From Candidatus Pelagibacter sp. HIMB1321 (GTDB lineage Bacteria; Pseudomonadota; Alphaproteobacteria; Pelagibacterales; Pelagibacteraceae): a stretch of 64,000 bases of DNA. Below the pieces are notes generated by a model, which was not told where the DNA came from, ran no database searches, and saw only the letters and a list, made by a program, of their open reading frames with translations. Of the stretch, positions 1 through 64,000 are shown in pieces. The DNA is taken from the NCBI RefSeq assembly GCF_900177485.1, contig NZ_LT840186.1, positions 868,001 to 932,000 of the forward strand, written 5' to 3'. The translations under genes were made by a program, and so were the position numbers. Position 1 is the first letter of the stretch; every line of letters begins with the position of its first letter.

Positions 1-148
1 GAAAACCAGCTTCAATAATATCAACACCAAGTTCATCAAAAACTCGAGCGATTTGAATTTTTTCCTCTAGACTCATAGAGGCACCTGGTGATTGCTCACC
101 ATCTCGCATTGTTGTATCAAATATAAAAACTCTATCTTTATCAGCCAT
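1..148 (-). CDS. leuA: 2-isopropylmalate synthase, N-terminal fragment
   Basis: Only the first 49 codons are present; the gene runs off the left edge. The translation begins [19 protein letters not shown] and continues with PGASMS, the start of the HMGL-like TIM barrel. The Arg-Asp of TMRDGEQ is part of the metal and 2-oxoacid site in this family. The enzyme condenses 2-oxoisovalerate with acetyl-CoA in leucine synthesis. Its place next to ilvBHC, which makes 2-oxoisovalerate, supports LeuA over homocitrate or citramalate synthase. Those relatives share the N-terminal motif, so the fragment alone cannot exclude them. Confidence 0.85.
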
Positions 149-224
149 AATTTTAAAATTTAAAAAAATGGATAATACAATCTATAATAGATTTTGCAAA
201 ATAATTGTTAGAATTTCTTACCTT

Positions 225-1265
<1,041 letters not shown>

Positions 1266-1814
1266 TTAGTTAAAAACTTCCGCACCTCTTGTCATTGCGA
1301 TCGCCCCTGTTCTAGAAGTGCTAATTAGACCTAGAGGTTTTAATTTTAAATTCATTTTATCAATTTCTCTTCTTAATGCTGTAATTTGAAGAACTACTGA
1401 TTTTTTTGTTTTATCTATTATTACTGGATTATAGTTTTTACAAGCTTTTAAACATTTATCAATTTTAGTCTTATTACCAATAATTTTTAAAAGTGCCATT
1501 TCTTTGAAAATTACTTGCTTATCTTCTCTTTTAAAGTTTGCCACTTTGTGTACTGGCACTAGTTTTCCTAATTGTAACTTAATTTGATCAATTACTTGTG
1601 GAGTACCAGTAGTTACAATTGTTATTCTTGAAATATTTTTTTTAGCATCAATCTCTGCAACTGCTAAAGACTCTATATTATAACCTCTTCCAGAAAATAA
1701 ACCTACAACTCTTGCTAATACACCAGCTTCATTATCCACCCATAAAACAAATATATGTGTATCTGATTTTTCCTTTTTAGTTGAAAAACTATAAGCTGAC
1801 TTAGATTTTGCCAT
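1266..1814 (-). CDS. ilvH: Acetolactate synthase, small regulatory subunit
   Basis: Regulatory subunit of acetohydroxyacid synthase; in this family it binds valine through ACT domains and stimulates the catalytic subunit. The N-terminal ACT domain is visible at about residues 20-95 (VLWVDNEAGVLARVVGLF, then RGYNIESLAV). The C-terminal half has the ALLKI and ALRREID segments typical of IlvH/IlvN. Length 182 matches the family. Its ATG overlaps the ilvB stop by one base (TAATG), which suggests translational coupling and matched stoichiometry. Confidence 0.96.
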   Translation of the reverse strand: MAKSKSAYSFSTKKEKSDTHIFVLWVDNEAGVLARVVGLFSGRGYNIESLAVAEIDAKKNISRITIVTTGTPQVIDQIKLQLGKLVPVHKVANFKREDKQVIFKEMALLKIIGNKTKIDKCLKACKNYNPVIIDKTKKSVVLQITALRREIDKMNLKLKPLGLISTSRTGAIAMTRGAEVFN

Positions 1815-3583
1815 TAAACTAAAGACTTACCCTTGCCAGTTATTTTATTCTCAGCTTGATCATTTGGACCTAGTATCATTTGGTTATGAGGTTTGCCTGA
1901 TGGTATCATTGGAAAACAGTTTTCTCCTGGATCTACCTGGCAGTCGAATATTACTGGACCTTTATGATCAATCATTTCTTGAATTTTTTCATCTAATTCT
2001 CCATAATTTTCTACTCTAATTCCCTTACACCCATAAGCCTCTGCCATTTTATTAAAATCTGGTAAAGCTTCTGAATAACTCTCTGAGTAATTTTTTTCAT
2101 GTAAAAGCTCTTGCCATTGTCTTACCATTCCCATGTATTGGTTGTTCAAAATAAATATCTTTATAGGTAAATTATACTGAACTGCTGTAGACATTTCCTG
2201 CATAGTCATTAAAACTGAAGCTTCTCCAGCAATATCGATAACTAATTTATCTGGATGTGCAATCTGAACACCAACAGCTGCTGGTAAACCATATCCCATC
2301 GTTCCAAGACCACCTGATGTCATCCATCGATTTGGTTTATTAAATTTATAGTGTTGAGCTGCCCACATCTGGTGTTGACCAACTTCAGTTGTAATAAAAG
2401 TATCTTGATTTTTTGTTAATTCATAAAGTCTCTGGACAGCATGTTGAGGTTTTATAGTTTGATTGCTATTGATAAAACCTAAAGAATTTTTCTCTCTCCA
2501 TTTTTGGATTTGCTGCCACCATTTTGAAATCTTTTCTTTATTAGAATCTTTTAGACTTTTATTTTTTTTATTGATTGTTTTGATTGATGATTGGATTACA
2601 TCATTTACGTCACCAACAATTGCAAGATCAACTTTTATAATTTTATTTATTGATGATGGGTCAATATCAATATGAATTTTTTTTGAATTTGGAGAAAATT
2701 CATCAATTTTACCAGTTATACGATCATCAAATCTTGCACCAATATTTATCAATAAATCACAATCATGCATTGCATTATTAGCTTCGTAAGTTCCATGCAT
2801 TCCAAGCATACCTAAAAACTGATCATCATCCCCTGGGAAAGCTCCAAGCCCTTGTAAAGTTGATGTGATTGGAAACCCAGTTAATCTTGTAAATTCTCTT
2901 AGAGATTCACTAGCTTCAGGTCCTGAATTTATTACTCCTCCACCAGAATAAATTACTGGTTTTTTTGCTTTTGAAATAAGGTCAACTAATTTGTCTATAT
3001 CATCTTGTGAAAAATGATTATGGGATTTTCCATTTAATCTTTTTTGTATTTTAGGTTTTGAATAATTAGTTTTTGCAAATTGGACATCCTTTGGAATATC
3101 AATTAGCACAGGTCCAGGTCTTCCTGTAGTTGCCACGTGAAATGCTTCATGTAAAATTTTTGGAAGATCTTTAATATCTTTTACTAACCAGTTGTGTTTA
3201 GTACATGGTCTTGTAATTCCTGTTGTATCACATTCTTGAAAAGCATCTGTGCCAATCAAATGAGTTGGAACTTGTCCTGAAATACAAACTAATGGAACAG
3301 AATCCATATAAGCATCTGTTAAAGCAGTAACCACATTGGTTGCACCTGGCCCAGAGGTCACAAGAACTACACCAGGCTTTCCAGAAGATCTTGAATATCC
3401 TTCTGCAGCATGACCAGCTCCTTGCTCGTGTCTTACTAAAATATGTTTTATTGATGGATGATTTTTTAACTCATCATAAATTGGCAATACTGCTCCTCCA
3501 GGATAACCAAAAATAAATTTAACGTCTTGATCCTCAAGACATTTGAATACGATCTCAGCTCCTGAATATAATTTAGACATCAA
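1814..3583 (-). CDS. ilvB: Acetolactate synthase, large catalytic subunit
   Basis: Thiamine-diphosphate enzyme making acetolactate from pyruvate. The N-terminal pyrimidine domain has the catalytic Glu53 in RHEQGAGHAAEGY. A central domain binds FAD. The C-terminal domain binds the diphosphate, with NN at residues 480-481. The motif that is usually GDG or GDA reads GEAS at 453-456, so Glu454 replaces the Asp expected to bind Mg. The start is one of two adjacent ATGs. It is first in the ilvBHC run and follows a short gap after miaA. It could be ilvI, a name for the same function. Confidence 0.96.
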   Translation of the reverse strand: MMSKLYSGAEIVFKCLEDQDVKFIFGYPGGAVLPIYDELKNHPSIKHILVRHEQGAGHAAEGYSRSSGKPGVVLVTSGPGATNVVTALTDAYMDSVPLVCISGQVPTHLIGTDAFQECDTTGITRPCTKHNWLVKDIKDLPKILHEAFHVATTGRPGPVLIDIPKDVQFAKTNYSKPKIQKRLNGKSHNHFSQDDIDKLVDLISKAKKPVIYSGGGVINSGPEASESLREFTRLTGFPITSTLQGLGAFPGDDDQFLGMLGMHGTYEANNAMHDCDLLINIGARFDDRITGKIDEFSPNSKKIHIDIDPSSINKIIKVDLAIVGDVNDVIQSSIKTINKKNKSLKDSNKEKISKWWQQIQKWREKNSLGFINSNQTIKPQHAVQRLYELTKNQDTFITTEVGQHQMWAAQHYKFNKPNRWMTSGGLGTMGYGLPAAVGVQIAHPDKLVIDIAGEASVLMTMQEMSTAVQYNLPIKIFILNNQYMGMVRQWQELLHEKNYSESYSEALPDFNKMAEAYGCKGIRVENYGELDEKIQEMIDHKGPVIFDCQVDPGENCFPMIPSGKPHNQMILGPNDQAENKITGKGKSLV

Positions 3584-3633
3584 AGCAATCTAGCTGAAGT
3601 TGTACTAATTGGTCAAGCTATAGTGAAAAATAA

Positions 3634-4542
3634 TTAAATTTTTTTTAGAAAATTATTTATTCTTTTAGGGTTTAATTTTATCCAATTTGACATGTGGCCT
3701 CGTGACCAAGTCAACTGTCTTTTGGCATATTGCCTGGTCTTTATTGATATTTTTTCAATTACTTCTTTTTCATCCACTTTTTTAGTTAAATATTCCTTTA
3801 TTTCTGCGACTCCTATTGCTTTTGATATACTTTTATTTTTATTAATTTTGAGCTTTAAAAATTTTTTAACCTCAAGTACAGCCCCCAATTTAAACATTTT
3901 AAATGCTCTTTGGTTAATCGTTTCAATTAAATCTGATCTTGGGAAATCAATAATTAATTTGTAAAAATCTTTTTTTTTAAATTGTGATTTTGTATTATCA
4001 TGCCATTCGTTAATTGATTTATTTGTAAATAGTTTTACCTCATAAGCTCTTATCGATCTTTGAGTATCAGTAGGTTTTATTGTTTTTACTAAATTAGGAT
4101 CAATTTTTAAAAGTTTTTTATAAAAATTTTTTTGACCAAGATCTTTTTGTAGTTTTCTTACTTTATTTCTAAAAGCCATCGGTATATTTGGAATTTCAAC
4201 CAAACCATCTATTAATGCTTTAAAATATAATCCAGTTCCACCAACTAAAATTGGGATTTTTTTTCTTCTTTTAACTTCTCCAATTTTTTTAATTGCTAGC
4301 TTTAACCAATCACCGGTTGAAAAGCTTTTTTTTCCACTTTGAAATCCATATAGATGATGCTTGATATCTTGGTGTTCTTTTTTTAAAGGTCTGGCAGTTA
4401 AAATTTTTAAATCTTTGTAAAGCTGCATGCTATCAGCATTAATTATTTCACCTCCAATTTTTTTTGCTAGTTTGACTGCAAAATTAGATTTACCTGATGC
4501 TGTTGGACCATAGATTAAAATGATTTTGGATTTTAAATCCAT
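3634..4542 (-). CDS. miaA: tRNA dimethylallyltransferase
   Basis: Transfers a dimethylallyl group from DMAPP to A37 of tRNAs reading UNN codons. The P-loop-like GPTASGKS is at residues 12-19, followed by the ADSMQLYKDL motif and the VGGTGLYFKAL segment, all diagnostic of MiaA/IPT. The 302-residue length is normal. It starts 3 bases after the degP stop, so it is probably the last gene of the hflK-hflC-DUF2065-degP run. In many proteobacteria miaA is also linked to hfl genes. Confidence 0.96.
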   Translation of the reverse strand: MDLKSKIILIYGPTASGKSNFAVKLAKKIGGEIINADSMQLYKDLKILTARPLKKEHQDIKHHLYGFQSGKKSFSTGDWLKLAIKKIGEVKRRKKIPILVGGTGLYFKALIDGLVEIPNIPMAFRNKVRKLQKDLGQKNFYKKLLKIDPNLVKTIKPTDTQRSIRAYEVKLFTNKSINEWHDNTKSQFKKKDFYKLIIDFPRSDLIETINQRAFKMFKLGAVLEVKKFLKLKINKNKSISKAIGVAEIKEYLTKKVDEKEVIEKISIKTRQYAKRQLTWSRGHMSNWIKLNPKRINNFLKKI

Positions 4543-4545
4543 TAT

Positions 4546-5949
4546 CTATTTTAATTTAACACCTATGTATCTTCTTTGATTTTGGCTGTTGTAGATTACA
4601 AGCAAGATTGTTTTTTGATTGGTATTTAAAACTTGTTTTACAATTTGTTTTAGATCATTTGCACTACCAATTTTTTTCTTTTGTGCTTCAATTATTATAC
4701 TATTAACTTCAATTGAATTAATTAATGGACTATCATTTTCTATTTTAGTTATTACTAATCCTTTGGTTTGATTTGGAAGATTTCTTTCTTTAATGTCTTC
4801 TTTGTTAAGTTTTCTCACTGTGATTTTTAAATCATCAATTTTATTCTCTGTGGGTGAAGATTTTTCAGTAACTTTGAAATCTTCTGATGTTTCTAATCTA
4901 CCTAGTGTTACTTTTTTGACTAGTTCTTTTTTATTTCTCCAAATTTTTACATCAACTTTTTTTCCAACTTCAGTTCGAGCAACTATTATTGGTAATTCTT
5001 TCATTTCTTTTATTTTTTCATTATTAAATTCTAAGATTATATCTCCAGCTTTAATTCCTGCTTTATCGGACGGACTATTATCAGCAACACTTGCAACCAA
5101 AGCTCCTCTTGGCTCATCTAAATTTTCAACTTCAGCTATCTCTTTAGTAACATCTTGAATTCTTACACCTAACCAACCTCTTTTAGTTTCTCCAAATTCA
5201 ATTAATTGATCGATAACAATTTGTGCACTATTAGAAGGTATTGAAAAACCAATTCCTATAGATCCGTTTCTTCCTAAAATTGCTGTATTAATTCCAATCA
5301 CATTTCCATTTATATCAAATAATGGTCCACCTGAATTTCCTGAGTTAATCGAAGCATCAGTTTGAATGTAGTCTTCATATCTTGAAAGACCAATCGATCT
5401 ATTTCTAGCAGAAATGATACCTGAAGTGACTGTTCCTCCTAAGCCAAATGGGTTTCCAATTGCAATTACCCAATCCCCAATTCTAGCTTTATCAGAGTCT
5501 CCAAATGAAACAGGAATAAATTTTTCTTTAGTTTCTAATTGCAAAACAGCTATATCTGATAAAGGGTCTGCACCTATAACTGTTGCTTTAAATTCTTTGT
5601 CACCATTTACTCTTACAATAATATCTTCGGCGTCTTGGATAACGTGATTGTTTGTTACAACAATTCCTTTCTCATCAATAATAAAACCAGATCCAAGTGC
5701 TGAAGATTTTCTCTCTTGAGGAGCTCCAAATTCTTTAAACATATCTTCAAATGGTGATCCTGGAGGAAATTGAAATGGAAAGGGATTAGTATTTGTAACT
5801 ACAGTTTGCGTTGTTGAGATATTAACAACGGAAGGCATCAACTTTTCAGCAAGATCTGCAAAAGACTCTGGCACACCTTTTGAAAAAGATTTGGCATCAA
5901 CACTAATAAGTATAAATAATGTAAGTAAATATATTTTTAAATTTTTCAT
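4546..5949 (-). CDS. degP: Do-like periplasmic serine protease/chaperone (HtrA family)
   Basis: An N-terminal signal peptide (residues 1-20) targets it to the periplasm. The trypsin-like domain has the full catalytic triad: His102 (TNNHV), Asp132 (SDIAVL) and Ser206 (GNSGGPL). Two PDZ domains follow, at about 255-350 and 390-465, as in DegP/DegQ/MucD. The family degrades or refolds damaged envelope proteins. It follows hflK-hflC, the modulators of FtsH, which is the usual alphaproteobacterial arrangement. Its start overlaps the stop of the upstream small gene by 4 bases. DegP and DegQ cannot be separated from sequence alone. Confidence 0.95.
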   Translation of the reverse strand: MKNLKIYLLTLFILISVDAKSFSKGVPESFADLAEKLMPSVVNISTTQTVVTNTNPFPFQFPPGSPFEDMFKEFGAPQERKSSALGSGFIIDEKGIVVTNNHVIQDAEDIIVRVNGDKEFKATVIGADPLSDIAVLQLETKEKFIPVSFGDSDKARIGDWVIAIGNPFGLGGTVTSGIISARNRSIGLSRYEDYIQTDASINSGNSGGPLFDINGNVIGINTAILGRNGSIGIGFSIPSNSAQIVIDQLIEFGETKRGWLGVRIQDVTKEIAEVENLDEPRGALVASVADNSPSDKAGIKAGDIILEFNNEKIKEMKELPIIVARTEVGKKVDVKIWRNKKELVKKVTLGRLETSEDFKVTEKSSPTENKIDDLKITVRKLNKEDIKERNLPNQTKGLVITKIENDSPLINSIEVNSIIIEAQKKKIGSANDLKQIVKQVLNTNQKTILLVIYNSQNQRRYIGVKLK

Positions 5950-6137
5950 GTACTAGTCTTTAAATAATAAATAATTACAAATCCTAAAATTGCAAAGATT
6001 AATCCGCCAGTCCTTAATTGACTATCTTTTAACAATTCAAGTTTGCTTAACATATTTCTCATTTTTGATGGAAATAAGGCATATAAAATTCCTTCGATAA
6101 ATAAAAATAAACCAAAAGCTATAAATAGCTCTTTCAT
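5946..6137 (-). CDS. DUF2065 small inner-membrane protein
   Basis: A 63-residue protein with two hydrophobic helices (residues 3-19 and about 44-60) joined by a polar segment PSKMRNMLSKLELL. This layout, the second-helix sequence GGLIFAILGF, and the position between hflC and degP match the YjeT/DUF2065 family. The biochemical function is not known. It sits 3 bases after hflC and overlaps degP by 4 bases, so it is probably translated with the membrane-protease operon and may act with it. Confidence 0.88.
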   Translation of the reverse strand: MKELFIAFGLFLFIEGILYALFPSKMRNMLSKLELLKDSQLRTGGLIFAILGFVIIYYLKTST

Positions 6138-6140
6138 TTT

Positions 6141-7013
6141 CTACTGATTAATTTCTGGTTTTATATTTCCAAAAAATTTAAAGAACTCTGAGTCTGGAGA
6201 TAAAATTAAAGAAGTTTCACCACCAATTAGAGCTTTTTCATAAGCTTGCATCGCTCTATAAAATGCAAAAAATTCTGGATCTTGACCGAATGCGTCAGCA
6301 AATATCTTATTTCTTGCCCCATCACCTTCACCCTTCATAATCTCAGATTCTTTTTGTGCCTCTGCTAAAATAACTGTAACTTCTTTATCGGCTGTTGAGG
6401 TAATAGTTACAGCCATTTCTGCACCTTCCGCTCTAAATTCTTTTGCTTCTCTTTCCCTCTCAGTTTGCATTCTTCTATAAATAGCATCACTATTAGCTTG
6501 AGGTAAATCTGCTCTTTTAATTCGAACATCAACAATGTTTATTCCAAAATTTTGCGCTTCATTGTTTACACCCTCTTTAATTAAAGCCATTTGTTTTGAT
6601 CTATCTTTTGATAATAAAGTTTGAAGTTCTTCTTGACCCAAAACATTTCTAATTCTTGAATTGATAATTGTAGATAATCTTGATCTCGCAACTCTTTCAT
6701 CTCCAACTGAAATATAAAATTTTAAAGGATCAACAATTTGAAATCTGGCAAAAGCATCCACAATTAAACGTTTTTGATCTGATGCAATAACTTCTTCTGG
6801 TGGGGTATCTAAATTTAAAATTCTCTTATCAAGATAAACAACATTTTGAATAAAAGGTATTTTAAAATTTAATCCAGGTTTAGTTATAATTCTTTTAGGG
6901 TCACCAAATTGAAGTATGATTGCTTGGTTAACTTCTTTAACAATAATTACTGATAAGAAAGCAAGAGCTCCTATTGCAATAATAATACCTAATAATATTT
7001 TTCCAGCTTTCAT
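6141..7013 (-). CDS. hflC: HflC, SPFH-domain modulator of FtsH
   Basis: A membrane anchor at residues 5-25 is followed by an SPFH/band-7 domain (VNQAIILQFGDPKRI onward) and a charged helical region with REREAKEFRAEGAE, typical of HflC. With HflK it forms a large periplasm-facing assembly around the FtsH protease. It directly follows hflK with no intergenic base. FtsH itself lies elsewhere in this window (34.5-36.4 kb). Confidence 0.96.
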   Translation of the reverse strand: MKAGKILLGIIIAIGALAFLSVIIVKEVNQAIILQFGDPKRIITKPGLNFKIPFIQNVVYLDKRILNLDTPPEEVIASDQKRLIVDAFARFQIVDPLKFYISVGDERVARSRLSTIINSRIRNVLGQEELQTLLSKDRSKQMALIKEGVNNEAQNFGINIVDVRIKRADLPQANSDAIYRRMQTEREREAKEFRAEGAEMAVTITSTADKEVTVILAEAQKESEIMKGEGDGARNKIFADAFGQDPEFFAFYRAMQAYEKALIGGETSLILSPDSEFFKFFGNIKPEINQ

Positions 7014-8117
7014 TTAATTAGTCGCCTTTTTTTTTAATTCTGGTAGCGGCAAATATGGAACAACGCCAGAACCTCCATTATTTTCAATAATAACTTTATC
7101 TATATCCGCTAAAACTTTTTCCATTGTTTCTAAATACATTCTCTCTTGAGTTACAGCTTTAGCATTTTTGTATTCGTTATAAATTGCAAGGAATCTACTA
7201 GCTTCCCCTTCTGATTTTGCTACAACTTCTTTTTTATATGCTTCCGCAGCTTGTAAAATTTTTTGAGCTTCCCCTCTCGCTCTTGGAATTACATCATTAG
7301 CATAAGCCTCGGCTTCATTTTTTGCTCTTTCCATGTCAGCTCTAGCAGCCTGAACATCTCTAAAAGCATCAATAACTTGATCAGGTGGGTCTGCTTTTTG
7401 AGTTTGTACTTGAGTTATTTGAATGCCACTCTCATAGTCATCCAATATAGTTTGAATTATATCTTGTGTTTCAACCTCAATTTTAGATCTCCCTTCAGTT
7501 AAAATTGGTTGTATATCACTTTTTGCAATAACTTCTCTCATAGCTGTTTCTGCTGCAGCTTTTACTGTTCCTTCAGGATCTTGAATTTTAAATAAGAAAT
7601 TTCCAGCATCTTTAATCACCCAAAAAACAGAAAAATCAATATTAACTATATTTTCATCACCAGTTAACATTAGGCTTTCTTGTGGTACATCCGCTACTCC
7701 ACCACCACTTGAGAAACCACTTTCTCTTTCAGATCTAAAACCAATATCTATTCTGTTAACTTTTGTAACTTTTGGAGTCAAAACACTCTCCACTGGAAAT
7801 GGAATATGATAATTTAATCCAGGTTGTGTTGTATTTACAAATTTTCCAAATCTTAAAACTACACCTTGCTCATCAGGAAGTACTCTATAAAGACCGCTTG
7901 CTAACCAAACAAATGCTAAAATTATCAATCCTAAAATTAAAGATTTAGTGCTTGAAGATTTTCCACCTGGTAAAAAGTTTTTTATTTTATCCTGGAACTC
8001 TCTTATAATTTTATCAACATCCGGTGGTGTTGGACCTCGACCTGATCCATTGCCATTTCCACCTCCTGGAGGAGACCCCCAAGGACTTCCACCTCTTTGT
8101 TGAAAATTGTCAGACAT
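7014..8117 (-). CDS. hflK: HflK, SPFH-domain modulator of FtsH
   Basis: The cytoplasmic N-terminus is rich in Gly and Pro (residues 7-31), followed by one membrane helix at about 59-78 and an SPFH domain starting LPDEQGVVLRFG. A long Ala/Glu-rich helix follows (AEAYANDVIPRARGEA). This is the standard HflK layout. It is first in the minus-strand operon and faces mrp across a 50-base divergent gap that contains an inverted repeat. Confidence 0.96.
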   Translation of the reverse strand: MSDNFQQRGGSPWGSPPGGGNGNGSGRGPTPPDVDKIIREFQDKIKNFLPGGKSSSTKSLILGLIILAFVWLASGLYRVLPDEQGVVLRFGKFVNTTQPGLNYHIPFPVESVLTPKVTKVNRIDIGFRSERESGFSSGGGVADVPQESLMLTGDENIVNIDFSVFWVIKDAGNFLFKIQDPEGTVKAAAETAMREVIAKSDIQPILTEGRSKIEVETQDIIQTILDDYESGIQITQVQTQKADPPDQVIDAFRDVQAARADMERAKNEAEAYANDVIPRARGEAQKILQAAEAYKKEVVAKSEGEASRFLAIYNEYKNAKAVTQERMYLETMEKVLADIDKVIIENNGGSGVVPYLPLPELKKKATN

Positions 8118-8135
8118 ACACTATGTATATAGTGT
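8118..8135. promoter_or_regulatory. Perfect 7-bp inverted repeat between hflK and mrp
   Basis: ACACTAT and ATAGTGT flank a 4-base centre (GTAT), making an 18-base dyad beginning one base upstream of the hflK start codon, in the only gap between these two divergent genes. It could be an operator, or it could affect hflK translation. It could also be chance in AT-rich DNA. No regulator was identified. Confidence 0.4.
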
Positions 8136-8167
8136 CTTTGAACTCAAAAACAAGTTAAGATCAAAAT

Positions 8168-8992
8168 ATGTCTGAAAAAAAGCCAGAACTAAGTGACGCA
8201 ATGAAAAAAAAAGTAGAGCCAAAAAACTTTACTAAAAACCCTATACTTGGAACAAAGTTTACAATCGCAGTCTCCAGTGCGAAGGGTGGTGTTGGTAAAT
8301 CTACTTTTGCAACAAATCTTGCATTAGCCCTTAAAAGTGTTGGCTGTAAAGTTGGATTGCTTGACGCTGATATTTATGGACCCTCAATACCGAAAATGTT
8401 TGATATAAATGAAAAACCAAAAAGTGATGGTCAAAAACTTGAACCTGTGATGCAATATGACATTCAATGTATGTCGATTGGATTTTTGGCAGATCAGCAA
8501 ACTCCCATGATTTGGAGAGGACCTATGGTTACAAGTGCAATTAAAACTTTTACTCAAAAAGTAAATTGGAAAGATTTAGATTTTATTATTATTGATATGC
8601 CTCCAGGCACAGGGGATACACAACTAACATTCTCGCAAGAAATCAAAATAGATGGAGCCATAATTGTTTCTACACCCCAAGAAGTAGCATTACTTGATGT
8701 TGTAAGAGGTATTAAAATGTTTGATAAACTAGATGTTAAAATTTTAGGCTTAGTAGATAATATGAGTTATTTTAAAGGCGATGATGGAAAAAATTATAAA
8801 ATTTTTGGTGAGGGAGGTGTTAAAAGAACAGCTGAAGAATTTAATAAAGAATTTTTAGGTGAAATACCAATCAATCCTGAGGTTGGTAAAGCTGGAGATA
8901 ATGGAAAGCCAATTGTAGAAGAGAACCCAAATCATGAAATTTCTAAAATATATTTAGAGTTTGCGGAAAAAATTAAATCAACTTATCTTTAA
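8168..8992 (+). CDS. mrp: Mrp/ApbC-family P-loop ATPase (iron-sulfur carrier type)
   Basis: The deviant Walker A KGGVGKST at residues 39-46, followed by DADIYGPS and [11 protein letters not shown], identifies the Mrp/ApbC/NBP35 family, which carries or assembles Fe-S clusters. Two features differ from E. coli Mrp. The N-terminal DUF59 domain is absent, leaving only a short 30-residue lead. The CPxC motif after NMSYF is replaced by KGDDG, so the bridging cysteines are missing. Its 3' end overlaps the convergent thyX by 20 bases. Confidence 0.92.
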
Positions 8993-9920
8993 GCTCAAAA
9001 GCTTCCATTAATTCATTCCATTCTCTTTTTGAAAGACCAGAATCATCAGGTGAAACGTCTTCTCCTTTTATCAATTTTTGAATTATATTTTTACCTTTAG
9101 CTGAAACCTCGGTACCTCCAACTCGATAATCCATAAATGCTTCATAAGTAATGGGAACCCATTTTTTTAAAGTATCTAACATTATGTCGGCATAAACTCT
9201 TATTTCATATTGTGCATGACTATCAGCTCTTAGTCTTAAAAAATTCATCAAGTTTAATAAATCTGTTTTCCAGTACCACTGTGTGTATGTATTTAAAGTT
9301 AAATTCATTCTTGCAAGTTCTCTTGCTAATCCCTTTTTATTTTCATCAATAGTTGAGCCATCATATCTTTCATTCAACATAGTTTCATAATTATCATAAG
9401 TTCTCTCAGCATCATTTTTTAAAAGCTCTAATACTTCATTTGCTTGTTCACCTTCAAGCACCTCACCTCTACCTTGTCTATTACTTATAGACTGAGCAGC
9501 CAAATTTTCTTTAGTAGGTAAATAAAATTCTTTATCCAAAATTGAATATCGAGCAGAGTACTCATTAACATTTGCTGTTCTGTGTCTTATCCATTGTCTA
9601 GCAATAAAAATTGGAAGCTTAATGTGATATTTAATTTCGCACATTTCAAATGGAGTGCTGTGCCAATGTCTCATTAAATATTTAATTAAACCTTTGTCAG
9701 TAGATACTTGTTTTGTGCCTTTTCCATATGAAACTCTCGCAGATTGAACAATAGAGGTATCATCACCCATATAATCAACTACTCTAACAAACCCATGGTC
9801 TAAAGCTGGAATTGCCTCATACAAAACTTTTTCAAGCTCAGGCGATGTAACTCTTTTAGTTTGATTACTTTGAGCTTGCTGATTTTTTATTTCCTCTGTT
9901 TGCTCTTTAGTTAATTTCAT
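8973..9920 (-). CDS. thyX: Flavin-dependent thymidylate synthase
   Basis: Makes dTMP from dUMP using FAD and methylene-THF without producing dihydrofolate. The ThyX signature is complete at residues 112-126 ([15 protein letters not shown]). The frame stays open upstream to 10043, but that stretch is tmRNA sequence, so the start was set at the ATG at 9920 ([10 protein letters not shown]), giving 315 residues. It overlaps the convergent mrp stop region by 20 bases. ThyX in place of ThyA fits SAR11 folate metabolism. Confidence 0.95.
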
Positions 9921-9928
9921 GATTGTTA

Positions 9929-9956
9929 TTGAATCTATTGTAATTCCTTTTATATT
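9929..9956 (+). promoter_or_regulatory. Candidate sigma-70 promoter for ssrA
   Basis: TTGAAT (9929-9934), a 16-base spacer and TATATT (9951-9956) would start transcription near 9963, just where the tmRNA acceptor piece should begin. It lies between the divergent thyX start and ssrA. The match is by eye. Confidence 0.5.
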
Positions 9957-9961
9957 AATAA

Positions 9962-10226
9962 AGTTGGTTTTCCAACTATGACGATAAACGAATTTCGTAA
10001 TAACCATTGCGGACGTGGGGGCAGTACCCACCACCTCCACCATTACAACTTATGGGGGTGAACCAGAATCGACGAATGTCTAAAGGCTATTCTTTCGTTC
10101 GGAATTGTTCCTCCGTAAAGGACTAATTTATAATTGCTAACGAAAGTTACGCACTTGCTGCATAATTAACTTAAGTTAATTTAGCAGACGGGGTCTGGGG
10201 CACCTGGCAACAGAACGCCCCTAATA
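9962..10226 (+). ncRNA. ssrA: tmRNA, circularly permuted two-piece form
   Basis: The tRNA-like 3' part comes first. A T-arm (GTGGG, loop, CCCAC) leads to CACCTCC-A-CCA ending at 10042. The 5' acceptor strand GGGGGTG begins at 10054, followed by AACCAGAATCGACG, like the tmRNA 5' domain. The two strands pair over seven positions, including a G3-U70 wobble, the alanyl-tRNA synthetase identity element. The tag reading frame follows at 10136-10165, then a GGGGC/GCCCC hairpin at 10197-10221. The 11 bases between CCA and the 5' strand should be removed to give acceptor and coding pieces, as in other alphaproteobacteria. The outer ends are estimates. Confidence 0.93.
10136..10165 (+). other. tmRNA proteolysis-tag reading frame
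   Basis: The codons encode ANESYALAA followed by TAA. The LAA end is the usual ClpXP/FtsH degron. Resumption at GCT (Ala) agrees with other tmRNA tags. The frame lies inside the coding piece of ssrA. Confidence 0.9.
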
Positions 10227-10276
10227 GAAATAACAACTTTATTTAAATATTAATAAATTATAATCATCATTATCAA

Positions 10277-11692
10277 ATGAAATTTTTAAAAAAAAATATT
10301 TTTCTATTTTTATCATTATTTCTTTTAGTAGTCATAATTCTTGGATACTTTTTGAATAAAGAAAGTTCCTCATCAAAAAAAAATGAGATCTCAAATTTTG
10401 CTCAACAATTAAAAATTAGAAATAATCAAATAGCGAAAATACAACAAAATCTTTTTTTAAAAGGGAAGGATATTAATGAATTGATCAATGAAGATCAGAT
10501 TGATTTTAGAAAAATTATTGAAAATCAAATATTAGTTGATTTCAATGGATACAATTTTTCTAAAAAAAAAATTAATGAAAACCTGTTAGAGGGTTACTTA
10601 TTTTCTAAATTTTCAACTAATGATATTTTATTTACTGGAAATATTGGTGCATCAGCGACTGCATTTATTGATTTTTACAATCAAGATAAAAACATAATTT
10701 TAGCAACATATGATGGGATTTTTGCAAAAGCAAAAATTTCAACTCCAGAAAAATTTACAAAAATTCCATCAAATATTAAAGAGCTTATTAAATATAAAAA
10801 ATTTTATACTCACGATCATTATGGAATAAAAGATATTTTGGTCGATAAAGATATTTTATATGTTTCATACATTGGCCAAAAAATAAAAGATTGCTTTGAT
10901 TTAAAAATTATATCTGCCAATTTAAATGATAATTATTTAAATTTTGATTTATTTTATCAGACTAAAGATTGTGTAAATGTAAAAAACAATCATGGATTTT
11001 GGGCGCATCAAGGTGCTGGTGGACGATTAGCAAAAATTGATAATTCTAACTTATTGTTTACAACTGGGGATTTTAGAAACAGGCCATTAGCACAAAATCA
11101 AAATAATGAATTTGGGAAAATAATAATCATTAATACTAAAAATAGAAAATCAAATATTATATCTATTGGTCACAGAAATCCTCAAGGACTTTATTATAGT
11201 GAAAATTTTGATTTTATAATTTCGACAGAACATGGTCCAAAAGGTGGTGACGAAATTAATTTAAATCATAGACCTTTAACTAAAATTAAAAATTTTGGAT
11301 GGCCTATTTCATCCTATGGTGAACATTATGCTAAAAATTATTCAAAAAAAATATTGGATGAAGCTCCTCTCAGGAAATCTCATAAAAAATATGGATTTGA
11401 GGAACCAATAAAATATTTTGATCCCTCTATAGGTATAAGTCAATTGATATCATTAAATGATAATGATTATGAATTTTTTGTTGGAGCGATGGGTAATGAA
11501 ATTAAAGAGCAGGATCTGGGCGTACATTATATTAAACTTGATAAATCAAGAAAAAAAATCGTCCAACATAATTATATTCCACTTAATGAAAGAGTGAGAG
11601 ATATTGTAATTTCTGAGGATAAAAACATTATTCTTTTATTCTTAGAGACAACTTCATCAATAGCAATACTTGAAAAAATTGAAAAAGATTAA
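10277..11692 (+). CDS. Membrane-anchored glucose/sorbosone dehydrogenase-like beta-propeller
   Basis: The N-terminal hydrophobic helix at residues 8-27 should anchor the protein, with the rest in the periplasm. The propeller carries family signatures in order: NNHGFWAHQGAGGRLA, GHRNPQGL, EHGPKGGDEINL and FGWPISSYGEHY, as in the PQQ-dependent sugar dehydrogenase-like (GSDH/YliI) superfamily. Many members have no proven substrate, so the reaction is unassigned. It is followed by a formyltransferase-like gene that overlaps its end by 23 bases, so the two are probably expressed together. The pair lies between tmRNA and ppdK and looks accessory. Confidence 0.8.
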   Translation: MKFLKKNIFLFLSLFLLVVIILGYFLNKESSSSKKNEISNFAQQLKIRNNQIAKIQQNLFLKGKDINELINEDQIDFRKIIENQILVDFNGYNFSKKKINENLLEGYLFSKFSTNDILFTGNIGASATAFIDFYNQDKNIILATYDGIFAKAKISTPEKFTKIPSNIKELIKYKKFYTHDHYGIKDILVDKDILYVSYIGQKIKDCFDLKIISANLNDNYLNFDLFYQTKDCVNVKNNHGFWAHQGAGGRLAKIDNSNLLFTTGDFRNRPLAQNQNNEFGKIIIINTKNRKSNIISIGHRNPQGLYYSENFDFIISTEHGPKGGDEINLNHRPLTKIKNFGWPISSYGEHYAKNYSKKILDEAPLRKSHKKYGFEEPIKYFDPSIGISQLISLNDNDYEFFVGAMGNEIKEQDLGVHYIKLDKSRKKIVQHNYIPLNERVRDIVISEDKNIILLFLETTSSIAILEKIEKD

Positions 11693-13265
11693 GATAGGTT
11701 TTTTAGTAAATGAAGGTCTTATTGATAATTATAATTATCAATTATTAAAATGGTTAAAAAAAAATAGTGATAAATTCATAGTTTCATCTTTTATTTCAAT
11801 TGAAAATTCAAAAAAAAAAATAATATTCAATAAAATTCCAAAAAAAATATTTTTTAAATTTATAATATTTTTTGAATACTTGATTTTATTTTTTTTAAAA
11901 AAACATACTAACCATCTTAAAAAATTTAAATTAAACAAAACTATTCGATCACAAATATCTATTCAGAAAAATAGCTTTGAAAAAGAAATTTTTAATAAAA
12001 AAGACTTAATAAAAATCAGAAAAGAAAAGTATGATGTAATAATTCGAGCATGTAATGATGTTTTAAGTGGCGATATTCTTAAAGTATCAACTTACGGTAT
12101 TTTATCATTTCATCACGGAGATTATAAAAAATTTAGAGGTTCACCGGCTGGTTTTTGGGAGGTTTTTTTCAAAGAGCCAAACACAGGTTTTATAATCCAA
12201 AAAATTGACAAAAAACTAGATGCTGGAAAAATTGTCGAGAAAGGGTTTTTTTCTACACAAAGCTTTTTTCTTTTAAATCAAGCTGAGCTTTATAAGAAAA
12301 GTCTGTTTTACCTAAAGAATATTTTGCTAAAGTTATATGAAGACAAAAAGTTTAAATTTCTTGATAGTGCTAACCCTGGTAAAATTTATGAAATACCAAA
12401 AGTCTGCAATCAATTTATTTATTTAGTAAGTACTTTAAAAATGTTATCCAAAAAAATTTTCATTAAAAAAAAATATTTTAAACTAGCTTTTTTTGATAAA
12501 AATAATCTTAAAAAACCAATCATAATTGGGAATACAAACGCAAAAAACTTTTTAGCTGATCCTTTTTTAGTAGAAAAAAAAGATAATCTTTTTTGTTTTG
12601 CTGAAGAATTTAATTACACAAAAAAAAAAGGAGAAATTGTTTGTATTGAATTAAATAAAAAAAAATTTAATAAAAAAAGTACAATTCTTAAAGAAAGTTT
12701 CCATTTATCCTTTCCTTATATTTTTGAATATAAAAAAAAACTTTTCATGTGTCCTGATACCTCTGAAATTTCAGAAATAAGATTATATCTATGTACTGAT
12801 TTTCCTTATAAGTGGAGATACTACAAAACTATAATTAAAGATATTAATGCTGTAGATACTATGATTTTCCAGAAGAAAAATTTTTGGTGGATGATAACTA
12901 ATATTGATCGCACATCATCTAAAGATTTTAATCATGATCTCTCAATCTATTATTCTAAAAATGGACCTCTTACAAATAAATGGTTTCAACATAAAAAAAA
13001 CCCCTTAAAAAATAATTCTTTAGGATCAAGAAATGGAGGTCTTATTATTAATAACAACAAAATTATAAGAATTTCTCAAAATCAAGGTTTTGATAATTAT
13101 GGTGAAAGTATTAATTTTAATGAAGTCATGTCAATTAATGAAAATGATTATAAAGAAAAAAAAATTAAAAGTGATTTATTAGATAAAATTAATAACTCTC
13201 TAAAATCAAAAGATATTCACCATCTATCAAATATCAAAAATAAAGTGATTGTTGATTTTAAGTAA
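11670..13265 (+). CDS. Formyltransferase-like domain fused to a GINT1-like beta-propeller
   Basis: An N-terminal half (residues 1-200) resembles methionyl-tRNA/sugar formyltransferases: YGILSFHHGDYKKFRGSP at 142-159 and KKLDAGKIV near 181-189. The catalytic Asn of the usual N-x-H is Ser146, while the His and Asp positions are kept. The C-terminal half (about 285-525) has FLADPFLVEKKDNLFCFAEE, VDTMIFQKKNFWWMITN and RNGGLIINNNKIIRISQNQG, matching the five-bladed domain of glucosamine inositolphosphorylceramide transferase-like proteins. The combination suggests glycan modification, substrate unknown. It begins at TTG overlapping the upstream gene; TTG at 11679 is an alternative. It is very AT-rich. 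Confidence 0.72.
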   Translation: MKKLKKIKIGFLVNEGLIDNYNYQLLKWLKKNSDKFIVSSFISIENSKKKIIFNKIPKKIFFKFIIFFEYLILFFLKKHTNHLKKFKLNKTIRSQISIQKNSFEKEIFNKKDLIKIRKEKYDVIIRACNDVLSGDILKVSTYGILSFHHGDYKKFRGSPAGFWEVFFKEPNTGFIIQKIDKKLDAGKIVEKGFFSTQSFFLLNQAELYKKSLFYLKNILLKLYEDKKFKFLDSANPGKIYEIPKVCNQFIYLVSTLKMLSKKIFIKKKYFKLAFFDKNNLKKPIIIGNTNAKNFLADPFLVEKKDNLFCFAEEFNYTKKKGEIVCIELNKKKFNKKSTILKESFHLSFPYIFEYKKKLFMCPDTSEISEIRLYLCTDFPYKWRYYKTIIKDINAVDTMIFQKKNFWWMITNIDRTSSKDFNHDLSIYYSKNGPLTNKWFQHKKNPLKNNSLGSRNGGLIINNNKIIRISQNQGFDNYGESINFNEVMSINENDYKEKKIKSDLLDKINNSLKSKDIHHLSNIKNKVIVDFK

Positions 13266-13274
13266 ATTTCTTTT

Positions 13275-15941
13275 TTATTTTTTTAAAATCTCAGCTTGGG
13301 CTGCTGCTAATCTTGCAATTGGTACTCTGTATGGAGAGCATGAAACATAATTTAAACCAACTCTAGAGCAAAAAGCTATACTTTTAGGATCACCTCCATG
13401 CTCGCCACATATACCTAATTTAATTTTTTTATTTTGCTTCTTGCCTTTTAAAACTGCAATCTCAATCAAATCTTCAACACCTTCGTCAATTGAAACAAAT
13501 GGATCAATATCAAAAATTTTATTATCAATGTAATCATTTAAAAATTTACCACTATCATCTCTACTTATTCCAAATGTGGTTTGAGTTAAATCATTAGTTC
13601 CAAAGCTAAAAAACTCAGCATGTTTTGCGATATCTTTCGCTTTAACTGCTGCTCTTGGAAGCTCAATCATAGTTCCAACCATAAAATCAATTTTTACTTT
13701 GTTTTCCTCTTGAACAGTTTTTGCAATTTTATTGACTAATTCTTTCATGATCTTAATTTCAACTTCTGTAGAAACTAAGGGAATCATAATTTCAGGAAAA
13801 GCTGATTTTACTTTATTCTTTTTCAATTCAACTAAAGCCTCAAAAATTGCTCTACATTGCATTTCATATATTTCAGGGTAAGAAATGCCCAATCTACAAC
13901 CTCTATGACCAAGCATAGGATTTTGCTCATGTAATTCAGATATTCTTGATTTAACTTCCTTTAAGTCTACTCCGACCACATTTGCCACTTCTTGAATTTC
14001 TTTGTCTGAATGAGGCAAAAACTCATGTAATGGCGGATCTAATAATCTTACAGTTACAGGCAATCCATCCATTATTTTAAAAATCTCTACAAAGTCTTTT
14101 TTCTGATGTGGTAATAATTTTGCTAATGCTTTTGCCCTGTCCTCTTTTGATTTTGATAAAATCATCTCTCTTACGGATAAAATTCTTTCCTCATCAAAAA
14201 ACATATGTTCTGTTCTGCATAAACCAATTCCCTCTGCACCAAAATCTCTTGCTGTTTTTGTATCAATAGGAGTTTCTGAATTTGTTCTTACTTTTAATTT
14301 TCTAGTATCATCTGCCCAGCTCATTAATTTTGAAAAATCACCAGAAATTTCAGGTTTAACTGTTGGAACCTTTCCAAGGATTATCCTTCCTGTAGAACCG
14401 TCAATTGTAATAATATCACCCTCTTTAACTTCAAGCTCAGAAGTTTTGAAAATTTTACTTTCATAATTAATATCAATTTCACTTGATCCAGAAACACAAG
14501 GTCTACCCATACCTCTTGCAACGACAGCCGCATGACTTGTCATACCTCCCCTTGCAGTTAAAATACCTTTTGCAGCATGCATTCCCTGAATATCTTCAGG
14601 AGAAGTTTCTACTCTAACCAATATAGTATCCTGCATCATATCGTTTAATTTTTCAGCCTCTTCTGAAGTAAAAACTACTTTGCCACTTGCAGCCCCTGGT
14701 GATGCTGGAAGACCATTTGCTATTACATTTATTTCGCTTTTTTCATCTAATGTTGGATGTAACAAAGTATCTAAAGAACTTGGATCTATTCTCAGAATAG
14801 CCTGTTTTTTAGAAATTAATTTTTCTTTAACCATATCAACAGCTATTTTTACTGCTGACTTAGAAGTTCTTTTTCCTGACCTAGTTTGCAAAATCCAAAG
14901 TTTATTGTTTTCAACAGTAAACTCAACATCCTGCATATCTTTGTAATGAGTTTCCAGCTTAATCAAAATTTTTTCTAATTGTTTATAGACTTTAGGCATA
15001 GACTCTTCCATGGATGGATCTTTTACATTTGCATCTTTGCGAGCCTTTTTAGTAATATATTGTGGCGTTCTAGTACCAGCTACAACATCTTCACCTTGGG
15101 CATTAATCAAATATTCTCCGTAAATATCATTGGAACCATCTGAGGGATTTCTTGTAAACACTACTCCAGTTGCACAATCGTTTCCCATATTTCCAAAAAC
15201 CATTGATTGAACATTAACGGCAGTACCCCATTCAGAAGGTATTTGATTTAATTTTCTATAGATTTTTGCCCTATTGCTTTCCCATGATAAAAATACCGCA
15301 CTAATTGCACCTAAAAGTTGATCATATACATTTTGAGGAAAGTCTTTTTGAGTTTTTTCTTTAACAACTTTTTTAAAATCACTAATTAATCCATCCCAAT
15401 CACTCTCATCTAATTCAGTATCTAAAAGAACACCTTTAGTTAATTTATAATTTTCAATTAACTCTTCAAAATGATGACTTTCCACACCTAATACAACATT
15501 CCCATACATTTGAATAAATCGTCTATAACTATCTTTTGCAAACCTTCCATTTAAAGTTTTATTGGATAAGGCCTTTACAGTTTCATCGTTAAGTCCTAGA
15601 TTTAATATTGTATCCATCATACCTGGCATTGAAACTCTTGCTCCAGATCTAACAGAAAGCAACAAAGGATTTTTTAGATCTCCAAATTTTTTTTTTACTA
15701 CTTTTTCAATTACCTTAAGCTCAGATTTGATTTGATTAATGATTTTAGAATTGAGTTTTTTTTTATTTTTATAAAATAAATCACAAACATTTGTCGAAAT
15801 TGTAAAACCTGGAGGTACAGGAAATCCCATTCTTCCCATCTCTGATAAATTTGCACCTTTTCCACCTAAAATATTTTTAGGATTTTTAATCTTTTTAACC
15901 TCTTTAGAGCTAAAATTAAAAATAAACTTATTCATTGGCAT
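13275..15941 (-). CDS. ppdK: Pyruvate, phosphate dikinase
   Basis: Interconverts pyruvate, ATP and Pi with PEP, AMP and PPi. The N-terminal ATP-grasp domain opens with GGKGANLSEMGRMGFPVPPGF (26-46). The central phosphohistidine domain has GGMTSHAAVVARGMG at 465-479 with His470 as the carrier. The C-terminal PEP/pyruvate barrel carries LGICGEHGGDP. At 888 residues it is full length. In SAR11 this enzyme is thought to serve glycolysis or gluconeogenesis in place of pyruvate kinase. Its start overlaps the glyS stop by up to 14 bases; a second ATG at 15935 is equally possible. Confidence 0.97.
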   Translation of the reverse strand: MPMNKFIFNFSSKEVKKIKNPKNILGGKGANLSEMGRMGFPVPPGFTISTNVCDLFYKNKKKLNSKIINQIKSELKVIEKVVKKKFGDLKNPLLLSVRSGARVSMPGMMDTILNLGLNDETVKALSNKTLNGRFAKDSYRRFIQMYGNVVLGVESHHFEELIENYKLTKGVLLDTELDESDWDGLISDFKKVVKEKTQKDFPQNVYDQLLGAISAVFLSWESNRAKIYRKLNQIPSEWGTAVNVQSMVFGNMGNDCATGVVFTRNPSDGSNDIYGEYLINAQGEDVVAGTRTPQYITKKARKDANVKDPSMEESMPKVYKQLEKILIKLETHYKDMQDVEFTVENNKLWILQTRSGKRTSKSAVKIAVDMVKEKLISKKQAILRIDPSSLDTLLHPTLDEKSEINVIANGLPASPGAASGKVVFTSEEAEKLNDMMQDTILVRVETSPEDIQGMHAAKGILTARGGMTSHAAVVARGMGRPCVSGSSEIDINYESKIFKTSELEVKEGDIITIDGSTGRIILGKVPTVKPEISGDFSKLMSWADDTRKLKVRTNSETPIDTKTARDFGAEGIGLCRTEHMFFDEERILSVREMILSKSKEDRAKALAKLLPHQKKDFVEIFKIMDGLPVTVRLLDPPLHEFLPHSDKEIQEVANVVGVDLKEVKSRISELHEQNPMLGHRGCRLGISYPEIYEMQCRAIFEALVELKKNKVKSAFPEIMIPLVSTEVEIKIMKELVNKIAKTVQEENKVKIDFMVGTMIELPRAAVKAKDIAKHAEFFSFGTNDLTQTTFGISRDDSGKFLNDYIDNKIFDIDPFVSIDEGVEDLIEIAVLKGKKQNKKIKLGICGEHGGDPKSIAFCSRVGLNYVSCSPYRVPIARLAAAQAEILKK

Positions 15942-18000
15942 CTTTGATCAATTGAAAATCTATAAAATTCTCGTAGGTTTTACAGAAGAAACTTAATAGT
16001 TCCAATCTATTTTTTTTGATAATTTCACTTTCATCATTTACTTTTACATTATCAAAGAAATCAAAAATCTCTTTTTTTGCTGACGCAAGAGAGCTTAGTA
16101 TCTCATCAAAATTTTGTTTATTTTCAACCATGGCAAAATGTTGTTTTAATTCATTAGTTTTTTTAAATAAGGCCTTTTCATATTCATTATTAAAAATTCC
16201 AGGATCAGTTGTATTGGTAAGATTTTCACCAGCTTTTTTTGTTTCTGAATTAATAATATTAAAAGCTCTTCTATAAGAAGACACGACATCCATACCAAGG
16301 GGTTTTTCGATTATTTTATTAAGACTTTTTGCTTTCTCATAAGTTGTAGAAATTTTGTTCAAATCTAAAATTTTAACTGCAGCATCAACAATGTCTGGTC
16401 TAAAATTTTTATCTTTCAAATAATATTTAAATCTATCTTTTAAAAAAAATGAAATGTCTTTAATTATGTTGTTATTTGAAAATTTAAAATCTTGATCTAA
16501 ATAAATATTTAGAGAATAAGAAATAATATCATTAATTTTGATATCTTTTTTATTCTCAATAATCATCCTAATAATACCATACGCAACTCTTCTTAAAGCG
16601 TAAGGGTCTTTTGAACTTGAAGGTTTTTCGTTTATCCCAAAGAAACCTACTAGAGTGTCAATTCTATCTGATAGAGAAAGAGTAATACTATAAGGCTTTT
16701 TTGAAACATTTGAATGAGGGCCTGTAGGTAAATATTGTTCCTTAACAGCTTCAGAAATTTCTTTGTCAAACCCTTGAAAATGGGAAATATGACCACCCAT
16801 AATTCCTTGCAACTCTGGAAATTCACTAACAATTTCTGAGATTAAATCCGTTTTACAAATTGTTGCTGAAAGTTCGACTTTCTCTTTACTAATTAGCAGT
16901 TCATCAGAAATCATAGCTGCTAATTTTCGCATTCTTTGAACCTTGTCAAAATATGTGCCAAGACCCTTGAAAAAATTCATATTCTTAAGTCCAGAAACTT
17001 TTTTCACTAAATTTTGAGATTTATCTTTATTCCAAAAAAATTCAGCATCCTCTAGTCTTGCCTTAACAACTCTCTCGTTCCCTATCTTAATCAAACCTTT
17101 GTTATCTTTTTTATTTGCAACAACTATAAACTCATTAGTAATTTCCTTTTTTTTAGTAAAAAGGGGAAAATATTTTTGATGCGATTGCATTGTTAAAACT
17201 AATATCTCTTGAGGTATTGTTAAAAACTTTTTATCAAATGAACATTCTATAATATGTGGTTGATCTACAAGGTTGTTGACTTCATCTAATAATTTCTCAT
17301 TTTCATCAATAATTAAATTCTTTTTTTTTAAAATTTTTTCTATTTCGTTTCTGATATGATCTTTTCTTTTATCTTGATCTATAATTGTGCCAGTTTGTTC
17401 TAGAGATTTTTGATAAATATTAAAATCATTAAAAGTTTTTTTTCTCTCCTCAAAATCTTTATCTAAAAATGTGTAATTTGAAGATTTTAAATGGCCTATT
17501 GAAAAATTTATTACTTTTTTATCAAATACACACAATATTGATTTTAATGGCCTGCCCCAATTTAAGTTGTAGCTTCCCCATTTCATTGATTTTTTCCACT
17601 TAAATTCAATTAAAATTTTTGGAAGACGTTGTTTGATTAAATCTAGGGTTTTTAATTTAGCTTCCTTGGTTTTGTAAAAATAAAATTCACCTTTGTCATT
17701 TTTCTTTTTAAAAACTTGTTTTTTGGAGATTTTTTGAGATTTTAAAAAACCTTCTAAAGCTTGAGGTGGAGATGTTGTGCTTGGACCTTTTATTTCTTCA
17801 GATTTAATTTTAACTTCTCTATCCAGATTTTGAAAAACAACAACAAGTCTGTTTGGTGTTGATAATGAGAAATATTTTTTAAATTTAATTGATTTTTCCT
17901 CAAAAACTTTTTTAATATCTAAAATCAATTTTTCTCTTATATCTTTTTGAAGTGAAACTGGAATTTCTTCACTAAATAACTCTAAAAATAATTCAGACAT
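15928..18000 (-). CDS. glyS: Glycyl-tRNA synthetase, beta subunit
   Basis: Starts MSELFLELFSEEIPV, the hallmark GlyS N-terminus. Later family motifs are GHLKSSNYTF, VLTMQSHQKYFPLF, FPELQGIMGGHISHFQG and SLSDRIDTLVGFFGI, ending with a helical anticodon-binding-like domain. Length 690 fits the family. With GlyQ it forms the heterotetrameric bacterial GlyRS. It begins 5 bases downstream of glyQ. Confidence 0.97.
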   Translation of the reverse strand: MSELFLELFSEEIPVSLQKDIREKLILDIKKVFEEKSIKFKKYFSLSTPNRLVVVFQNLDREVKIKSEEIKGPSTTSPPQALEGFLKSQKISKKQVFKKKNDKGEFYFYKTKEAKLKTLDLIKQRLPKILIEFKWKKSMKWGSYNLNWGRPLKSILCVFDKKVINFSIGHLKSSNYTFLDKDFEERKKTFNDFNIYQKSLEQTGTIIDQDKRKDHIRNEIEKILKKKNLIIDENEKLLDEVNNLVDQPHIIECSFDKKFLTIPQEILVLTMQSHQKYFPLFTKKKEITNEFIVVANKKDNKGLIKIGNERVVKARLEDAEFFWNKDKSQNLVKKVSGLKNMNFFKGLGTYFDKVQRMRKLAAMISDELLISKEKVELSATICKTDLISEIVSEFPELQGIMGGHISHFQGFDKEISEAVKEQYLPTGPHSNVSKKPYSITLSLSDRIDTLVGFFGINEKPSSSKDPYALRRVAYGIIRMIIENKKDIKINDIISYSLNIYLDQDFKFSNNNIIKDISFFLKDRFKYYLKDKNFRPDIVDAAVKILDLNKISTTYEKAKSLNKIIEKPLGMDVVSSYRRAFNIINSETKKAGENLTNTTDPGIFNNEYEKALFKKTNELKQHFAMVENKQNFDEILSSLASAKKEIFDFFDNVKVNDESEIIKKNRLELLSFFCKTYENFIDFQLIKDANE

Positions 18001-18005
18001 TTTAA

Positions 18006-18884
18006 TTAATTTTTTTGTGTTTCAATCCAAACTTCAGCAACTAATTTAACAATATTTCTTATTCTGCTAATGTAATCTGCTCTCTCAGCTACACTGATTG
18101 CTCCTCTTGCATCCAAAATATTAAAAACATGACTAGCTTTTAAACAATGATCGTAAGCTGGAAGAGAAATATTTTTTTCAGCTAATGACCGAGCTTCAAA
18201 CTCGTGCATATCAAAATTTTTAAATAAATTTTCAATATTCGCAAACTCAAAATTATATTTTGAAAATTCCATTTCAGACTGATGAAAGACATCTTTATAT
18301 TTCACACCCTTCTCATTCCAGTCTAAATCATAAACATTTTGTTGTTGTTGAGTGAACATGCATATTCTCTCTAAACCATAAGTAATTTCTACAGAAACTG
18401 GATTGCAATCTATGCCTGCCATTTGTTGAAAGTATGTAAATTGAGTTATTTCCATACCATCACACCAAACTTCCCAGCCTAAACCAGCTGCACCAAGAGT
18501 TGGACTCTCCCAATCATCTTCGACAAATCTAATATCGTGTAATGAATGATCTATACCTATCTTGGATAAACTTTTTAAGTACAGATTTTTTATATTATCA
18601 ATTGATGGTTTTATTATTACTTGGAATTGATAATAATGCTGTAATCGATTTGGATTATCTCCATAACGACCATCTGTTGGTCTTCTTGAAGGCTGCACGT
18701 AAGCTGCCTTCCATGGTTTTGACCCTAAAGATCTTAAAGTTGTTGCTGGATGAAAAGTGCCAGCGCCTACCTCTAGATCATAAGGCTGTAAAATTGTACA
18801 TCCTTCCTTACTCCAAAATTTCTGTAAATTAAATATTGTCTCTTGAAATGAATTATTATTTAATTTTTTTTTCTTAGAGACCAT
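18006..18884 (-). CDS. glyQ: Glycyl-tRNA synthetase, alpha subunit
   Basis: Class II catalytic subunit. The sequence has [28 protein letters not shown] followed by [20 protein letters not shown], and [23 protein letters not shown], all diagnostic of GlyQ. The frame is open to an ATG pair at 18911, but the start at 18884 ([11 protein letters not shown]) gives a length of 292 typical of the family and only an 11-base overlap with sppA. The longer start would overlap by 38 bases. Confidence 0.95.
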
Positions 18885-19680
18885 ATTTTTGCCAAATGGA
18901 TCTTTCATCAAAAATATTTGCTAATTGATCAAGTTTATCATTTGATGATGATAATTTGTTACTCAACCAGCTTTTAGGTTTTTCGAATTTTTTAATAACA
19001 ACATCTTCACCATATTTTTCTTTTAAAATTTGAATAGCATCGCCAATTCCATCTATCAAACCTAATTCTTTAGCTTTTTTACCTGACCAAAATTCTCCAG
19101 AAAATAATTCAATATCTTTTTTTTTAAGTTTTGAACCTCTACTATTCTCAACAACATTTATAAAGTCTTCATGTAAATCAAGCTGAATTCTTTTTAACCG
19201 TTCAACATCTTCACTTTTCTCATCCAAAAAAGGATCTAAAGTACTTTTATTTTTTCCAGCAGTGTGAACACGCCTTTCTATTCCAACTTTTTTAATTAAC
19301 TCTGTAAAACCAAATGAAGAATAAATAACTCCAATAGAACCAATGATTGAACTGGAATTGGCATAAATCTCATCTCCAGCACAAGAAATCAAATATCCAC
19401 CTGAGGCAGCAACATCTTCAGCAAAAAATATTACTTTTTTTTTATGTTTTTTTGCTTGATTTCTTATGAAATTATAAATCATATGAGATTGTACTGGCGA
19501 ACCACCCGGAGAATTAATTGAAATTGCAACACAAATTGATTTTTTTAATGAAAAAGCTTTTTTTATTAATTCTTCCTGACCAGAAAAATCTATTCCTTGT
19601 TTAAACTTTCCAGCATTTCCAATAACACCATTAAGCTTAATGTGTGAAACAATTCTTTTTTTTTTAAAAAACGATAGCAT
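18874..19680 (-). CDS. sppA: Signal peptide peptidase SppA/SohB-like serine protease (S49)
   Basis: A ClpP-fold S49 protease of 268 residues, the short type. The catalytic Ser lies in [20 protein letters not shown] and the catalytic Lys most likely in [11 protein letters not shown], forming the Ser-Lys dyad. [19 protein letters not shown] near residue 195 is typical of the family. There is no clear transmembrane helix; the start MLSFFKKK is only weakly hydrophobic, so membrane attachment is uncertain. It is transcribed toward glyQ and overlaps it. Confidence 0.9.
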
Positions 19681-19749
19681 TTTTGATCTTTATAGAATTT
19701 TTAAAAGTTAATTAAAGACTACTTATAATTGAAGATTAGGGTGCGTCAA

Positions 19750-19778
19750 TTGATAAGTAATAATATTATTTTTATAAA
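19750..19778 (+). promoter_or_regulatory. Candidate sigma-70 promoter for ispB
   Basis: TTGATA (19750-19755), a 17-base spacer and TATAAA (19773-19778) form a near-consensus promoter in the divergent sppA/ispB gap. The predicted start point, about 19785, is next to the ATG at 19786, so the transcript may be leaderless. Confidence 0.6.
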
Positions 19779-19785
19779 CTAATTT

Positions 19786-20805
19786 ATGCCTATGGGTTCA
19801 GTCATTAAACTTCAAAATAAAATTAATAATACTTATTTTGAGCTAAAAAATTCTGTAGATGAAAAACTTGTTTTGGTTGAAGAAAAAATTAAATCAAAAC
19901 TTTCTAGTGATGTCGATTTAGCAAATAAAATGACTAATTATCATATTGATACAGGTGGAAAAAGATTAAGAGCTCTTTTGACATTAGGAGCAGCAAAACT
20001 ATGTGGGTACACGAAAGGTTCTCGTGATATTAATCTGGCTGCATGTGTTGAGTTAATTCATGGTGCAACTTTAATGCATGATGATGTTATTGATAACGGT
20101 GAGGTAAGAAGAGGCAAAAAAACTTTAAATAAAATTTGGAACAATCATTCATCTATTTTAGTGGGAGACTATCTTCTTAGCAGATGTTTTGAAATGATGG
20201 TTGAAGATGGAAATATTGAAATTTTAAAATTACTTTCAGCAACGTCATCTACTATAGCTCAAGGAGAAATACTTCAATTACAGCATAAAGGTGAAATTGA
20301 TATGCTTGAAGAAACTTATCTTAAAATAATTTCTGCAAAAACAGCTGAATTGTTTTCAGCTGCAACAAAGGTTGGTGCGATCTTAGCTGAAGTGGGTACA
20401 AAAGAAAAAGAGGCTTTGGAATTTTATGGTAGAAATCTTGGTCTAACATTTCAAATTGCAGATGATACTCTAGATTATAATTCTGATTTAAAGATGTTTG
20501 GAAAAGAAATCGGTCAAGATTTTTATGAGGGAAAAGTAACATTGCCTATTATACTTCTTTTTCAAAAAATTAATGAGACAGAAAAAGAATTAATTAATAA
20601 TATTTTTTTTAAGACAAAAAGAGAAAAAAATGATTTAGAATATGTTTTAAAATTAATCAAAAAATATAGTGTAATCAATGAATGTTATAAAAAGGCTCAA
20701 CACTATATTGAGTTAGCATCAAGCTCTTTATCAATTTTTAAAAATAGCGAACAAAAAGAAATATTAAACAACTTAACTTCTTTTAGTTTAGCAAGAAATT
20801 TTTAA
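19786..20805 (+). CDS. ispB: Long-chain polyprenyl diphosphate synthase (octaprenyl type)
   Basis: Makes the isoprenoid tail of ubiquinone from FPP and IPP. The first aspartate-rich motif reads MHDDVIDNGEVRRGKKT and the second ADDTLDY; GGKRLRALL precedes them. Length 339 matches IspB. The two bulky residues before the first motif (TLM) are compatible with a long chain, but chain length cannot be fixed by eye. An alternative ATG lies two codons in. Its TAA stop shares the palindrome TTAA with the convergent pdxH. Confidence 0.92.
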   Translation: MPMGSVIKLQNKINNTYFELKNSVDEKLVLVEEKIKSKLSSDVDLANKMTNYHIDTGGKRLRALLTLGAAKLCGYTKGSRDINLAACVELIHGATLMHDDVIDNGEVRRGKKTLNKIWNNHSSILVGDYLLSRCFEMMVEDGNIEILKLLSATSSTIAQGEILQLQHKGEIDMLEETYLKIISAKTAELFSAATKVGAILAEVGTKEKEALEFYGRNLGLTFQIADDTLDYNSDLKMFGKEIGQDFYEGKVTLPIILLFQKINETEKELINNIFFKTKREKNDLEYVLKLIKKYSVINECYKKAQHYIELASSSLSIFKNSEQKEILNNLTSFSLARNF

Positions 20806-21428
20806 GGACTTAGTAAAACTTTTTTCCACTTACCATTATGATCTAAAATAAATTTTAGTCTTTCATGAATTCTATTATCACCATCTAACCAAAACTCTAA
20901 ACTATCTGGTTTCAAATTCCATCCAGACCAATGATCAGGTCTGGGCACCTTATCTTTATCATTAAATTTTTCTTTAAATTCATGGATAGAATTAACAAGT
21001 TGTTGTCTATTAGTTAAAACAGAACTTTGTTTAGAAGCCCAAGCTCCAATCCTACTTTCATAAGCTCTAGAATTATAATATTCGTCAGCAACAGAATTTT
21101 CTACCTGACTTACTTTTCCATTTATTCTGACTTGCCTAAATAGTGATTTCCAATGAAAACACATTGAGACAAAAGGATTTTCTTTTATCTCATTCCCCTT
21201 CTGACTATTAAGATTTGTGTAAAATACAAAACCATTTTTGCTGAAATCTTTTAATAAAACCATTCTCACAGATGGGACACCATTCTTAGATGATGTGGCT
21301 AATGCCAAAGCGTTTGGATCGTTAATTTCTTTTTTTTTTGCCTCTTGATACCATTTTTCAAATAAATCAAATGGTCCATCAGTCTCTAAAAAACATCTAT
21401 CCAAACCCAATGAGTTTTTTTCATTCAT
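20802..21428 (-). CDS. pdxH: Pyridoxamine 5'-phosphate oxidase
   Basis: FMN enzyme that oxidises pyridoxine or pyridoxamine phosphate to PLP. Motifs are VPSVRMVLLKDFSKNGFVFYTN, SLFRQVRINGKV, SRIGAWASKQSS and the C-terminal WLDGDNRIHERLKF, as in E. coli PdxH. The 208 residues are full length. It is divergent from aroC across 33 bases and convergent with ispB, sharing a four-base TTAA. Confidence 0.96.
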   Translation of the reverse strand: MNEKNSLGLDRCFLETDGPFDLFEKWYQEAKKKEINDPNALALATSSKNGVPSVRMVLLKDFSKNGFVFYTNLNSQKGNEIKENPFVSMCFHWKSLFRQVRINGKVSQVENSVADEYYNSRAYESRIGAWASKQSSVLTNRQQLVNSIHEFKEKFNDKDKVPRPDHWSGWNLKPDSLEFWLDGDNRIHERLKFILDHNGKWKKVLLSP

Positions 21429-21461
21429 AATTTTAACAAAATAACTTATACAATATAAATA

Positions 21462-22544
21462 ATGTCATTTAATACATTTGGAAAGCTATTTCGTTTCACA
21501 ACATGGGGAGAGTCTCATGGACCAGCAATAGGTTGCATAGTGGATGGCTGTCCTCCATTAATAAATTTAAAACAAGAAGATATTCAAAAGGAACTTAATA
21601 AAAGAAAACCAGGACAATCTAAATTTACTACTCAAAGAAAAGAAAGTGATAAGGTGGAGATACTTTCGGGTGTATTTGAAGGAAAGACCACAGGAACCCC
21701 TATCTCATTAATTATATACAATGAAGACATGAGATCAAAAGATTATGGTAATATAAAAGATAAATTTAGACCAGGTCACGCGGATTATACATACTTTAAA
21801 AAGTATGGAATTAGAGACTACAGGGGTGGAGGAAGATCTTCAGCAAGAGAAACCGCTGCAAGAGTTGCGGCTGGAGCTATAGCTAAAAAAGTTCTAGAAA
21901 GTGAAATTGGAAAAAAATTTAAAATAACCGGTGCTGTAACTCAGTTAGGTATTTTAGGTTGTGATACTAAAAAATGGGATGAAAAAATAATTGGTAAAAA
22001 CCCATTCTTTTGTCCTGATAAATCAATGATCAAGTTATGGGAAAAATACTTATTAGGTATAAGAAAATCAGGCTCATCCTGTGGAGCTGTCATTGAAGTA
22101 AGAGCAAAAGGTATACCTGCTGGCCTAGGGGCTCCTATATATTCTAAACTAGACTCAGATATTGCCTCTGCAATGATGAGTATAAATGCTGTAAAGGGAG
22201 TTAATATTGGTTCAGGAATGAATTCAGCTCAATTAACAGGAGAAAATAATTCTGATGAAATTTTTTCAAAAAATAAAAAAATTAATTTCAAATCAAATAA
22301 TGCTGGTGGAATTTTAGGGGGTATTTCTTCAGGGCAAGAAATAATTGTGTCATTTGCAGTAAAACCAACATCTTCAATCCTAACTACAAAAAAGACTATA
22401 AATAAATTTGGGAAAAATACCATTATTTCTGTTAGAGGTAGACACGACCCATGTGTTGGTATTAGAGCTGTGCCGGTCGGAGAGGCAATGATGTCTTGTG
22501 TTTTACTAGATCACTATTTAATGAATAAAGCACAGTGTAGTTAA
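21462..22544 (+). CDS. aroC: Chorismate synthase
   Basis: FMN-dependent last step of the shikimate pathway. The start [20 protein letters not shown] is the family N-terminus. Further signatures are [38 protein letters not shown] and [19 protein letters not shown]. Length 360 is normal. It ends 3 bases before the convergent dxs. Confidence 0.98.
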
Positions 22545-22547
22545 ATT

Positions 22548-24458
22548 TTATCTCTGTTTTTTTAAAATAATATTCGAGTTTATTAAATCTAAAATTTTAT
22601 CTTCAATAGATTTTGCATCTAGTCCAGCAGAGTTATACATATTTTCAGGTGTATCTTGATCTATAAAAGTATCTGGCAAAGTCATTGATCTAAATTTTAA
22701 ATTAGAGTCTAATAGGCTTTTTTTTGATAAAAAATCAACTACGTGTGAACCAAAACCTCCGATAGAACCTTCTTCAATAGTTAAAATAGATTCATGAGTT
22801 GTCGCTAATTGCCAAATTAAATTTTCATCTAAAGGTTTTGCAAATCTAGCATCGACGATTGTTATATTAATCCCTTTTTTCTTTAAATTTTCAGATGCTT
22901 TGAAAGTTTCATTAAGCCTAGCTCCAAAATTTAATACAGCCAATTTTTTTCCTTCCTGAACTACTTTCCCTTTTCCAATTTCAATTGTTTCATTTATTAA
23001 TGGTAGCTCAACACCTAAACCCGTACCTCTTGGAAATCTAAATGCACTAGGTTTATCATTTATATTTATAGATGTATTTATCATTTTCACCAGTTCAGCC
23101 TCATTGCTTGCAGCCATCACAACAAAATTTGGAAGCGTAGATAGGTAAGTTGTGTCAAAAGAACCTGCATGTGTTGGACCATCTGCGCCAACTAAACCAG
23201 CTCTGTCTATTGCAAAACGTACTGGTAAGCTTTGTATTGCTACATCATGAACAACTTGATCATACGCTCTTTGTAAAAATGTTGAGTAAATAGCAGCATA
23301 AGGTTTATAATTTTCTGTAGCTAACCCTGCTGCAAAAGTAACTGCATGCTGTTCTGCAATACCTACATCAAATGTTCTATCTGGAAATTCTTTTGCAAAG
23401 TCTGTCAAGCCAGTTCCGTCAGGCATAGCTGCAGTTATAGCAACAATCTTGCTATCATTTTTTGCATGTTGAATTAAAGTATTTGAAAAAACTTTAGTAT
23501 ATGAAGGTTGTTTGCTTTTTGATTTATATTGTTCACCGGTTTTTACGTTAAATTTTGAAACTCCATGATAATGATCTTTTGCTTTTTCTGCATATGAATA
23601 ACCTTTACCTTTTTTTGTTTTAATATGAATTAATATAGGTCCTTGATATTTTGAGTCTCTGACATTTTTTAATATCGGGATTAAACTTTCCATATCGTGA
23701 CCATCGATTGGTCCAATATAGTAAAAACCAAGCGAGTTGAATAAAGTTCCACCAGAAATAGCAGATCTAAACAAATCTTCTGCTTTTCCAGCTTTTGCAC
23801 TAAATCTTTTAGAGAAAGATGAAATTATCATCTTGATAGTTTCTCTAAAACTGAAATATATCTTTCCTGAAAAAATTTTTGCAAGGTAAGTTCCCATTGC
23901 ACCTGCGGGTCTTGCAATAGACATATCATTATCATTTAAAATGACGATCATCTTTGTTTTAGATGCCCCAGCATTATTCATAGCCTCATAAGCCATCCCT
24001 CCACTTATTGCACCATCACCTATTACAGCAACTACATTATCTTTCTTATTTGACAATCTATTAGCTTCTGCAATTCCCAAGGCTGACGATATAGAAGTTG
24101 AGCTATGTGCTGCACCAAATGGGTCGTATTCACTTTCAGATCTTTTTGTAAATCCAGAAATACCTCCACCTTGACGTAAGGTTCTTATTTTATTTTTTCT
24201 ACCAGTAATTATTTTATGTGGATAACACTGATGCCCAACATCCCAAATTATTTTATCTTTAGGAGTATTAAATACATAATGAAGTGCAACTGTAAGCTCC
24301 ACAACTCCTAAACTTGCCCCAAGGTGTCCACCAGTCTCTGAAACAGCACTAATAGTTTCATCTCTAAGTTCGTCAGCAACTTTTTGTAAATCAGATTCAG
24401 ATACTTTTTTTAAATCTAAGGGAAAATTGATTTGATCTAAAAATTTATATGTTCTCAT
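22548..24458 (-). CDS. dxs: 1-deoxy-D-xylulose-5-phosphate synthase
   Basis: ThDP enzyme joining pyruvate and glyceraldehyde-3-phosphate, the first step of the MEP isoprenoid pathway. The ThDP motif [18 protein letters not shown] with a downstream NDN is present. The C-terminal half has [13 protein letters not shown] and [18 protein letters not shown], specific to DXS. Length 636 is normal. Its start overlaps the ispA stop by one base; the order xseB-ispA-dxs is the same as in E. coli. Confidence 0.98.
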
Positions 24459-25330
24459 TACTTATCTCTTGTTGCAATATAATTTAAAGTGCTAATAAGA
24501 TTTTTAGATTTGGATCCAAAGTAACTCAATTTTTTATTTAACACCTTTATTAAATTGTCTTTGTACTTAACAGTATTTTCATAACCAAGTAAACTGATAA
24601 GGGTCGCCTTTCCCTTCTTTTCATCTTTTTTGGTTTTTTTTCCAGCTACAGATGCTTGACCTTTGTAATCTATTAAATCATCAACAATCTGAAATAACAA
24701 GCCAATTTCAGAGCCGATTTGATCAAATTTTTTAACTAATTTGTTATTTTTTTTTTTAATTAATAGCGGTGCCATACAGCAAAAACTAAATAACTTTCCA
24801 GTTTTTTTTATCTCCATTTGTAAAATATTTTTTTTTGAAACTTTTTTATGTTCATAACTCAAATCTAAGTACTGACCACCTGCAATACCAAGGTGACCAG
24901 AGCATTCAGAAATTTTTTTAACCAGATTAATCTTTATTGAGTTATCTAGTTTAAGTAAATCACTTGTTAAAATCTCATATGATAAAGTCAAAAGTGAATT
25001 ACCGGCTAGTACTGCAGTTGACTCTCCATATTTTACATGAACCGTAGGTTTGCCTCTTCTTAATTTATCGTCATCCATACAAGGCAAATCATCATGAATT
25101 AATGAGTAAGAATGAATGGACTCAACAGCTGACCCAACAATTATAAGTTTTTTATATTCAGAATCAAAAATTTTTCCCACATCCACCAAAATTTTTGATC
25201 TTATTTTTTTCCCACCTGAAAACAAACCGTAGCTCATAGGGTTTAATAATGGGGATTTTTTTTGTGTCTTAAAAAATTTTTTTAAAAAAAAATCTGTATC
25301 AGTTGCTATTCTTTTAAGATTATTTTGCAT
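24458..25330 (-). CDS. ispA: Farnesyl (geranyl) diphosphate synthase
   Basis: Short-chain prenyltransferase making FPP from DMAPP and IPP. The first aspartate-rich motif is the six-residue-spaced DDLPCMDDD, typical of bacterial IspA, and the second is [16 protein letters not shown] and GGQYLDL are also seen. It lies between xseB (11-base overlap) and dxs. The coding strand contains an A11 tract (24747-24757). Confidence 0.95.
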
Positions 25331-25565
25331 TATTTTTTTTTGAAATCTCTATTATTTTTTCTTTTGTTTTAAGGTTAATATTTTTTGACGAATTATGAAA
25401 TTTTTTTTCTATTAAATTATTCAATTTAATTAGATTTTGATAAGTCTCGGTTTCAGTCTCAATATTTTCACATTTTTCTAAATAATCAATAATTCTATTT
25501 GCTTCGTTAGTTAATTCTTCAAGACTCATGTTTTGATAATAAATTTGTTTATTTTCTTCTTTCAT
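25320..25565 (-). CDS. xseB: Exodeoxyribonuclease VII small subunit
   Basis: An 81-residue helical protein with the XseB core MSLEELTNEANRIIDYLE and a following helix. It pairs with XseA to degrade single-stranded DNA. Its position directly before ispA and dxs, as in E. coli, supports the call. XseB proteins are short and divergent. The ATG could also be the internal one at MSLEEL. Confidence 0.88.
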   Translation of the reverse strand: MKEENKQIYYQNMSLEELTNEANRIIDYLEKCENIETETETYQNLIKLNNLIEKKFHNSSKNINLKTKEKIIEISKKNNAK

Positions 25566-25585
25566 ATATTAATTTCTGATATTAC

Positions 25586-26524
25586 ATGAAAAACAATCTT
25601 TCAAATATTAAAAAAGCAAAAAACATCCTTGATAATCAAGACTGCGTGGCAATACCAACTGAGACTGTGTATGGTTTAGCAGCTAATGCTTACTCTAATA
25701 AAGGTGTAAAAAAAATTTTTAAATTAAAAAAAAGACCACAAAATAATCCATTGATAGTTCATTATCATAGTATTAATGATTTGACGAAAGACTGTGAAAT
25801 TAATTCAGATTTCTTAAAACTATTTAAAAAATTTAGTCCAGGCCCCATCACATATGTTTTAAATTTGAAAAAAACTTCAAAAATATCTAATAATGTTACT
25901 AACAAGAAAAATACCCTGGCTGTAAGATTTCCTAAACACACTTTAACTAGAAAACTACTTAAATTACTGAAATATCCACTTGCAGCTCCAAGTGCAAATA
26001 TATCAACTAAAGTTAGTTCAGTTTGTTATCAAGATGTTAAAGAAGACTTTGGTAATAAAATAAAGTTTATTTTGGATGGCGGCAGATCAAAAGTTGGTGT
26101 TGAATCAACTATTATTTCACTGGTAAATAAACCAAAAATATTGAGGCTTGGAGGTTTGAAAGTTTTAGATATTGAAAATTGTTTAAATAAGAAACTAAGC
26201 TTAAAGTTAAATTCAAAAAAAATATTTTCGCCTGGTCAAATGAAGCTGCATTATTCACCTGGAATTCCTATTAAACTAAATGTTAAAAAACCAAATAAAA
26301 ATGAAGCATATTTATCATTAAAGAAAAAAAAAGAACCTAAAGATTTCTATTATTATCTCTCAAAAAAAGGTGATTTAAACGAGGCAGCAAAAAATTTGTA
26401 CACAACACTTAGAAAGATAAAAAAGGATAATTTTAAATCACTAGCTGTTGAAAAAATAAAAAACCATGGCTTAGGAAAAACTATTAATGATCGCTTGTTA
26501 AGAGCCTCAAAATTCGATGGATAA
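25586..26524 (+). CDS. tsaC: L-threonylcarbamoyladenylate synthase (Sua5 type)
   Basis: Makes threonylcarbamoyl-AMP for t6A37 modification of ANN-decoding tRNAs. The YrdC domain (about 8-190) shows IPTETVYGLAANAYS, KIFKLKKRPQNNPLIVH, SPGPITYVL and APSANIST. The C-terminal SUA5 domain (about 205-312) has SPGQMKLHYSPGIP. This two-domain Sua5 form, about 312 residues, is distinct from the short TsaC of E. coli. It overlaps the next ATPase gene by 8 bases. Confidence 0.93.
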   Translation: MKNNLSNIKKAKNILDNQDCVAIPTETVYGLAANAYSNKGVKKIFKLKKRPQNNPLIVHYHSINDLTKDCEINSDFLKLFKKFSPGPITYVLNLKKTSKISNNVTNKKNTLAVRFPKHTLTRKLLKLLKYPLAAPSANISTKVSSVCYQDVKEDFGNKIKFILDGGRSKVGVESTIISLVNKPKILRLGGLKVLDIENCLNKKLSLKLNSKKIFSPGQMKLHYSPGIPIKLNVKKPNKNEAYLSLKKKKEPKDFYYYLSKKGDLNEAAKNLYTTLRKIKKDNFKSLAVEKIKNHGLGKTINDRLLRASKFDG

Positions 26525-27248
26525 TAATCTTCAAATAGACTCTTTAAGCAAGATTTACAATGGAGTAGAAGCGGTAAAGAGTATTTCATTTACAATAAAA
26601 AGAAATGAAATCATTGGACTACTAGGACCTAATGGTTGTGGAAAAACAACAACAATTGGTATGATTTTAGGTTTATTAAAACCCTCTGGTGGTAAAGTTT
26701 TAATTGATAATCAAGATATTGAAAAAAATAGAGTTGATATCTTAAAAAAAATTAATTTCATATCTCCATATATTGAGCTTCCTAAAAAACTCACGGTAAA
26801 ACAAAATTTATTTGTTTATGGAAAACTATATAATGTTGAAAATCTTGATAATAAAATAGACTATTTAACTGAAAAGCTTAGGTTAAATGAAATTTTAAAC
26901 TGTATTACTGGTGAGTTATCTTCAGGTCAAAAAAATAGAGTTAGTTTAGCAAAGGCTATTATTAATGATCCAATTTTACTGCTTCTAGACGAACCAACAG
27001 CATCATTAGATCCTGAAACTGGAGACTTTGTTAGAGAGTTTTTGGAGGATTTTCAAAAAGAAAGGAAGAATTCTATTTTACTGGCATCACATAATATGAG
27101 TGAAGTAGAAAGATTGTGTACATCTGTGATGATGATGAAAAATGGTTCAATTATTGACTCTGGAAAACCTGAAGAATTAATTTTAAAACATGGTCGCAAA
27201 AATTTAGAGGAAGTATTTTTAAAACTTACTAGAAAAAATGAATTTTAA
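26517..27248 (+). CDS. ABC transporter ATP-binding protein (ABC-2 exporter type)
   Basis: A complete nucleotide-binding domain: Walker A LLGPNGCGKTT, ABC signature ELSSGQKNRVSLAKA, Walker B ILLLLDEPTASLD, and the switch His in ASHNMSE. Its closest look is to CcmA/NodI-type exporter ATPases. It overlaps the following permease gene by 11 bases, so the pair forms one transporter. The substrate is unknown. Confidence 0.92.
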   Translation: MDNNLQIDSLSKIYNGVEAVKSISFTIKRNEIIGLLGPNGCGKTTTIGMILGLLKPSGGKVLIDNQDIEKNRVDILKKINFISPYIELPKKLTVKQNLFVYGKLYNVENLDNKIDYLTEKLRLNEILNCITGELSSGQKNRVSLAKAIINDPILLLLDEPTASLDPETGDFVREFLEDFQKERKNSILLASHNMSEVERLCTSVMMMKNGSIIDSGKPEELILKHGRKNLEEVFLKLTRKNEF

Positions 27249-28029
27249 TAGAATGTATGGTCTTTTTTTAAGACACTTTTATCTGATTAGAAGCTCCTTT
27301 CCAAGGATTCTTGATTTAATTTATTGGCCCTCAATACAAATAATTTTATGGGGATTTATTTCTAAATTTTTTACTGCTTATAGTGACTATTATAATAATA
27401 CTGTTGGTATAATTCTAACTTGTGCAATTTTGTATGATTTTTTATTTAGATCAAGCATCAGTTTTAACATGCTTTTTTTAGAGGAAATTTGGAGTAGAAA
27501 TTTCACCAACCTCTTTATTTCTCCTTTAAAAATTAAGGAAATTATTATTTCATTAATATTTACATCTTTAGTTAGAACATTAATTGGTCTTATTCCTGCA
27601 ATCATTCTAACTTCACCATTATTTGGTATTTCAATTTTAAAATTAGGATTGCCTCTGCTATTTTTATTTTTAAGTCTATATATCTTTGGCATCACGCTTG
27701 GATTGTTAGTAAGTGCTGGACTGTTAAGGTTCGGACCATCATTTGAAAATATTGCCTGGTCATCTCTTTTTCTATTAGCTCCATTAGGTTGTATCTATTA
27801 TCCAATTGAAATTTTGCCAAATTTTTTTCAACTTTTAGCTAAAGGATTACCGTTAGTTTATATTTTTGATGAGGCTCGAAATATTTTGATAAATGGGTCT
27901 GTAGATTTTAAAAATATATTCAATGCATATTTTTTAAATTTATTTTATCTTATTTTAAGTATCATTATATTTTATATTTCATTTAATAAAGCTAGAGAAA
28001 AAGGTACTTTAATTAATATGGGAGAGTAA
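27238..28029 (+). CDS. ABC-2 type transporter permease
   Basis: A 263-residue polytopic protein with about six hydrophobic helices and the ABC-2/NodJ layout: an early RSSFPRILDLIYWPSIQIILWG and a late GLLRFGPSFENIAWSSLFLLAPLGCIYYPIEILP. Partner of the upstream ATPase. The role could be lipid, polysaccharide or drug export; the sequence does not decide. It ends just before the tRNA-Arg gene on the other strand. Confidence 0.9.
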   Translation: MNFNRMYGLFLRHFYLIRSSFPRILDLIYWPSIQIILWGFISKFFTAYSDYYNNTVGIILTCAILYDFLFRSSISFNMLFLEEIWSRNFTNLFISPLKIKEIIISLIFTSLVRTLIGLIPAIILTSPLFGISILKLGLPLLFLFLSLYIFGITLGLLVSAGLLRFGPSFENIAWSSLFLLAPLGCIYYPIEILPNFFQLLAKGLPLVYIFDEARNILINGSVDFKNIFNAYFLNLFYLILSIIIFYISFNKAREKGTLINMGE

Positions 28030-28030
28030 A

Positions 28031-28107
28031 TGGCGCGCCTGCTAGGAGTCGAACCCAGAACCTCCTGATCCGAAGTCAGGCGCTCTATCCAGTTGAGCTA
28101 CAAGCGC
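28031..28107 (-). tRNA. tRNA-Arg (anticodon TCG)
   Basis: A full cloverleaf reads on the minus strand: acceptor GCGCTTG with CAGGCGC, D-arm GCTCAACTGGATAGAGC, anticodon stem CCTGA/TCAGG around loop CTTCGGA (anticodon TCG, reading CGA/CGG), and T-arm CTGGG-TTCGACT-CCTAG. CCA is encoded. The acceptor contains a G-T wobble. It lies between convergent and divergent protein genes with almost no spacer. Confidence 0.96.
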
Positions 28108-28130
28108 ATATAATATTAATATAGTATTTT

Positions 28131-29111
28131 ATGGAAAAAAAAATAAGTTTAATTGTATGTGAAGGGGATCAAAACACCAGAGTTGATACTTTTATCAATA
28201 AGTACAACAAAGAAATTAGCAGAACTAGAATAAAAAATTTAATCTTAGATCAGAATTTAAAGATTAATAACAAAATTATTAAAGATCCATCTAAAAAATT
28301 AATGCTTAATGATAAAATTTCTATTCAAATTCCAGAACCTAAAAAAACTTCTTTAAAACCTTTTAAATATAATCTTAATATTGTTTATGAAGATGATGAT
28401 CTTATAGTAATAAATAAACCAGCTGGTATTGTAATGCATCCTGGAGCTGGTAACTATGATAATACAATAGTAAACGCTTTAATCAATTATGATAAAGAGT
28501 TATCAACTAGTATTGGAGATGAGCTTAGACCTGGAATTGTTCACAGAATTGATAAAAATACTTCTGGCTTAGTAGTCATTGCAAAAAATAACTTTACACA
28601 TGAAAATTTATCCAATCAATTTGATAAACATTCAATTTTAAGATCATATCAATTACTCATTTGGGGAAAGCTAAGACCAAGCACGGGTAGAATTGAAACA
28701 TTTATTACTAGAAGTTCAAAAAATCGACAAATGATGGAAACAAGCCTTACGAAAGGAAAAAAAGCAATTACAAATTACAAAACATTAGAAATTTTTGAAA
28801 ATAAAAACACACCCACTTTAACTTTTTTAGAATGTAAATTGGAAACAGGTAGAACACATCAAATTCGGGTTCACATGAATTATTTAGGCAATAGTATAGT
28901 TGGGGATGATAAGTATAAAAAAAAGTTCAAGAAAATTAAAAATATTGATGAAGAACTAAACAATCTTCTTTTAGGACTAGACAGACAATTCTTGCATGCA
29001 AAAACATTAGGTTTTTATCACCCAAAAAAAAATGAAGAGATGGTTTTTACCTCAAATTTGCCACATGAGCTTGATATAGTTATAAAAAAGCTGAGAAAAC
29101 TAAATAACTAA
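28131..29111 (+). CDS. rluD: 23S rRNA pseudouridine synthase, RluA family
   Basis: An N-terminal S4 RNA-binding domain (about 15-80: RVDTFINKYNKEISRTRIKNLI) precedes a RluA-type catalytic domain. The catalytic Asp lies in PGIVHRIDKNTSGLVVIAK, and LETGRTHQIRVHM is the second signature. RluD modifies helix 69 of 23S rRNA; other RluA-family members look similar, so the symbol is likely but not certain. It sits upstream of rpoH, a frequent alphaproteobacterial neighbour. Confidence 0.9.
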   Translation: MEKKISLIVCEGDQNTRVDTFINKYNKEISRTRIKNLILDQNLKINNKIIKDPSKKLMLNDKISIQIPEPKKTSLKPFKYNLNIVYEDDDLIVINKPAGIVMHPGAGNYDNTIVNALINYDKELSTSIGDELRPGIVHRIDKNTSGLVVIAKNNFTHENLSNQFDKHSILRSYQLLIWGKLRPSTGRIETFITRSSKNRQMMETSLTKGKKAITNYKTLEIFENKNTPTLTFLECKLETGRTHQIRVHMNYLGNSIVGDDKYKKKFKKIKNIDEELNNLLLGLDRQFLHAKTLGFYHPKKNEEMVFTSNLPHELDIVIKKLRKLNN

Positions 29112-29145
29112 ATTATTGAAATAACTAAATAATTAATTACATAGA

Positions 29146-30045
29146 ATGACAATGAGTGTAGCAATGAACAATAATTTACCAATTCTAAGTAATGAAGGTG
29201 GATTATCTGTATATTTAGATCAGATCAAAAAATTTCCAATGCTTGATGCTGAGGAAGAATATATGCTAGCCAAAAATTGGAAAACTACAGGAAATATTAA
29301 AGCTGCTGAAAAACTAGTAACTAGTCATCTTAGATTAGTTGCTAAAATAGCGATGGGTTATAAAGGATATGGTTTGCCTGTGAATGAGATGATTTCAGAG
29401 GGAAATGTAGGATTAATGCAAGCTGTTAAAAAATTTGAGCCTGAAAAAGGTTTTAGGCTTGCAACATATGCAATGTGGTGGATAAAAGCCTCAATACAAG
29501 AATATATTCTGAGATCTTGGAGCTTGGTTAAAATAGGAACTACTACGGCTCAAAAAAAACTATTTTTCAATTTAAAAAAGCTCAAAAATCAAATTGCCCC
29601 TCAATCTGAAGGTGATCTTAGGGATGAGCATGTAAATGAGATAGCCAACAAACTTGATGTTAGTAAAGATGAGGTTGTTTCTATGAATAGAAGGCTTTCT
29701 GGTAAAGAGTTTTCCTTAAATGCTCAAGTTGGAGAAGATGGAGATGAATGGCAAGACTGGTTAGTAGATAAAGAATTAGATCATGACCTTAAATTTGCTC
29801 ATCAAGAGGAGATGGAGCAAAGAAAAGATCTGCTTAAAAATTCAATAAAAGTTTTAAACGAAAGAGAAAGAGAAATTCTTTATTCTAGAAGACTAAATGA
29901 TAATCCAACTACCCTAGAAGATTTGAGTAAGAAGTACAAAGTAAGTAGAGAAAGAGTTAGACAAATAGAAAATAAAGCTTTTGAAAAATTACAAAAACAC
30001 ATGCTTTTATTAGCTAAATCTAAAAATCTTCTACCAGCCAATTAA
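29146..30045 (+). CDS. rpoH: Heat-shock sigma factor sigma-32
   Basis: Region 2 reads [41 protein letters not shown]. The RpoH box follows directly ([10 protein letters not shown]), which separates sigma-32 from sigma-70 and RpoS. Region 4 ends [21 protein letters not shown]. Length 299 is typical. Alternative ATGs lie at codons 3 and 7. Its TAA stop shares the palindrome TTAA at 30042-30045 with convergent purA. Confidence 0.97.
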
Positions 30046-31334
30046 ATCTCAAAAGGATTCTCAACAAGTATCGTATCATCTCTCTCTGGACTAGTTGAGA
30101 TGCTAGATATTTTTGCACCAATAAATTCCTCGATTGCAAAAATATATTTTTTTGCATTATCTGGTAAATCATTAATATTTTTAATTCCATTTGTCGAAGT
30201 TTTCCATCCTGAAAAAGTTTTATAAATAGGTTTAATTTTTAATTGATCTTCAACAGCTGCAGGTAAATAATCTATTTTTTTTCCATCTAAATCGTACTCT
30301 ACACAAATTTTAATCTCATCTAACTCATCTAATACGTCAAGTTTGGTAAGTGCTATACCGTCAATACCTGAAACTTTCATAGTTTGTCGTACTAAAACTC
30401 CATCAAACCAACCGCATCGTCTTTTTCTACTTGTAACTGTACCAAATTCTTTGCCTCTAGTTCCTAGTAGTTCTCCTATATCATCTAATAGTTCTGTTGG
30501 AAATGGTCCCTCTCCGACTCTGGTTGTGTAAGCTTTTGTTATACCAAGAACATAATTAATTGAGTTTGGCCCACAACCAGTACCAGTAGCAGCACTCGAA
30601 GCTACAGTGTTTGAAGATGTAACAAACGGATAAGTGCCATGATCTACATCAAGCAAGATACCTTGAGCACCCTCAAATAAAATTCTTTTCTTTTGTTTTT
30701 TAAATTGATCAATCTTTAACCATACTGGTTGAGAAAATTTTAGTATTTCTGGAGCTATTTTTAATAAATCTTTTTTTAATTGATCTTTTTCAAAAATTTT
30801 TTTTCCTAAACCTTTTCTGATTGCATTATGGTGCAATAAAACTGTTTCTAGCCTCTGATCTAAATTTTTTTCAGATCTTAAATCCATAACTCGGATTGAG
30901 CGTCTACCCACTTTGTCCTCATAAGCAGGACCAATTCCTCTTCTAGTGGTTCCAATTTTACTTTTTCCAGCAGCATCTTCTCTTATTTCATCCATCTCTC
31001 TATGGAATGGCAAAATTAAATTTGCTGCTTCAGATATCATTAAGTTTTCTGGACTTACATCTACACCTTTTTGCTTAATCTCTTCTATTTCATCCAAAAG
31101 AGCCCATGGATCAATAACCACTCCATTACCAATAACTGATGTTTTGTTTTTTCTAACGATGCCTGAAGGTAAAAGTCGAAGCTTATATGTCACTCCATCA
31201 ATTACAAGAGTATGGCCAGCATTATGGCCACCTTGGAACCTTATTACTACATCAGCTTGTTCTGATAACCAATCGACTATTTTTCCCTTACCTTCATCTC
31301 CCCACTGTGAACCAACAACTACAATATTTTTCAT
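30042..31334 (-). CDS. purA: Adenylosuccinate synthetase
   Basis: Joins IMP and aspartate using GTP on the way to AMP. The start [19 protein letters not shown] carries the GTP/catalytic loop with the catalytic Asp. [28 protein letters not shown] and [23 protein letters not shown] are family signatures. Length 430 is normal. Its start overlaps the thiD stop by one base. Confidence 0.98.
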
Positions 31335-32146
31335 TACTTATAAAATCTATTTAACTCAATTGAATTTAGGTGGTTTATTGGACCATTACCTTTTCCAATT
31401 TTTGGGTTTGTTAATATTGCAGAATTTACATATTTAATTCCAAGCTCACAAGATTTCTTTAGAGCTTTTCCACATGAGAAAAATGAAGTGATTGCTGTTG
31501 ACAAAGTACAACCAGTACCATGAGTGTTAAAAGTTTTTATTCTCTTACTATTAAATATTTCAATCTCTTCTTTATTTACAAAAATATCATGAACTTTTTT
31601 AGCCTCTAAATGACCACCTTTAATTAGAATATTTGATGCACCGGCTTGAATCAATTTATGAGCTGCAAATATCATATCCTCTTTAGAATTTATTTTTACA
31701 CCTGTTAGAATTTCAGCTTCTGGAATATTTGGTGTAATCAAAGAAACTTCTCTTAAAAGTTTTTTTTTCATCAATTGAATAGCATCATCACTGATTAGTT
31801 TAGCACCACCTTTAGCAACCATCACTGGATCTAAAATAATATTTTTTATTTTTAATTTTTTTAATGAAAGAATAACTTTTTTAATAACTTCAGGTGAGTG
31901 TAGCATACCAATTTTTATAGCATCTGGTCTAATATCTTTTCCTGTATGAATAATTTGATCATATATTTCTTGAGGCGGTAAAGGTACTACTGACTTTACG
32001 CCTTTGGTATTTTGCACTGTCACAGCTGTTATCGCTGTCATTGCATAAGAACCTAAGCAAGTTGCAGTTTTTATATCTGCCTGAATACCAGCACCACCTG
32101 ATGAGTCAGAACCTGCTATTATTAAAATTTTTGATTTTATTTTCAA
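31334..32146 (-). CDS. thiD: Hydroxymethylpyrimidine (phosphate) kinase
   Basis: Ribokinase-like enzyme that phosphorylates HMP and HMP-P for thiamine synthesis. The N-terminus reads [21 protein letters not shown], the ThiD signature, and the C-terminal anion hole [14 protein letters not shown] carries the catalytic Cys/base region. Length 270 fits. It abuts glmM and overlaps purA by one base. SAR11 cells are known to need external HMP, which a retained thiD would allow them to use. Confidence 0.95.
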
Positions 32147-33472
32147 TTATATCAACTTATTAGTTATTATTTTTATAGATGTTTTTAAAAGATTAATATT
32201 TTCACTTTCACCCATTACTCTGATTACAGGTTCAGTTCCTGATTTTCGCACTAAAATTCTTCCTTGACCTTTTATAATTTCTTTAGCAAATTTAATTGCT
32301 TTTTTTACTTTTGGTTCGTTTAGAACATTTTCTTTATTACATTTAATATTCTCTAAAATCTGAGGTGTTTTTTTGAAAACATTAAAAAAAGTACTAGCTT
32401 TTATTTTTTCATTTAATGCTTTAACTGCCTCAATAGCAACTAATAGACCATCACCAGTTGTGGCATATTTACCAAGAATAATATGTCCAGATTGTTCGCC
32501 ACCTAAATTAAATTTATTTTTTTGCATAAGTTCTTTAACATACTTATCTCCAACTTTGGCTCTTATAAACTTTATGTTATTTTGTTTAAAAAATTTTTCT
32601 AATCCATAGTTAGACATTAAAGTTCCTACCACTCCTCCTTTTAAAATTTTCTTCCTTTTCCATTGTAAAGCAATTGCTGCTATTATTTGATCTCCATCAA
32701 TGATTGAGCCTTTCTCATCGCACATAATTATTCTATCTGCATCTCCATCAAAGGATATTCCAAGATTTGCTTTATGTTTTATTACATTTTTCTGGATTAA
32801 TTCAGGATATGTTGAGCCACATTTTTTATTTATATTAATACCATTTGGCTTATCACCTATAACTATGATTTTAGCATTTAATGATTTAAATAATTTCGGT
32901 GCTGCCTTGTAACCAGCTCCATTTGCGCAATCTAATACTATTTTAATTTTTTTAAGATTGATTTTTTTATTAATTCTTTTTTTTATAATTTTTAAATAAA
33001 CATCTGTGCCTGTCTCTAATCGCTTAACTCTACCAAGCAAATTATTAAAGGTTAGATTTTTTCTGATATCTTGATCAATTAATTTTTCTATTTTATTCTC
33101 AATTTTATTGGACAACTTTAATCCATCAGGGCCAAACAATTTTAATCCATTATCATAAAATTGATTATGTGATGCTGTTATCATTATTCCCATATTTGCA
33201 TTCAAAAATTTTGTTAACATCGCTAATGCATTGGTAGGTAAAGGTCCCATTGTAAAAACATGCATGCCTGCTGAAGTCAAACCTGAAACTAAAGCGGGTT
33301 CCAATGAATATCCGGATAATCTTGTGTCTTTAGCAATAATTGCTGTTTGTTTTTTTTTCCTCAAATTTGTAAAATATTTGCCAGCTGCTAAACCAAATTT
33401 AAAAAACATATCACCATTAATATGTTTACTATTAACTCTGCCTCTTATCCCGTCTGTACCAAAATATTTCAT
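32147..33472 (-). CDS. glmM: Phosphoglucosamine mutase
   Basis: Converts glucosamine-6-phosphate to glucosamine-1-phosphate for UDP-GlcNAc and hence peptidoglycan and LPS. Starts KYFGTDGIRGRVN; the phosphoserine loop is GIMITASHNQFYDNGLKLFG; the metal loop is DGDADRIIMCDE; the sugar loop GGEQSGHIIL and the C-terminal RKSGTEPVIRVMGE complete the family set. It lies after folP-ftsH, an order shared with many proteobacteria. Confidence 0.97.
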   Translation of the reverse strand: MKYFGTDGIRGRVNSKHINGDMFFKFGLAAGKYFTNLRKKKQTAIIAKDTRLSGYSLEPALVSGLTSAGMHVFTMGPLPTNALAMLTKFLNANMGIMITASHNQFYDNGLKLFGPDGLKLSNKIENKIEKLIDQDIRKNLTFNNLLGRVKRLETGTDVYLKIIKKRINKKINLKKIKIVLDCANGAGYKAAPKLFKSLNAKIIVIGDKPNGININKKCGSTYPELIQKNVIKHKANLGISFDGDADRIIMCDEKGSIIDGDQIIAAIALQWKRKKILKGGVVGTLMSNYGLEKFFKQNNIKFIRAKVGDKYVKELMQKNKFNLGGEQSGHIILGKYATTGDGLLVAIEAVKALNEKIKASTFFNVFKKTPQILENIKCNKENVLNEPKVKKAIKFAKEIIKGQGRILVRKSGTEPVIRVMGESENINLLKTSIKIITNKLI

Positions 33473-33478
33473 TATTAT

Positions 33479-34525
33479 TTATCCAATTAGTTCTTGATAT
33501 ACTTTTAAACTCTGCCTCATCTCATTAACATCATGCACTCGCAATATTTGAACACCTTGTTTCAAAGCAAACAATCCAGAGCTTATTGTTCCACCTAATC
33601 TGTTTTGACTGTCATTTTCCTTTGATATTTCCTTAATAAATCTTTTTCTAGAAATTCCAAGTAATATTGGAAATCCCAAACTATGATATATTGAAATATT
33701 TTTAAGTATCTTAAGGTTGTGATTTAAATTTTTTCCAAAACCTATACCTGGATCTAGGATAATTTTATTATGTTTTATTCCTGATTTTCTTAAATATTCT
33801 ATCTTTTGCTCAAAAAAATCATAGATGTCTAATATAACATTTTTGTATTTTGGATTTGATTGCATAACCTCAGGATCACCTAATGAGTGCTGCAAGACAA
33901 ATGGAGCATTTGATTTTCTTAAAACATTGATTGTTTCTAGGTCATAATTAAGTCCAGAAACATCATTAATGATCTTTACTCCTAACGATAAACTTTTTTT
34001 CATAATTGCAGATTTACGGGTATCAATAGAAATCAGATTATTTTTTTTAATCTTTTTTAAAACTTTATTTATTCTGCTCCATTCTAATTTTTCACTAATC
34101 GCCTTAGAACCGGGACGTGTTGACTCTCCACCAATATCAACAATACTTGCACCATTTTTAAATAACTCTAACATTTGTTTATTTGCTTTCGCAGCGCTTA
34201 TATATTTTCCACCATCAGAAAAACTATCAGGGGTAATATTTAAAACTCCCATTAGATGAGTTTTATTGAAATCTAAATTCTCAAAATTTTTGATTTTTCT
34301 TGTTATTGTTAAAAGATCTTTTTTAACTTTTAATTTTATTTTTTTTGGTAATTTATTAATTTGACTAATTGTTATCTTCTTTACTTTTTTTCTTGATATG
34401 ATTTCAATATGATCAAAAGAGATGTCTGCTCTATTGTTTAATGGTAAAGCTTTTTTTAATTTGATTTTATTTTTTGAATTTTTACCATAATAGAAATTAC
34501 ACGCTCTTGTGTAATATCTAGTCAT
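33479..34525 (-). CDS. folP: Dihydropteroate synthase
   Basis: Condenses p-aminobenzoate with hydroxymethyl-dihydropterin diphosphate in folate synthesis. The barrel begins THLMGVLNITPDSFSDGGKY near residue 90, followed by GASIVDIGGESTRPGS, ISIDTRKS, INDVSGL and DPGIGFGKN. An extension of about 85 residues before the barrel makes the protein longer (348) than the usual 280; its role is unknown. It lies between ftsH and glmM. Confidence 0.95.
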   Translation of the reverse strand: MTRYYTRACNFYYGKNSKNKIKLKKALPLNNRADISFDHIEIISRKKVKKITISQINKLPKKIKLKVKKDLLTITRKIKNFENLDFNKTHLMGVLNITPDSFSDGGKYISAAKANKQMLELFKNGASIVDIGGESTRPGSKAISEKLEWSRINKVLKKIKKNNLISIDTRKSAIMKKSLSLGVKIINDVSGLNYDLETINVLRKSNAPFVLQHSLGDPEVMQSNPKYKNVILDIYDFFEQKIEYLRKSGIKHNKIILDPGIGFGKNLNHNLKILKNISIYHSLGFPILLGISRKRFIKEISKENDSQNRLGGTISSGLFALKQGVQILRVHDVNEMRQSLKVYQELIG

Positions 34526-34531
34526 AAAATT

Positions 34532-36421
34532 TTAATGAACAATTTTAGGCTTAAGACCCATTGCACTCAAAGCAGAACCTTTTTCATCTTCAACTTTTAA
34601 ATCTTGCTTATCAGCAGGATATATATTCTTGTTAATCAAATTCTCAATTTCCTCACCAGAAAGAGTCTCATAGGTTAAAAGCGCTTTTGCGAGTTTATGA
34701 AGGTCATCAATTTTTTCTGTTAATACTTTTCTTGCTCTCTCATAGCCTTTATCAACAATTTTTCTAATTTCAGAATCCACTTTTCTAGCGGTTTCTTCAG
34801 ACATATTTTGTTGTTTTGCAACAGACCTTCCAAGAAAAACTTCTTCCTCGTTTTCTCCATAAGCAACAGGGCCAAGTTCTTTACTTAAACCTGCTTTCAT
34901 AACCATTGCTCGCGCCCTTCTTGTTGCTTGTTCTATGTCGCTTGCAGCTCCAGTTGTCACTTTATCATCTCCAAAAATTATTTCCTCAGCCACTCTTCCA
35001 CCCATTGCTATAGCTAATTGAGCATGTAGCTGTTCTCTTGTTTGTGAAAGCTCATCTCTTTCAGGTAATTGCATCACCATACCTAACGCTCTTCCTCTTG
35101 GAATAATTGTAGCTTTATGTATAGGGTAAGCTGCACTCTCATTTATCGTTACTATTGCATGGCCAGCTTCATGATAAGCTGTCAGAGTTTTTTCTTCCTC
35201 TGTCATAACCATAGATCTTCTCTCAGATCCCATCATTACTTTATCTTTTGCCTCTTCAAACTCGTTCAATGTAACTATTCTTTTATTTTTTCTAGCTGCT
35301 AATAATGCAGCTTCATTTACTAAATTGGCTAAATCAGCACCTGAAAATCCTGGAGTACCTCTTGCGATAGTTCTTAAATTCACATCTGGTGCCATCTTTA
35401 TTTTTTTTACATGCACTTTTAATATTTTTTCTCTTCCTATAATATCTGGGTTTGAGACAACTACTTGTCTATCAAATCTTCCTGGTCTTAATAAAGCAGG
35501 ATCGAGAACATCGGGTCTATTTGTTGCTGCAATGATAATTACACCCTCGTTAGTGTCAAATCCATCCATTTCAACTAACAGCTGATTTAATGTTTGTTCT
35601 CTTTCATCATTACCACCTCCCAAACCGGCTCCTCTACTTCTTCCTACTGCATCAATTTCATCTATAAAAATTATACAAGGAGAATTTTTCTTTCCTTGTT
35701 CAAACATATCTCTAACTCTTGATGCTCCTACACCAACAAACATTTCAACAAAGTCAGATCCAGAAATAGTAAAGAAAGGTACACCTGCCTCACCAGCAAT
35801 TGCTCTAGCTAATAATGTTTTACCTGTACCTGGAGGACCCACTAGCAATGCACCTCTAGGAATTTTTCCACCAAGTCTGCTAAATTTTTTAGGGTCTTTT
35901 AAAAACTCAACAATTTCCTCGACTTCTTCTTTTGCCTCTTCTACTCCTGCAACATCATTAAAAGTTACTTTACCTTTTAATTCATTCATCATTTTAGCTT
36001 TGGATCTACCAAAACCCATTGCACCACCTTTACCACCTTGCATTTGACGCATGAAAAAAATCCAAACAGCAATTAGTAATAACATTGGAAACCACGATAA
36101 AAGTACACCAAATAATGAAGGCATTTTTTCTTCAATAGGAGCAGCGGAAATACTCACGCCTTTATCTGATAATTTTTCAATCAAATTTGGATCATTTGGA
36201 GCATATGTAGAAAAACTATTTCCATTTGAATATACACCTTTTATATTATTACCTTGAATTTCTACTTTTAAAATTTCTCCATTATCAACTGATGTTAAGA
36301 ATTCTGAAAATATAATTTGATTCCCACCTCTAATATTGGACTGAGGATTTTTGAACATGTTATAAAGTCCAATAGTCAAAAAAACTATTATAGCCCACAT
36401 AGCTAAATTTTTTAAATTCAT
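34532..36421 (-). CDS. ftsH: ATP-dependent zinc metalloprotease FtsH
   Basis: Membrane-bound AAA+ protease that degrades membrane proteins and short-lived regulators such as sigma-32. Two helices (about 5-22 and 104-124) flank a periplasmic domain. The AAA module has Walker A GPPGTGKT at 195-202, Walker B IIFIDEID, and the second-region [19 protein letters not shown]. The zinc site HEAGH is at 417-421. Its partners HflK/HflC and substrate RpoH are encoded elsewhere in the window. Order tilS-ftsH-folP-glmM is conserved. Confidence 0.98.
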
Positions 36422-36464
36422 GCGTTTAAAATAAGAATTATTCTAAATTAAACAAGAGTGAATA

Positions 36465-37487
36465 TTAGTATTCTTTAGCAATTATTACAGTCTGATTTAC
36501 CTTTTTAATAATGCAATTTGCCAAAGTTTCCTTTTTAAAAGCCCCCATTTGAATTAATTGAAGAATATAATCGATTTTCTTTCCTCTAGGAGAAAAATAA
36601 TTTCCTCCTATATTTTTTAAAGAATCTGAAAAAGATCTAAAAACCACCTCATAAGGAGTTTTAAAGAATGCTTCATTTAAAATTAATCTTTTATTTTTTT
36701 TATCAAAATACGAATTTTGTTTCTTATTTTGCTCAGTATAAAATTTAATAACTTGATCTGAACTTTTCAAATTTTTTAAGGTCAAAGATAATTTATCATT
36801 TTGGAGACCATTATTTTTAAACTTTTCAATTATTTTTCTGACTTTTATTCTTGTAAAATTAATGTTTTCATTTGATGGATCTTTAACAAAAAAATTAAAA
36901 ACATGATTTGAAATATATTCCAATTGTTTTTTTTCAAATTCAAGCAGTGGTCTGATTAAGGTTATCTCATTAATGGTTGTTTTTTTTTCAAGAGAAACTA
37001 ATCCTCTTAAGCCGCTACCTCTTATCATTCTTATAAAAAAGTTTTCAATCAAATCTTCTGAATGATGTCCCAAAATCAAATTTGAAATTTTTGAACTTTT
37101 GCATTCTGAAAATAATAATTTATACCTTTTTTTTCTTGCTAAAGATTGAATATTGCTCGAAGGTTTTTTTCCTCTCCAGGTAAGTATTTCAAGATTAATA
37201 GCAAAATTTCGTAAAATTTTTTTTACTTTTTTGGCTTCTAATTCCGATTCCCTTCTTAACCTGTGATCAACAATAAAATATTTACAGATTAAATTATATT
37301 TAAGTGCAAAAATCTTAGTAAGAAAAGCTAAAGCAAGACTATCTGGACCTCCTGATATGGCTACAGCAAAATTTTCTTTAATTTGAAAATTTTTTTCAAA
37401 TTTTTTAAATAAATCTTTTATTTTTTTGTTAGATAATTTTAATGCTAAGTTATGAGTTTTGGTTACATTCAAATTTTTGAGACTCAT
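36465..37487 (-). CDS. tilS: tRNA(Ile)-lysidine synthase
   Basis: Modifies C34 of the CAU-anticodon tRNA-Ile to lysidine. The PP-loop AVAISGGPDSLALAFL is followed by DHRLRRES, LGHHSEDLIENFFIRMIRGSG and LIRPLLEFEKKQLE, all TilS signatures. The frame is open to an ATG at 37544, which would overlap cpoB by 95 bases; the ATG at 37487 (MSLKNLNV) gives a 38-base overlap and a more usual N-terminus. Neither has a clear Shine-Dalgarno. Confidence 0.9.
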   Translation of the reverse strand: MSLKNLNVTKTHNLALKLSNKKIKDLFKKFEKNFQIKENFAVAISGGPDSLALAFLTKIFALKYNLICKYFIVDHRLRRESELEAKKVKKILRNFAINLEILTWRGKKPSSNIQSLARKKRYKLLFSECKSSKISNLILGHHSEDLIENFFIRMIRGSGLRGLVSLEKKTTINEITLIRPLLEFEKKQLEYISNHVFNFFVKDPSNENINFTRIKVRKIIEKFKNNGLQNDKLSLTLKNLKSSDQVIKFYTEQNKKQNSYFDKKNKRLILNEAFFKTPYEVVFRSFSDSLKNIGGNYFSPRGKKIDYILQLIQMGAFKKETLANCIIKKVNQTVIIAKEY

Positions 37488-38427
37488 ATTTAGCTTTTTG
37501 GATAACAGATTGATTTGCTTTTGGATATTGTTTTTCAACACCATTAATCATTTTACATCCTTGATCCTTTTCTCCAATTTGCACCATCGAAACTCCTAGT
37601 TTAAGTAAATTTACTGGAGCTTTTTCACCCTGTGGATATTTTTGATATCCCTCTAAATAAGCTGCTGCCGCATCTGTATATAATTGTCTAATTCTAAAAG
37701 TTTCAGCATACCAATATTGAGCGTTACCAGCTAACTGATGCTCTGGATTAGATACAACAAATTCTCTAAAGGCTCTTTCTGCTGTTGGATAATCCCCAAC
37801 TTTTAAGAAACTAGTTGCAAATTCATATTGCTTAGCTGGAGATTCATTGGGCAAAATTTTTTCCTCTGCCTGAAAAGTTTCAGTAACTATAGAAGCAGTC
37901 GTTTCGACTGACTCAATTTTTTGAGATGTTTCATTTGAGGCTGTATCTTTATATGATATGGAACCTAAATCTTGTGGTGTTGACGAACCAGGTAAAATAT
38001 TTTCCTGCGCTGTATTTTTTGTAATAGTTTTTATTCCCTCACCAGAATTCATAGCCGTTTCTATATCTTGAAATCTAATTTGATTGTCTGCTTGAACTTT
38101 TGATAATCTATTAGATAATTTATCAAGTTTAAAATTTATTTCTTCAAACTTATTTGTAAGCTGTTGAAATTGATTTTCGATCTCTGAAAGTTTTAATAAA
38201 TGTCTAGTTAAAACATCTTCTGAGTTATTTTCAAAATTTGACGAAGTTGATATGTTATTATTAAGTTCTATTGAACCTGAATAAACTGCTTTTTCTAATG
38301 TCTTTATATCTTTTTGAATTAATTCTAGTGTTTCGTAAATATTATGGTTATCAGCTAATAAACTTTGCGCCCCAAAAAAATTTAATAAGATTAATGAATT
38401 AATTAAAAATAACTTTTTAAGTCTCAT
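37450..38427 (-). CDS. cpoB: Tol-Pal system coordinator (CpoB/YbgF), TPR protein
   Basis: A signal peptide (residues 1-26) precedes a coiled coil at about 75-120 (LLKLSEIENQFQQLTNKFEE) and C-terminal TPR repeats containing SPAKQYEFATSFLKVGDYPTAERAF and AGNAQYWYAETFRIRQ, the YbgF layout. In other bacteria it links the Tol machine to peptidoglycan synthesis. It follows pal, separated by a terminator, and overlaps tilS. Confidence 0.93.
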   Translation of the reverse strand: MRLKKLFLINSLILLNFFGAQSLLADNHNIYETLELIQKDIKTLEKAVYSGSIELNNNISTSSNFENNSEDVLTRHLLKLSEIENQFQQLTNKFEEINFKLDKLSNRLSKVQADNQIRFQDIETAMNSGEGIKTITKNTAQENILPGSSTPQDLGSISYKDTASNETSQKIESVETTASIVTETFQAEEKILPNESPAKQYEFATSFLKVGDYPTAERAFREFVVSNPEHQLAGNAQYWYAETFRIRQLYTDAAAAYLEGYQKYPQGEKAPVNLLKLGVSMVQIGEKDQGCKMINGVEKQYPKANQSVIQKAKYESQKFECNQNS

Positions 38428-38455
38428 TACATTTAGTTATGTTTATAATGATGGC

Positions 38456-38496
38456 AAAAAAAAGACCCCTTAACCTAACTTGGTGTAAGGGGTCTT
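38456..38496 (-). terminator. Rho-independent terminator after pal
   Basis: An 11-bp perfect stem (TAAGGGGTCTT at 38486-38496 with AAGACCCCTTA at 38462-38472, plus-strand coordinates) with a 13-base loop is followed on the minus strand by a run of eight T. It should end tol-pal transcripts before cpoB. It is the clearest intrinsic terminator seen in the window. Confidence 0.92.
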
Positions 38497-38516
38497 AAAA
38501 TTTTTAGAAATATTTA

Positions 38517-38996
38517 TTAATTTGCTTTAACCGTAACGGCTCTTCTATTTTTTGACCAGGCTAGTGGGTTAGATCCTGAATCAACTGGTCTCTCTTTACC
38601 ATAACTTAGAACAGAGATTCTGTCAGAAGAAATACCATAGGTCATTAGGTAATCTTTAGCAGCATTTGCTCTTCTTTCTCCTAACGCTAAGTTATATTCT
38701 CTTGTACCTCTTTCGTCAGCATGACCTTCAAGTACTACTGTTACATCTGAATTTTTTCTTAACCATGCAGCTTGTTTTCTTAAAGTCTCTCTTGAAGCAG
38801 TCGTTAAAACTGATTCATTCGTTGCAAAGAAAACTCTATCTGGAACACCTGATGCTAAATATTCAACTGTATCTGTTCCTGTGTAAACATCACTCTGCAT
38901 TTGTCCTGTTGTAACTTTTTTTGTTGCACAAGCACTTAGTGCAAAACAAGCTAACAGAATTAAAAGCGTATTTTTTAAAATTTTGTTTAATTTCAT
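38517..38996 (-). CDS. pal: Peptidoglycan-associated lipoprotein
   Basis: A lipoprotein signal peptide ends in the lipobox LSAC with Cys23 as the lipid attachment site. The OmpA-like domain binds peptidoglycan: VVLEGHADERGTREYNLALGERRA and GISSDRISVLSYGKERP. Length 159 is normal. It follows tolB and carries the strong terminator downstream. Confidence 0.97.
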   Translation of the reverse strand: MKLNKILKNTLLILLACFALSACATKKVTTGQMQSDVYTGTDTVEYLASGVPDRVFFATNESVLTTASRETLRKQAAWLRKNSDVTVVLEGHADERGTREYNLALGERRANAAKDYLMTYGISSDRISVLSYGKERPVDSGSNPLAWSKNRRAVTVKAN

Positions 38997-39080
38997 TATT
39001 GCTCCTTAATCAATATTTCTAAATATTATAATTTCACACCTAACTAGACGTTTCAAGCTTAAAAATCAAGTGTTTTAGGA

Positions 39081-40433
39081 TTAATTAGTTAATAATGATG
39101 ACCATGATGGGTCAGAACCATCTGATGGTGTTTTTACCATTCTCTCATTATAACCTGTTAGATCAATAGACCATAATTTAGCCGAAAATCCCTCTCCATT
39201 AGCATCTGTTTTTGTTTCTCTATAAAAAATTAAAACTCTTCCATTTGGAGACCACGAGGGAGCCTCTTGATAAAAATTTTCCGTTAGCAGTCTTTCGCCA
39301 GTTCCATCTGTCCTCATCACACCAATATAAAATTTACCTTTATGTAGTTTTGTAAATGCTATTAAGTCACCCCTAGGAGACCAAACAGGTGTTCCATAAA
39401 TTCCATTTCCAAAAGAAATTCTCTTAACATTACTGCCGTCAGCTCTCATGACATATATTTGCTGATAACCACTTCTATCAGAATTAAAACAAATAAACTT
39501 TCCATCAGGTGAATATGATGGTGAGGTGTCTATAGAAGGATGATTGGTAATTTTTTCTACAATTCTATTTTCAAGATCCATTGTATAAATATCAGAATTT
39601 CCATCCTTAGCAAAACTCATAATAATTTTTTTTCCATCAGGAGAAAAACGTGGTGCAAAAGTCATACCTGGAAAATCTCCCACAACCTCTTGCATGCCAG
39701 TTTCAATATCTAAAAGATAAACTCGAGGTAAATTTCTAAAATAAGATAGATATGTTACCATTTGGCTAGTTGGATTAAATCTTGGTGTTAAAACCAATTC
39801 ATTACCTAGAGTTAAAAATTTATTATTTGCACCATCTTGATCCATTATAGCTAGTTTTTTTATTCTATTAGTTTTTGGTCCTTCCTCAGCTACATAAATA
39901 ATTCTTGTATCAAAATATCCTTTTTCACCAGTCAATCTTTCATATACTTTATCAGAAATTATATGACCAACCCTTCTCCAGTTAGTTGGAACAGTTGTAA
40001 AAGCAAGAGCCAACATTTCTTTACCAGCTAATACATCCCATAATCTAAATTCTACTCTTAATTTGTCCTCAACATTAGTCACTTTACCTGTAATTAATGC
40101 TTGGGCTTTAATTAAATTCCAATCTTCAAATCTAGGTTTTAAGTTTGCAATATCAGGAGCTTGTAAAAAAGCATCTTTATTAAGTGGATTAAACAGTCCT
40201 GAGGTTCTTAAATTGTTCTCAACAATTATAGAGATCTCATCACCAATATTTTTTTTCTTAAGTAGTTTTTCGAAACGTTTTTTTGATTCATCATCTATTG
40301 ATAATGGAGATACTGCTAAAGGAAGTGGGTTTAGATTTCCTCTTGTAATATCTACTTCAATTAAACTGTAAGATTTTATTATTGTTAGTAATAGTATTGA
40401 AATTGACAATAAGATAAACTTTAAGTTTTTCAT
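39081..40433 (-). CDS. tolB: Tol-Pal system beta-propeller protein TolB
   Basis: An N-terminal signal peptide (about 1-23) is followed by the TolB N-domain and a six-bladed propeller with repeated PD40 motifs such as [24 protein letters not shown] and [25 protein letters not shown]. Periplasmic hub linking Pal to TolA. It starts 2 bases after tolA; length 450 is typical. Confidence 0.97.
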
Positions 40434-40435
40434 AA

Positions 40436-41245
40436 TTAACCTTCTAACATTTCCCTTGCATCAAAATTTAATTGTAGCTCTTTCCATCTTTCATAACCAG
40501 TTGTTGGTACTCTTAAAGGTTGACACAATTTAACAGCTCTAAGTGCACTTTCAGCTAAAACTTTATAAAATCCCTGTCCAGGCCTATTCATTCTAGCATG
40601 ATCTAAAATTTCAGATTTGCTAACAGATCCATCAGGTTTTAATTCAAGTTTAATTCTCACTAATAAATTTTCATTATAAGGTAAACCAAGTGGAATACTC
40701 CAACAACCAAAAATCTGCGCTTTTAATGCGTCTTCTTCACTTAAAGTAAGTCCTGTATTTTCAAAATTTTTAACCTGATCTTGAGTAACTTGGTCTGTCT
40801 TATTTACCTCTAAAGCTGTTTCCTCTTTAGATTTATCTATTAATGCAGCAATATTATTAGGATCAAATAATTCTTCTTTTTCAAACTCAGATACTTGTTT
40901 TACTTCATTATCAACTTTCTCTGGATTTTGAGTATCATCTTTTACTTTCTCAACCTTTTTTACATTTTCTTCTGGCATTGGAACAGAATCTGGTTTTTTC
41001 TTCTTAACTTTCTTGGGAGGGGCTTGCTCAGAAACTAATTTCTTCTCTTTTTCCTTAACTTTCTCAATAATTTTCTTAGCTTTTGGAGCAAAAGGTATAT
41101 TAGTTTTCTCTGTGATTTGAATTAATTCAACAGAAACTATTGGGGGTAAATCAATTGCTTTTTTAGATAAAAACGGAAGACTAATTGCTGTTAAAATTAT
41201 TATGAATAAATGAAAAACAGAAGATAAGATTATGCTTCTATTCAT
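40436..41245 (-). CDS. tolA: TolA-like energy transducer
   Basis: One N-terminal membrane helix (residues 5-25), a long Lys/Glu/Pro-rich middle region (about 50-150), and a C-terminal TonB/TolA-like domain with [28 protein letters not shown] and [17 protein letters not shown]. Its place between tolR and tolB fixes the identity. At 269 residues it is short compared with E. coli TolA. Confidence 0.93.
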
Positions 41246-41252
41246 TAAATTA

Positions 41253-41669
41253 TTACCTCTCTTTATAAGGCTCTGAAATCAACGCTACTTTAGTGAAACC
41301 GGATCCTGAAAGAAGTCCCATGATTTCTAAAACTCTTCCATAATTTATTGTTTTGTCACCTCTAACATAAATACGAGTATCTGTTCTATTTTTAGAAACA
41401 GCCAGAACTTTAGCTATTATCTTCTCATACTCAACTTTAGACTCTTGAATAAAAATTTCTCCTTTCGAATTTATAGTCAAAGTTAGTGGCTCTTGTTCTT
41501 CTGGTAATGAGTCTGCAGAACTCTCTGGCAAATCAACCTGAACACCAACAGTTAATAGGGGAGCTGTAACCATAAAAATAATTAATAAAACTAACATCAC
41601 ATCTACAAATGGTGTTACATTAATCTCACTCATTGGTTCTTTTGATGAACGATTAAATTTAAAAGCCAT
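41253..41669 (-). CDS. tolR: TolR, proton-channel subunit (ExbD family)
   Basis: The start EPMSEINVTPFVDVMLVLLIIFMVTAP contains the membrane helix with the conserved Asp that carries protons in the ExbD/TolR/MotB family. A periplasmic domain follows, ending ALISEPYKER. Length 138 fits. It lies between tolQ and tolA. Confidence 0.97.
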   Translation of the reverse strand: MAFKFNRSSKEPMSEINVTPFVDVMLVLLIIFMVTAPLLTVGVQVDLPESSADSLPEEQEPLTLTINSKGEIFIQESKVEYEKIIAKVLAVSKNRTDTRIYVRGDKTINYGRVLEIMGLLSGSGFTKVALISEPYKER

Positions 41670-41677
41670 TTGGTAAA

Positions 41678-42352
41678 CTAAATAATTGATAGAAATCTTT
41701 TTGAGAAACTTTCTAATTTTTGAGAGTATTTTCTACTATCATTATTAAATCTATTATAAGCAACAACTGCAGGTATTGCTGCTAGTAATCCAAGCGCTGT
41801 TGCAAATAACGCTTCTGCTATTCCAGGTGCAACAATTGCAAGACTGGTATTTCTGGATATTGCTATGGATTGAAAAGAATTCATGATCCCCCATACAGTT
41901 CCAAATAAACCTATGAAAGGAGCTGTTGATCCAACTGTTGCCAAAAAAGTAAAACCTTTTTCAATTTTAGAAATTTGTTTTTCAATTCCAACTTCTAAAA
42001 TTCTACCCATTTTTTCTACTAAATTTGTTTTTGATTTAGATTTAAGTAAACCTTGCATAGATTCTTTAAATAAAGCCGCCATGGGATCCTCAACATCAGA
42101 AGGAAGACTATTATAGAAAGTTTCTGCAGATTTTGATCTCCAAAACTTTTCTTCGAATTCTTCTGAAGAAAGATTTATTTTTTTAAACATCTTTATTTTA
42201 TCAAAAATGATCGCCCAAGAATAAATTGAGCAAGCAATCAAAGAGATAATTACTGTTTTTACAATTATATCTGCTTTTAAAAATAAGTTTATTAAAGAGA
42301 AATCTGCACTAGATGCTAAGCCTACTGCTTGAGATGATATATCTGCTTCCAT
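41678..42352 (-). CDS. tolQ: TolQ, proton-channel subunit (ExbB family)
   Basis: Three membrane helices (about 27-47, 137-160, 172-195). The conserved STAPFIGLFGTVWGIMNSF and IAPGIAEALFATALGLLAAIPAVVAYN-type regions identify ExbB/TolQ. It forms the inner-membrane motor with TolR. It is first in tolQRAB-pal. The gene ybgC, which precedes tolQ in many bacteria, is absent. Confidence 0.97.
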   Translation of the reverse strand: MEADISSQAVGLASSADFSLINLFLKADIIVKTVIISLIACSIYSWAIIFDKIKMFKKINLSSEEFEEKFWRSKSAETFYNSLPSDVEDPMAALFKESMQGLLKSKSKTNLVEKMGRILEVGIEKQISKIEKGFTFLATVGSTAPFIGLFGTVWGIMNSFQSIAISRNTSLAIVAPGIAEALFATALGLLAAIPAVVAYNRFNNDSRKYSQKLESFSKRFLSII

Positions 42353-42403
42353 TCAAAACTATTCACACTGAAATGTGTCATCAATTTGTTCTAAAAACTT
42401 TGA

Positions 42404-42898
42404 CTATTCATCATTTCTAAATGTCTCAAAAAAAAAGCTGGCAATTAATATCGCATCAGCCTTATTTGAATCTTTTTTTTTTGCTAAATTAGATGAAAAA
42501 TAGGGAAATATCTCAATAGCCTTTGTTCTGCTGGCATCTTTTTCTGAATTAATTAAATTAAAATATTTTTTCCACTTTGCGGGTCTTACAAAATACATGG
42601 GAAGTTGCATAGCCGAACATATTCCTTTTAATATTCCAAATGATTGTCCAAAATTAAACATGCTGGTAACTCCTTGACCAGGCATAGCTGAAACCTGTTC
42701 AATTACGACTTTGATATCGTTTTTATCTATTTTTTCTGTTCTATGTTTTATCTCATTATAAATCTGAGATCCGTTAACTTGTTTTTTATTTTTTTTTCCT
42801 TCTGTCATAGTTGGCATTTCGACTACATCTAAAATTCTTCCGTCTTTAAGAAAACAAATTGATCCTGATATACCTGGATCTATTCCGATTATTAGCAT
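42404..42898 (-). CDS. ruvC: RuvC-like Holliday junction resolvase, phage-type variant
   Basis: An RNase H-fold nuclease of 164 residues. Candidate catalytic acids are Asp7 (GIDPG), the Glu of VVIEQV, and the Asp residues of KKDSNKADAILIA. The last motif follows the spacing D-x4-D seen in phage-like RuvC proteins rather than the HDEADALA form of cellular RuvC, and GQGVTSMFNFGQSFG also fits the phage group. It sits at the usual ruvC place after yebC. It probably resolves four-way junctions, but the natural substrate is inference. Confidence 0.75.
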   Translation of the reverse strand: MLIIGIDPGISGSICFLKDGRILDVVEMPTMTEGKKNKKQVNGSQIYNEIKHRTEKIDKNDIKVVIEQVSAMPGQGVTSMFNFGQSFGILKGICSAMQLPMYFVRPAKWKKYFNLINSEKDASRTKAIEIFPYFSSNLAKKKDSNKADAILIASFFFETFRNDE

Positions 42899-42901
42899 TA
42901 G

Positions 42902-43624
42902 TTATTCTCCTAAATCTGCATTTGAAAAAATATTTTGAACATCGTCGTCATCATCTAGTGCTTCAAAAAATTCAATAAGTTTTTCTTTTTGTTCGCCTAC
43001 AACTTTAACATTATTAAGAGGTACCCATTCAATTTCTGTTGAAATGAAATTCATTATTTTTTTTTCTAAATTTTTTTTAACATTGTAAATTTCATTCATT
43101 GGGCACTGTATTTCATGAATATTTTCTTTTGTTATACACTCATCTGCTCCAGCTTCTATTGCTAACTCAAGTATTTCTTCCTCTGAAATTTCTTTTTTAT
43201 CAATTTTAATTACTCCCATCTGATTAAAATTATGTGATGCTGATCCTTGAGTACCAAGGCTACCTCCGGCTTTTTGAAAAATTGTTCTTATATTAGACGC
43301 TGTTCTATTTTTATTATCAGTTAATGTCTCAACTATTACAGCAACTCTTTCAGGCCCAAATCCCTCATATCTAAGGTCTTCAAAATTTGAAGCTGTATTG
43401 ACTGAAGATTTATCAATTGCTCTCTCTATATTATCTTTAGGCATGTTAGCAGACCTTGCAGCTTGAATTGCTGATCTTAGTCTTGGATTCATTGCTGGAT
43501 CTTTATCTCCAAGTTTAGCTGCTACAGTAATTTCTTTTGAGAGTTTTGAAAATATTTTTGATCTTTGTTTATCAGCTTTTCCTTTTTTATGTTTAATACC
43601 TGCCCAATGTGAATGTCCTGCCAT
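42902..43624 (-). CDS. yebC: YebC/PmpR family translation or transcription factor
   Basis: Starts MAGHSHWAGIKHKKGKADKQRSKIFSKLSKEI, the family hallmark; RSANMPKDNIERAI and YEGFGPERVAVIVETLTDNKNRT follow. Length 240 is normal. Members have been described as transcriptional regulators and, more recently, as factors helping translation of proline stretches. The order yebC-ruvC is conserved in proteobacteria. Confidence 0.97.
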   Translation of the reverse strand: MAGHSHWAGIKHKKGKADKQRSKIFSKLSKEITVAAKLGDKDPAMNPRLRSAIQAARSANMPKDNIERAIDKSSVNTASNFEDLRYEGFGPERVAVIVETLTDNKNRTASNIRTIFQKAGGSLGTQGSASHNFNQMGVIKIDKKEISEEEILELAIEAGADECITKENIHEIQCPMNEIYNVKKNLEKKIMNFISTEIEWVPLNNVKVVGEQKEKLIEFFEALDDDDDVQNIFSNADLGE

Positions 43625-43627
43625 GAT

Positions 43628-44434
43628 TTATAATGTATTTTTTAATTGTCCACCAAAGATATAACTTTCTACATGTTTTGAAAGACCAGTTTTCAAATCA
43701 CATTCAACAATAACACCACTCAAAGTTGCTTCTCCAATGGCAGGGAAATGTTTTGTTGAATTTTCTTTAAAAAATCTATTAATAGAATTCTCTTTATTCA
43801 TACCAATTACAGAGTCGTAATCTCCGCACATACCAGCATCAGTTTGATAAGCAGTTCCATTTTTTAAAATCCGAGCATCGTTAGTTGGAATATGGGTGTG
43901 TGTTCCAACTACTAAAGTTGCTTTTCCATCAAAATAATGACCAATAGCATTTTTTTCACTAGTTATTTCTCCATGAAAATCTACGATCAATAAATCATAG
44001 TCTTCTTTTAGCGTATGTTCTTTTAAAAACTTTTTTGAAGTTTCAAAAACATCATCACATTTTTTCATAAACACATTTCCCATTAAATTTAAAACACCAA
44101 TATTAATATTTTCAGAGGTTTTATAAATTTCAAAACCTTTTCCAGGAGATGGTTCAAACAAATTATATGGCCTTAAAAGTCTATTTTCTTTTTCAATAAA
44201 GCTCATTATTTCTTTTTGATCCCAAACATGATTTCCAGATGTAATCACGTCTACACCACAATTAAAAAAATCTTTACAATTATCCTCTGTAAGTCCAACT
44301 CCAGGTTCTGCAGAATTTTCACCATTTACTATAACAAAATCTATTTTTTTTTTTTGAATTTCTGATTTTAGATTATTTAAAATTTTTGAGCTCCCAGATA
44401 TCCCAACCACATCGCCTAAAAATAATATTTTCAT
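43628..44434 (-). CDS. ymdB: YmdB-type metallophosphoesterase (TIGR00282 family)
   Basis: Calcineurin-like phosphoesterase with all metal motifs: ILFLGDVVGISG, VNGENSAEPG, TSGNHVWDQ, DFHGEITSEK and GTHTHIPTND. Relatives hydrolyse 2',3'-cyclic nucleotides. The frame is open to an ATG at 44464, but the start at 44434 (MKILFLGD) puts the first metal motif at the N-terminus as in the family and leaves a 4-base overlap with the upstream gene. A run of twelve T on the plus strand at 44344-44355 encodes three lysines. Confidence 0.93.
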   Translation of the reverse strand: MKILFLGDVVGISGSSKILNNLKSEIQKKKIDFVIVNGENSAEPGVGLTEDNCKDFFNCGVDVITSGNHVWDQKEIMSFIEKENRLLRPYNLFEPSPGKGFEIYKTSENINIGVLNLMGNVFMKKCDDVFETSKKFLKEHTLKEDYDLLIVDFHGEITSEKNAIGHYFDGKATLVVGTHTHIPTNDARILKNGTAYQTDAGMCGDYDSVIGMNKENSINRFFKENSTKHFPAIGEATLSGVIVECDLKTGLSKHVESYIFGGQLKNTL

Positions 44435-44976
44435 AAAATAATCTTTTTTTCTGTAATTATGCAATCAAGTTTTTGATCAAATTTATTTATTGGTAAATTT
44501 TTAACAGCTTGAAAAGAAAAGCCCACACCAATTTTGAATATTTTCTTATCTAATTTTACTTTTGATAAATATCTATCATAATATCCACCACCATAACCTA
44601 GTCTATTAAACTGACTATCAAAACCCACTAAAGGTATTAACAAAATATCTGGATCAATTTTTTTGTTAGAAATTGGCTCAGGTATTCCATAAATATTAAT
44701 TTTTAAAGGATCAGATTTACACCATTGAAAAAAATTCATTTCATTATTTTTTAAAATTTTTGGCAGCGAAAAAATATAATTCTCATTATCTAATGCCTCT
44801 AAAATATTTAAGATGTCTAATTCATAATTAAATGGATAATAACAACCAATTACTTTCGAACTTAAATTTTGTTTTTCTATTAAATTAAAAAGTTTATTGG
44901 GATTTAATGAAATATTAGCTATGTAATTTTTTTTTCTTAAATTTATTAATTTTTTTCTAATAGCTGACTTATTCAC
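44431..44976 (-). CDS. 5-formyltetrahydrofolate cyclo-ligase
   Basis: Converts 5-formyl-THF to methenyl-THF with ATP. The C-terminal signature LVGFDSQFNRLGYGGGYYDRYL and an N-terminal IRKKLINLRKK are characteristic. Length 181 is normal. It lies next to zapA, as ygfA/fau does in many proteobacteria, but the gap to zapA is only 6 bases, so 6S RNA is not between them. Confidence 0.94.
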   Translation of the reverse strand: MNKSAIRKKLINLRKKNYIANISLNPNKLFNLIEKQNLSSKVIGCYYPFNYELDILNILEALDNENYIFSLPKILKNNEMNFFQWCKSDPLKINIYGIPEPISNKKIDPDILLIPLVGFDSQFNRLGYGGGYYDRYLSKVKLDKKIFKIGVGFSFQAVKNLPINKFDQKLDCIITEKKIIL

Positions 44977-44982
44977 TGGAAA

Positions 44983-45426
44983 TTAAGATAATCTTTCTAA
45001 ATCAGTTTTATCTATAAAATTTGAAATCTCATCTGTAGTTTGATCTATTATTTTTTCATAATTTTTTTGATTATTTTCAATTTCAATTTTTAAATTATCA
45101 TGTCTATCTTTCAGTTGATTTATTTCCTCTTCTTTCTTATCTCTGTAGTCATAGACCAAGCTTTTTAATTCTCTAAATTTATTTGAAAGTTCCTTCAATT
45201 CATTTTTTTTTTGTTCAACTTTTTTTTTTGTTTCATGATATTCATCCATAACTTTAACGGCTGTAATCAAAAGCAATTTATTTTCTCCTAAATTTCCAAG
45301 ATCATTTTTCAACTCATTAAATTTTTTATTTAATTGTATCAAAAGCTCTTCTAGATGCTCTTCTTGCCCATCATCACATGATAGCAAAAACTCTTTACCA
45401 TTAAATTTAATACTTACGTTTGCCAT
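44983..45426 (-). CDS. zapA: Cell division protein ZapA
   Basis: Begins MANVSIKFNGKEFLLSCDDGQEEHLEELLIQLNKKFNELK, the ZapA globular head, followed by a long coiled coil (about 60-140). ZapA bundles FtsZ filaments. At 147 residues the coiled coil is longer than in E. coli (109). It overlaps the upstream coiled-coil gene by 13 bases, and the two proteins may act together at the division site. Confidence 0.9.
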   Translation of the reverse strand: MANVSIKFNGKEFLLSCDDGQEEHLEELLIQLNKKFNELKNDLGNLGENKLLLITAVKVMDEYHETKKKVEQKKNELKELSNKFRELKSLVYDYRDKKEEEINQLKDRHDNLKIEIENNQKNYEKIIDQTTDEISNFIDKTDLERLS

Positions 45427-45737
45427 TTGTCTATTTCCTCTAACAAGGTATCTGTTTCTTGATTTAATTCATCTATTTTTTCAGAAAATTCAATTTGTTT
45501 TCTTTCTTCTAGCTTTTGATTATTTTTTATTTCTTCTATTTTCTTTGACAATAACTCATAGTCCTCTTTTAAAATTTTATACTTGTCCTCAATTTCTTTC
45601 TTTTCAATTTCTAATTGATTTTTTTTATTTTTTAATTCTTCAATATTGTTGTCTAATTCTGGGTTTTTAAAACTTAAATTTTTGAGTTTATTTAAAACTG
45701 TATTTAATTTTTTTTCTTTTTCAGTTAAGGAATTCAT
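45414..45737 (-). CDS. Coiled-coil protein upstream of zapA (DUF4164-like)
   Basis: Almost the whole 107-residue chain is predicted coiled coil, rich in Lys, Glu, Asn and Leu, with no membrane helix. Alphaproteobacteria often carry a small DUF4164 coiled-coil gene at this position, and that is the best guess; function is not established. It overlaps zapA by 13 bases, which suggests coupled translation, and is first in the minus-strand run opposite tkt. Confidence 0.7.
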   Translation of the reverse strand: MNSLTEKEKKLNTVLNKLKNLSFKNPELDNNIEELKNKKNQLEIEKKEIEDKYKILKEDYELLSKKIEEIKNNQKLEERKQIEFSEKIDELNQETDTLLEEIDKWQT

Positions 45738-45790
45738 ATATATATGTTTATAATATTAAATAGATTCTTCTAAGTCTACACAGGATAATT

Positions 45791-47749
45791 TTGAGCAAAC
45801 AACACCATAACCTAACTAACTGTATAAGATTTTTATCTATTGATGCAGTCCAAAAGGCAAATTCAGGGCATCCTGGAATGCCAATGGGTATGGCAGATGT
45901 TGTTACAGTTTTGTTTCAGAAATTTTTAAGGTTTAATCCTAAAAATCCAAACTGGTTAAATAGAGACAGATTTGTGTTATCTGCAGGTCATGGATCAATG
46001 TTGCTGTATTCTCTTCTATATCTTACTGGCTACAAAAGCATCTCTCTAAGAGACATAAAGAACTTTAGACAACTTAATTCCATTTGTGCTGGACACCCTG
46101 AATATCATTCAGGTAGTGGAATAGAGACAACTACAGGACCACTTGGACAAGGGATTGGCAATGCTGTTGGAATGGCTTTAGCACAATCAATATTAGATCA
46201 TAAAATAGGGAAAAATATATTTAACCATAAAACATATGTTCTAGCTGGTGATGGATGTTTAATGGAAGGTATAAGTCACGAAGCTATGAGTTTGGCAGGA
46301 CATCTTAAACTTAAAAACTTGATCATGCTTTTTGATAATAATTCAATTTCAATTGATGGACCAACAAGTTTAGCTGTTTCAGATAATTTTAAAAAAAGAT
46401 TTGAAAGCTATGGTTGGGATTACATTAATATTGACGGACATAATCCTAAAGAAATTTTTAGAGCATTAAAAAAAGTGCAAAATGCAAAAAAACCAACAGT
46501 AATTTCATGTAAAACAAAAATTGGTTATGGGTCGCCAAATAAATCTGGAAAAGCTTCATCGCATGGAAGTCCTTTAGGAACTGATGAAATTAGTCTTGTT
46601 AGAAATAAACTTCAATGGCCTCACAAGCCATTTGACATACCCAAAAAATTATTAAATGAATGGAGGAAGATTGGTCAAAAAGGCTCTGTTGTAGAAAAAA
46701 AATGGAACAAAGTTTATCAAAAAAATAAATCCAAAATTAATAAAGTATTAAATCAAAATTTTTCAAAAGAAATTAAAAAAGAAAAATTAATTGCAGCTCA
46801 AGAATTAAAACCACTAGCATCAAGAAAGGCTTCTGAGAAAACTTTAATAGCATTAACAAATAAAGAAAACTCATTAGTAGGTGGATCAGCAGATTTAGCT
46901 GGCTCTAATAATACTAAAACAAAAACTCAAAAAATAATAGAACCTGGTAAATTTGCTGGAAACTATATTCATTACGGAGTCAGAGAGCACGCAATGGCAG
47001 CTATCATGAATGGTTTAGCATTACATAGTAAATTTATTCCATATGGCGGGACTTTTTTAATTTTTTCAGATTATTGTAAACCTTCCATTAGATTGTCAGC
47101 CTTAATGGAAAAGCAGGTTATTTATGTAATGACACATGACTCAATTGGTCTGGGAGAAGATGGGCCAACTCATCAACCCATAGAACAATTATCTGGGTTA
47201 AGATCTATTCCAAATCTAAATGTGTTAAGACCCGCAGATAGAATGGAGACAATCGAATGTTGGGAAATCGCGTTAAAAAATAAAAACACACCTAGTGTAC
47301 TATCATTGACTAGACAGAATTTAGACCCAGTAAGATTGAGATTTTCAAATACCAATAAGTGTGCACTAGGTGCATATGAAATTCTAAGATCAAACAAGAA
47401 AATTACTATAGCAATATTAGCAAGTGGTTCAGAAGTAAATCTTGCTAAAAAAGTTTGTAAAAACTTAGCAAAACATAAAATATATTCAAAAGTAATATCT
47501 GTTCCATGCCAAGAGATATTTGATGATCAAAGTCAAAGTTATAAAAACAAAATTTTGAAAGAAACAAAATATATTTTCTCAATTGAGGCTGGAAGAACAG
47601 AATGTTGGAATAAATATGTTGGTAAAAATGGATTAACTTTTGGTATAGAAGATTTTGGTAAAAGTGCACCTTTTGAAGATATTTATAATCATTTTGGTTT
47701 ATCAGTAAAAAATGTTTCATCTAAAATTAAAAATTTTTTAAGGAGATAA
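45791..47749 (+). CDS. tkt: Transketolase
   Basis: ThDP enzyme of the pentose phosphate pathway. Signatures are RFLSIDAVQKANSGHPGMPMG, GPLGQGIGNAVGMA, the ThDP motif GDGCLMEGISHEAMSLAGH with a later NN, and GEDGPTHQPIEQLSGLRSIPN. Length 652 is normal. The frame opens at TTG (45791); the next in-frame ATG falls after the catalytic N-terminal motif, so TTG is preferred. It starts a plus-strand run tkt-gap-pgk-aldolase. Confidence 0.97.
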   Translation: MSKQHHNLTNCIRFLSIDAVQKANSGHPGMPMGMADVVTVLFQKFLRFNPKNPNWLNRDRFVLSAGHGSMLLYSLLYLTGYKSISLRDIKNFRQLNSICAGHPEYHSGSGIETTTGPLGQGIGNAVGMALAQSILDHKIGKNIFNHKTYVLAGDGCLMEGISHEAMSLAGHLKLKNLIMLFDNNSISIDGPTSLAVSDNFKKRFESYGWDYINIDGHNPKEIFRALKKVQNAKKPTVISCKTKIGYGSPNKSGKASSHGSPLGTDEISLVRNKLQWPHKPFDIPKKLLNEWRKIGQKGSVVEKKWNKVYQKNKSKINKVLNQNFSKEIKKEKLIAAQELKPLASRKASEKTLIALTNKENSLVGGSADLAGSNNTKTKTQKIIEPGKFAGNYIHYGVREHAMAAIMNGLALHSKFIPYGGTFLIFSDYCKPSIRLSALMEKQVIYVMTHDSIGLGEDGPTHQPIEQLSGLRSIPNLNVLRPADRMETIECWEIALKNKNTPSVLSLTRQNLDPVRLRFSNTNKCALGAYEILRSNKKITIAILASGSEVNLAKKVCKNLAKHKIYSKVISVPCQEIFDDQSQSYKNKILKETKYIFSIEAGRTECWNKYVGKNGLTFGIEDFGKSAPFEDIYNHFGLSVKNVSSKIKNFLRR

Positions 47750-47752
47750 GTT

Positions 47753-48760
47753 ATGACTATCAAAGTTGGAATTAATGGAATGGGCAGGATTGGACGAATG
47801 GTCTTGCGATCAATTATAGAAAGCAACAATAAGAATATAGAAATTAAGCATATAAATAACCGAACTGGTCCTGAAGCATGCTCAACATTAATAAAGTATG
47901 ACTCTATTCATGGAAAATTCAACGCTGAAATTAAATTTGATGAAAATCATCTCATAATAAATGGGACTAAGATATTATTTACAAAAGAAACTAACTTAGA
48001 AAATATTGATTGGAAAAAATCAGAAGTTGACTATGTGTTTGAGTGCACTGGCAAATTTAATTCCAAAGATAAACTTCTACCACATTTAAATAATGGGGCA
48101 GAAAAAGTTATTGTATCTGCACCATGTAAAAATGCAGATAAAACTGTTGTATTTGGAGTAAATGAGAATGAGATAAATAACGAGGATAAAATAATTTCTG
48201 CAGCATCATGTACAACTAATTGTTTGGCTCCAGCAGCTTATGTTTTGAATAATAAATTTGAAATTGAGAAAGGTTTTATGACCACAATTCATGCATTTAC
48301 AAGTGATCAGAGAATATTAGATAATTCTCACAAAGATCCAAGAAGAGCAAGATCTGCAAGTCAATCTATAGTTCCAACTTCTACAGGTGCTTCAAAGGCT
48401 ATTGGGGAAATCATTCCTTCACTTAAAGGTAAATTAGAAGGTGTTGCAATGAGAGTGCCTACGCCAAACGTTTCTTTAGTCGAACTAGTTTTTTGTACAA
48501 AGAAAAGTTTAACTGTAGACTCAATTAATAATTCGTTTCAAGAATATATAGATAAACAAAATAAATCTGTTTTAGATTTAACTTTTGAAAAACTTGTCTC
48601 AATAGATTTCAATCATAACCCAGCATCATCAATAATAGATGGATCTTTAACAAATGTTGTTGGAGATAATATGGGTAAAATTTCTGCTTGGTATGATAAC
48701 GAATGGGGTTTTTCAAATAGAATGTGTGATATAGCAGAGTATTTACAAAAAAATACTTAA
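47753..48760 (+). CDS. gap: Glyceraldehyde-3-phosphate dehydrogenase, type I
   Basis: NAD-binding start KVGINGMGRIGRMVLRS, catalytic Cys in SAASCTTNCLAPAAYVLN, and AMRVPTPNVSLVELV and WYDNEWGFSNRM near the C-terminus. Length 335 is typical. It lies 3 bases after tkt with a Shine-Dalgarno (AGGAG near 47742) and overlaps pgk by one base. Confidence 0.98.
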   Translation: MTIKVGINGMGRIGRMVLRSIIESNNKNIEIKHINNRTGPEACSTLIKYDSIHGKFNAEIKFDENHLIINGTKILFTKETNLENIDWKKSEVDYVFECTGKFNSKDKLLPHLNNGAEKVIVSAPCKNADKTVVFGVNENEINNEDKIISAASCTTNCLAPAAYVLNNKFEIEKGFMTTIHAFTSDQRILDNSHKDPRRARSASQSIVPTSTGASKAIGEIIPSLKGKLEGVAMRVPTPNVSLVELVFCTKKSLTVDSINNSFQEYIDKQNKSVLDLTFEKLVSIDFNHNPASSIIDGSLTNVVGDNMGKISAWYDNEWGFSNRMCDIAEYLQKNT

Positions 48761-49938
48761 TGAAAAATATTGAAAACCAAAAAAACCTCTTAGGTAAGAG
48801 GGTTTTATTAAGATTAGATTTAAATGTACCTTTGCAAGATGGTATAATTCAAGATGAGACAAGGATAAGTAAAATCCTACCAACTTTAAAATTTTTAATA
48901 CAAAAACAAGCAAAAATTATTATTATTTCTCACGCTGGTAGACCAAAAGGAAAAATAGTTCCAGCTTTATCTTTGAAACTGATTTGCACTAATCTATCAG
49001 AGAAATTAAATCAGAAGATAAATTTAATAACGGATGATATTAGAAAAATAGAAAATAAAGATTTATTTAAAAATATTGATGGAAATATTTTAGTATTAGA
49101 AAATATTAGATTTTACCCAGAAGAAGAGAATAATGATTCTAATTTTTCCCAACATTTAGCGTCATTTGCTGATGTGTACATTAATGATGCATTTTCATGT
49201 TCTCATAGAGCACATGCATCAGTCACAAGTATTACAAAATTTTTGCCTTCCTATTGTGGGCTGCAATTTAATTCAGAAGTTACAGCATTAAAAAAAGTAA
49301 CATCAGAAATTGAAAAACCGATTTCTTGCATAATTGGTGGATCAAAAATCTCAACAAAAATTGGTATAATAAAAAATTTAATTCCTAAGTTTGATAATAT
49401 TATTATTGTGGGTGGGATGGCTAATAATATTTTAAGCTATAAAAATGTTAAGATTGGAAAATCAATTCATGAAGAAAACTGTAATGAAATTGTTAAAAAT
49501 ATTTTTGAAACATCAAAACAATATTCTTGTTCGATAATTTATCCAGAAGATGTAATTACTTCAAAAAGCTTAGATGGAAAACCTGAGCCAAAAAAATTAA
49601 ATGATATAAGTGATGATGATATGATTTTAGATATAGGCGAAAAAACTATTAAAAAAATTGATAACTTAATTAATTCAAGTAAGACAATTTTGTGGAATGG
49701 TCCTGCTGGATACTTTGAAAATAATGATTTTGCTAATGGTAGTTTTCAAATCGCAAAATCTATTGTTAAAAATCATAAATCTAATTCTATTTATTCAGTT
49801 GCAGGTGGAGGTGATACAATTTCGGTACTTAACAAAATTAATGCGATTAATGACTTTAATTTTATTTCAACTGCAGGTGGAGCCTTTTTAGAATACCTTG
49901 AAGGAAAAGAAATTCCTGGTATAAGCGCACTCAATTAA
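48760..49938 (+). CDS. pgk: Phosphoglycerate kinase
   Basis: Family motifs in order: RVLLRLDLNVPLQDG, ISHAGRPKG, LENIRFYPEEE, NDAFSCSHRAHASV, GGSKISTKIG, and the C-terminal nucleotide loop SVAGGGDTIS with AGGAFLEYLEG. Length 392 is normal. It overlaps gap by one base and is followed 2 bases later by the aldolase gene. Confidence 0.98.
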   Translation: MKNIENQKNLLGKRVLLRLDLNVPLQDGIIQDETRISKILPTLKFLIQKQAKIIIISHAGRPKGKIVPALSLKLICTNLSEKLNQKINLITDDIRKIENKDLFKNIDGNILVLENIRFYPEEENNDSNFSQHLASFADVYINDAFSCSHRAHASVTSITKFLPSYCGLQFNSEVTALKKVTSEIEKPISCIIGGSKISTKIGIIKNLIPKFDNIIIVGGMANNILSYKNVKIGKSIHEENCNEIVKNIFETSKQYSCSIIYPEDVITSKSLDGKPEPKKLNDISDDDMILDIGEKTIKKIDNLINSSKTILWNGPAGYFENNDFANGSFQIAKSIVKNHKSNSIYSVAGGGDTISVLNKINAINDFNFISTAGGAFLEYLEGKEIPGISALN

Positions 49939-49940
49939 TC

Positions 49941-50948
49941 ATGTCAGAATTAAATACAATAGCATTAAAAATTTTATCAAATGGTAAAGGAATATTAGCT
50001 GCAGACGAAAGTACGGCTACGATGACTAAAAGACTAGATTCTGTTAATGTTCCTTCTACTCCCGAAAACAGATTGTCTTTTAGAGAAACTCTTTTTTCAT
50101 CAAGCAGCATGTCAGAATGTATTGGAGGGGTGATTCTTTATGATGAGACGATTAAACAACAAACCTCAAATAAAAAAAATATTCCAGACCTATTACAATC
50201 AGTGAACTCAATACCAGGTATTAAAGTTGATACAGGTGCAAAGAGTTTAGCTGGATCACCAAATGAAAAAGTTACAGAAGGATTGGATGGTCTAAGAGAT
50301 AGATTAAAAGAGTATTACAAATTGGGAGCAAGATTTACTAAATGGAGAGGTGTTTACAATATTACAAAAGATCATCCTAGCAAACTTGCTGTACATTCTA
50401 ATGCACATGCTCTTGCAAGATATGCGGCGTTAGTTCAAGAATGCAATATGGTTCCAATAGTTGAACCTGAAGTTTTAATGGATGGAAATCATTCAGCCGA
50501 AGACTGCTTAAAAAAAACTTCTGAAGTAATCAAAAAATGTTTTGAGGAATTAATACTTCATAAAATTGATCTAACAGGTGTAATTTTAAAACCAAATATG
50601 ATTTTAGCAGGATCAGAGTCTGATAATAAAATTAATGGTGATGAAGTTGCAAAACTAACTGTTGAATGTTTAAAAAATTCAGTCCCTTCTGAAGTTCCAG
50701 GTGTAGCATTTTTATCAGGTGGTCAATCAGAAATAGAATCTACTGAAAATTTAAATTTAATAAATAAAGTAAATAATACAAATTTTATAATGTCTTATTC
50801 TTATGGTAGAGCATTACAACAAAGTGCATTAAAATGTTGGTCAAAAAATATCACTGATATTGAAGGAACTCAAAAAGTGTTTAATCATAGAGCGAAAATG
50901 AATACTTTAGCTGCGCAAGGTAAATGGTCTAAGGAACTTGAGAATTAA
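49941..50948 (+). CDS. fbaB: Fructose-bisphosphate aldolase, class I
   Basis: The eukaryote-like class I form: GKGILAADESTATMTKRL, GVILYDETIKQ, ARFTKWRGVY, EPEVLMDG and the Schiff-base Lys in VILKPNMIL, then LSGGQSE and SYGRALQQSAL. Class I needs no metal, which may suit a low-metal ocean habitat (inference). Length 335. The symbol for this type varies (fda, fbaB). It overlaps the next gene by 11 bases. Confidence 0.95.
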   Translation: MSELNTIALKILSNGKGILAADESTATMTKRLDSVNVPSTPENRLSFRETLFSSSSMSECIGGVILYDETIKQQTSNKKNIPDLLQSVNSIPGIKVDTGAKSLAGSPNEKVTEGLDGLRDRLKEYYKLGARFTKWRGVYNITKDHPSKLAVHSNAHALARYAALVQECNMVPIVEPEVLMDGNHSAEDCLKKTSEVIKKCFEELILHKIDLTGVILKPNMILAGSESDNKINGDEVAKLTVECLKNSVPSEVPGVAFLSGGQSEIESTENLNLINKVNNTNFIMSYSYGRALQQSALKCWSKNITDIEGTQKVFNHRAKMNTLAAQGKWSKELEN

Positions 50949-51552
50949 TAAAGATAAATTTATTTACTTAATCTCTCCAAACAAAATATATAAAAATTTT
51001 TACAGGGATTTACGAAAAGTTTTAAAAAGTAATAAAATAGCTTTTTTTCAATTAAGGTTAAAAAAAGATAGTTATAAAAATAAAATCAAAATAGCAAAAA
51101 AAGTTAAAATAATTTGCAAAGTTTTTAGAGTTAAATTTTTAATAAATGATGATCCCAAACTAGCTTATCAAGTAAATGCCGATGGATGTCATTTGGGTCA
51201 AAATGATATGGCGCTAAATGATGCCAGAAAAATTTTAAAAAAAAAAATAATTGGCGTTACTTGTCATAATTCAATAAGTTTAGCTAAAATTGCTATTAAA
51301 CAAAGAACAGATTATTTAGCTTTTGGTGCGTTTAATATAACAAAAACTAAAAAAGTTAGATTTAGAGCTAACGTGGGAGTTATTAAAAAACTTAAAAAAT
51401 TGTCTGATATTCCAGTTGTGGCTATAGGGGGCATTAATAATCTTAATTATAAAAAACTTTTGTTGAACAAGGCAGATTTTTTAGCTATTTCAGGCTACAT
51501 TTGGAATAATAAAAAATTAAAACCTACTGAAGCTATAAAATTACTAAAATGA
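50938..51552 (+). CDS. thiE: Thiamine-phosphate synthase-like protein (ThiE/TenI family)
   Basis: A TIM-barrel protein of 204 residues. ThiE landmarks are present but worn: FLINDDPKLA, ADGCHLGQNDM, IGVTCHNS, DYLAFGAFNITKTKK (usual GPVFPTxTK) and VVAIGGI. ThiE joins HMP-PP and HEZ-P; TenI relatives are aminases without that activity. The two cannot be separated here. It overlaps the aldolase gene (11 bases) and efp (4 bases). ThiD is at 31.3-32.1 kb, so salvage of thiamine precursors is plausible. Confidence 0.78.
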   Translation: MRINKDKFIYLISPNKIYKNFYRDLRKVLKSNKIAFFQLRLKKDSYKNKIKIAKKVKIICKVFRVKFLINDDPKLAYQVNADGCHLGQNDMALNDARKILKKKIIGVTCHNSISLAKIAIKQRTDYLAFGAFNITKTKKVRFRANVGVIKKLKKLSDIPVVAIGGINNLNYKKLLLNKADFLAISGYIWNNKKLKPTEAIKLLK

Positions 51553-52109
51553 AAATAAATGCAAATGAAATAAGAGTTGGGATGCTACTAGAATATAAAG
51601 ATGACTTGTGGCAAGTTTTAAAAACTCAACATGTGAAACCTGGTAAAGGTGGGGCTTTTGCTCAAGTTGAAATGAAAAGTGTCAATAAAAATACAAAATT
51701 AAATGAAAGATTTAGATCAAGTGAAACTATTGAAAAAGCATCAGTCGAAGAAACTAGTTTTAATTATTTATATGATGATGAAAATAATTATTTTTTCATG
51801 GATCCAAAATCATTTGAACAAATTGAAATTAAAAAAGACATAATTGGTGAAAAAGGGAAACTACTTACAGAAAATCTTGAAGTATCTGTAAGTTTTTACA
51901 ATGAGAAACCAATTTCTATAGATTTACCTAATCAAGTAAATTGCAAAATTGAATCAACAGACGCTGCCTTAAAAGGTCAAACAGTATCCTCGTCTTATAA
52001 ACCTGCAATATTAGACAATGGATTAAGCATTCAAGTGCCACTATTTATTGAAGCTGGAGATGAGGTTGTTGTTGATACAAGAAATTTAGAATACATAAAA
52101 AAAATTTAA
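51549..52109 (+). CDS. efp: Translation elongation factor P
   Basis: Relieves ribosome stalling at polyproline. Domain I ends in the modification loop HVKPGKGGAF, with Lys at the tip; domains II/III follow, with NYLYDDENNYFFMD and the C-terminal signature VPLFIEAGDEVVVDTR. Length 186. The enzyme that would modify the loop Lys is not in this window. It overlaps the previous gene by 4 bases. Confidence 0.97.
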   Translation: MKINANEIRVGMLLEYKDDLWQVLKTQHVKPGKGGAFAQVEMKSVNKNTKLNERFRSSETIEKASVEETSFNYLYDDENNYFFMDPKSFEQIEIKKDIIGEKGKLLTENLEVSVSFYNEKPISIDLPNQVNCKIESTDAALKGQTVSSSYKPAILDNGLSIQVPLFIEAGDEVVVDTRNLEYIKKI

Positions 52110-52113
52110 AGTT

Positions 52114-52854
52114 GTGAATTCAATTTCTGCAAATTTAAATGTAATGATAAAGGCATGTGAAAAAGCCTCTAAAGTTCTTATTAGAGATTTTGGCGAAATT
52201 GAAAAATTACAAGTTTCAAAAAAAGGGCCATCAGATTTTGTTACTAATTCAGATATAAAGGTCGAAAAGATCATTATTGAAGAATTAAAAAAAGCTAGAC
52301 CTAATTACTCTATCATCAGTGAAGAAAATGGAACTGAAAATAGTATGGACAAAAAAAATACTTGGATAATTGATCCAATTGATGGAACAATTAATTTTTT
52401 ACACGGTATACCTCACTTTGCAATTTCAATTGCTTTAAAATCCAATGAAGAAATTATTTCTGGATTAATTTTTGATCCTATTAAAAATGAAATTTTTTTT
52501 GCAGAAAAAGAAAATGGTGCTTTTTTTAATAATCACAGAATTAGAGTTTCAAAAAAAAATGAATTGAATAATTGCTTATTTGCAACTGGAGGAAAAACTA
52601 AACAAGAGCCAGATTTACCTTACAGAAAATCAGGGTGTGCAGCACTTGATATGGCATATGTTGCGGCCGGAAGATATGATGGATATTTTCAGCGTAATCT
52701 AAATCTTTGGGATATTGCTGCTGGACTCATTCTGGTAAAAGAGGCTGGTGGTGTACTTAATGAAATTGATTTAAACAATAATAAAAATATTAAAATTATA
52801 GCTTCTAGCCCCGATATTAACTCAAAATTACTTGAAAAATTGAATAACTTTTAA
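52114..52854 (+). CDS. suhB: Inositol monophosphatase family protein
   Basis: Metal-dependent phosphatase motifs: SEENG, the Mg-binding [22 protein letters not shown], and the C-terminal [17 protein letters not shown]. Length 246. Substrates in this family include inositol-1-phosphate, while SuhB also acts in rRNA antitermination, so the symbol is provisional. It starts at GTG, 4 bases after efp. Confidence 0.93.
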
Positions 52855-52882
52855 TTGTTTTAGTAAATTCTTTTGCTATAAG
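52855..52882 (+). promoter_or_regulatory. Candidate promoter for rpmE
   Basis: TTGTTT (52855-52860), a 16-base spacer and TATAAG (52877-52882) place the transcription start about one base before the rpmE ATG at 52890, so a leaderless message is possible. The -35 match is weak. Confidence 0.4.
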
Positions 52883-52889
52883 TCTCGAC

Positions 52890-53120
52890 ATGAAAAAAAA
52901 TATTCATCCAAACTATCACTCTATTAAGGTTGAGATGACTGATGGCACGCAGTTTGAAACAAAGTCTACTTGGGGCAAAGAAGGGGAAGTTCTTAAACTA
53001 GAAATTGATCCAAAATCACACGCTGCATGGACAGGCGGAAAACAGAAATTGATGGATAAAGGCAGAATAAGTAAATTCAATAAGAAATTTCAAAACTTTA
53101 AAGCAGAGAAAAAAAATTAA
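52890..53120 (+). CDS. rpmE: Ribosomal protein bL31
   Basis: A 76-residue protein beginning [20 protein letters not shown] and containing the later [24 protein letters not shown], as in alphaproteobacterial bL31. The four zinc-binding cysteines of the C+ type are absent, so this is the zinc-free form. Its TAA stop abuts the ATG of the DUF1013 gene. No Shine-Dalgarno is seen. Confidence 0.95.
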
Positions 53121-53705
53121 ATGTCAAACGCACCATTAATGCCAATGGCGACAGCTGTTTGGCTTGTTGAAAACACTACTCTGACGTTTAAACAAATTGC
53201 TGAATTTTGTAAACTTCATGAAGTAGAGATCCAAGGTATTGCTGACGGTGAGGTAGCAAAAGGAATAAAAGCTTATAATCCAATTATATCAGGACAATTA
53301 ACTCGTGAAGAAATTGAACTTTCATCAAAAGATGAAAATAGACCTTTAGTTATTAAAGGCTCCGATATTGAAATTTCTAATTCAGAGAAGAAGACTAAAA
53401 AATATATCCCACTTTCAAAAAGACAGGACAAACCAGATTCTGCACTTTGGTTAATTCGACAACACAATATTTTAAAAGACTCTCAAATAGCAAAATTAAT
53501 TGGAATTACAAAAAATTCTGTGACAGCAATAAGAAATAAAAGCTATTGGAATTATAATAATTTAAATCCAAAAGATCCTGTGGCTTTAAATCTTTTTACT
53601 CAAAAAGATTTGGTAGACGCGATTGAAAAAGCTGAAAGAAGAGTAAAGAGAGAAAAAAAACAAAAAGAAAAAGCCAAATTAGAACAACAGTCAGCTAGTC
53701 AATGA
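53121..53705 (+). CDS. trcR: DUF1013 family cell-cycle regulator (TrcR-like)
   Basis: A 194-residue protein found across alphaproteobacteria. It has an N-terminal conserved block PLMPMATAVWLVENTTLTFKQIAEFCKLHEVEIQGIADGEV and a second block PDSALWLIRQHNILKDSQIAKLIGITKNSVTAIRNKSYWN, both helix-turn-helix-like. The C-terminus is a basic, Lys-rich helix. The family name TrcR (cell-cycle transcriptional regulator) is from related annotation; its action in this organism is unknown. It directly follows rpmE. Confidence 0.88.
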   Translation: MSNAPLMPMATAVWLVENTTLTFKQIAEFCKLHEVEIQGIADGEVAKGIKAYNPIISGQLTREEIELSSKDENRPLVIKGSDIEISNSEKKTKKYIPLSKRQDKPDSALWLIRQHNILKDSQIAKLIGITKNSVTAIRNKSYWNYNNLNPKDPVALNLFTQKDLVDAIEKAERRVKREKKQKEKAKLEQQSASQ

Positions 53706-53755
53706 ATAAAATAAATAGACATAAATTTATAAAAGTGTTAATCAGTCGCTTTTTT

Positions 53756-53760
53756 GGAGG
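53756..53760 (+). promoter_or_regulatory. Strong Shine-Dalgarno that sets the rpsU start
   Basis: GGAGG (GGAGGT including the next base) lies 5 bases before ATT at 53766. It overlaps the second codon of the alternative TTG start at 53754, which has no ribosome-binding site of its own. Perfect Shine-Dalgarno sites are uncommon in this window. Confidence 0.75.
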
Positions 53761-53765
53761 TAGTT

Positions 53766-53960
53766 ATTAAAATAGAAGTTAAAGATAATAATATTGAACA
53801 AGCTCTTAGAGTTTTAAAAAGAAAACTTCAAAGAGATGGTTTTTTTAAAGTAATAAAACTAAAGAATACTTACGAAAAACCTTCTGAGAAGAAAAAAAGA
53901 ATTCTTCAAGAAAATATTAAAAGAGTTAAAAAACTTAATAAACTTAAAAATAGAATTTAA
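53766..53960 (+). CDS. rpsU: Ribosomal protein bS21, probable ATT start
   Basis: Small basic protein of the 30S subunit. KDNNIEQALRVLKRKLQRDGFF and YEKPSEKKKR are the bS21 signatures. No in-frame ATG or GTG is available near the right N-terminus. Placing the start at ATT (53766) aligns the first residues with the usual alphaproteobacterial start MQVLVRDNN and gives a GGAGG 5 bases upstream. TTG at 53754 would add four residues and put GGAGG inside the gene. The initiator tRNA gene begins 7 bases after its stop codon. Confidence 0.85.
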   Translation: MKIEVKDNNIEQALRVLKRKLQRDGFFKVIKLKNTYEKPSEKKKRILQENIKRVKKLNKLKNRI

Positions 53961-53966
53961 GTATAC

Positions 53967-54043
<77 letters not shown>

Positions 54044-54049
54044 ATTTCT

Positions 54050-54748
54050 TTAAATTTTAAATTTAGATTTTTTACTATCAATTAAAAAAGCTTTGACAGT
54101 TTCTTTTGTTAATTGGTCAAAAGATTTTCCAAACTTTTCAATTTTTTCAATAATTGAAGGTGGAATTGTAATTATATGACAACCTAATTTTTTTGCCTGC
54201 AAATAATTATATGGTTCTCTCACACTTGCCCATAAAATCTCAACATTTTTAAATTTTTTGGCTAATTTAATACTTTTTACAAATTCAGGAACTGGGTCTT
54301 TACCAGCATCACCTGCTCTTCCTGCAAAAACTGAAATGATTACTTTTGTTTTTTTATTAATAACTTTTAATATTTTATCGGTTTGTTTTGCACTATAAAC
54401 AGCCGTTATGTTGAGTTTAATATTTTGATTATTTAATTCTTTTATAACACTGCCCATAAATTTATTTTTTGAATTTACAACTGGAACTTTTACATAGATA
54501 TTTTTACCCCATGTGTTGATTTTTTTTCCTTGATCAATCATAGATTTTTGATCATCAGCAAAAACTTCAAAGGAAATAGGTTTTTTTGGACAAAGTTTTA
54601 ATATTTGCTTTGAATAAGATTTGTAATCTTGTGCACCAGCTTTTCTCATCAAGCTTGGGTTCGTTGTAAAGCCTTTTACAATATTTTTTTTATTAAATTT
54701 TTTTATTGATGATAGATCTGCAATATCACAAAAGATTTTGGTGTTCAT
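54050..54748 (-). CDS. tal: Transaldolase family protein (small TalC/FSA-like form)
   Basis: A TIM-barrel class I aldolase of 232 residues. FCDIADLSSIKKF, VKGFTTNPSLMRKAG, SFEVFADD, NIYVKVPV (Schiff-base Lys) and LNITAVYSAKQ are the family motifs. The small size matches TalC/fructose-6-phosphate aldolase rather than TalA/B. With transketolase at 45.8 kb it would complete the non-oxidative pentose phosphate pathway. It starts 5 bases after pntB. Confidence 0.9.
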   Translation of the reverse strand: MNTKIFCDIADLSSIKKFNKKNIVKGFTTNPSLMRKAGAQDYKSYSKQILKLCPKKPISFEVFADDQKSMIDQGKKINTWGKNIYVKVPVVNSKNKFMGSVIKELNNQNIKLNITAVYSAKQTDKILKVINKKTKVIISVFAGRAGDAGKDPVPEFVKSIKLAKKFKNVEILWASVREPYNYLQAKKLGCHIITIPPSIIEKIEKFGKSFDQLTKETVKAFLIDSKKSKFKI

Positions 54749-54753
54749 AAAAT

Positions 54754-56148
54754 CTATAAGTTTTTAGTGATATCTTCTGTCATTTTTTTTGCATCAGCAA
54801 ACAACATCAAAGTATTTTCTTTATAAAAAAGATCATTATCTATTCCAGCATATCCAGGAGATAAGCTCCTTTTAACAAATAACACTGACTTGCATTTTTC
54901 TACATCAAGAACTGGCATGCCATATATAGGACTCTGAGGATCTGTTTTTGCAACAGGATTTGTTACATCATTTGCTCCAATTACAAAAGCAACATCAGCA
55001 TTTGCAAAATCATTATTAATCTCCTCAAGCTCAAAAACTTCATCATATGGAACATTAGCCTCAGCTAATAATACGTTCATATGTCCTGGCATTCGTCCTG
55101 CAACTGGGTGAATTGCATAAGAAACTTTGATATCATTCTTCTTCAATGTATCTACCATCTCTCTTAGAGCATGTTGTGCTTGTGCTACTGCCATTCCATA
55201 ACCTGGCACAATTATAACTGAAGAAGCATTTTTCATTAAGAAAGCTGCATCATCTGCATTTCCACTTTTAACAGGTCTTTGTTCTTTATTTTTATCTCCT
55301 GCTGATTGTTCTGTTGCACCAAAGCCTCCTAAAATAACATTAAAGAATGATCTGTTCATCCCTTTACACATTATATATGATAAAATTGCTCCAGAAGATC
55401 CAACTAAAGCACCTGTAATAATTAAAGCTGTATTTTCTAGAGTAAAACCAATTCCAGCCGCTGCCCAACCAGAATAAGAATTTAACATTGAAATCACAAC
55501 TGGCATATCTGCTCCTCCAATTGGAATAATAATTAAAAACCCAATTAAAAAAGAAACTGCAATTAATATCCAAAACAAATTAGCAGATTGAGTTGAACAA
55601 AGATAAAACGTTAGAATTACAATTGATGTTAAAATTAATGCATTTAATGCATGCTGGCCTTTAAAGGTTATTGGTGCACCAGACATTATTCCTTGAAGCT
55701 TTAAAAAAGCAATAACAGAACCTGAAAAAGTAATTGCACCAACAGCAGCACCAATTGCCATTTCAATTAAACTTGCAAGTTTTATATTGCCTGGTGTTCC
55801 AAGTCCAAAAGCCTCAGGATTAATAAATGCAGAGATTGCAACAAATACAGCAGCTAATCCAACTAAACTATGAAAACCAGCAACTAATTCTGGCATTGCA
55901 GTCATTGGAATTCGGTATGCAATAAAAGCTCCTATACTTCCACCGATTGCTAAAAATATTAATACATAAATAAATCCAGATGAAAAATTACCAACAGATA
56001 AGAAAGTAACTGATACTGCTATCACCATTCCAATAATTCCAAATAAATTTCCCTGTCTTGAAGTTTCTGGAGATGACAATCCTCTTAAGGCTAAGATAAA
56101 TAATACACCTGATATAAGGTATAAAATTGCTGAAAGATTTGCAGACAT
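54754..56148 (-). CDS. pntB: NAD(P) transhydrogenase, beta subunit
   Basis: About nine membrane helices (residues 1-270) precede the soluble NADP-binding domain III with VIIVPGYGMAVAQAQHALREM, HPVAGRMPGHMNVLLAEANVPYD and FVIGANDVTNPVAKTDPQSPIYGMPVL. Couples proton import to NADPH formation. Length 464. Third of pntA1-pntA2-pntB; it starts 3 bases after pntA2. Confidence 0.98.
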   Translation of the reverse strand: MSANLSAILYLISGVLFILALRGLSSPETSRQGNLFGIIGMVIAVSVTFLSVGNFSSGFIYVLIFLAIGGSIGAFIAYRIPMTAMPELVAGFHSLVGLAAVFVAISAFINPEAFGLGTPGNIKLASLIEMAIGAAVGAITFSGSVIAFLKLQGIMSGAPITFKGQHALNALILTSIVILTFYLCSTQSANLFWILIAVSFLIGFLIIIPIGGADMPVVISMLNSYSGWAAAGIGFTLENTALIITGALVGSSGAILSYIMCKGMNRSFFNVILGGFGATEQSAGDKNKEQRPVKSGNADDAAFLMKNASSVIIVPGYGMAVAQAQHALREMVDTLKKNDIKVSYAIHPVAGRMPGHMNVLLAEANVPYDEVFELEEINNDFANADVAFVIGANDVTNPVAKTDPQSPIYGMPVLDVEKCKSVLFVKRSLSPGYAGIDNDLFYKENTLMLFADAKKMTEDITKNL

Positions 56149-56151
56149 TAA

Positions 56152-56460
56152 TTATTTATCCTTTTTCTTTTTTTTGTACATTGCTAGCATTCTTTGAGTG
56201 ACTAAAAATCCACCAAAAATATTAACTGCTGCAAGAACAATTGCTAAAAATCCAAAAATACTAGATGAAGAAAAAATAACTCCTTCTCCACCGGATAAAG
56301 CTGCAATAATTGCTCCCACAATAATTACTGACGAAATTGCATTAGTAACAGACATCAAAGGTGTATGTAATGAAGGTGTTACGCTCCACACAACATAATA
56401 ACCAACAAATATTGACAAGATAAATATACTTAGTCTGAATATAAAAGGATCTATTTCCAT
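56152..56460 (-). CDS. pntA2: NAD(P) transhydrogenase, alpha subunit part 2 (membrane)
   Basis: A 102-residue protein with three membrane helices, corresponding to the C-terminal membrane part of one-piece PntA: GYYVVWSVTPSLHTPLMSVTNAISSVIIVGA and FGFLAIVLAAVNIFGGFLVTQRMLAMY. Split PntA is usual in alphaproteobacteria. It lies 3 bases from both pntA1 and pntB. Confidence 0.96.
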   Translation of the reverse strand: MEIDPFIFRLSIFILSIFVGYYVVWSVTPSLHTPLMSVTNAISSVIIVGAIIAALSGGEGVIFSSSSIFGFLAIVLAAVNIFGGFLVTQRMLAMYKKKKKDK

Positions 56461-56463
56461 AAT

Positions 56464-57552
56464 TTATTTTATTAAAGTTTTGTCAATTATTTCATCTTCC
56501 AAATTAATATTTAATCTTTTATTTTCTTTATCATATAAATTAGAGATAAAATTAAAAATATTTTTAGCGTACAAATTAGAAGATGATACTGGGAGTTTAT
56601 TTAAAATATTTGCCTCTCCTAAAATTTTAACTCCGTTTTTTTCAACAATCTCATCTACTTTTGTAAATGCAGTGTTTCCGCCTTGAATAGCTGCTAAATC
56701 GTAAATAACCGAGCCTGGTTGAAGATTTTTAAACATCTCTTCTTTTATAATTTTTGGTGCCTCTTTACCCGGAATTAAGGCTGTGCAAATAATAATATCA
56801 ATTTTTTTTAAAGTCTCAGTTAGTAATTCCTCCTGTTTTTTTTTAAAATCGTCAGATGCTTCTTTTGCATAACCACCTTCTGTTTCTAAATTTTCAGCAC
56901 CTTCAACAGTTAAAAATTTACCGCCTAAACTTTCAACTTGCTCTTTTGAGGCCATTCTAACATCTGTTGCAAATACTACTGCCCCCATTCTTTTAGCAGT
57001 TGCAATAGCTTGTAATCCTGCAACTCCAGCACCAACCACTAACACTTTAGCTGCAGGGATGGTACCTGCTGCTGTCATCATCATTGGAATTGCTCTTTCA
57101 TAAATTTGAAAAGCTTCTATCACTGCTTTATAACCAGCTAAGTTTGCTTGGGATGACAAGATGTCCATTGATTGTGCTCTAGTAATTCTTGGGAGTAACT
57201 CTAGAGAAAAACTATTAATTTTTTTTGATTTTAAGTTTGCAAGTTTTTCTCTATTTGAAAAAGCATTTAAAGAGCCAATTAAAGTTTGATTTTCTTTTAG
57301 TATTTTTATTTTATCATCATCTAACAAGCCTAACTGAATAATAATATCAGATTTTTTTATTAACTCTTCTTCATTTTCTAGAAAATTTACTCCTAAGCTT
57401 TTATATTGATCATCACAAAAACCTAAATGAGTTCCATAATCATTAGGTAAAGATAAGTTAAATCCTAGGTTAAGATATTTTTTTGCAATCTCAGGTGTAA
57501 TTGCTATTCGTTTTTCTCTAACTTTATTCTCCGAAATTGAAGTTAAATTCAT
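56464..57552 (-). CDS. pntA1: NAD(P) transhydrogenase, alpha subunit part 1 (NAD-binding)
   Basis: The alanine-dehydrogenase-like domain I binds NAD(H): REKRIAITPE at the start, then AAGTIPAAKVLVVGAGVAGLQAIATAKRMGAVVFATDVR and ALIPGKEAPKII. At 362 residues it lacks the membrane part, which is the next gene. It is preceded by a small oxidase-subunit-like gene ending at 57566. Confidence 0.97.
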   Translation of the reverse strand: MNLTSISENKVREKRIAITPEIAKKYLNLGFNLSLPNDYGTHLGFCDDQYKSLGVNFLENEEELIKKSDIIIQLGLLDDDKIKILKENQTLIGSLNAFSNREKLANLKSKKINSFSLELLPRITRAQSMDILSSQANLAGYKAVIEAFQIYERAIPMMMTAAGTIPAAKVLVVGAGVAGLQAIATAKRMGAVVFATDVRMASKEQVESLGGKFLTVEGAENLETEGGYAKEASDDFKKKQEELLTETLKKIDIIICTALIPGKEAPKIIKEEMFKNLQPGSVIYDLAAIQGGNTAFTKVDEIVEKNGVKILGEANILNKLPVSSSNLYAKNIFNFISNLYDKENKRLNINLEDEIIDKTLIK

Positions 57553-57565
57553 TTGAAATTGTAAA

Positions 57566-57676
57566 TTATAGTAAAAATGTTGCCATTAATACTAAAACTA
57601 AAACTACAACAATTGTTCCCCACAAGACAAATTTTGTAAAATTGTTCCAGGTATTTTTATGGTTTTCATTATTCAT
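57566..57676 (-). CDS. Small aa3-type cytochrome c oxidase subunit IV-like protein
   Basis: A 36-residue peptide, MNNENHKNTWNNFTKFVLWG followed by a single hydrophobic helix (about 17-36). A short polar N-terminus with an aromatic W-x-x-F-x-K-F motif and one helix is the layout of the bacterial aa3 oxidase subunit IV family (PF07835), which in alphaproteobacteria is often found next to pntA. It starts 5 bases after rpmJ and ends 14 bases before pntA1. The assignment depends on layout and context because the chain is so short. Confidence 0.72.
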   Translation of the reverse strand: MNNENHKNTWNNFTKFVLWGTIVVVLVLVLMATFLL

Positions 57677-57680
57677 AAAA

Positions 57681-57806
57681 CTACTTCTGTCTTGCTTTAA
57701 ATTTTGGGTTAGTTTTGTTTATAATGTAAACTCTCCCTCTTCGTCTTACAAGTTTTGAGTTTAGATCTCTTTTTTTTATCGACTTTAATGAGCTTTTAAT
57801 TTTCAT
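57681..57806 (-). CDS. rpmJ: Ribosomal protein bL36
   Basis: A 41-residue basic protein: [20 protein letters not shown], then [21 protein letters not shown]. The V-R-R-x-G-R-V-Y-I-I-N-K core and length match the alphaproteobacterial bL36. The zinc-binding Cys/His residues of the C+ form are absent, as in other alphaproteobacteria. It lies between the epimerase stop (57809) and the small oxidase-like gene. Confidence 0.92.
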
Positions 57807-57808
57807 AA

Positions 57809-58690
57809 TTAATGGGAGTTAATAAAGGAACTTATATAATCTTTCAATTGTATTTTTCCAAATTTTTGAATAATTCTGTTATTATGTGAGATTTTAGTTA
57901 ATGCTGAAGCATATCTTTCACCAGATCTAGCTTTTAAATAGGTAATTTTACTATTGAACATTTTTGCAACCTGTATGATCGAATATGATTTATTGTTGCT
58001 AATACTATAATATTTACATTTGTTAGCTTTAAAGGCAGTATAACAAATTTTAATAGTATCTTGAATATGTGTGAATCTTCTACCTTGTGTTCCAGGTCTT
58101 ACTATACTTAAGGGCTTTTTATTTAAATATTGATTTTCAAAAATTCCAATTACCGTTGCCATATCACCAACTCTGATCTGTCTTGGCCCATAAACATTAT
58201 AAAAGAAAATAACTTCAAATTTAAAGTTAAACCATTTTTTTAAGTTATCTAACAATTCTAAATTTTTTGATTTTGTAAAAGCATAGGGAGATAAGTTTTT
58301 ATCATTGCCTTTGTTACCTAAAGATGCTGATGTTGCTGAATAGATTAGTTTAATTTTGTTATCTAGGCAGAATTTAAATACAGCTTTAGATCCAATTGAA
58401 TTAGATTGATAGCATTCATCAAATTTTCCAAAACTTTGATAAATTCTTGCAAATTCTCCAAAATGAAAAAGTGATTTAATTCTTTTTCTGTATTTACTTA
58501 AAAGGTTATTAATGTCAGATGTATTTCCCTTTAAATACTTTACTCTGCTATTGTTAATATGGTTTTTTCTGGTACCAGACGAATAGTTGTCTAAACTTAA
58601 AATTTTATATTTTGTTTTTTTAATTAAAAATTCAATAAGATTTGATCCAACAAAACCTGCACCACCAGTTATAACAATGAGATTTTTCAT
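57809..58690 (-). CDS. NAD-dependent nucleotide-sugar epimerase/dehydratase (extended SDR)
   Basis: Starts [21 protein letters not shown], the NAD-binding GxxGxxG. The catalytic set is Ser in [10 protein letters not shown] and YAFTK (Tyr-x3-Lys). [19 protein letters not shown] and [11 protein letters not shown] follow, as in GalE-like epimerases. The nucleotide sugar cannot be told from sequence. Its ATG lies 7 bases after the 3' end of the 5S rRNA gene on the same strand, so it may be expressed from the 5S promoter. It marks the edge of the glycan region. Confidence 0.9.
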
Positions 58691-58697
58691 TTGTAAA

Positions 58698-58815
58698 TGC
58701 CTGGCAATGTCCTACTCTTCCGTGCCTTAAGACAAAGTACCATTGGCGCTGAAAGGCTTAACTGCCGAGTTCGGAATGGGATCGGGTGTTACACTTTCGC
58801 AATAATCACCAGGCA
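58698..58815 (-). rRNA. rrf: 5S ribosomal RNA, isolated from 16S-23S
   Basis: Minus-strand sequence starts TGCCTGGTGATTATTGCG and ends ATTGCCAGGCA; the ends pair to form helix I. Conserved internal blocks CCGATCCCATTCCGAACTCG and GCGCCAATGGTA are present, and the 118-base length is right. No 16S, 23S or tRNA gene lies within 4 kb on either side, so it is detached from the main rRNA operon. Confidence 0.97.
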
Positions 58816-58819
58816 GTGT

Positions 58820-58847
58820 TTTATACCCAAACTTTTAAATTAGTCAA
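58820..58847 (-). promoter_or_regulatory. Candidate dedicated promoter for 5S rRNA
   Basis: On the minus strand TTGACT (58842-58847), a 16-base spacer and TATAAA (58820-58825) end 4 bases before the mature 5S 5' end at 58815. Transcription would begin within a few bases of the mature end. Confidence 0.7.
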
Positions 58848-58878
58848 AGATAAATTTAGAAAAACCCAAGTAATTTAA

Positions 58879-59601
58879 TTATTTTTTAATTGAATAGATA
58901 AAAATTGCTTTAAAAGCTATAAATGCATCTTTTAAGCCTATCTTTTTTCCCTCGTTATATGACCGACCATTATAAGTTATTGGTACTTCAAAAAATTTAA
59001 ATTTTTTCTTAGCTAATTTTATTGTTATCTCGGGCTCAAATGAAAATGATTTTTCTTTTAATTCAACATTTTTTAAGCAGGAGTTTTTAAATAATTTATA
59101 ACCAGTCTCCACATCAGTTAAATTTAAATTAGTAAACATATTACAAACAAAAGTAATAATTTTATTAGCTAAGTAATGCCAAAAAAAATGTATTCTGACA
59201 TATTTTCCACCACCAATGAACCTCGAGCCATAAACAATATCAGCATCAGCCTCAAAAAAAGGTCTTAGCAGCTTTTCATAGTCGGATGGATCATACTCTA
59301 AATCAGCATCTTGAATAATTAAAATATCCCCAGTTATATTTTTAATTCCTGTTTGTACAGCCGCACCCTTACCCAAATTTTCTTTATGAGAAAAAACTTT
59401 AATATTTTCTGCAAAATTAGTTTGCTCTAAAATTTCTGACGTACCATCATTTGAACAATCATCGATAATTATAATTTCATAATCATTAAAGTCAAATTGA
59501 TCTAGGTTATAGATTACTTTCTTTATAATTTTTTTAATTGTATTTATTTCATTATAACAAGGTATAATAATTGATAATTTAATTTCATTTTTTTTTAGCA
59601 T
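58879..59601 (-). CDS. Glycosyltransferase family 2 (DPM1/polyprenyl-phosphate sugar type)
   Basis: A GT-A fold: LSIIIPCYNEINTI, IIIDDCSNDGTSEIL, GKGAAVQTGIKN, and the DxD region IIQDADLEYDP, followed by VYGSRFIGGG and VETGYKLFK. This pattern resembles dolichol-/polyprenyl-phosphate mannose or glucose synthases. There is no C-terminal membrane helix pair. The donor is unknown. It overlaps the stop of the upstream membrane protein by one base. Confidence 0.9.
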   Translation of the reverse strand: MLKKNEIKLSIIIPCYNEINTIKKIIKKVIYNLDQFDFNDYEIIIIDDCSNDGTSEILEQTNFAENIKVFSHKENLGKGAAVQTGIKNITGDILIIQDADLEYDPSDYEKLLRPFFEADADIVYGSRFIGGGKYVRIHFFWHYLANKIITFVCNMFTNLNLTDVETGYKLFKNSCLKNVELKEKSFSFEPEITIKLAKKKFKFFEVPITYNGRSYNEGKKIGLKDAFIAFKAIFIYSIKK

Positions 59602-61244
59602 TATTTTAAACTATTAATAATAATATAATTATTTACTAAGTTAACTTTAATTTTATTATAAGAACATATAAAAGGTATATCCCAACATAATCTTCCTTGC
59701 CATCCATTACCAGCTAAGTTATTTGCTTCAATATTTGGTCTAAAAACTGAGACTTTTTCATTTACAACATTATCATTAAATTCAATATATTCATTTTTAA
59801 CGCCATCGATACCAAAAGTGATAATATTTTTTTCACTAATTCTTTTTAAATTTTTAGAAAAATTAAAAGTTAAACACAATATTAATAAAGTTATGAATAT
59901 CTTTTGAGAAAAAATTTTTTGCATATAAATCTTAGAAGTAATTATGAAAATAAAAAAGAGAAAATAAAGAATTCCAAATCTATAAACTGGTGAAAATGAA
60001 AACCAAAAATAAAATCCTATTATAAGAAAAATTATTGAAATTTTTAAAACATTTTTTTTATGATTTTTAGCAAAATTTTTTTTTAATAAGAATAAAAAAA
60101 CTATTACAGGGAACAACATTGTAAAAAAATGTTCGGCAATTTCTAAATAATTTCTTTTAATCCAATAAGGCAGCCAATTAAAATTTTTTAGATATTCATC
60201 GCTTGTAAAAAATTCTCGTGCTGTTGAATAAGATTTATTTACTAATTCTAGTTTATTACGTAAATTTAAAAACTCACTGTTAAACCAAGATACATCTAAG
60301 CATGTTATATTAGATGGAAATATAAAACATCCAGTATAAATTAATTGTTGAAAAAAAAATGATATAATAAGTAAATAAATAATTAGATAATTATATCTAA
60401 ATATTTCTTTATGAAGAATTCTAAAATCTCTAAAAAAAACGAAAAATGTTAAGGTAATAATTGGTATTATGCTAAATTTTATAAGTATAGCAAAAGCTAC
60501 GAAAGATACATGAGTAAAGAAAAGAAAAGATTTTTTTTTAGAATTTTCTTCCTCTTCGTATTTTAAAAAGAAATAAACACCAAGTATTGAATAAATTAGA
60601 GCTGGAATATCATTTCCAAATTCAGAAATTCTTGTAAATTTCAATATAAAATAAAAAATACAAATTATTAAAAAATAATTGCTATTATTATATCTTTTTT
60701 GATTAATAATTTGATCTATAGAATAAATAATAAATGTGATGTAAAGTAAAAAAGTTGGCAAAGTCATAAAACTGTAATCATCTTGAAAATAAAATAATGA
60801 AAAAATATTTAGCCAAATCGAATTATGAACAAAACCATCATTTAGGTTTCCAAGTCCAAATATAATTTTTTCACTTATAAGATTTACGGCATAAGGCAAA
60901 TGATAATATCCAAAATCCTCATGATATTTTTGACTTATGAAAATTGGAATTAAAATTAAAAAAACTAAAATAAAACAATAATATTTTTTTCCTATTTCCT
61001 TAAAAGAATAATCATAATTTTTAATGTGAAAAAAAATACCAGTGAAAAATATAAAAAACAAAATGAAAAAATTAACCTCAAAAAAAAAATGAAAAAAAGT
61101 GACTAACAGACTAACAACTAAATAACCTGAAAAAATATTTAATAAAAAATTGTTTTTATATCCGCTTAATAAAGCACCTAACCCTGCTAAGCACAATAAA
61201 GATAAAATGGACAAAGTACTAAAAAAGAATATATCAATTATCAT
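59601..61244 (-). CDS. Polytopic membrane protein of a glycan cluster, function unknown
   Basis: A 547-residue protein with roughly twelve hydrophobic helices. After the first helices a conserved-looking stretch reads FGYYHLPYAVNLISEKIIFGLGNLNDGF, similar to uncharacterised membrane proteins in O-antigen clusters and loosely to GT-C enzymes. The C-terminal 60 residues are soluble. I did not recognise a catalytic motif. It sits between a GT2 and the dehydratase fusion, so a role in glycan assembly or transfer is likely but unproven. Composition is extremely AT-rich. Confidence 0.6.
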   Translation of the reverse strand: MIIDIFFFSTLSILSLLCLAGLGALLSGYKNNFLLNIFSGYLVVSLLVTFFHFFFEVNFFILFFIFFTGIFFHIKNYDYSFKEIGKKYYCFILVFLILIPIFISQKYHEDFGYYHLPYAVNLISEKIIFGLGNLNDGFVHNSIWLNIFSLFYFQDDYSFMTLPTFLLYITFIIYSIDQIINQKRYNNSNYFLIICIFYFILKFTRISEFGNDIPALIYSILGVYFFLKYEEEENSKKKSFLFFTHVSFVAFAILIKFSIIPIITLTFFVFFRDFRILHKEIFRYNYLIIYLLIISFFFQQLIYTGCFIFPSNITCLDVSWFNSEFLNLRNKLELVNKSYSTAREFFTSDEYLKNFNWLPYWIKRNYLEIAEHFFTMLFPVIVFLFLLKKNFAKNHKKNVLKISIIFLIIGFYFWFSFSPVYRFGILYFLFFIFIITSKIYMQKIFSQKIFITLLILCLTFNFSKNLKRISEKNIITFGIDGVKNEYIEFNDNVVNEKVSVFRPNIEANNLAGNGWQGRLCWDIPFICSYNKIKVNLVNNYIIINSLK

Positions 61245-61253
61245 TCACCAGAT

Positions 61254-63485
61254 TTAAATTTTACATATCTCTTGTAAACAATTTATAATTTTTCCGCTCG
61301 AATAATACTTGTAATTTTTCTCTAAGTTTAGAAAAAGTTTATTAAATTTATGGTAAGAAAAATTATTATTACTAACGTAAAATACATTATGATTTACTTT
61401 GCGTAGTTTTTCTTTTTTTTCATGAAGTTTTTCATGAAGTTTTTCATTTTTTTTTAAACCTGTTTCAATGAATTTTATTTCATACTCAGGATCTAAATTT
61501 TTTTTATATTCACCTAACTTCTGTGCTAATTCGTAAATATTTATTGGATTTCCCATATTTAAAATGAATGTTTTATTTCTAATCTTAAAGGATGTGGTTT
61601 TAATCACTAAGTAACAAGCTTCTAAGATTGTCATAAAAAATCTAGTTGCAGATTTATTTGTTATAGTTAGTGGTTCATTATTATTAATTTGTTCGATAAA
61701 TTTGGTTATTGCAGATCCCGAACTACCAAATACATTTCCAAATCTCACAATATTCATATAATTTTTTTTACTATTTTTATTGTAAAAATGAATAATTTGC
61801 TCACAAATTTTTTTAGAATATCCTAAGACTGATTTTGGTTGTGCAGCCTTGTCAGTAGAAATTAAGATTAAGTCTATATTTTTTTTTACTGCTACTTCAC
61901 ATAAAGTCTTAGTGCCAATTATGTTATTAACCACAGCTGCATGCACATTTTTCTCTAAAATATTAACATGCTTATATGCAGCAGCATGTATAATTAAATC
62001 AATCTTATTTTTTGAAATAATCTGATTAATTAAAGTACTATCGTTTATATCACACAACTTTAATTTGAATCTTTTATCAATTTGATCTTTTTTTTCGTAA
62101 ATTCCTATTTCAGATTTATCTATACCAACAACATTTTTTGCATTCTGGTATATTAATTGTCTACAAATTTCAAAACCAATAGTACCAACAGCCCCTGTAA
62201 CTAGAATATTCTTTTTTTTAAGTCCTTTTATCTTATCTATATAAATCGGCTTGCGATTTAAAAATAAATTCAGTTGATCATTTTTTAAATCATTTAAATT
62301 TATGTAATTATTATTTAAAAATTTTTTTTCAGGTAAATATCTTACATCAAAGAAATATTTCCTTAACTTAATATTCAAATTATCAATTTCCAAATTACTT
62401 AATGAAGGCATAGCAATATAGATCTTATCAATAATTTTTCTTCTATTGATTTGCTTTAAACTATCAAAACTAATTATGGGTATATTATTAAATAGATTGT
62501 TTTGTTTTTTTGGATCATCATCTACGAAAAAAATTATTTTTTCTTTTTTTTTAAGTCTTAAAAATAATTTTTCTCCAGCAAAACCCGCACCATAAATCAC
62601 TGATCCTTTATATTCTACATTCGAATAATTGAATTTTGTTGAGAAAAAAACTTTTTTTTTTGAAATTCTTAAATTTCGCATCAAATAATTTTCAAGAGAT
62701 TTGAATTTAATATTGCCTATATTCTTTGTTAGTCTTGTTATATCTGCAATAGAATTTGAAATTTCATGAGAATTATTTTTTTTGATTAACTTTTTTTTGT
62801 CAAAATTGACAAAATCTACCAAGTTCTGGATTAATTTTCCTTGGCCAGTACCAATATCATATATACCATCATCACATTTTTTTTCTAAAAATTTTTTATA
62901 TATCAACGCAACATCATCTATATTAATAAAATCTCGAAGTGATACACCGTTATTGATTAAGGTTAATTTAAGATTGTTTTTTTTGGAGTGTATCAATTTT
63001 TCAATAAATGAAAATTGATCTGTGGTATCACCATATGTATTGAATAATCGCATAATATAGAAGTTAATTTTTCTATTTTGACAAAAATTCTGAATTATTT
63101 TTTCAGATGAATATTTAAAAGATGAATAAATTTTTCTATTATATTTATCTGAACTCGAATGTTTTAGATCTTCATCTATACCGTAAACAGATGAACTGCT
63201 TGTATAAATTATTTTATTGATATTTTTAATACTCAAGTTTGATAATATTTTTATCAAATTAACTAAACTTAAATTTAAAAAACTTTCATATTGAGTTGGG
63301 CTCAGTGTATTTAATTTAAAAGAAGGATAAAAATTATTAAATATGTAATTTTTTTTTTGGCTATCATCAAATTTCAAATTATCAAAATTTATATTACTCG
63401 ATGAAATTACCTCAAATTTTTTTATTTTTTTTATAATTGAATTTGTTAGGCTACTTCTTTTTCCAAATATGATTGTTTTGATCAT
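61254..63485 (-). CDS. Three-part SDR/CoA-binding-like/FlaA1-type dehydratase fusion
   Basis: Residues 1-275 form an extended SDR (TSSSSVYG at 95-102, Tyr120-x3-Lys124) whose N-terminal glycine motif is degenerate (IFGKRSSLTNS). Residues 290-395 form a small Rossmann domain (VIYGAGFAGEKL, FFVDDDP) like the CoA-binding-3 part of PglF/WbpM. Residues 425-743 form a polysaccharide synthesis dehydratase domain (TGAVGTIG at 430-437, STDKA at 543-547). The last domain suggests UDP-GlcNAc 4,6-dehydration. At the Met of WbpM/PglF the residue is Leu554; Asp545 and Lys558 remain. No membrane helices are seen, unlike PglF. Activity of the first domain is uncertain. Confidence 0.75.
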   Translation of the reverse strand: MIKTIIFGKRSSLTNSIIKKIKKFEVISSSNINFDNLKFDDSQKKNYIFNNFYPSFKLNTLSPTQYESFLNLSLVNLIKILSNLSIKNINKIIYTSSSSVYGIDEDLKHSSSDKYNRKIYSSFKYSSEKIIQNFCQNRKINFYIMRLFNTYGDTTDQFSFIEKLIHSKKNNLKLTLINNGVSLRDFINIDDVALIYKKFLEKKCDDGIYDIGTGQGKLIQNLVDFVNFDKKKLIKKNNSHEISNSIADITRLTKNIGNIKFKSLENYLMRNLRISKKKVFFSTKFNYSNVEYKGSVIYGAGFAGEKLFLRLKKKEKIIFFVDDDPKKQNNLFNNIPIISFDSLKQINRRKIIDKIYIAMPSLSNLEIDNLNIKLRKYFFDVRYLPEKKFLNNNYINLNDLKNDQLNLFLNRKPIYIDKIKGLKKKNILVTGAVGTIGFEICRQLIYQNAKNVVGIDKSEIGIYEKKDQIDKRFKLKLCDINDSTLINQIISKNKIDLIIHAAAYKHVNILEKNVHAAVVNNIIGTKTLCEVAVKKNIDLILISTDKAAQPKSVLGYSKKICEQIIHFYNKNSKKNYMNIVRFGNVFGSSGSAITKFIEQINNNEPLTITNKSATRFFMTILEACYLVIKTTSFKIRNKTFILNMGNPINIYELAQKLGEYKKNLDPEYEIKFIETGLKKNEKLHEKLHEKKEKLRKVNHNVFYVSNNNFSYHKFNKLFLNLEKNYKYYSSGKIINCLQEICKI
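61421..61444. repeat. 12-bp in-frame tandem duplication in the dehydratase fusion gene
   Basis: CATGAAGTTTTT occurs twice in succession and encodes a repeated Lys-Leu-His-Glu (residues 682-689) in a charged helix after the dehydratase domain. Copy change would keep frame. Confidence 0.8.
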
Positions 63486-64000
63486 CAGTTTTTAATTTTA
63501 AAATTAAAATTATGTATATATTTGTTATTACAAATAAAACTAAAAAAAAATTTAATTTCATAAAAGAAAATAAAAATAGTGGGAATATGACTAAAAACGA
63601 TAATATAAAATTTGTTATAACTAGTTTGTACCTATTAATCAGCAAATGATGTATATGATTTCTATCGCCATAAAAAGCATTTTTACCATGAAATATTCTC
63701 ATAATTGTGACTCTTAAAAGGTCTAATCCAGGAATTATGAGCATAAAGAAAATTTGATCAGCATAATTTATCGACTGAAAGTAATTATATTCGTAGATGA
63801 TTGATATTATCAAAATTGATCCAAATAAATAAATTCCATTATCACCCATGAATAGCTTATTTCTTAGATTGAGGTATAAATTAAGAAGCAATATCAAAAC
63901 TATCAAAATATATATAATAGATATGTGAGAAAAAATTGATAAGTAGACAAAATTAGTTATAAAAAAAATTATAGACTGACCATTAATGCCATCATAAAAA
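63451..64000 (-). CDS. WecA/MraY-like polyprenyl-phosphate sugar-1-phosphate transferase, C-terminal fragment
   Basis: The open frame continues through the right edge, so the N-terminus is missing. Reading from the edge: FYDGINGQS (the DGxNG motif near the active site), several membrane helices, KLFMGDNGIYLFGS, and then FHGKNAFYGDRNHIHHLL, the last being the HIHH motif of the GT4/WecA group. It should load a phosphosugar onto undecaprenyl phosphate and start glycan synthesis. Its end overlaps the dehydratase fusion by 35 bases. Confidence 0.9.
   Translation of the reverse strand, partial: FYDGINGQSIIFFITNFVYLSIFSHISIIYILIVLILLLNLYLNLRNKLFMGDNGIYLFGSILIISIIYEYNYFQSINYADQIFFMLIIPGLDLLRVTIMRIFHGKNAFYGDRNHIHHLLINRYKLVITNFILSFLVIFPLFLFSFMKLNFFLVLFVITNIYIILILKLKTDDQNNHIWKKK

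What the first reader, a model, noticed from the sequence alone, without database searches (positions are those of the whole stretch)
58690..58847. Detached 5S rRNA with its own promoter, running straight into an epimerase gene
The 5S gene has a near-consensus promoter ending 4 bases before the mature 5' end, and its 3' end is 7 bases before the epimerase ATG on the same strand. There is no room for a terminator or Shine-Dalgarno. Either the epimerase message is released by 5S processing as an almost leaderless mRNA, or the epimerase has another start. Coupling a surface-sugar enzyme to 5S output would be unusual.
Basis: partly seen in the sequence, partly recalled or inferred. Interest (0 to 1): 0.6.

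Follow-up and report, generated by a model that had tools for sequence, protein, structure and literature searches.

The report
5S–L36 operon captured by sugar-epimerase cassette
In SAR11 ocean bacteria the lone 5S ribosomal RNA gene is always followed at once by a protein gene – normally ribosomal protein L36, but in this genome and many relatives a surface-sugar enzyme has slipped in between, so it is very probably made from the 5S transcript while L36 appears to get a new promoter hidden in the enzyme gene's tail.

Summary
The window is SAR11 (Pelagibacter); its sole 5S lies 46 kb from the sole 23S, across the known hypervariable island HVR2. The 5S has a conserved promoter, and a nucleotide-sugar epimerase starts 8 nt after the Rfam 5S end.

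The usual gene after 5S is rpmJ (ribosomal protein L36; single copy here), 7–29 nt away with no terminator. In 39 loci, and in 75 of the 80 closest named relatives, the epimerase sits between 5S and rpmJ (linker mostly 6–13 nt).

Where inserted, the epimerase's last codons carry a DNA-conserved TTGAAA-N17-TATTAA element, absent from homologues upstream of 5S. Where a gap exists, it holds a TTTACA-N15-TATAAT-like sequence. Both mostly end 9–12 nt before rpmJ. I read them as a replacement rpmJ promoter.

Best reading: 5S is the first cistron of a protein operon. The cassette took rpmJ's place behind 5S and gave rpmJ its own promoter. Release as a near-leaderless mRNA is inferred; the missing Shine-Dalgarno is ordinary here. 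No transcript data were available. The split 5S is known; the 5S–rpmJ unit and cassette were not found described.

The parts
58820..58847 (-). 5S promoter: -35 TTGACT (58842-58847), 16-nt spacer, -10 TATAAA (58820-58825)
   Evidence: Sequence; same type conserved across 129 SAR11 loci, TTTACA/TTGACT-16/17-TATAAA/G mostly ending 6-7 nt before 5S
58699..58813 (-). 5S rRNA (Rfam span; E. coli-like mature ends would be about 58815 and 58697/58698)
   Evidence: RF00001 92.2 bits; only copy in genome
58691..58698 (-). 8-nt 5S-epimerase linker ATTTACAA; no terminator, no Shine-Dalgarno; inferred processing zone
   Evidence: homologous linkers 6-13 nt in the genus, 2% G, 0 of 39 with a Shine-Dalgarno
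57809..58690 (-). NAD-dependent nucleotide-sugar epimerase/dehydratase (SDR), 293 aa, inserted between 5S and rpmJ
   Evidence: PF01370 2.7e-26; Met1, Y136xxxK140 invariant; below all NCBIfam equivalog cut-offs
57819..57847 (-). DNA-conserved element in the epimerase tail, TTGAAA-N17-TATTAA: proposed promoter of rpmJ, -10 ending 12 nt before its ATG
   Evidence: Highest synonymous conservation of the gene, only when the epimerase is downstream of 5S; present in 37 of 42 insert loci and 71 of 80 named loci; unique in genome at up to 3 mismatches
57681..57806 (-). rpmJ, ribosomal protein L36 (type B), only copy in genome; usual neighbour of 5S
   Evidence: PF00444 7.6e-17, NF002021 above cut-off; single copy; next to 5S in 86 loci without the insert
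57566..57676 (-). 36-aa aa3-type cytochrome oxidase subunit IV-like ORF; its first 19 codons coincide with Rfam RF01810 'pntA sRNA' (57619-57680)
   Evidence: PF07835 9.6e-10; coding signature pN/pS 0.20 under RF01810
56464..57552 (-). pntA (transhydrogenase alpha), conserved gene after rpmJ; beyond the island edge
   Evidence: ORF list; conserved position in nearly all loci

Best explanation
In SAR11 the detached 5S gene is the first cistron of a small protein operon whose usual (probably ancestral) second cistron is rpmJ (L36). A surface-sugar epimerase from the edge of HVR2 has been inserted between 5S and rpmJ in this genome and many relatives. The 5S promoter now transcribes 5S and reads straight into the epimerase. 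5S folding and end-processing in the A+U-rich 6-13 nt linker (RNase E-type, inferred) leaves a near-leaderless epimerase mRNA, translated without a Shine-Dalgarno. Cut off from the 5S promoter by about 0.9 kb, rpmJ has acquired its own promoter, mostly embedded in the last codons of the epimerase (TTGAAA-N17-TATTAA), starting an rpmJ mRNA a few nt before its ATG. Shown: the architecture, its conservation and the DNA-level constraint. Inferred: co-transcription, processing, and promoter function.
For: In 129 SAR11 5S loci rpmJ follows at 7-29 nt in 86 and the epimerase in 39 (6-13 nt in the genus; 25, 26 and 38 nt in other genera); four have other inserts or spacing. 75 of the 80 best named relatives show the epimerase directly behind 5S. 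No terminator fits in the linkers. Promoter-like score inside 5S plus linker is 7.4, against 10.5 upstream of 5S. The epimerase tail element has synonymous identity 0.88 against a gene mean of 0.60, and 0.58 in homologues lying upstream of 5S; rare codons are near-fixed (Leu TTG 37/42 where TTG is 11% of Leu; Ser TCG in 32 of 42 where TCG is 4% of Ser). Inserts followed by a gap carry TTTACA-N15-TATAAT-like sequences at a similar distance (L013, L030, L072, L092; by eye also L206, L212). An unrelated alphaproteobacterium, G378, has 23S-5S-75 nt-rpmJ then a perfect intrinsic terminator.
Against: No transcript data were accessible. HVR2 genes lie 65 nt upstream of 5S on the same strand, so island read-through could also supply the epimerase. 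The -10 of the tail element (TATTAA) is only a fair match, and an RNA-level or recombination role is not excluded. The RNase E step has no direct evidence; a fold of the junction is not more stable than shuffles. The insert/no-insert state changes many times on a pntA tree, so counts are not independent events, and which state is ancestral was not tested formally.
Confidence: 0.68

Rival explanations
1. The epimerase is the last gene of the HVR2 operon: transcription from island promoters reads through 5S, and the 5S promoter contributes little to it.
For: HVR2 genes (glycosyltransferase 58879-59601) are on the same strand and end 65 nt before 5S. In 17 loci a homologous epimerase lies upstream of 5S, at the island end.
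Against: A conserved promoter lies between the island and 5S. It does not explain why the position directly behind 5S is kept with a 6-13 nt linker.
Confidence: 0.2
2. The epimerase has its own promoter in 5S or the linker and its apparent linkage is a coincidence of a compact genome.
For: SAR11 intergenic gaps are short in general (own knowledge).
Against: Best promoter-like score inside 5S plus linker is below the upstream one in 128 of 129 loci. A -10 for a start at the ATG would fall in the near-invariant G+C-rich CCAGGC.
Confidence: 0.06
3. The conserved tail element is not a promoter but an RNA element (for example a processing site) or a recombination site that marks the cassette end; rpmJ is then fed by read-through from 5S.
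For: The -10 match is imperfect; a DNA-level block at a cassette edge also suits recombination; rpmJ is 2 nt from or overlaps the epimerase.
Against: Loci with a real gap have good TTTACA-N15-TATAAT-like promoters at a similar distance to rpmJ. The element is unique in the genome, which argues against a general recombination site.
Confidence: 0.25

Closest known systems
Split rRNA operon and HVR2 of SAR11 (PMC2217521, PMC3815206, PMC11898729)
   Same: Sole 5S separated from 16S-23S by a surface-polysaccharide island of about 46-48 kb.
   Different: Those papers, in the passages read, treat 5S as the island's edge; none describes rpmJ directly behind 5S, the insert between them, or the tail element.
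Meyer et al. 2009 note on the 'pntA element' (PMC2704228)
   Same: Lists rpmJ before pntA in HTCC1062 and says the gene annotated 5' of the element is most often 5S or 'rmlB' (evidently the epimerase).
   Different: Does not describe 5S-rpmJ as a unit, nor that rpmJ lies between 'rmlB' and the element; treats the ORF start as a structured RNA.
rRNA operons with distal genes (tRNAs in E. coli, own knowledge; 5S-rpmJ-terminator in alphaproteobacterium G378)
   Same: Stable RNA and a downstream gene apparently in one transcript before the terminator.
   Different: Here 5S is alone, with its own promoter, and the gene behind it is variable.

Membership tests
SAR11 split rRNA operon with HVR2 | Single 5S and single 23S far apart, island between | tested here: met
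   5S at G000:926699-926813, 23S at 973057-975809, both single and on (-)
Bacterial ribosomal protein L36 (rpmJ) | PF00444 / NF002021 above curated cut-off | tested here: met
   61.6 vs 26.1 bits; 76.2 vs 70 bits
NAD-dependent epimerase/dehydratase (extended SDR) | PF01370 above cut-off, N-terminal glycine motif, YxxxK | tested here: met
   92.9 vs 20.9 bits; TGGAGFVGS and Y136-K140 conserved
ADP-heptose 6-epimerase, GalE, RmlB | NCBIfam equivalog cut-off | tested here: not met
   86.7 vs 274.6, 62.7 vs 262.3, 60.5 vs 365.1 bits: substrate unknown
Leaderless / near-leaderless mRNA | mRNA 5' end within about 5 nt of the AUG | not testable with these tools
   Only the 6-8 nt linker is seen; 5' ends unmapped
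rRNA transcription unit with a distal protein gene | No promoter or terminator between the rRNA and the gene | tested here: met
   Sequence evidence only: linkers 6-29 nt in nearly all loci, no rival promoter inside 5S
rRNA transcription unit with a distal protein gene | One transcript spans rRNA and gene | not testable with these tools
   No RNA data accessible
Sigma-70-type promoter for rpmJ in the epimerase tail | -35/-10 hexamers at 15-19 nt and a mapped start | tested here: inconclusive
   Hexamer geometry and DNA-level constraint found; start not mapped

The most novel reading that the evidence does not exclude
SAR11 uses the 5S transcription unit as an expression slot for one protein at a time: ribosomal protein L36 by default, or a surface-sugar enzyme that takes the slot and hands L36 a replacement promoter encoded in its own tail, so that cell-surface synthesis is tied to ribosome output.
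Probability: 0.22. Interest if true: 0.7.

Novelty: new variant of a known kind. Interest (0 to 1): 0.5.

Why it matters
SAR11 are among the most abundant cells in the ocean, with few regulators. If right, their 5S rRNA and a ribosomal protein come from one dicistronic unit across the family, and a variable surface gene has repeatedly occupied that unit, a direct link between a stable-RNA promoter and the surface island. It suggests that the island's functional edge is rpmJ rather than 5S, and offers a natural experiment: insert, no insert and upstream copy exist in close relatives.

Tried and rejected
An alternative epimerase start: rejected, Met1 invariant. A promoter inside 5S: not supported. 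Missing Shine-Dalgarno as an anomaly: rejected, typical here. A special RNA structure at the junction: no signal, z = 0.27. Terminators between 5S and pntA: 6 weak hits in 127 loci. My own first argument, that rpmJ 2 nt behind the epimerase proves a single transcript from 5S to pntA, was dropped when the tail element appeared. 5S-L36 linkage as a general alphaproteobacterial trait: rejected; no 5S near L36 in the other families whose L36 flanks were scanned, G378 excepted.

Full report
WHAT IS THERE. The window lies in a 1.32-Mb SAR11 genome. The only 5S (58699-58813, minus strand) is 46 kb from the only 23S, across the surface-polysaccharide island HVR2. That split is known (PMC2217521, PMC3815206). 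A promoter TTGACT-16-TATAAA ends 6 nt before the Rfam 5S start. An epimerase ATG lies 8 nt after its end, and the epimerase stop is 2 nt from an unremarked 41-aa ORF that is rpmJ, ribosomal protein L36, the only copy in the genome. Then come a 36-aa cytochrome-oxidase-IV-like ORF and pntA.

COMPARISON. I collected 129 SAR11 5S loci from several genera. 5S is followed directly by rpmJ (7-29 nt) in 86, and by the epimerase and then rpmJ in 39. Three more have the epimerase further down behind another insert or a longer linker, and L040 has an unrelated epimerase-like gene there. The 5S-epimerase linker is 6-13 nt within the genus and 25-38 nt in other genera. The epimerase-rpmJ gap is 2-8 nt or a 4-nt overlap in most. 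In 17 loci, most of them without any insert behind 5S, a homologous epimerase lies upstream of 5S instead. A named set from another collection, which overlaps the first, gave 75 of 80 with the insert. One protein tree holds both placements. On a pntA tree the state changes many times, so the slot is dynamic. G017 is HTCC1062: its coordinates reproduce the rpmJ-pntA gap 564786-564910 listed in PMC2704228.

TRANSCRIPTION LOGIC. The upstream promoter is conserved. Nothing inside 5S competes with it, and the linkers have no room for a terminator or promoter. Where rpmJ follows 5S it can hardly have another source than the 5S promoter or read-through from further upstream. Where the epimerase intervenes, two kinds of evidence point to a new rpmJ promoter. 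First, the last codons of the epimerase are conserved at DNA level only in insert genomes: TATGGAAAAATAAATTTGAAAGATTAYRTAAsTTCGTTTATTAA, the highest synonymous conservation of the gene (0.88 against 0.60; 0.58 in upstream homologues), with rare codons near-fixed. Second, when there is a real gap before rpmJ it contains TTTACA-N15-TATAAT-like sequences at a similar distance (L013, L030, L072, L092 scored; L206, L212 by eye). The epimerase itself has only the 5S promoter or island read-through.

TRANSLATION. Linkers are A+U-rich, 2% G and free of Shine-Dalgarno motifs (0 of 39; 1 of 86 for rpmJ), but window genes rarely have one either (8 of 56). Release of a near-leaderless mRNA by 5S end-processing fits but is inferred.

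WIDER CONTEXT. Among about 30 other alphaproteobacterial families sampled at their L36 loci, only G378 links 5S and rpmJ: 23S-5S-75 nt-rpmJ followed by a perfect hairpin-T5 terminator; its second 5S-rpmJ copy is identical over the stretch compared. The SAR11 unit may be the severed tail of such an operon, or convergent; this was not tested.

NOVELTY AND LIMITS. Literature searches found the split 5S and a passing note that the gene 5' of the 'pntA element' is 5S or 'rmlB' (PMC2704228), but no description of the 5S-rpmJ unit, the insert, or the tail element. The library is open-access only. No RNA data could be examined.

Noticed in passing
57566-57680 (-), RF01810: Rfam family RF01810 'pntA sRNA' appears to be protein-coding: it coincides with the start and first 19 codons of a 36-aa COX4_pro_2 ORF, pN/pS 0.20 in frame over 95 loci, 84% of pairs kept with few compensatory changes.
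   Followed up: partly
L076/L077/L217 (G378): An alphaproteobacterium with two 5S copies, each followed by rpmJ at 75 nt; the copy examined has 23S upstream and a perfect intrinsic terminator after rpmJ.
   Followed up: partly
L182 and L183 (contig CACLIZ010000016.1): The same 5S-epimerase-rpmJ stretch occurs twice in inverted orientation on one single-cell contig, probably an amplification chimera.
   Followed up: no
L040: An unrelated epimerase-like gene (28% identity) occupies the same 5S-rpmJ slot, with a TATAAT 9 nt before rpmJ.
   Followed up: partly
L029, L049, L051, L062, L065, L066: Some lineages change the terminal 5S helix from CCTGG/CCAGG to GCCGG/CCGGC, a paired change at the 5S ends.
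   Followed up: no
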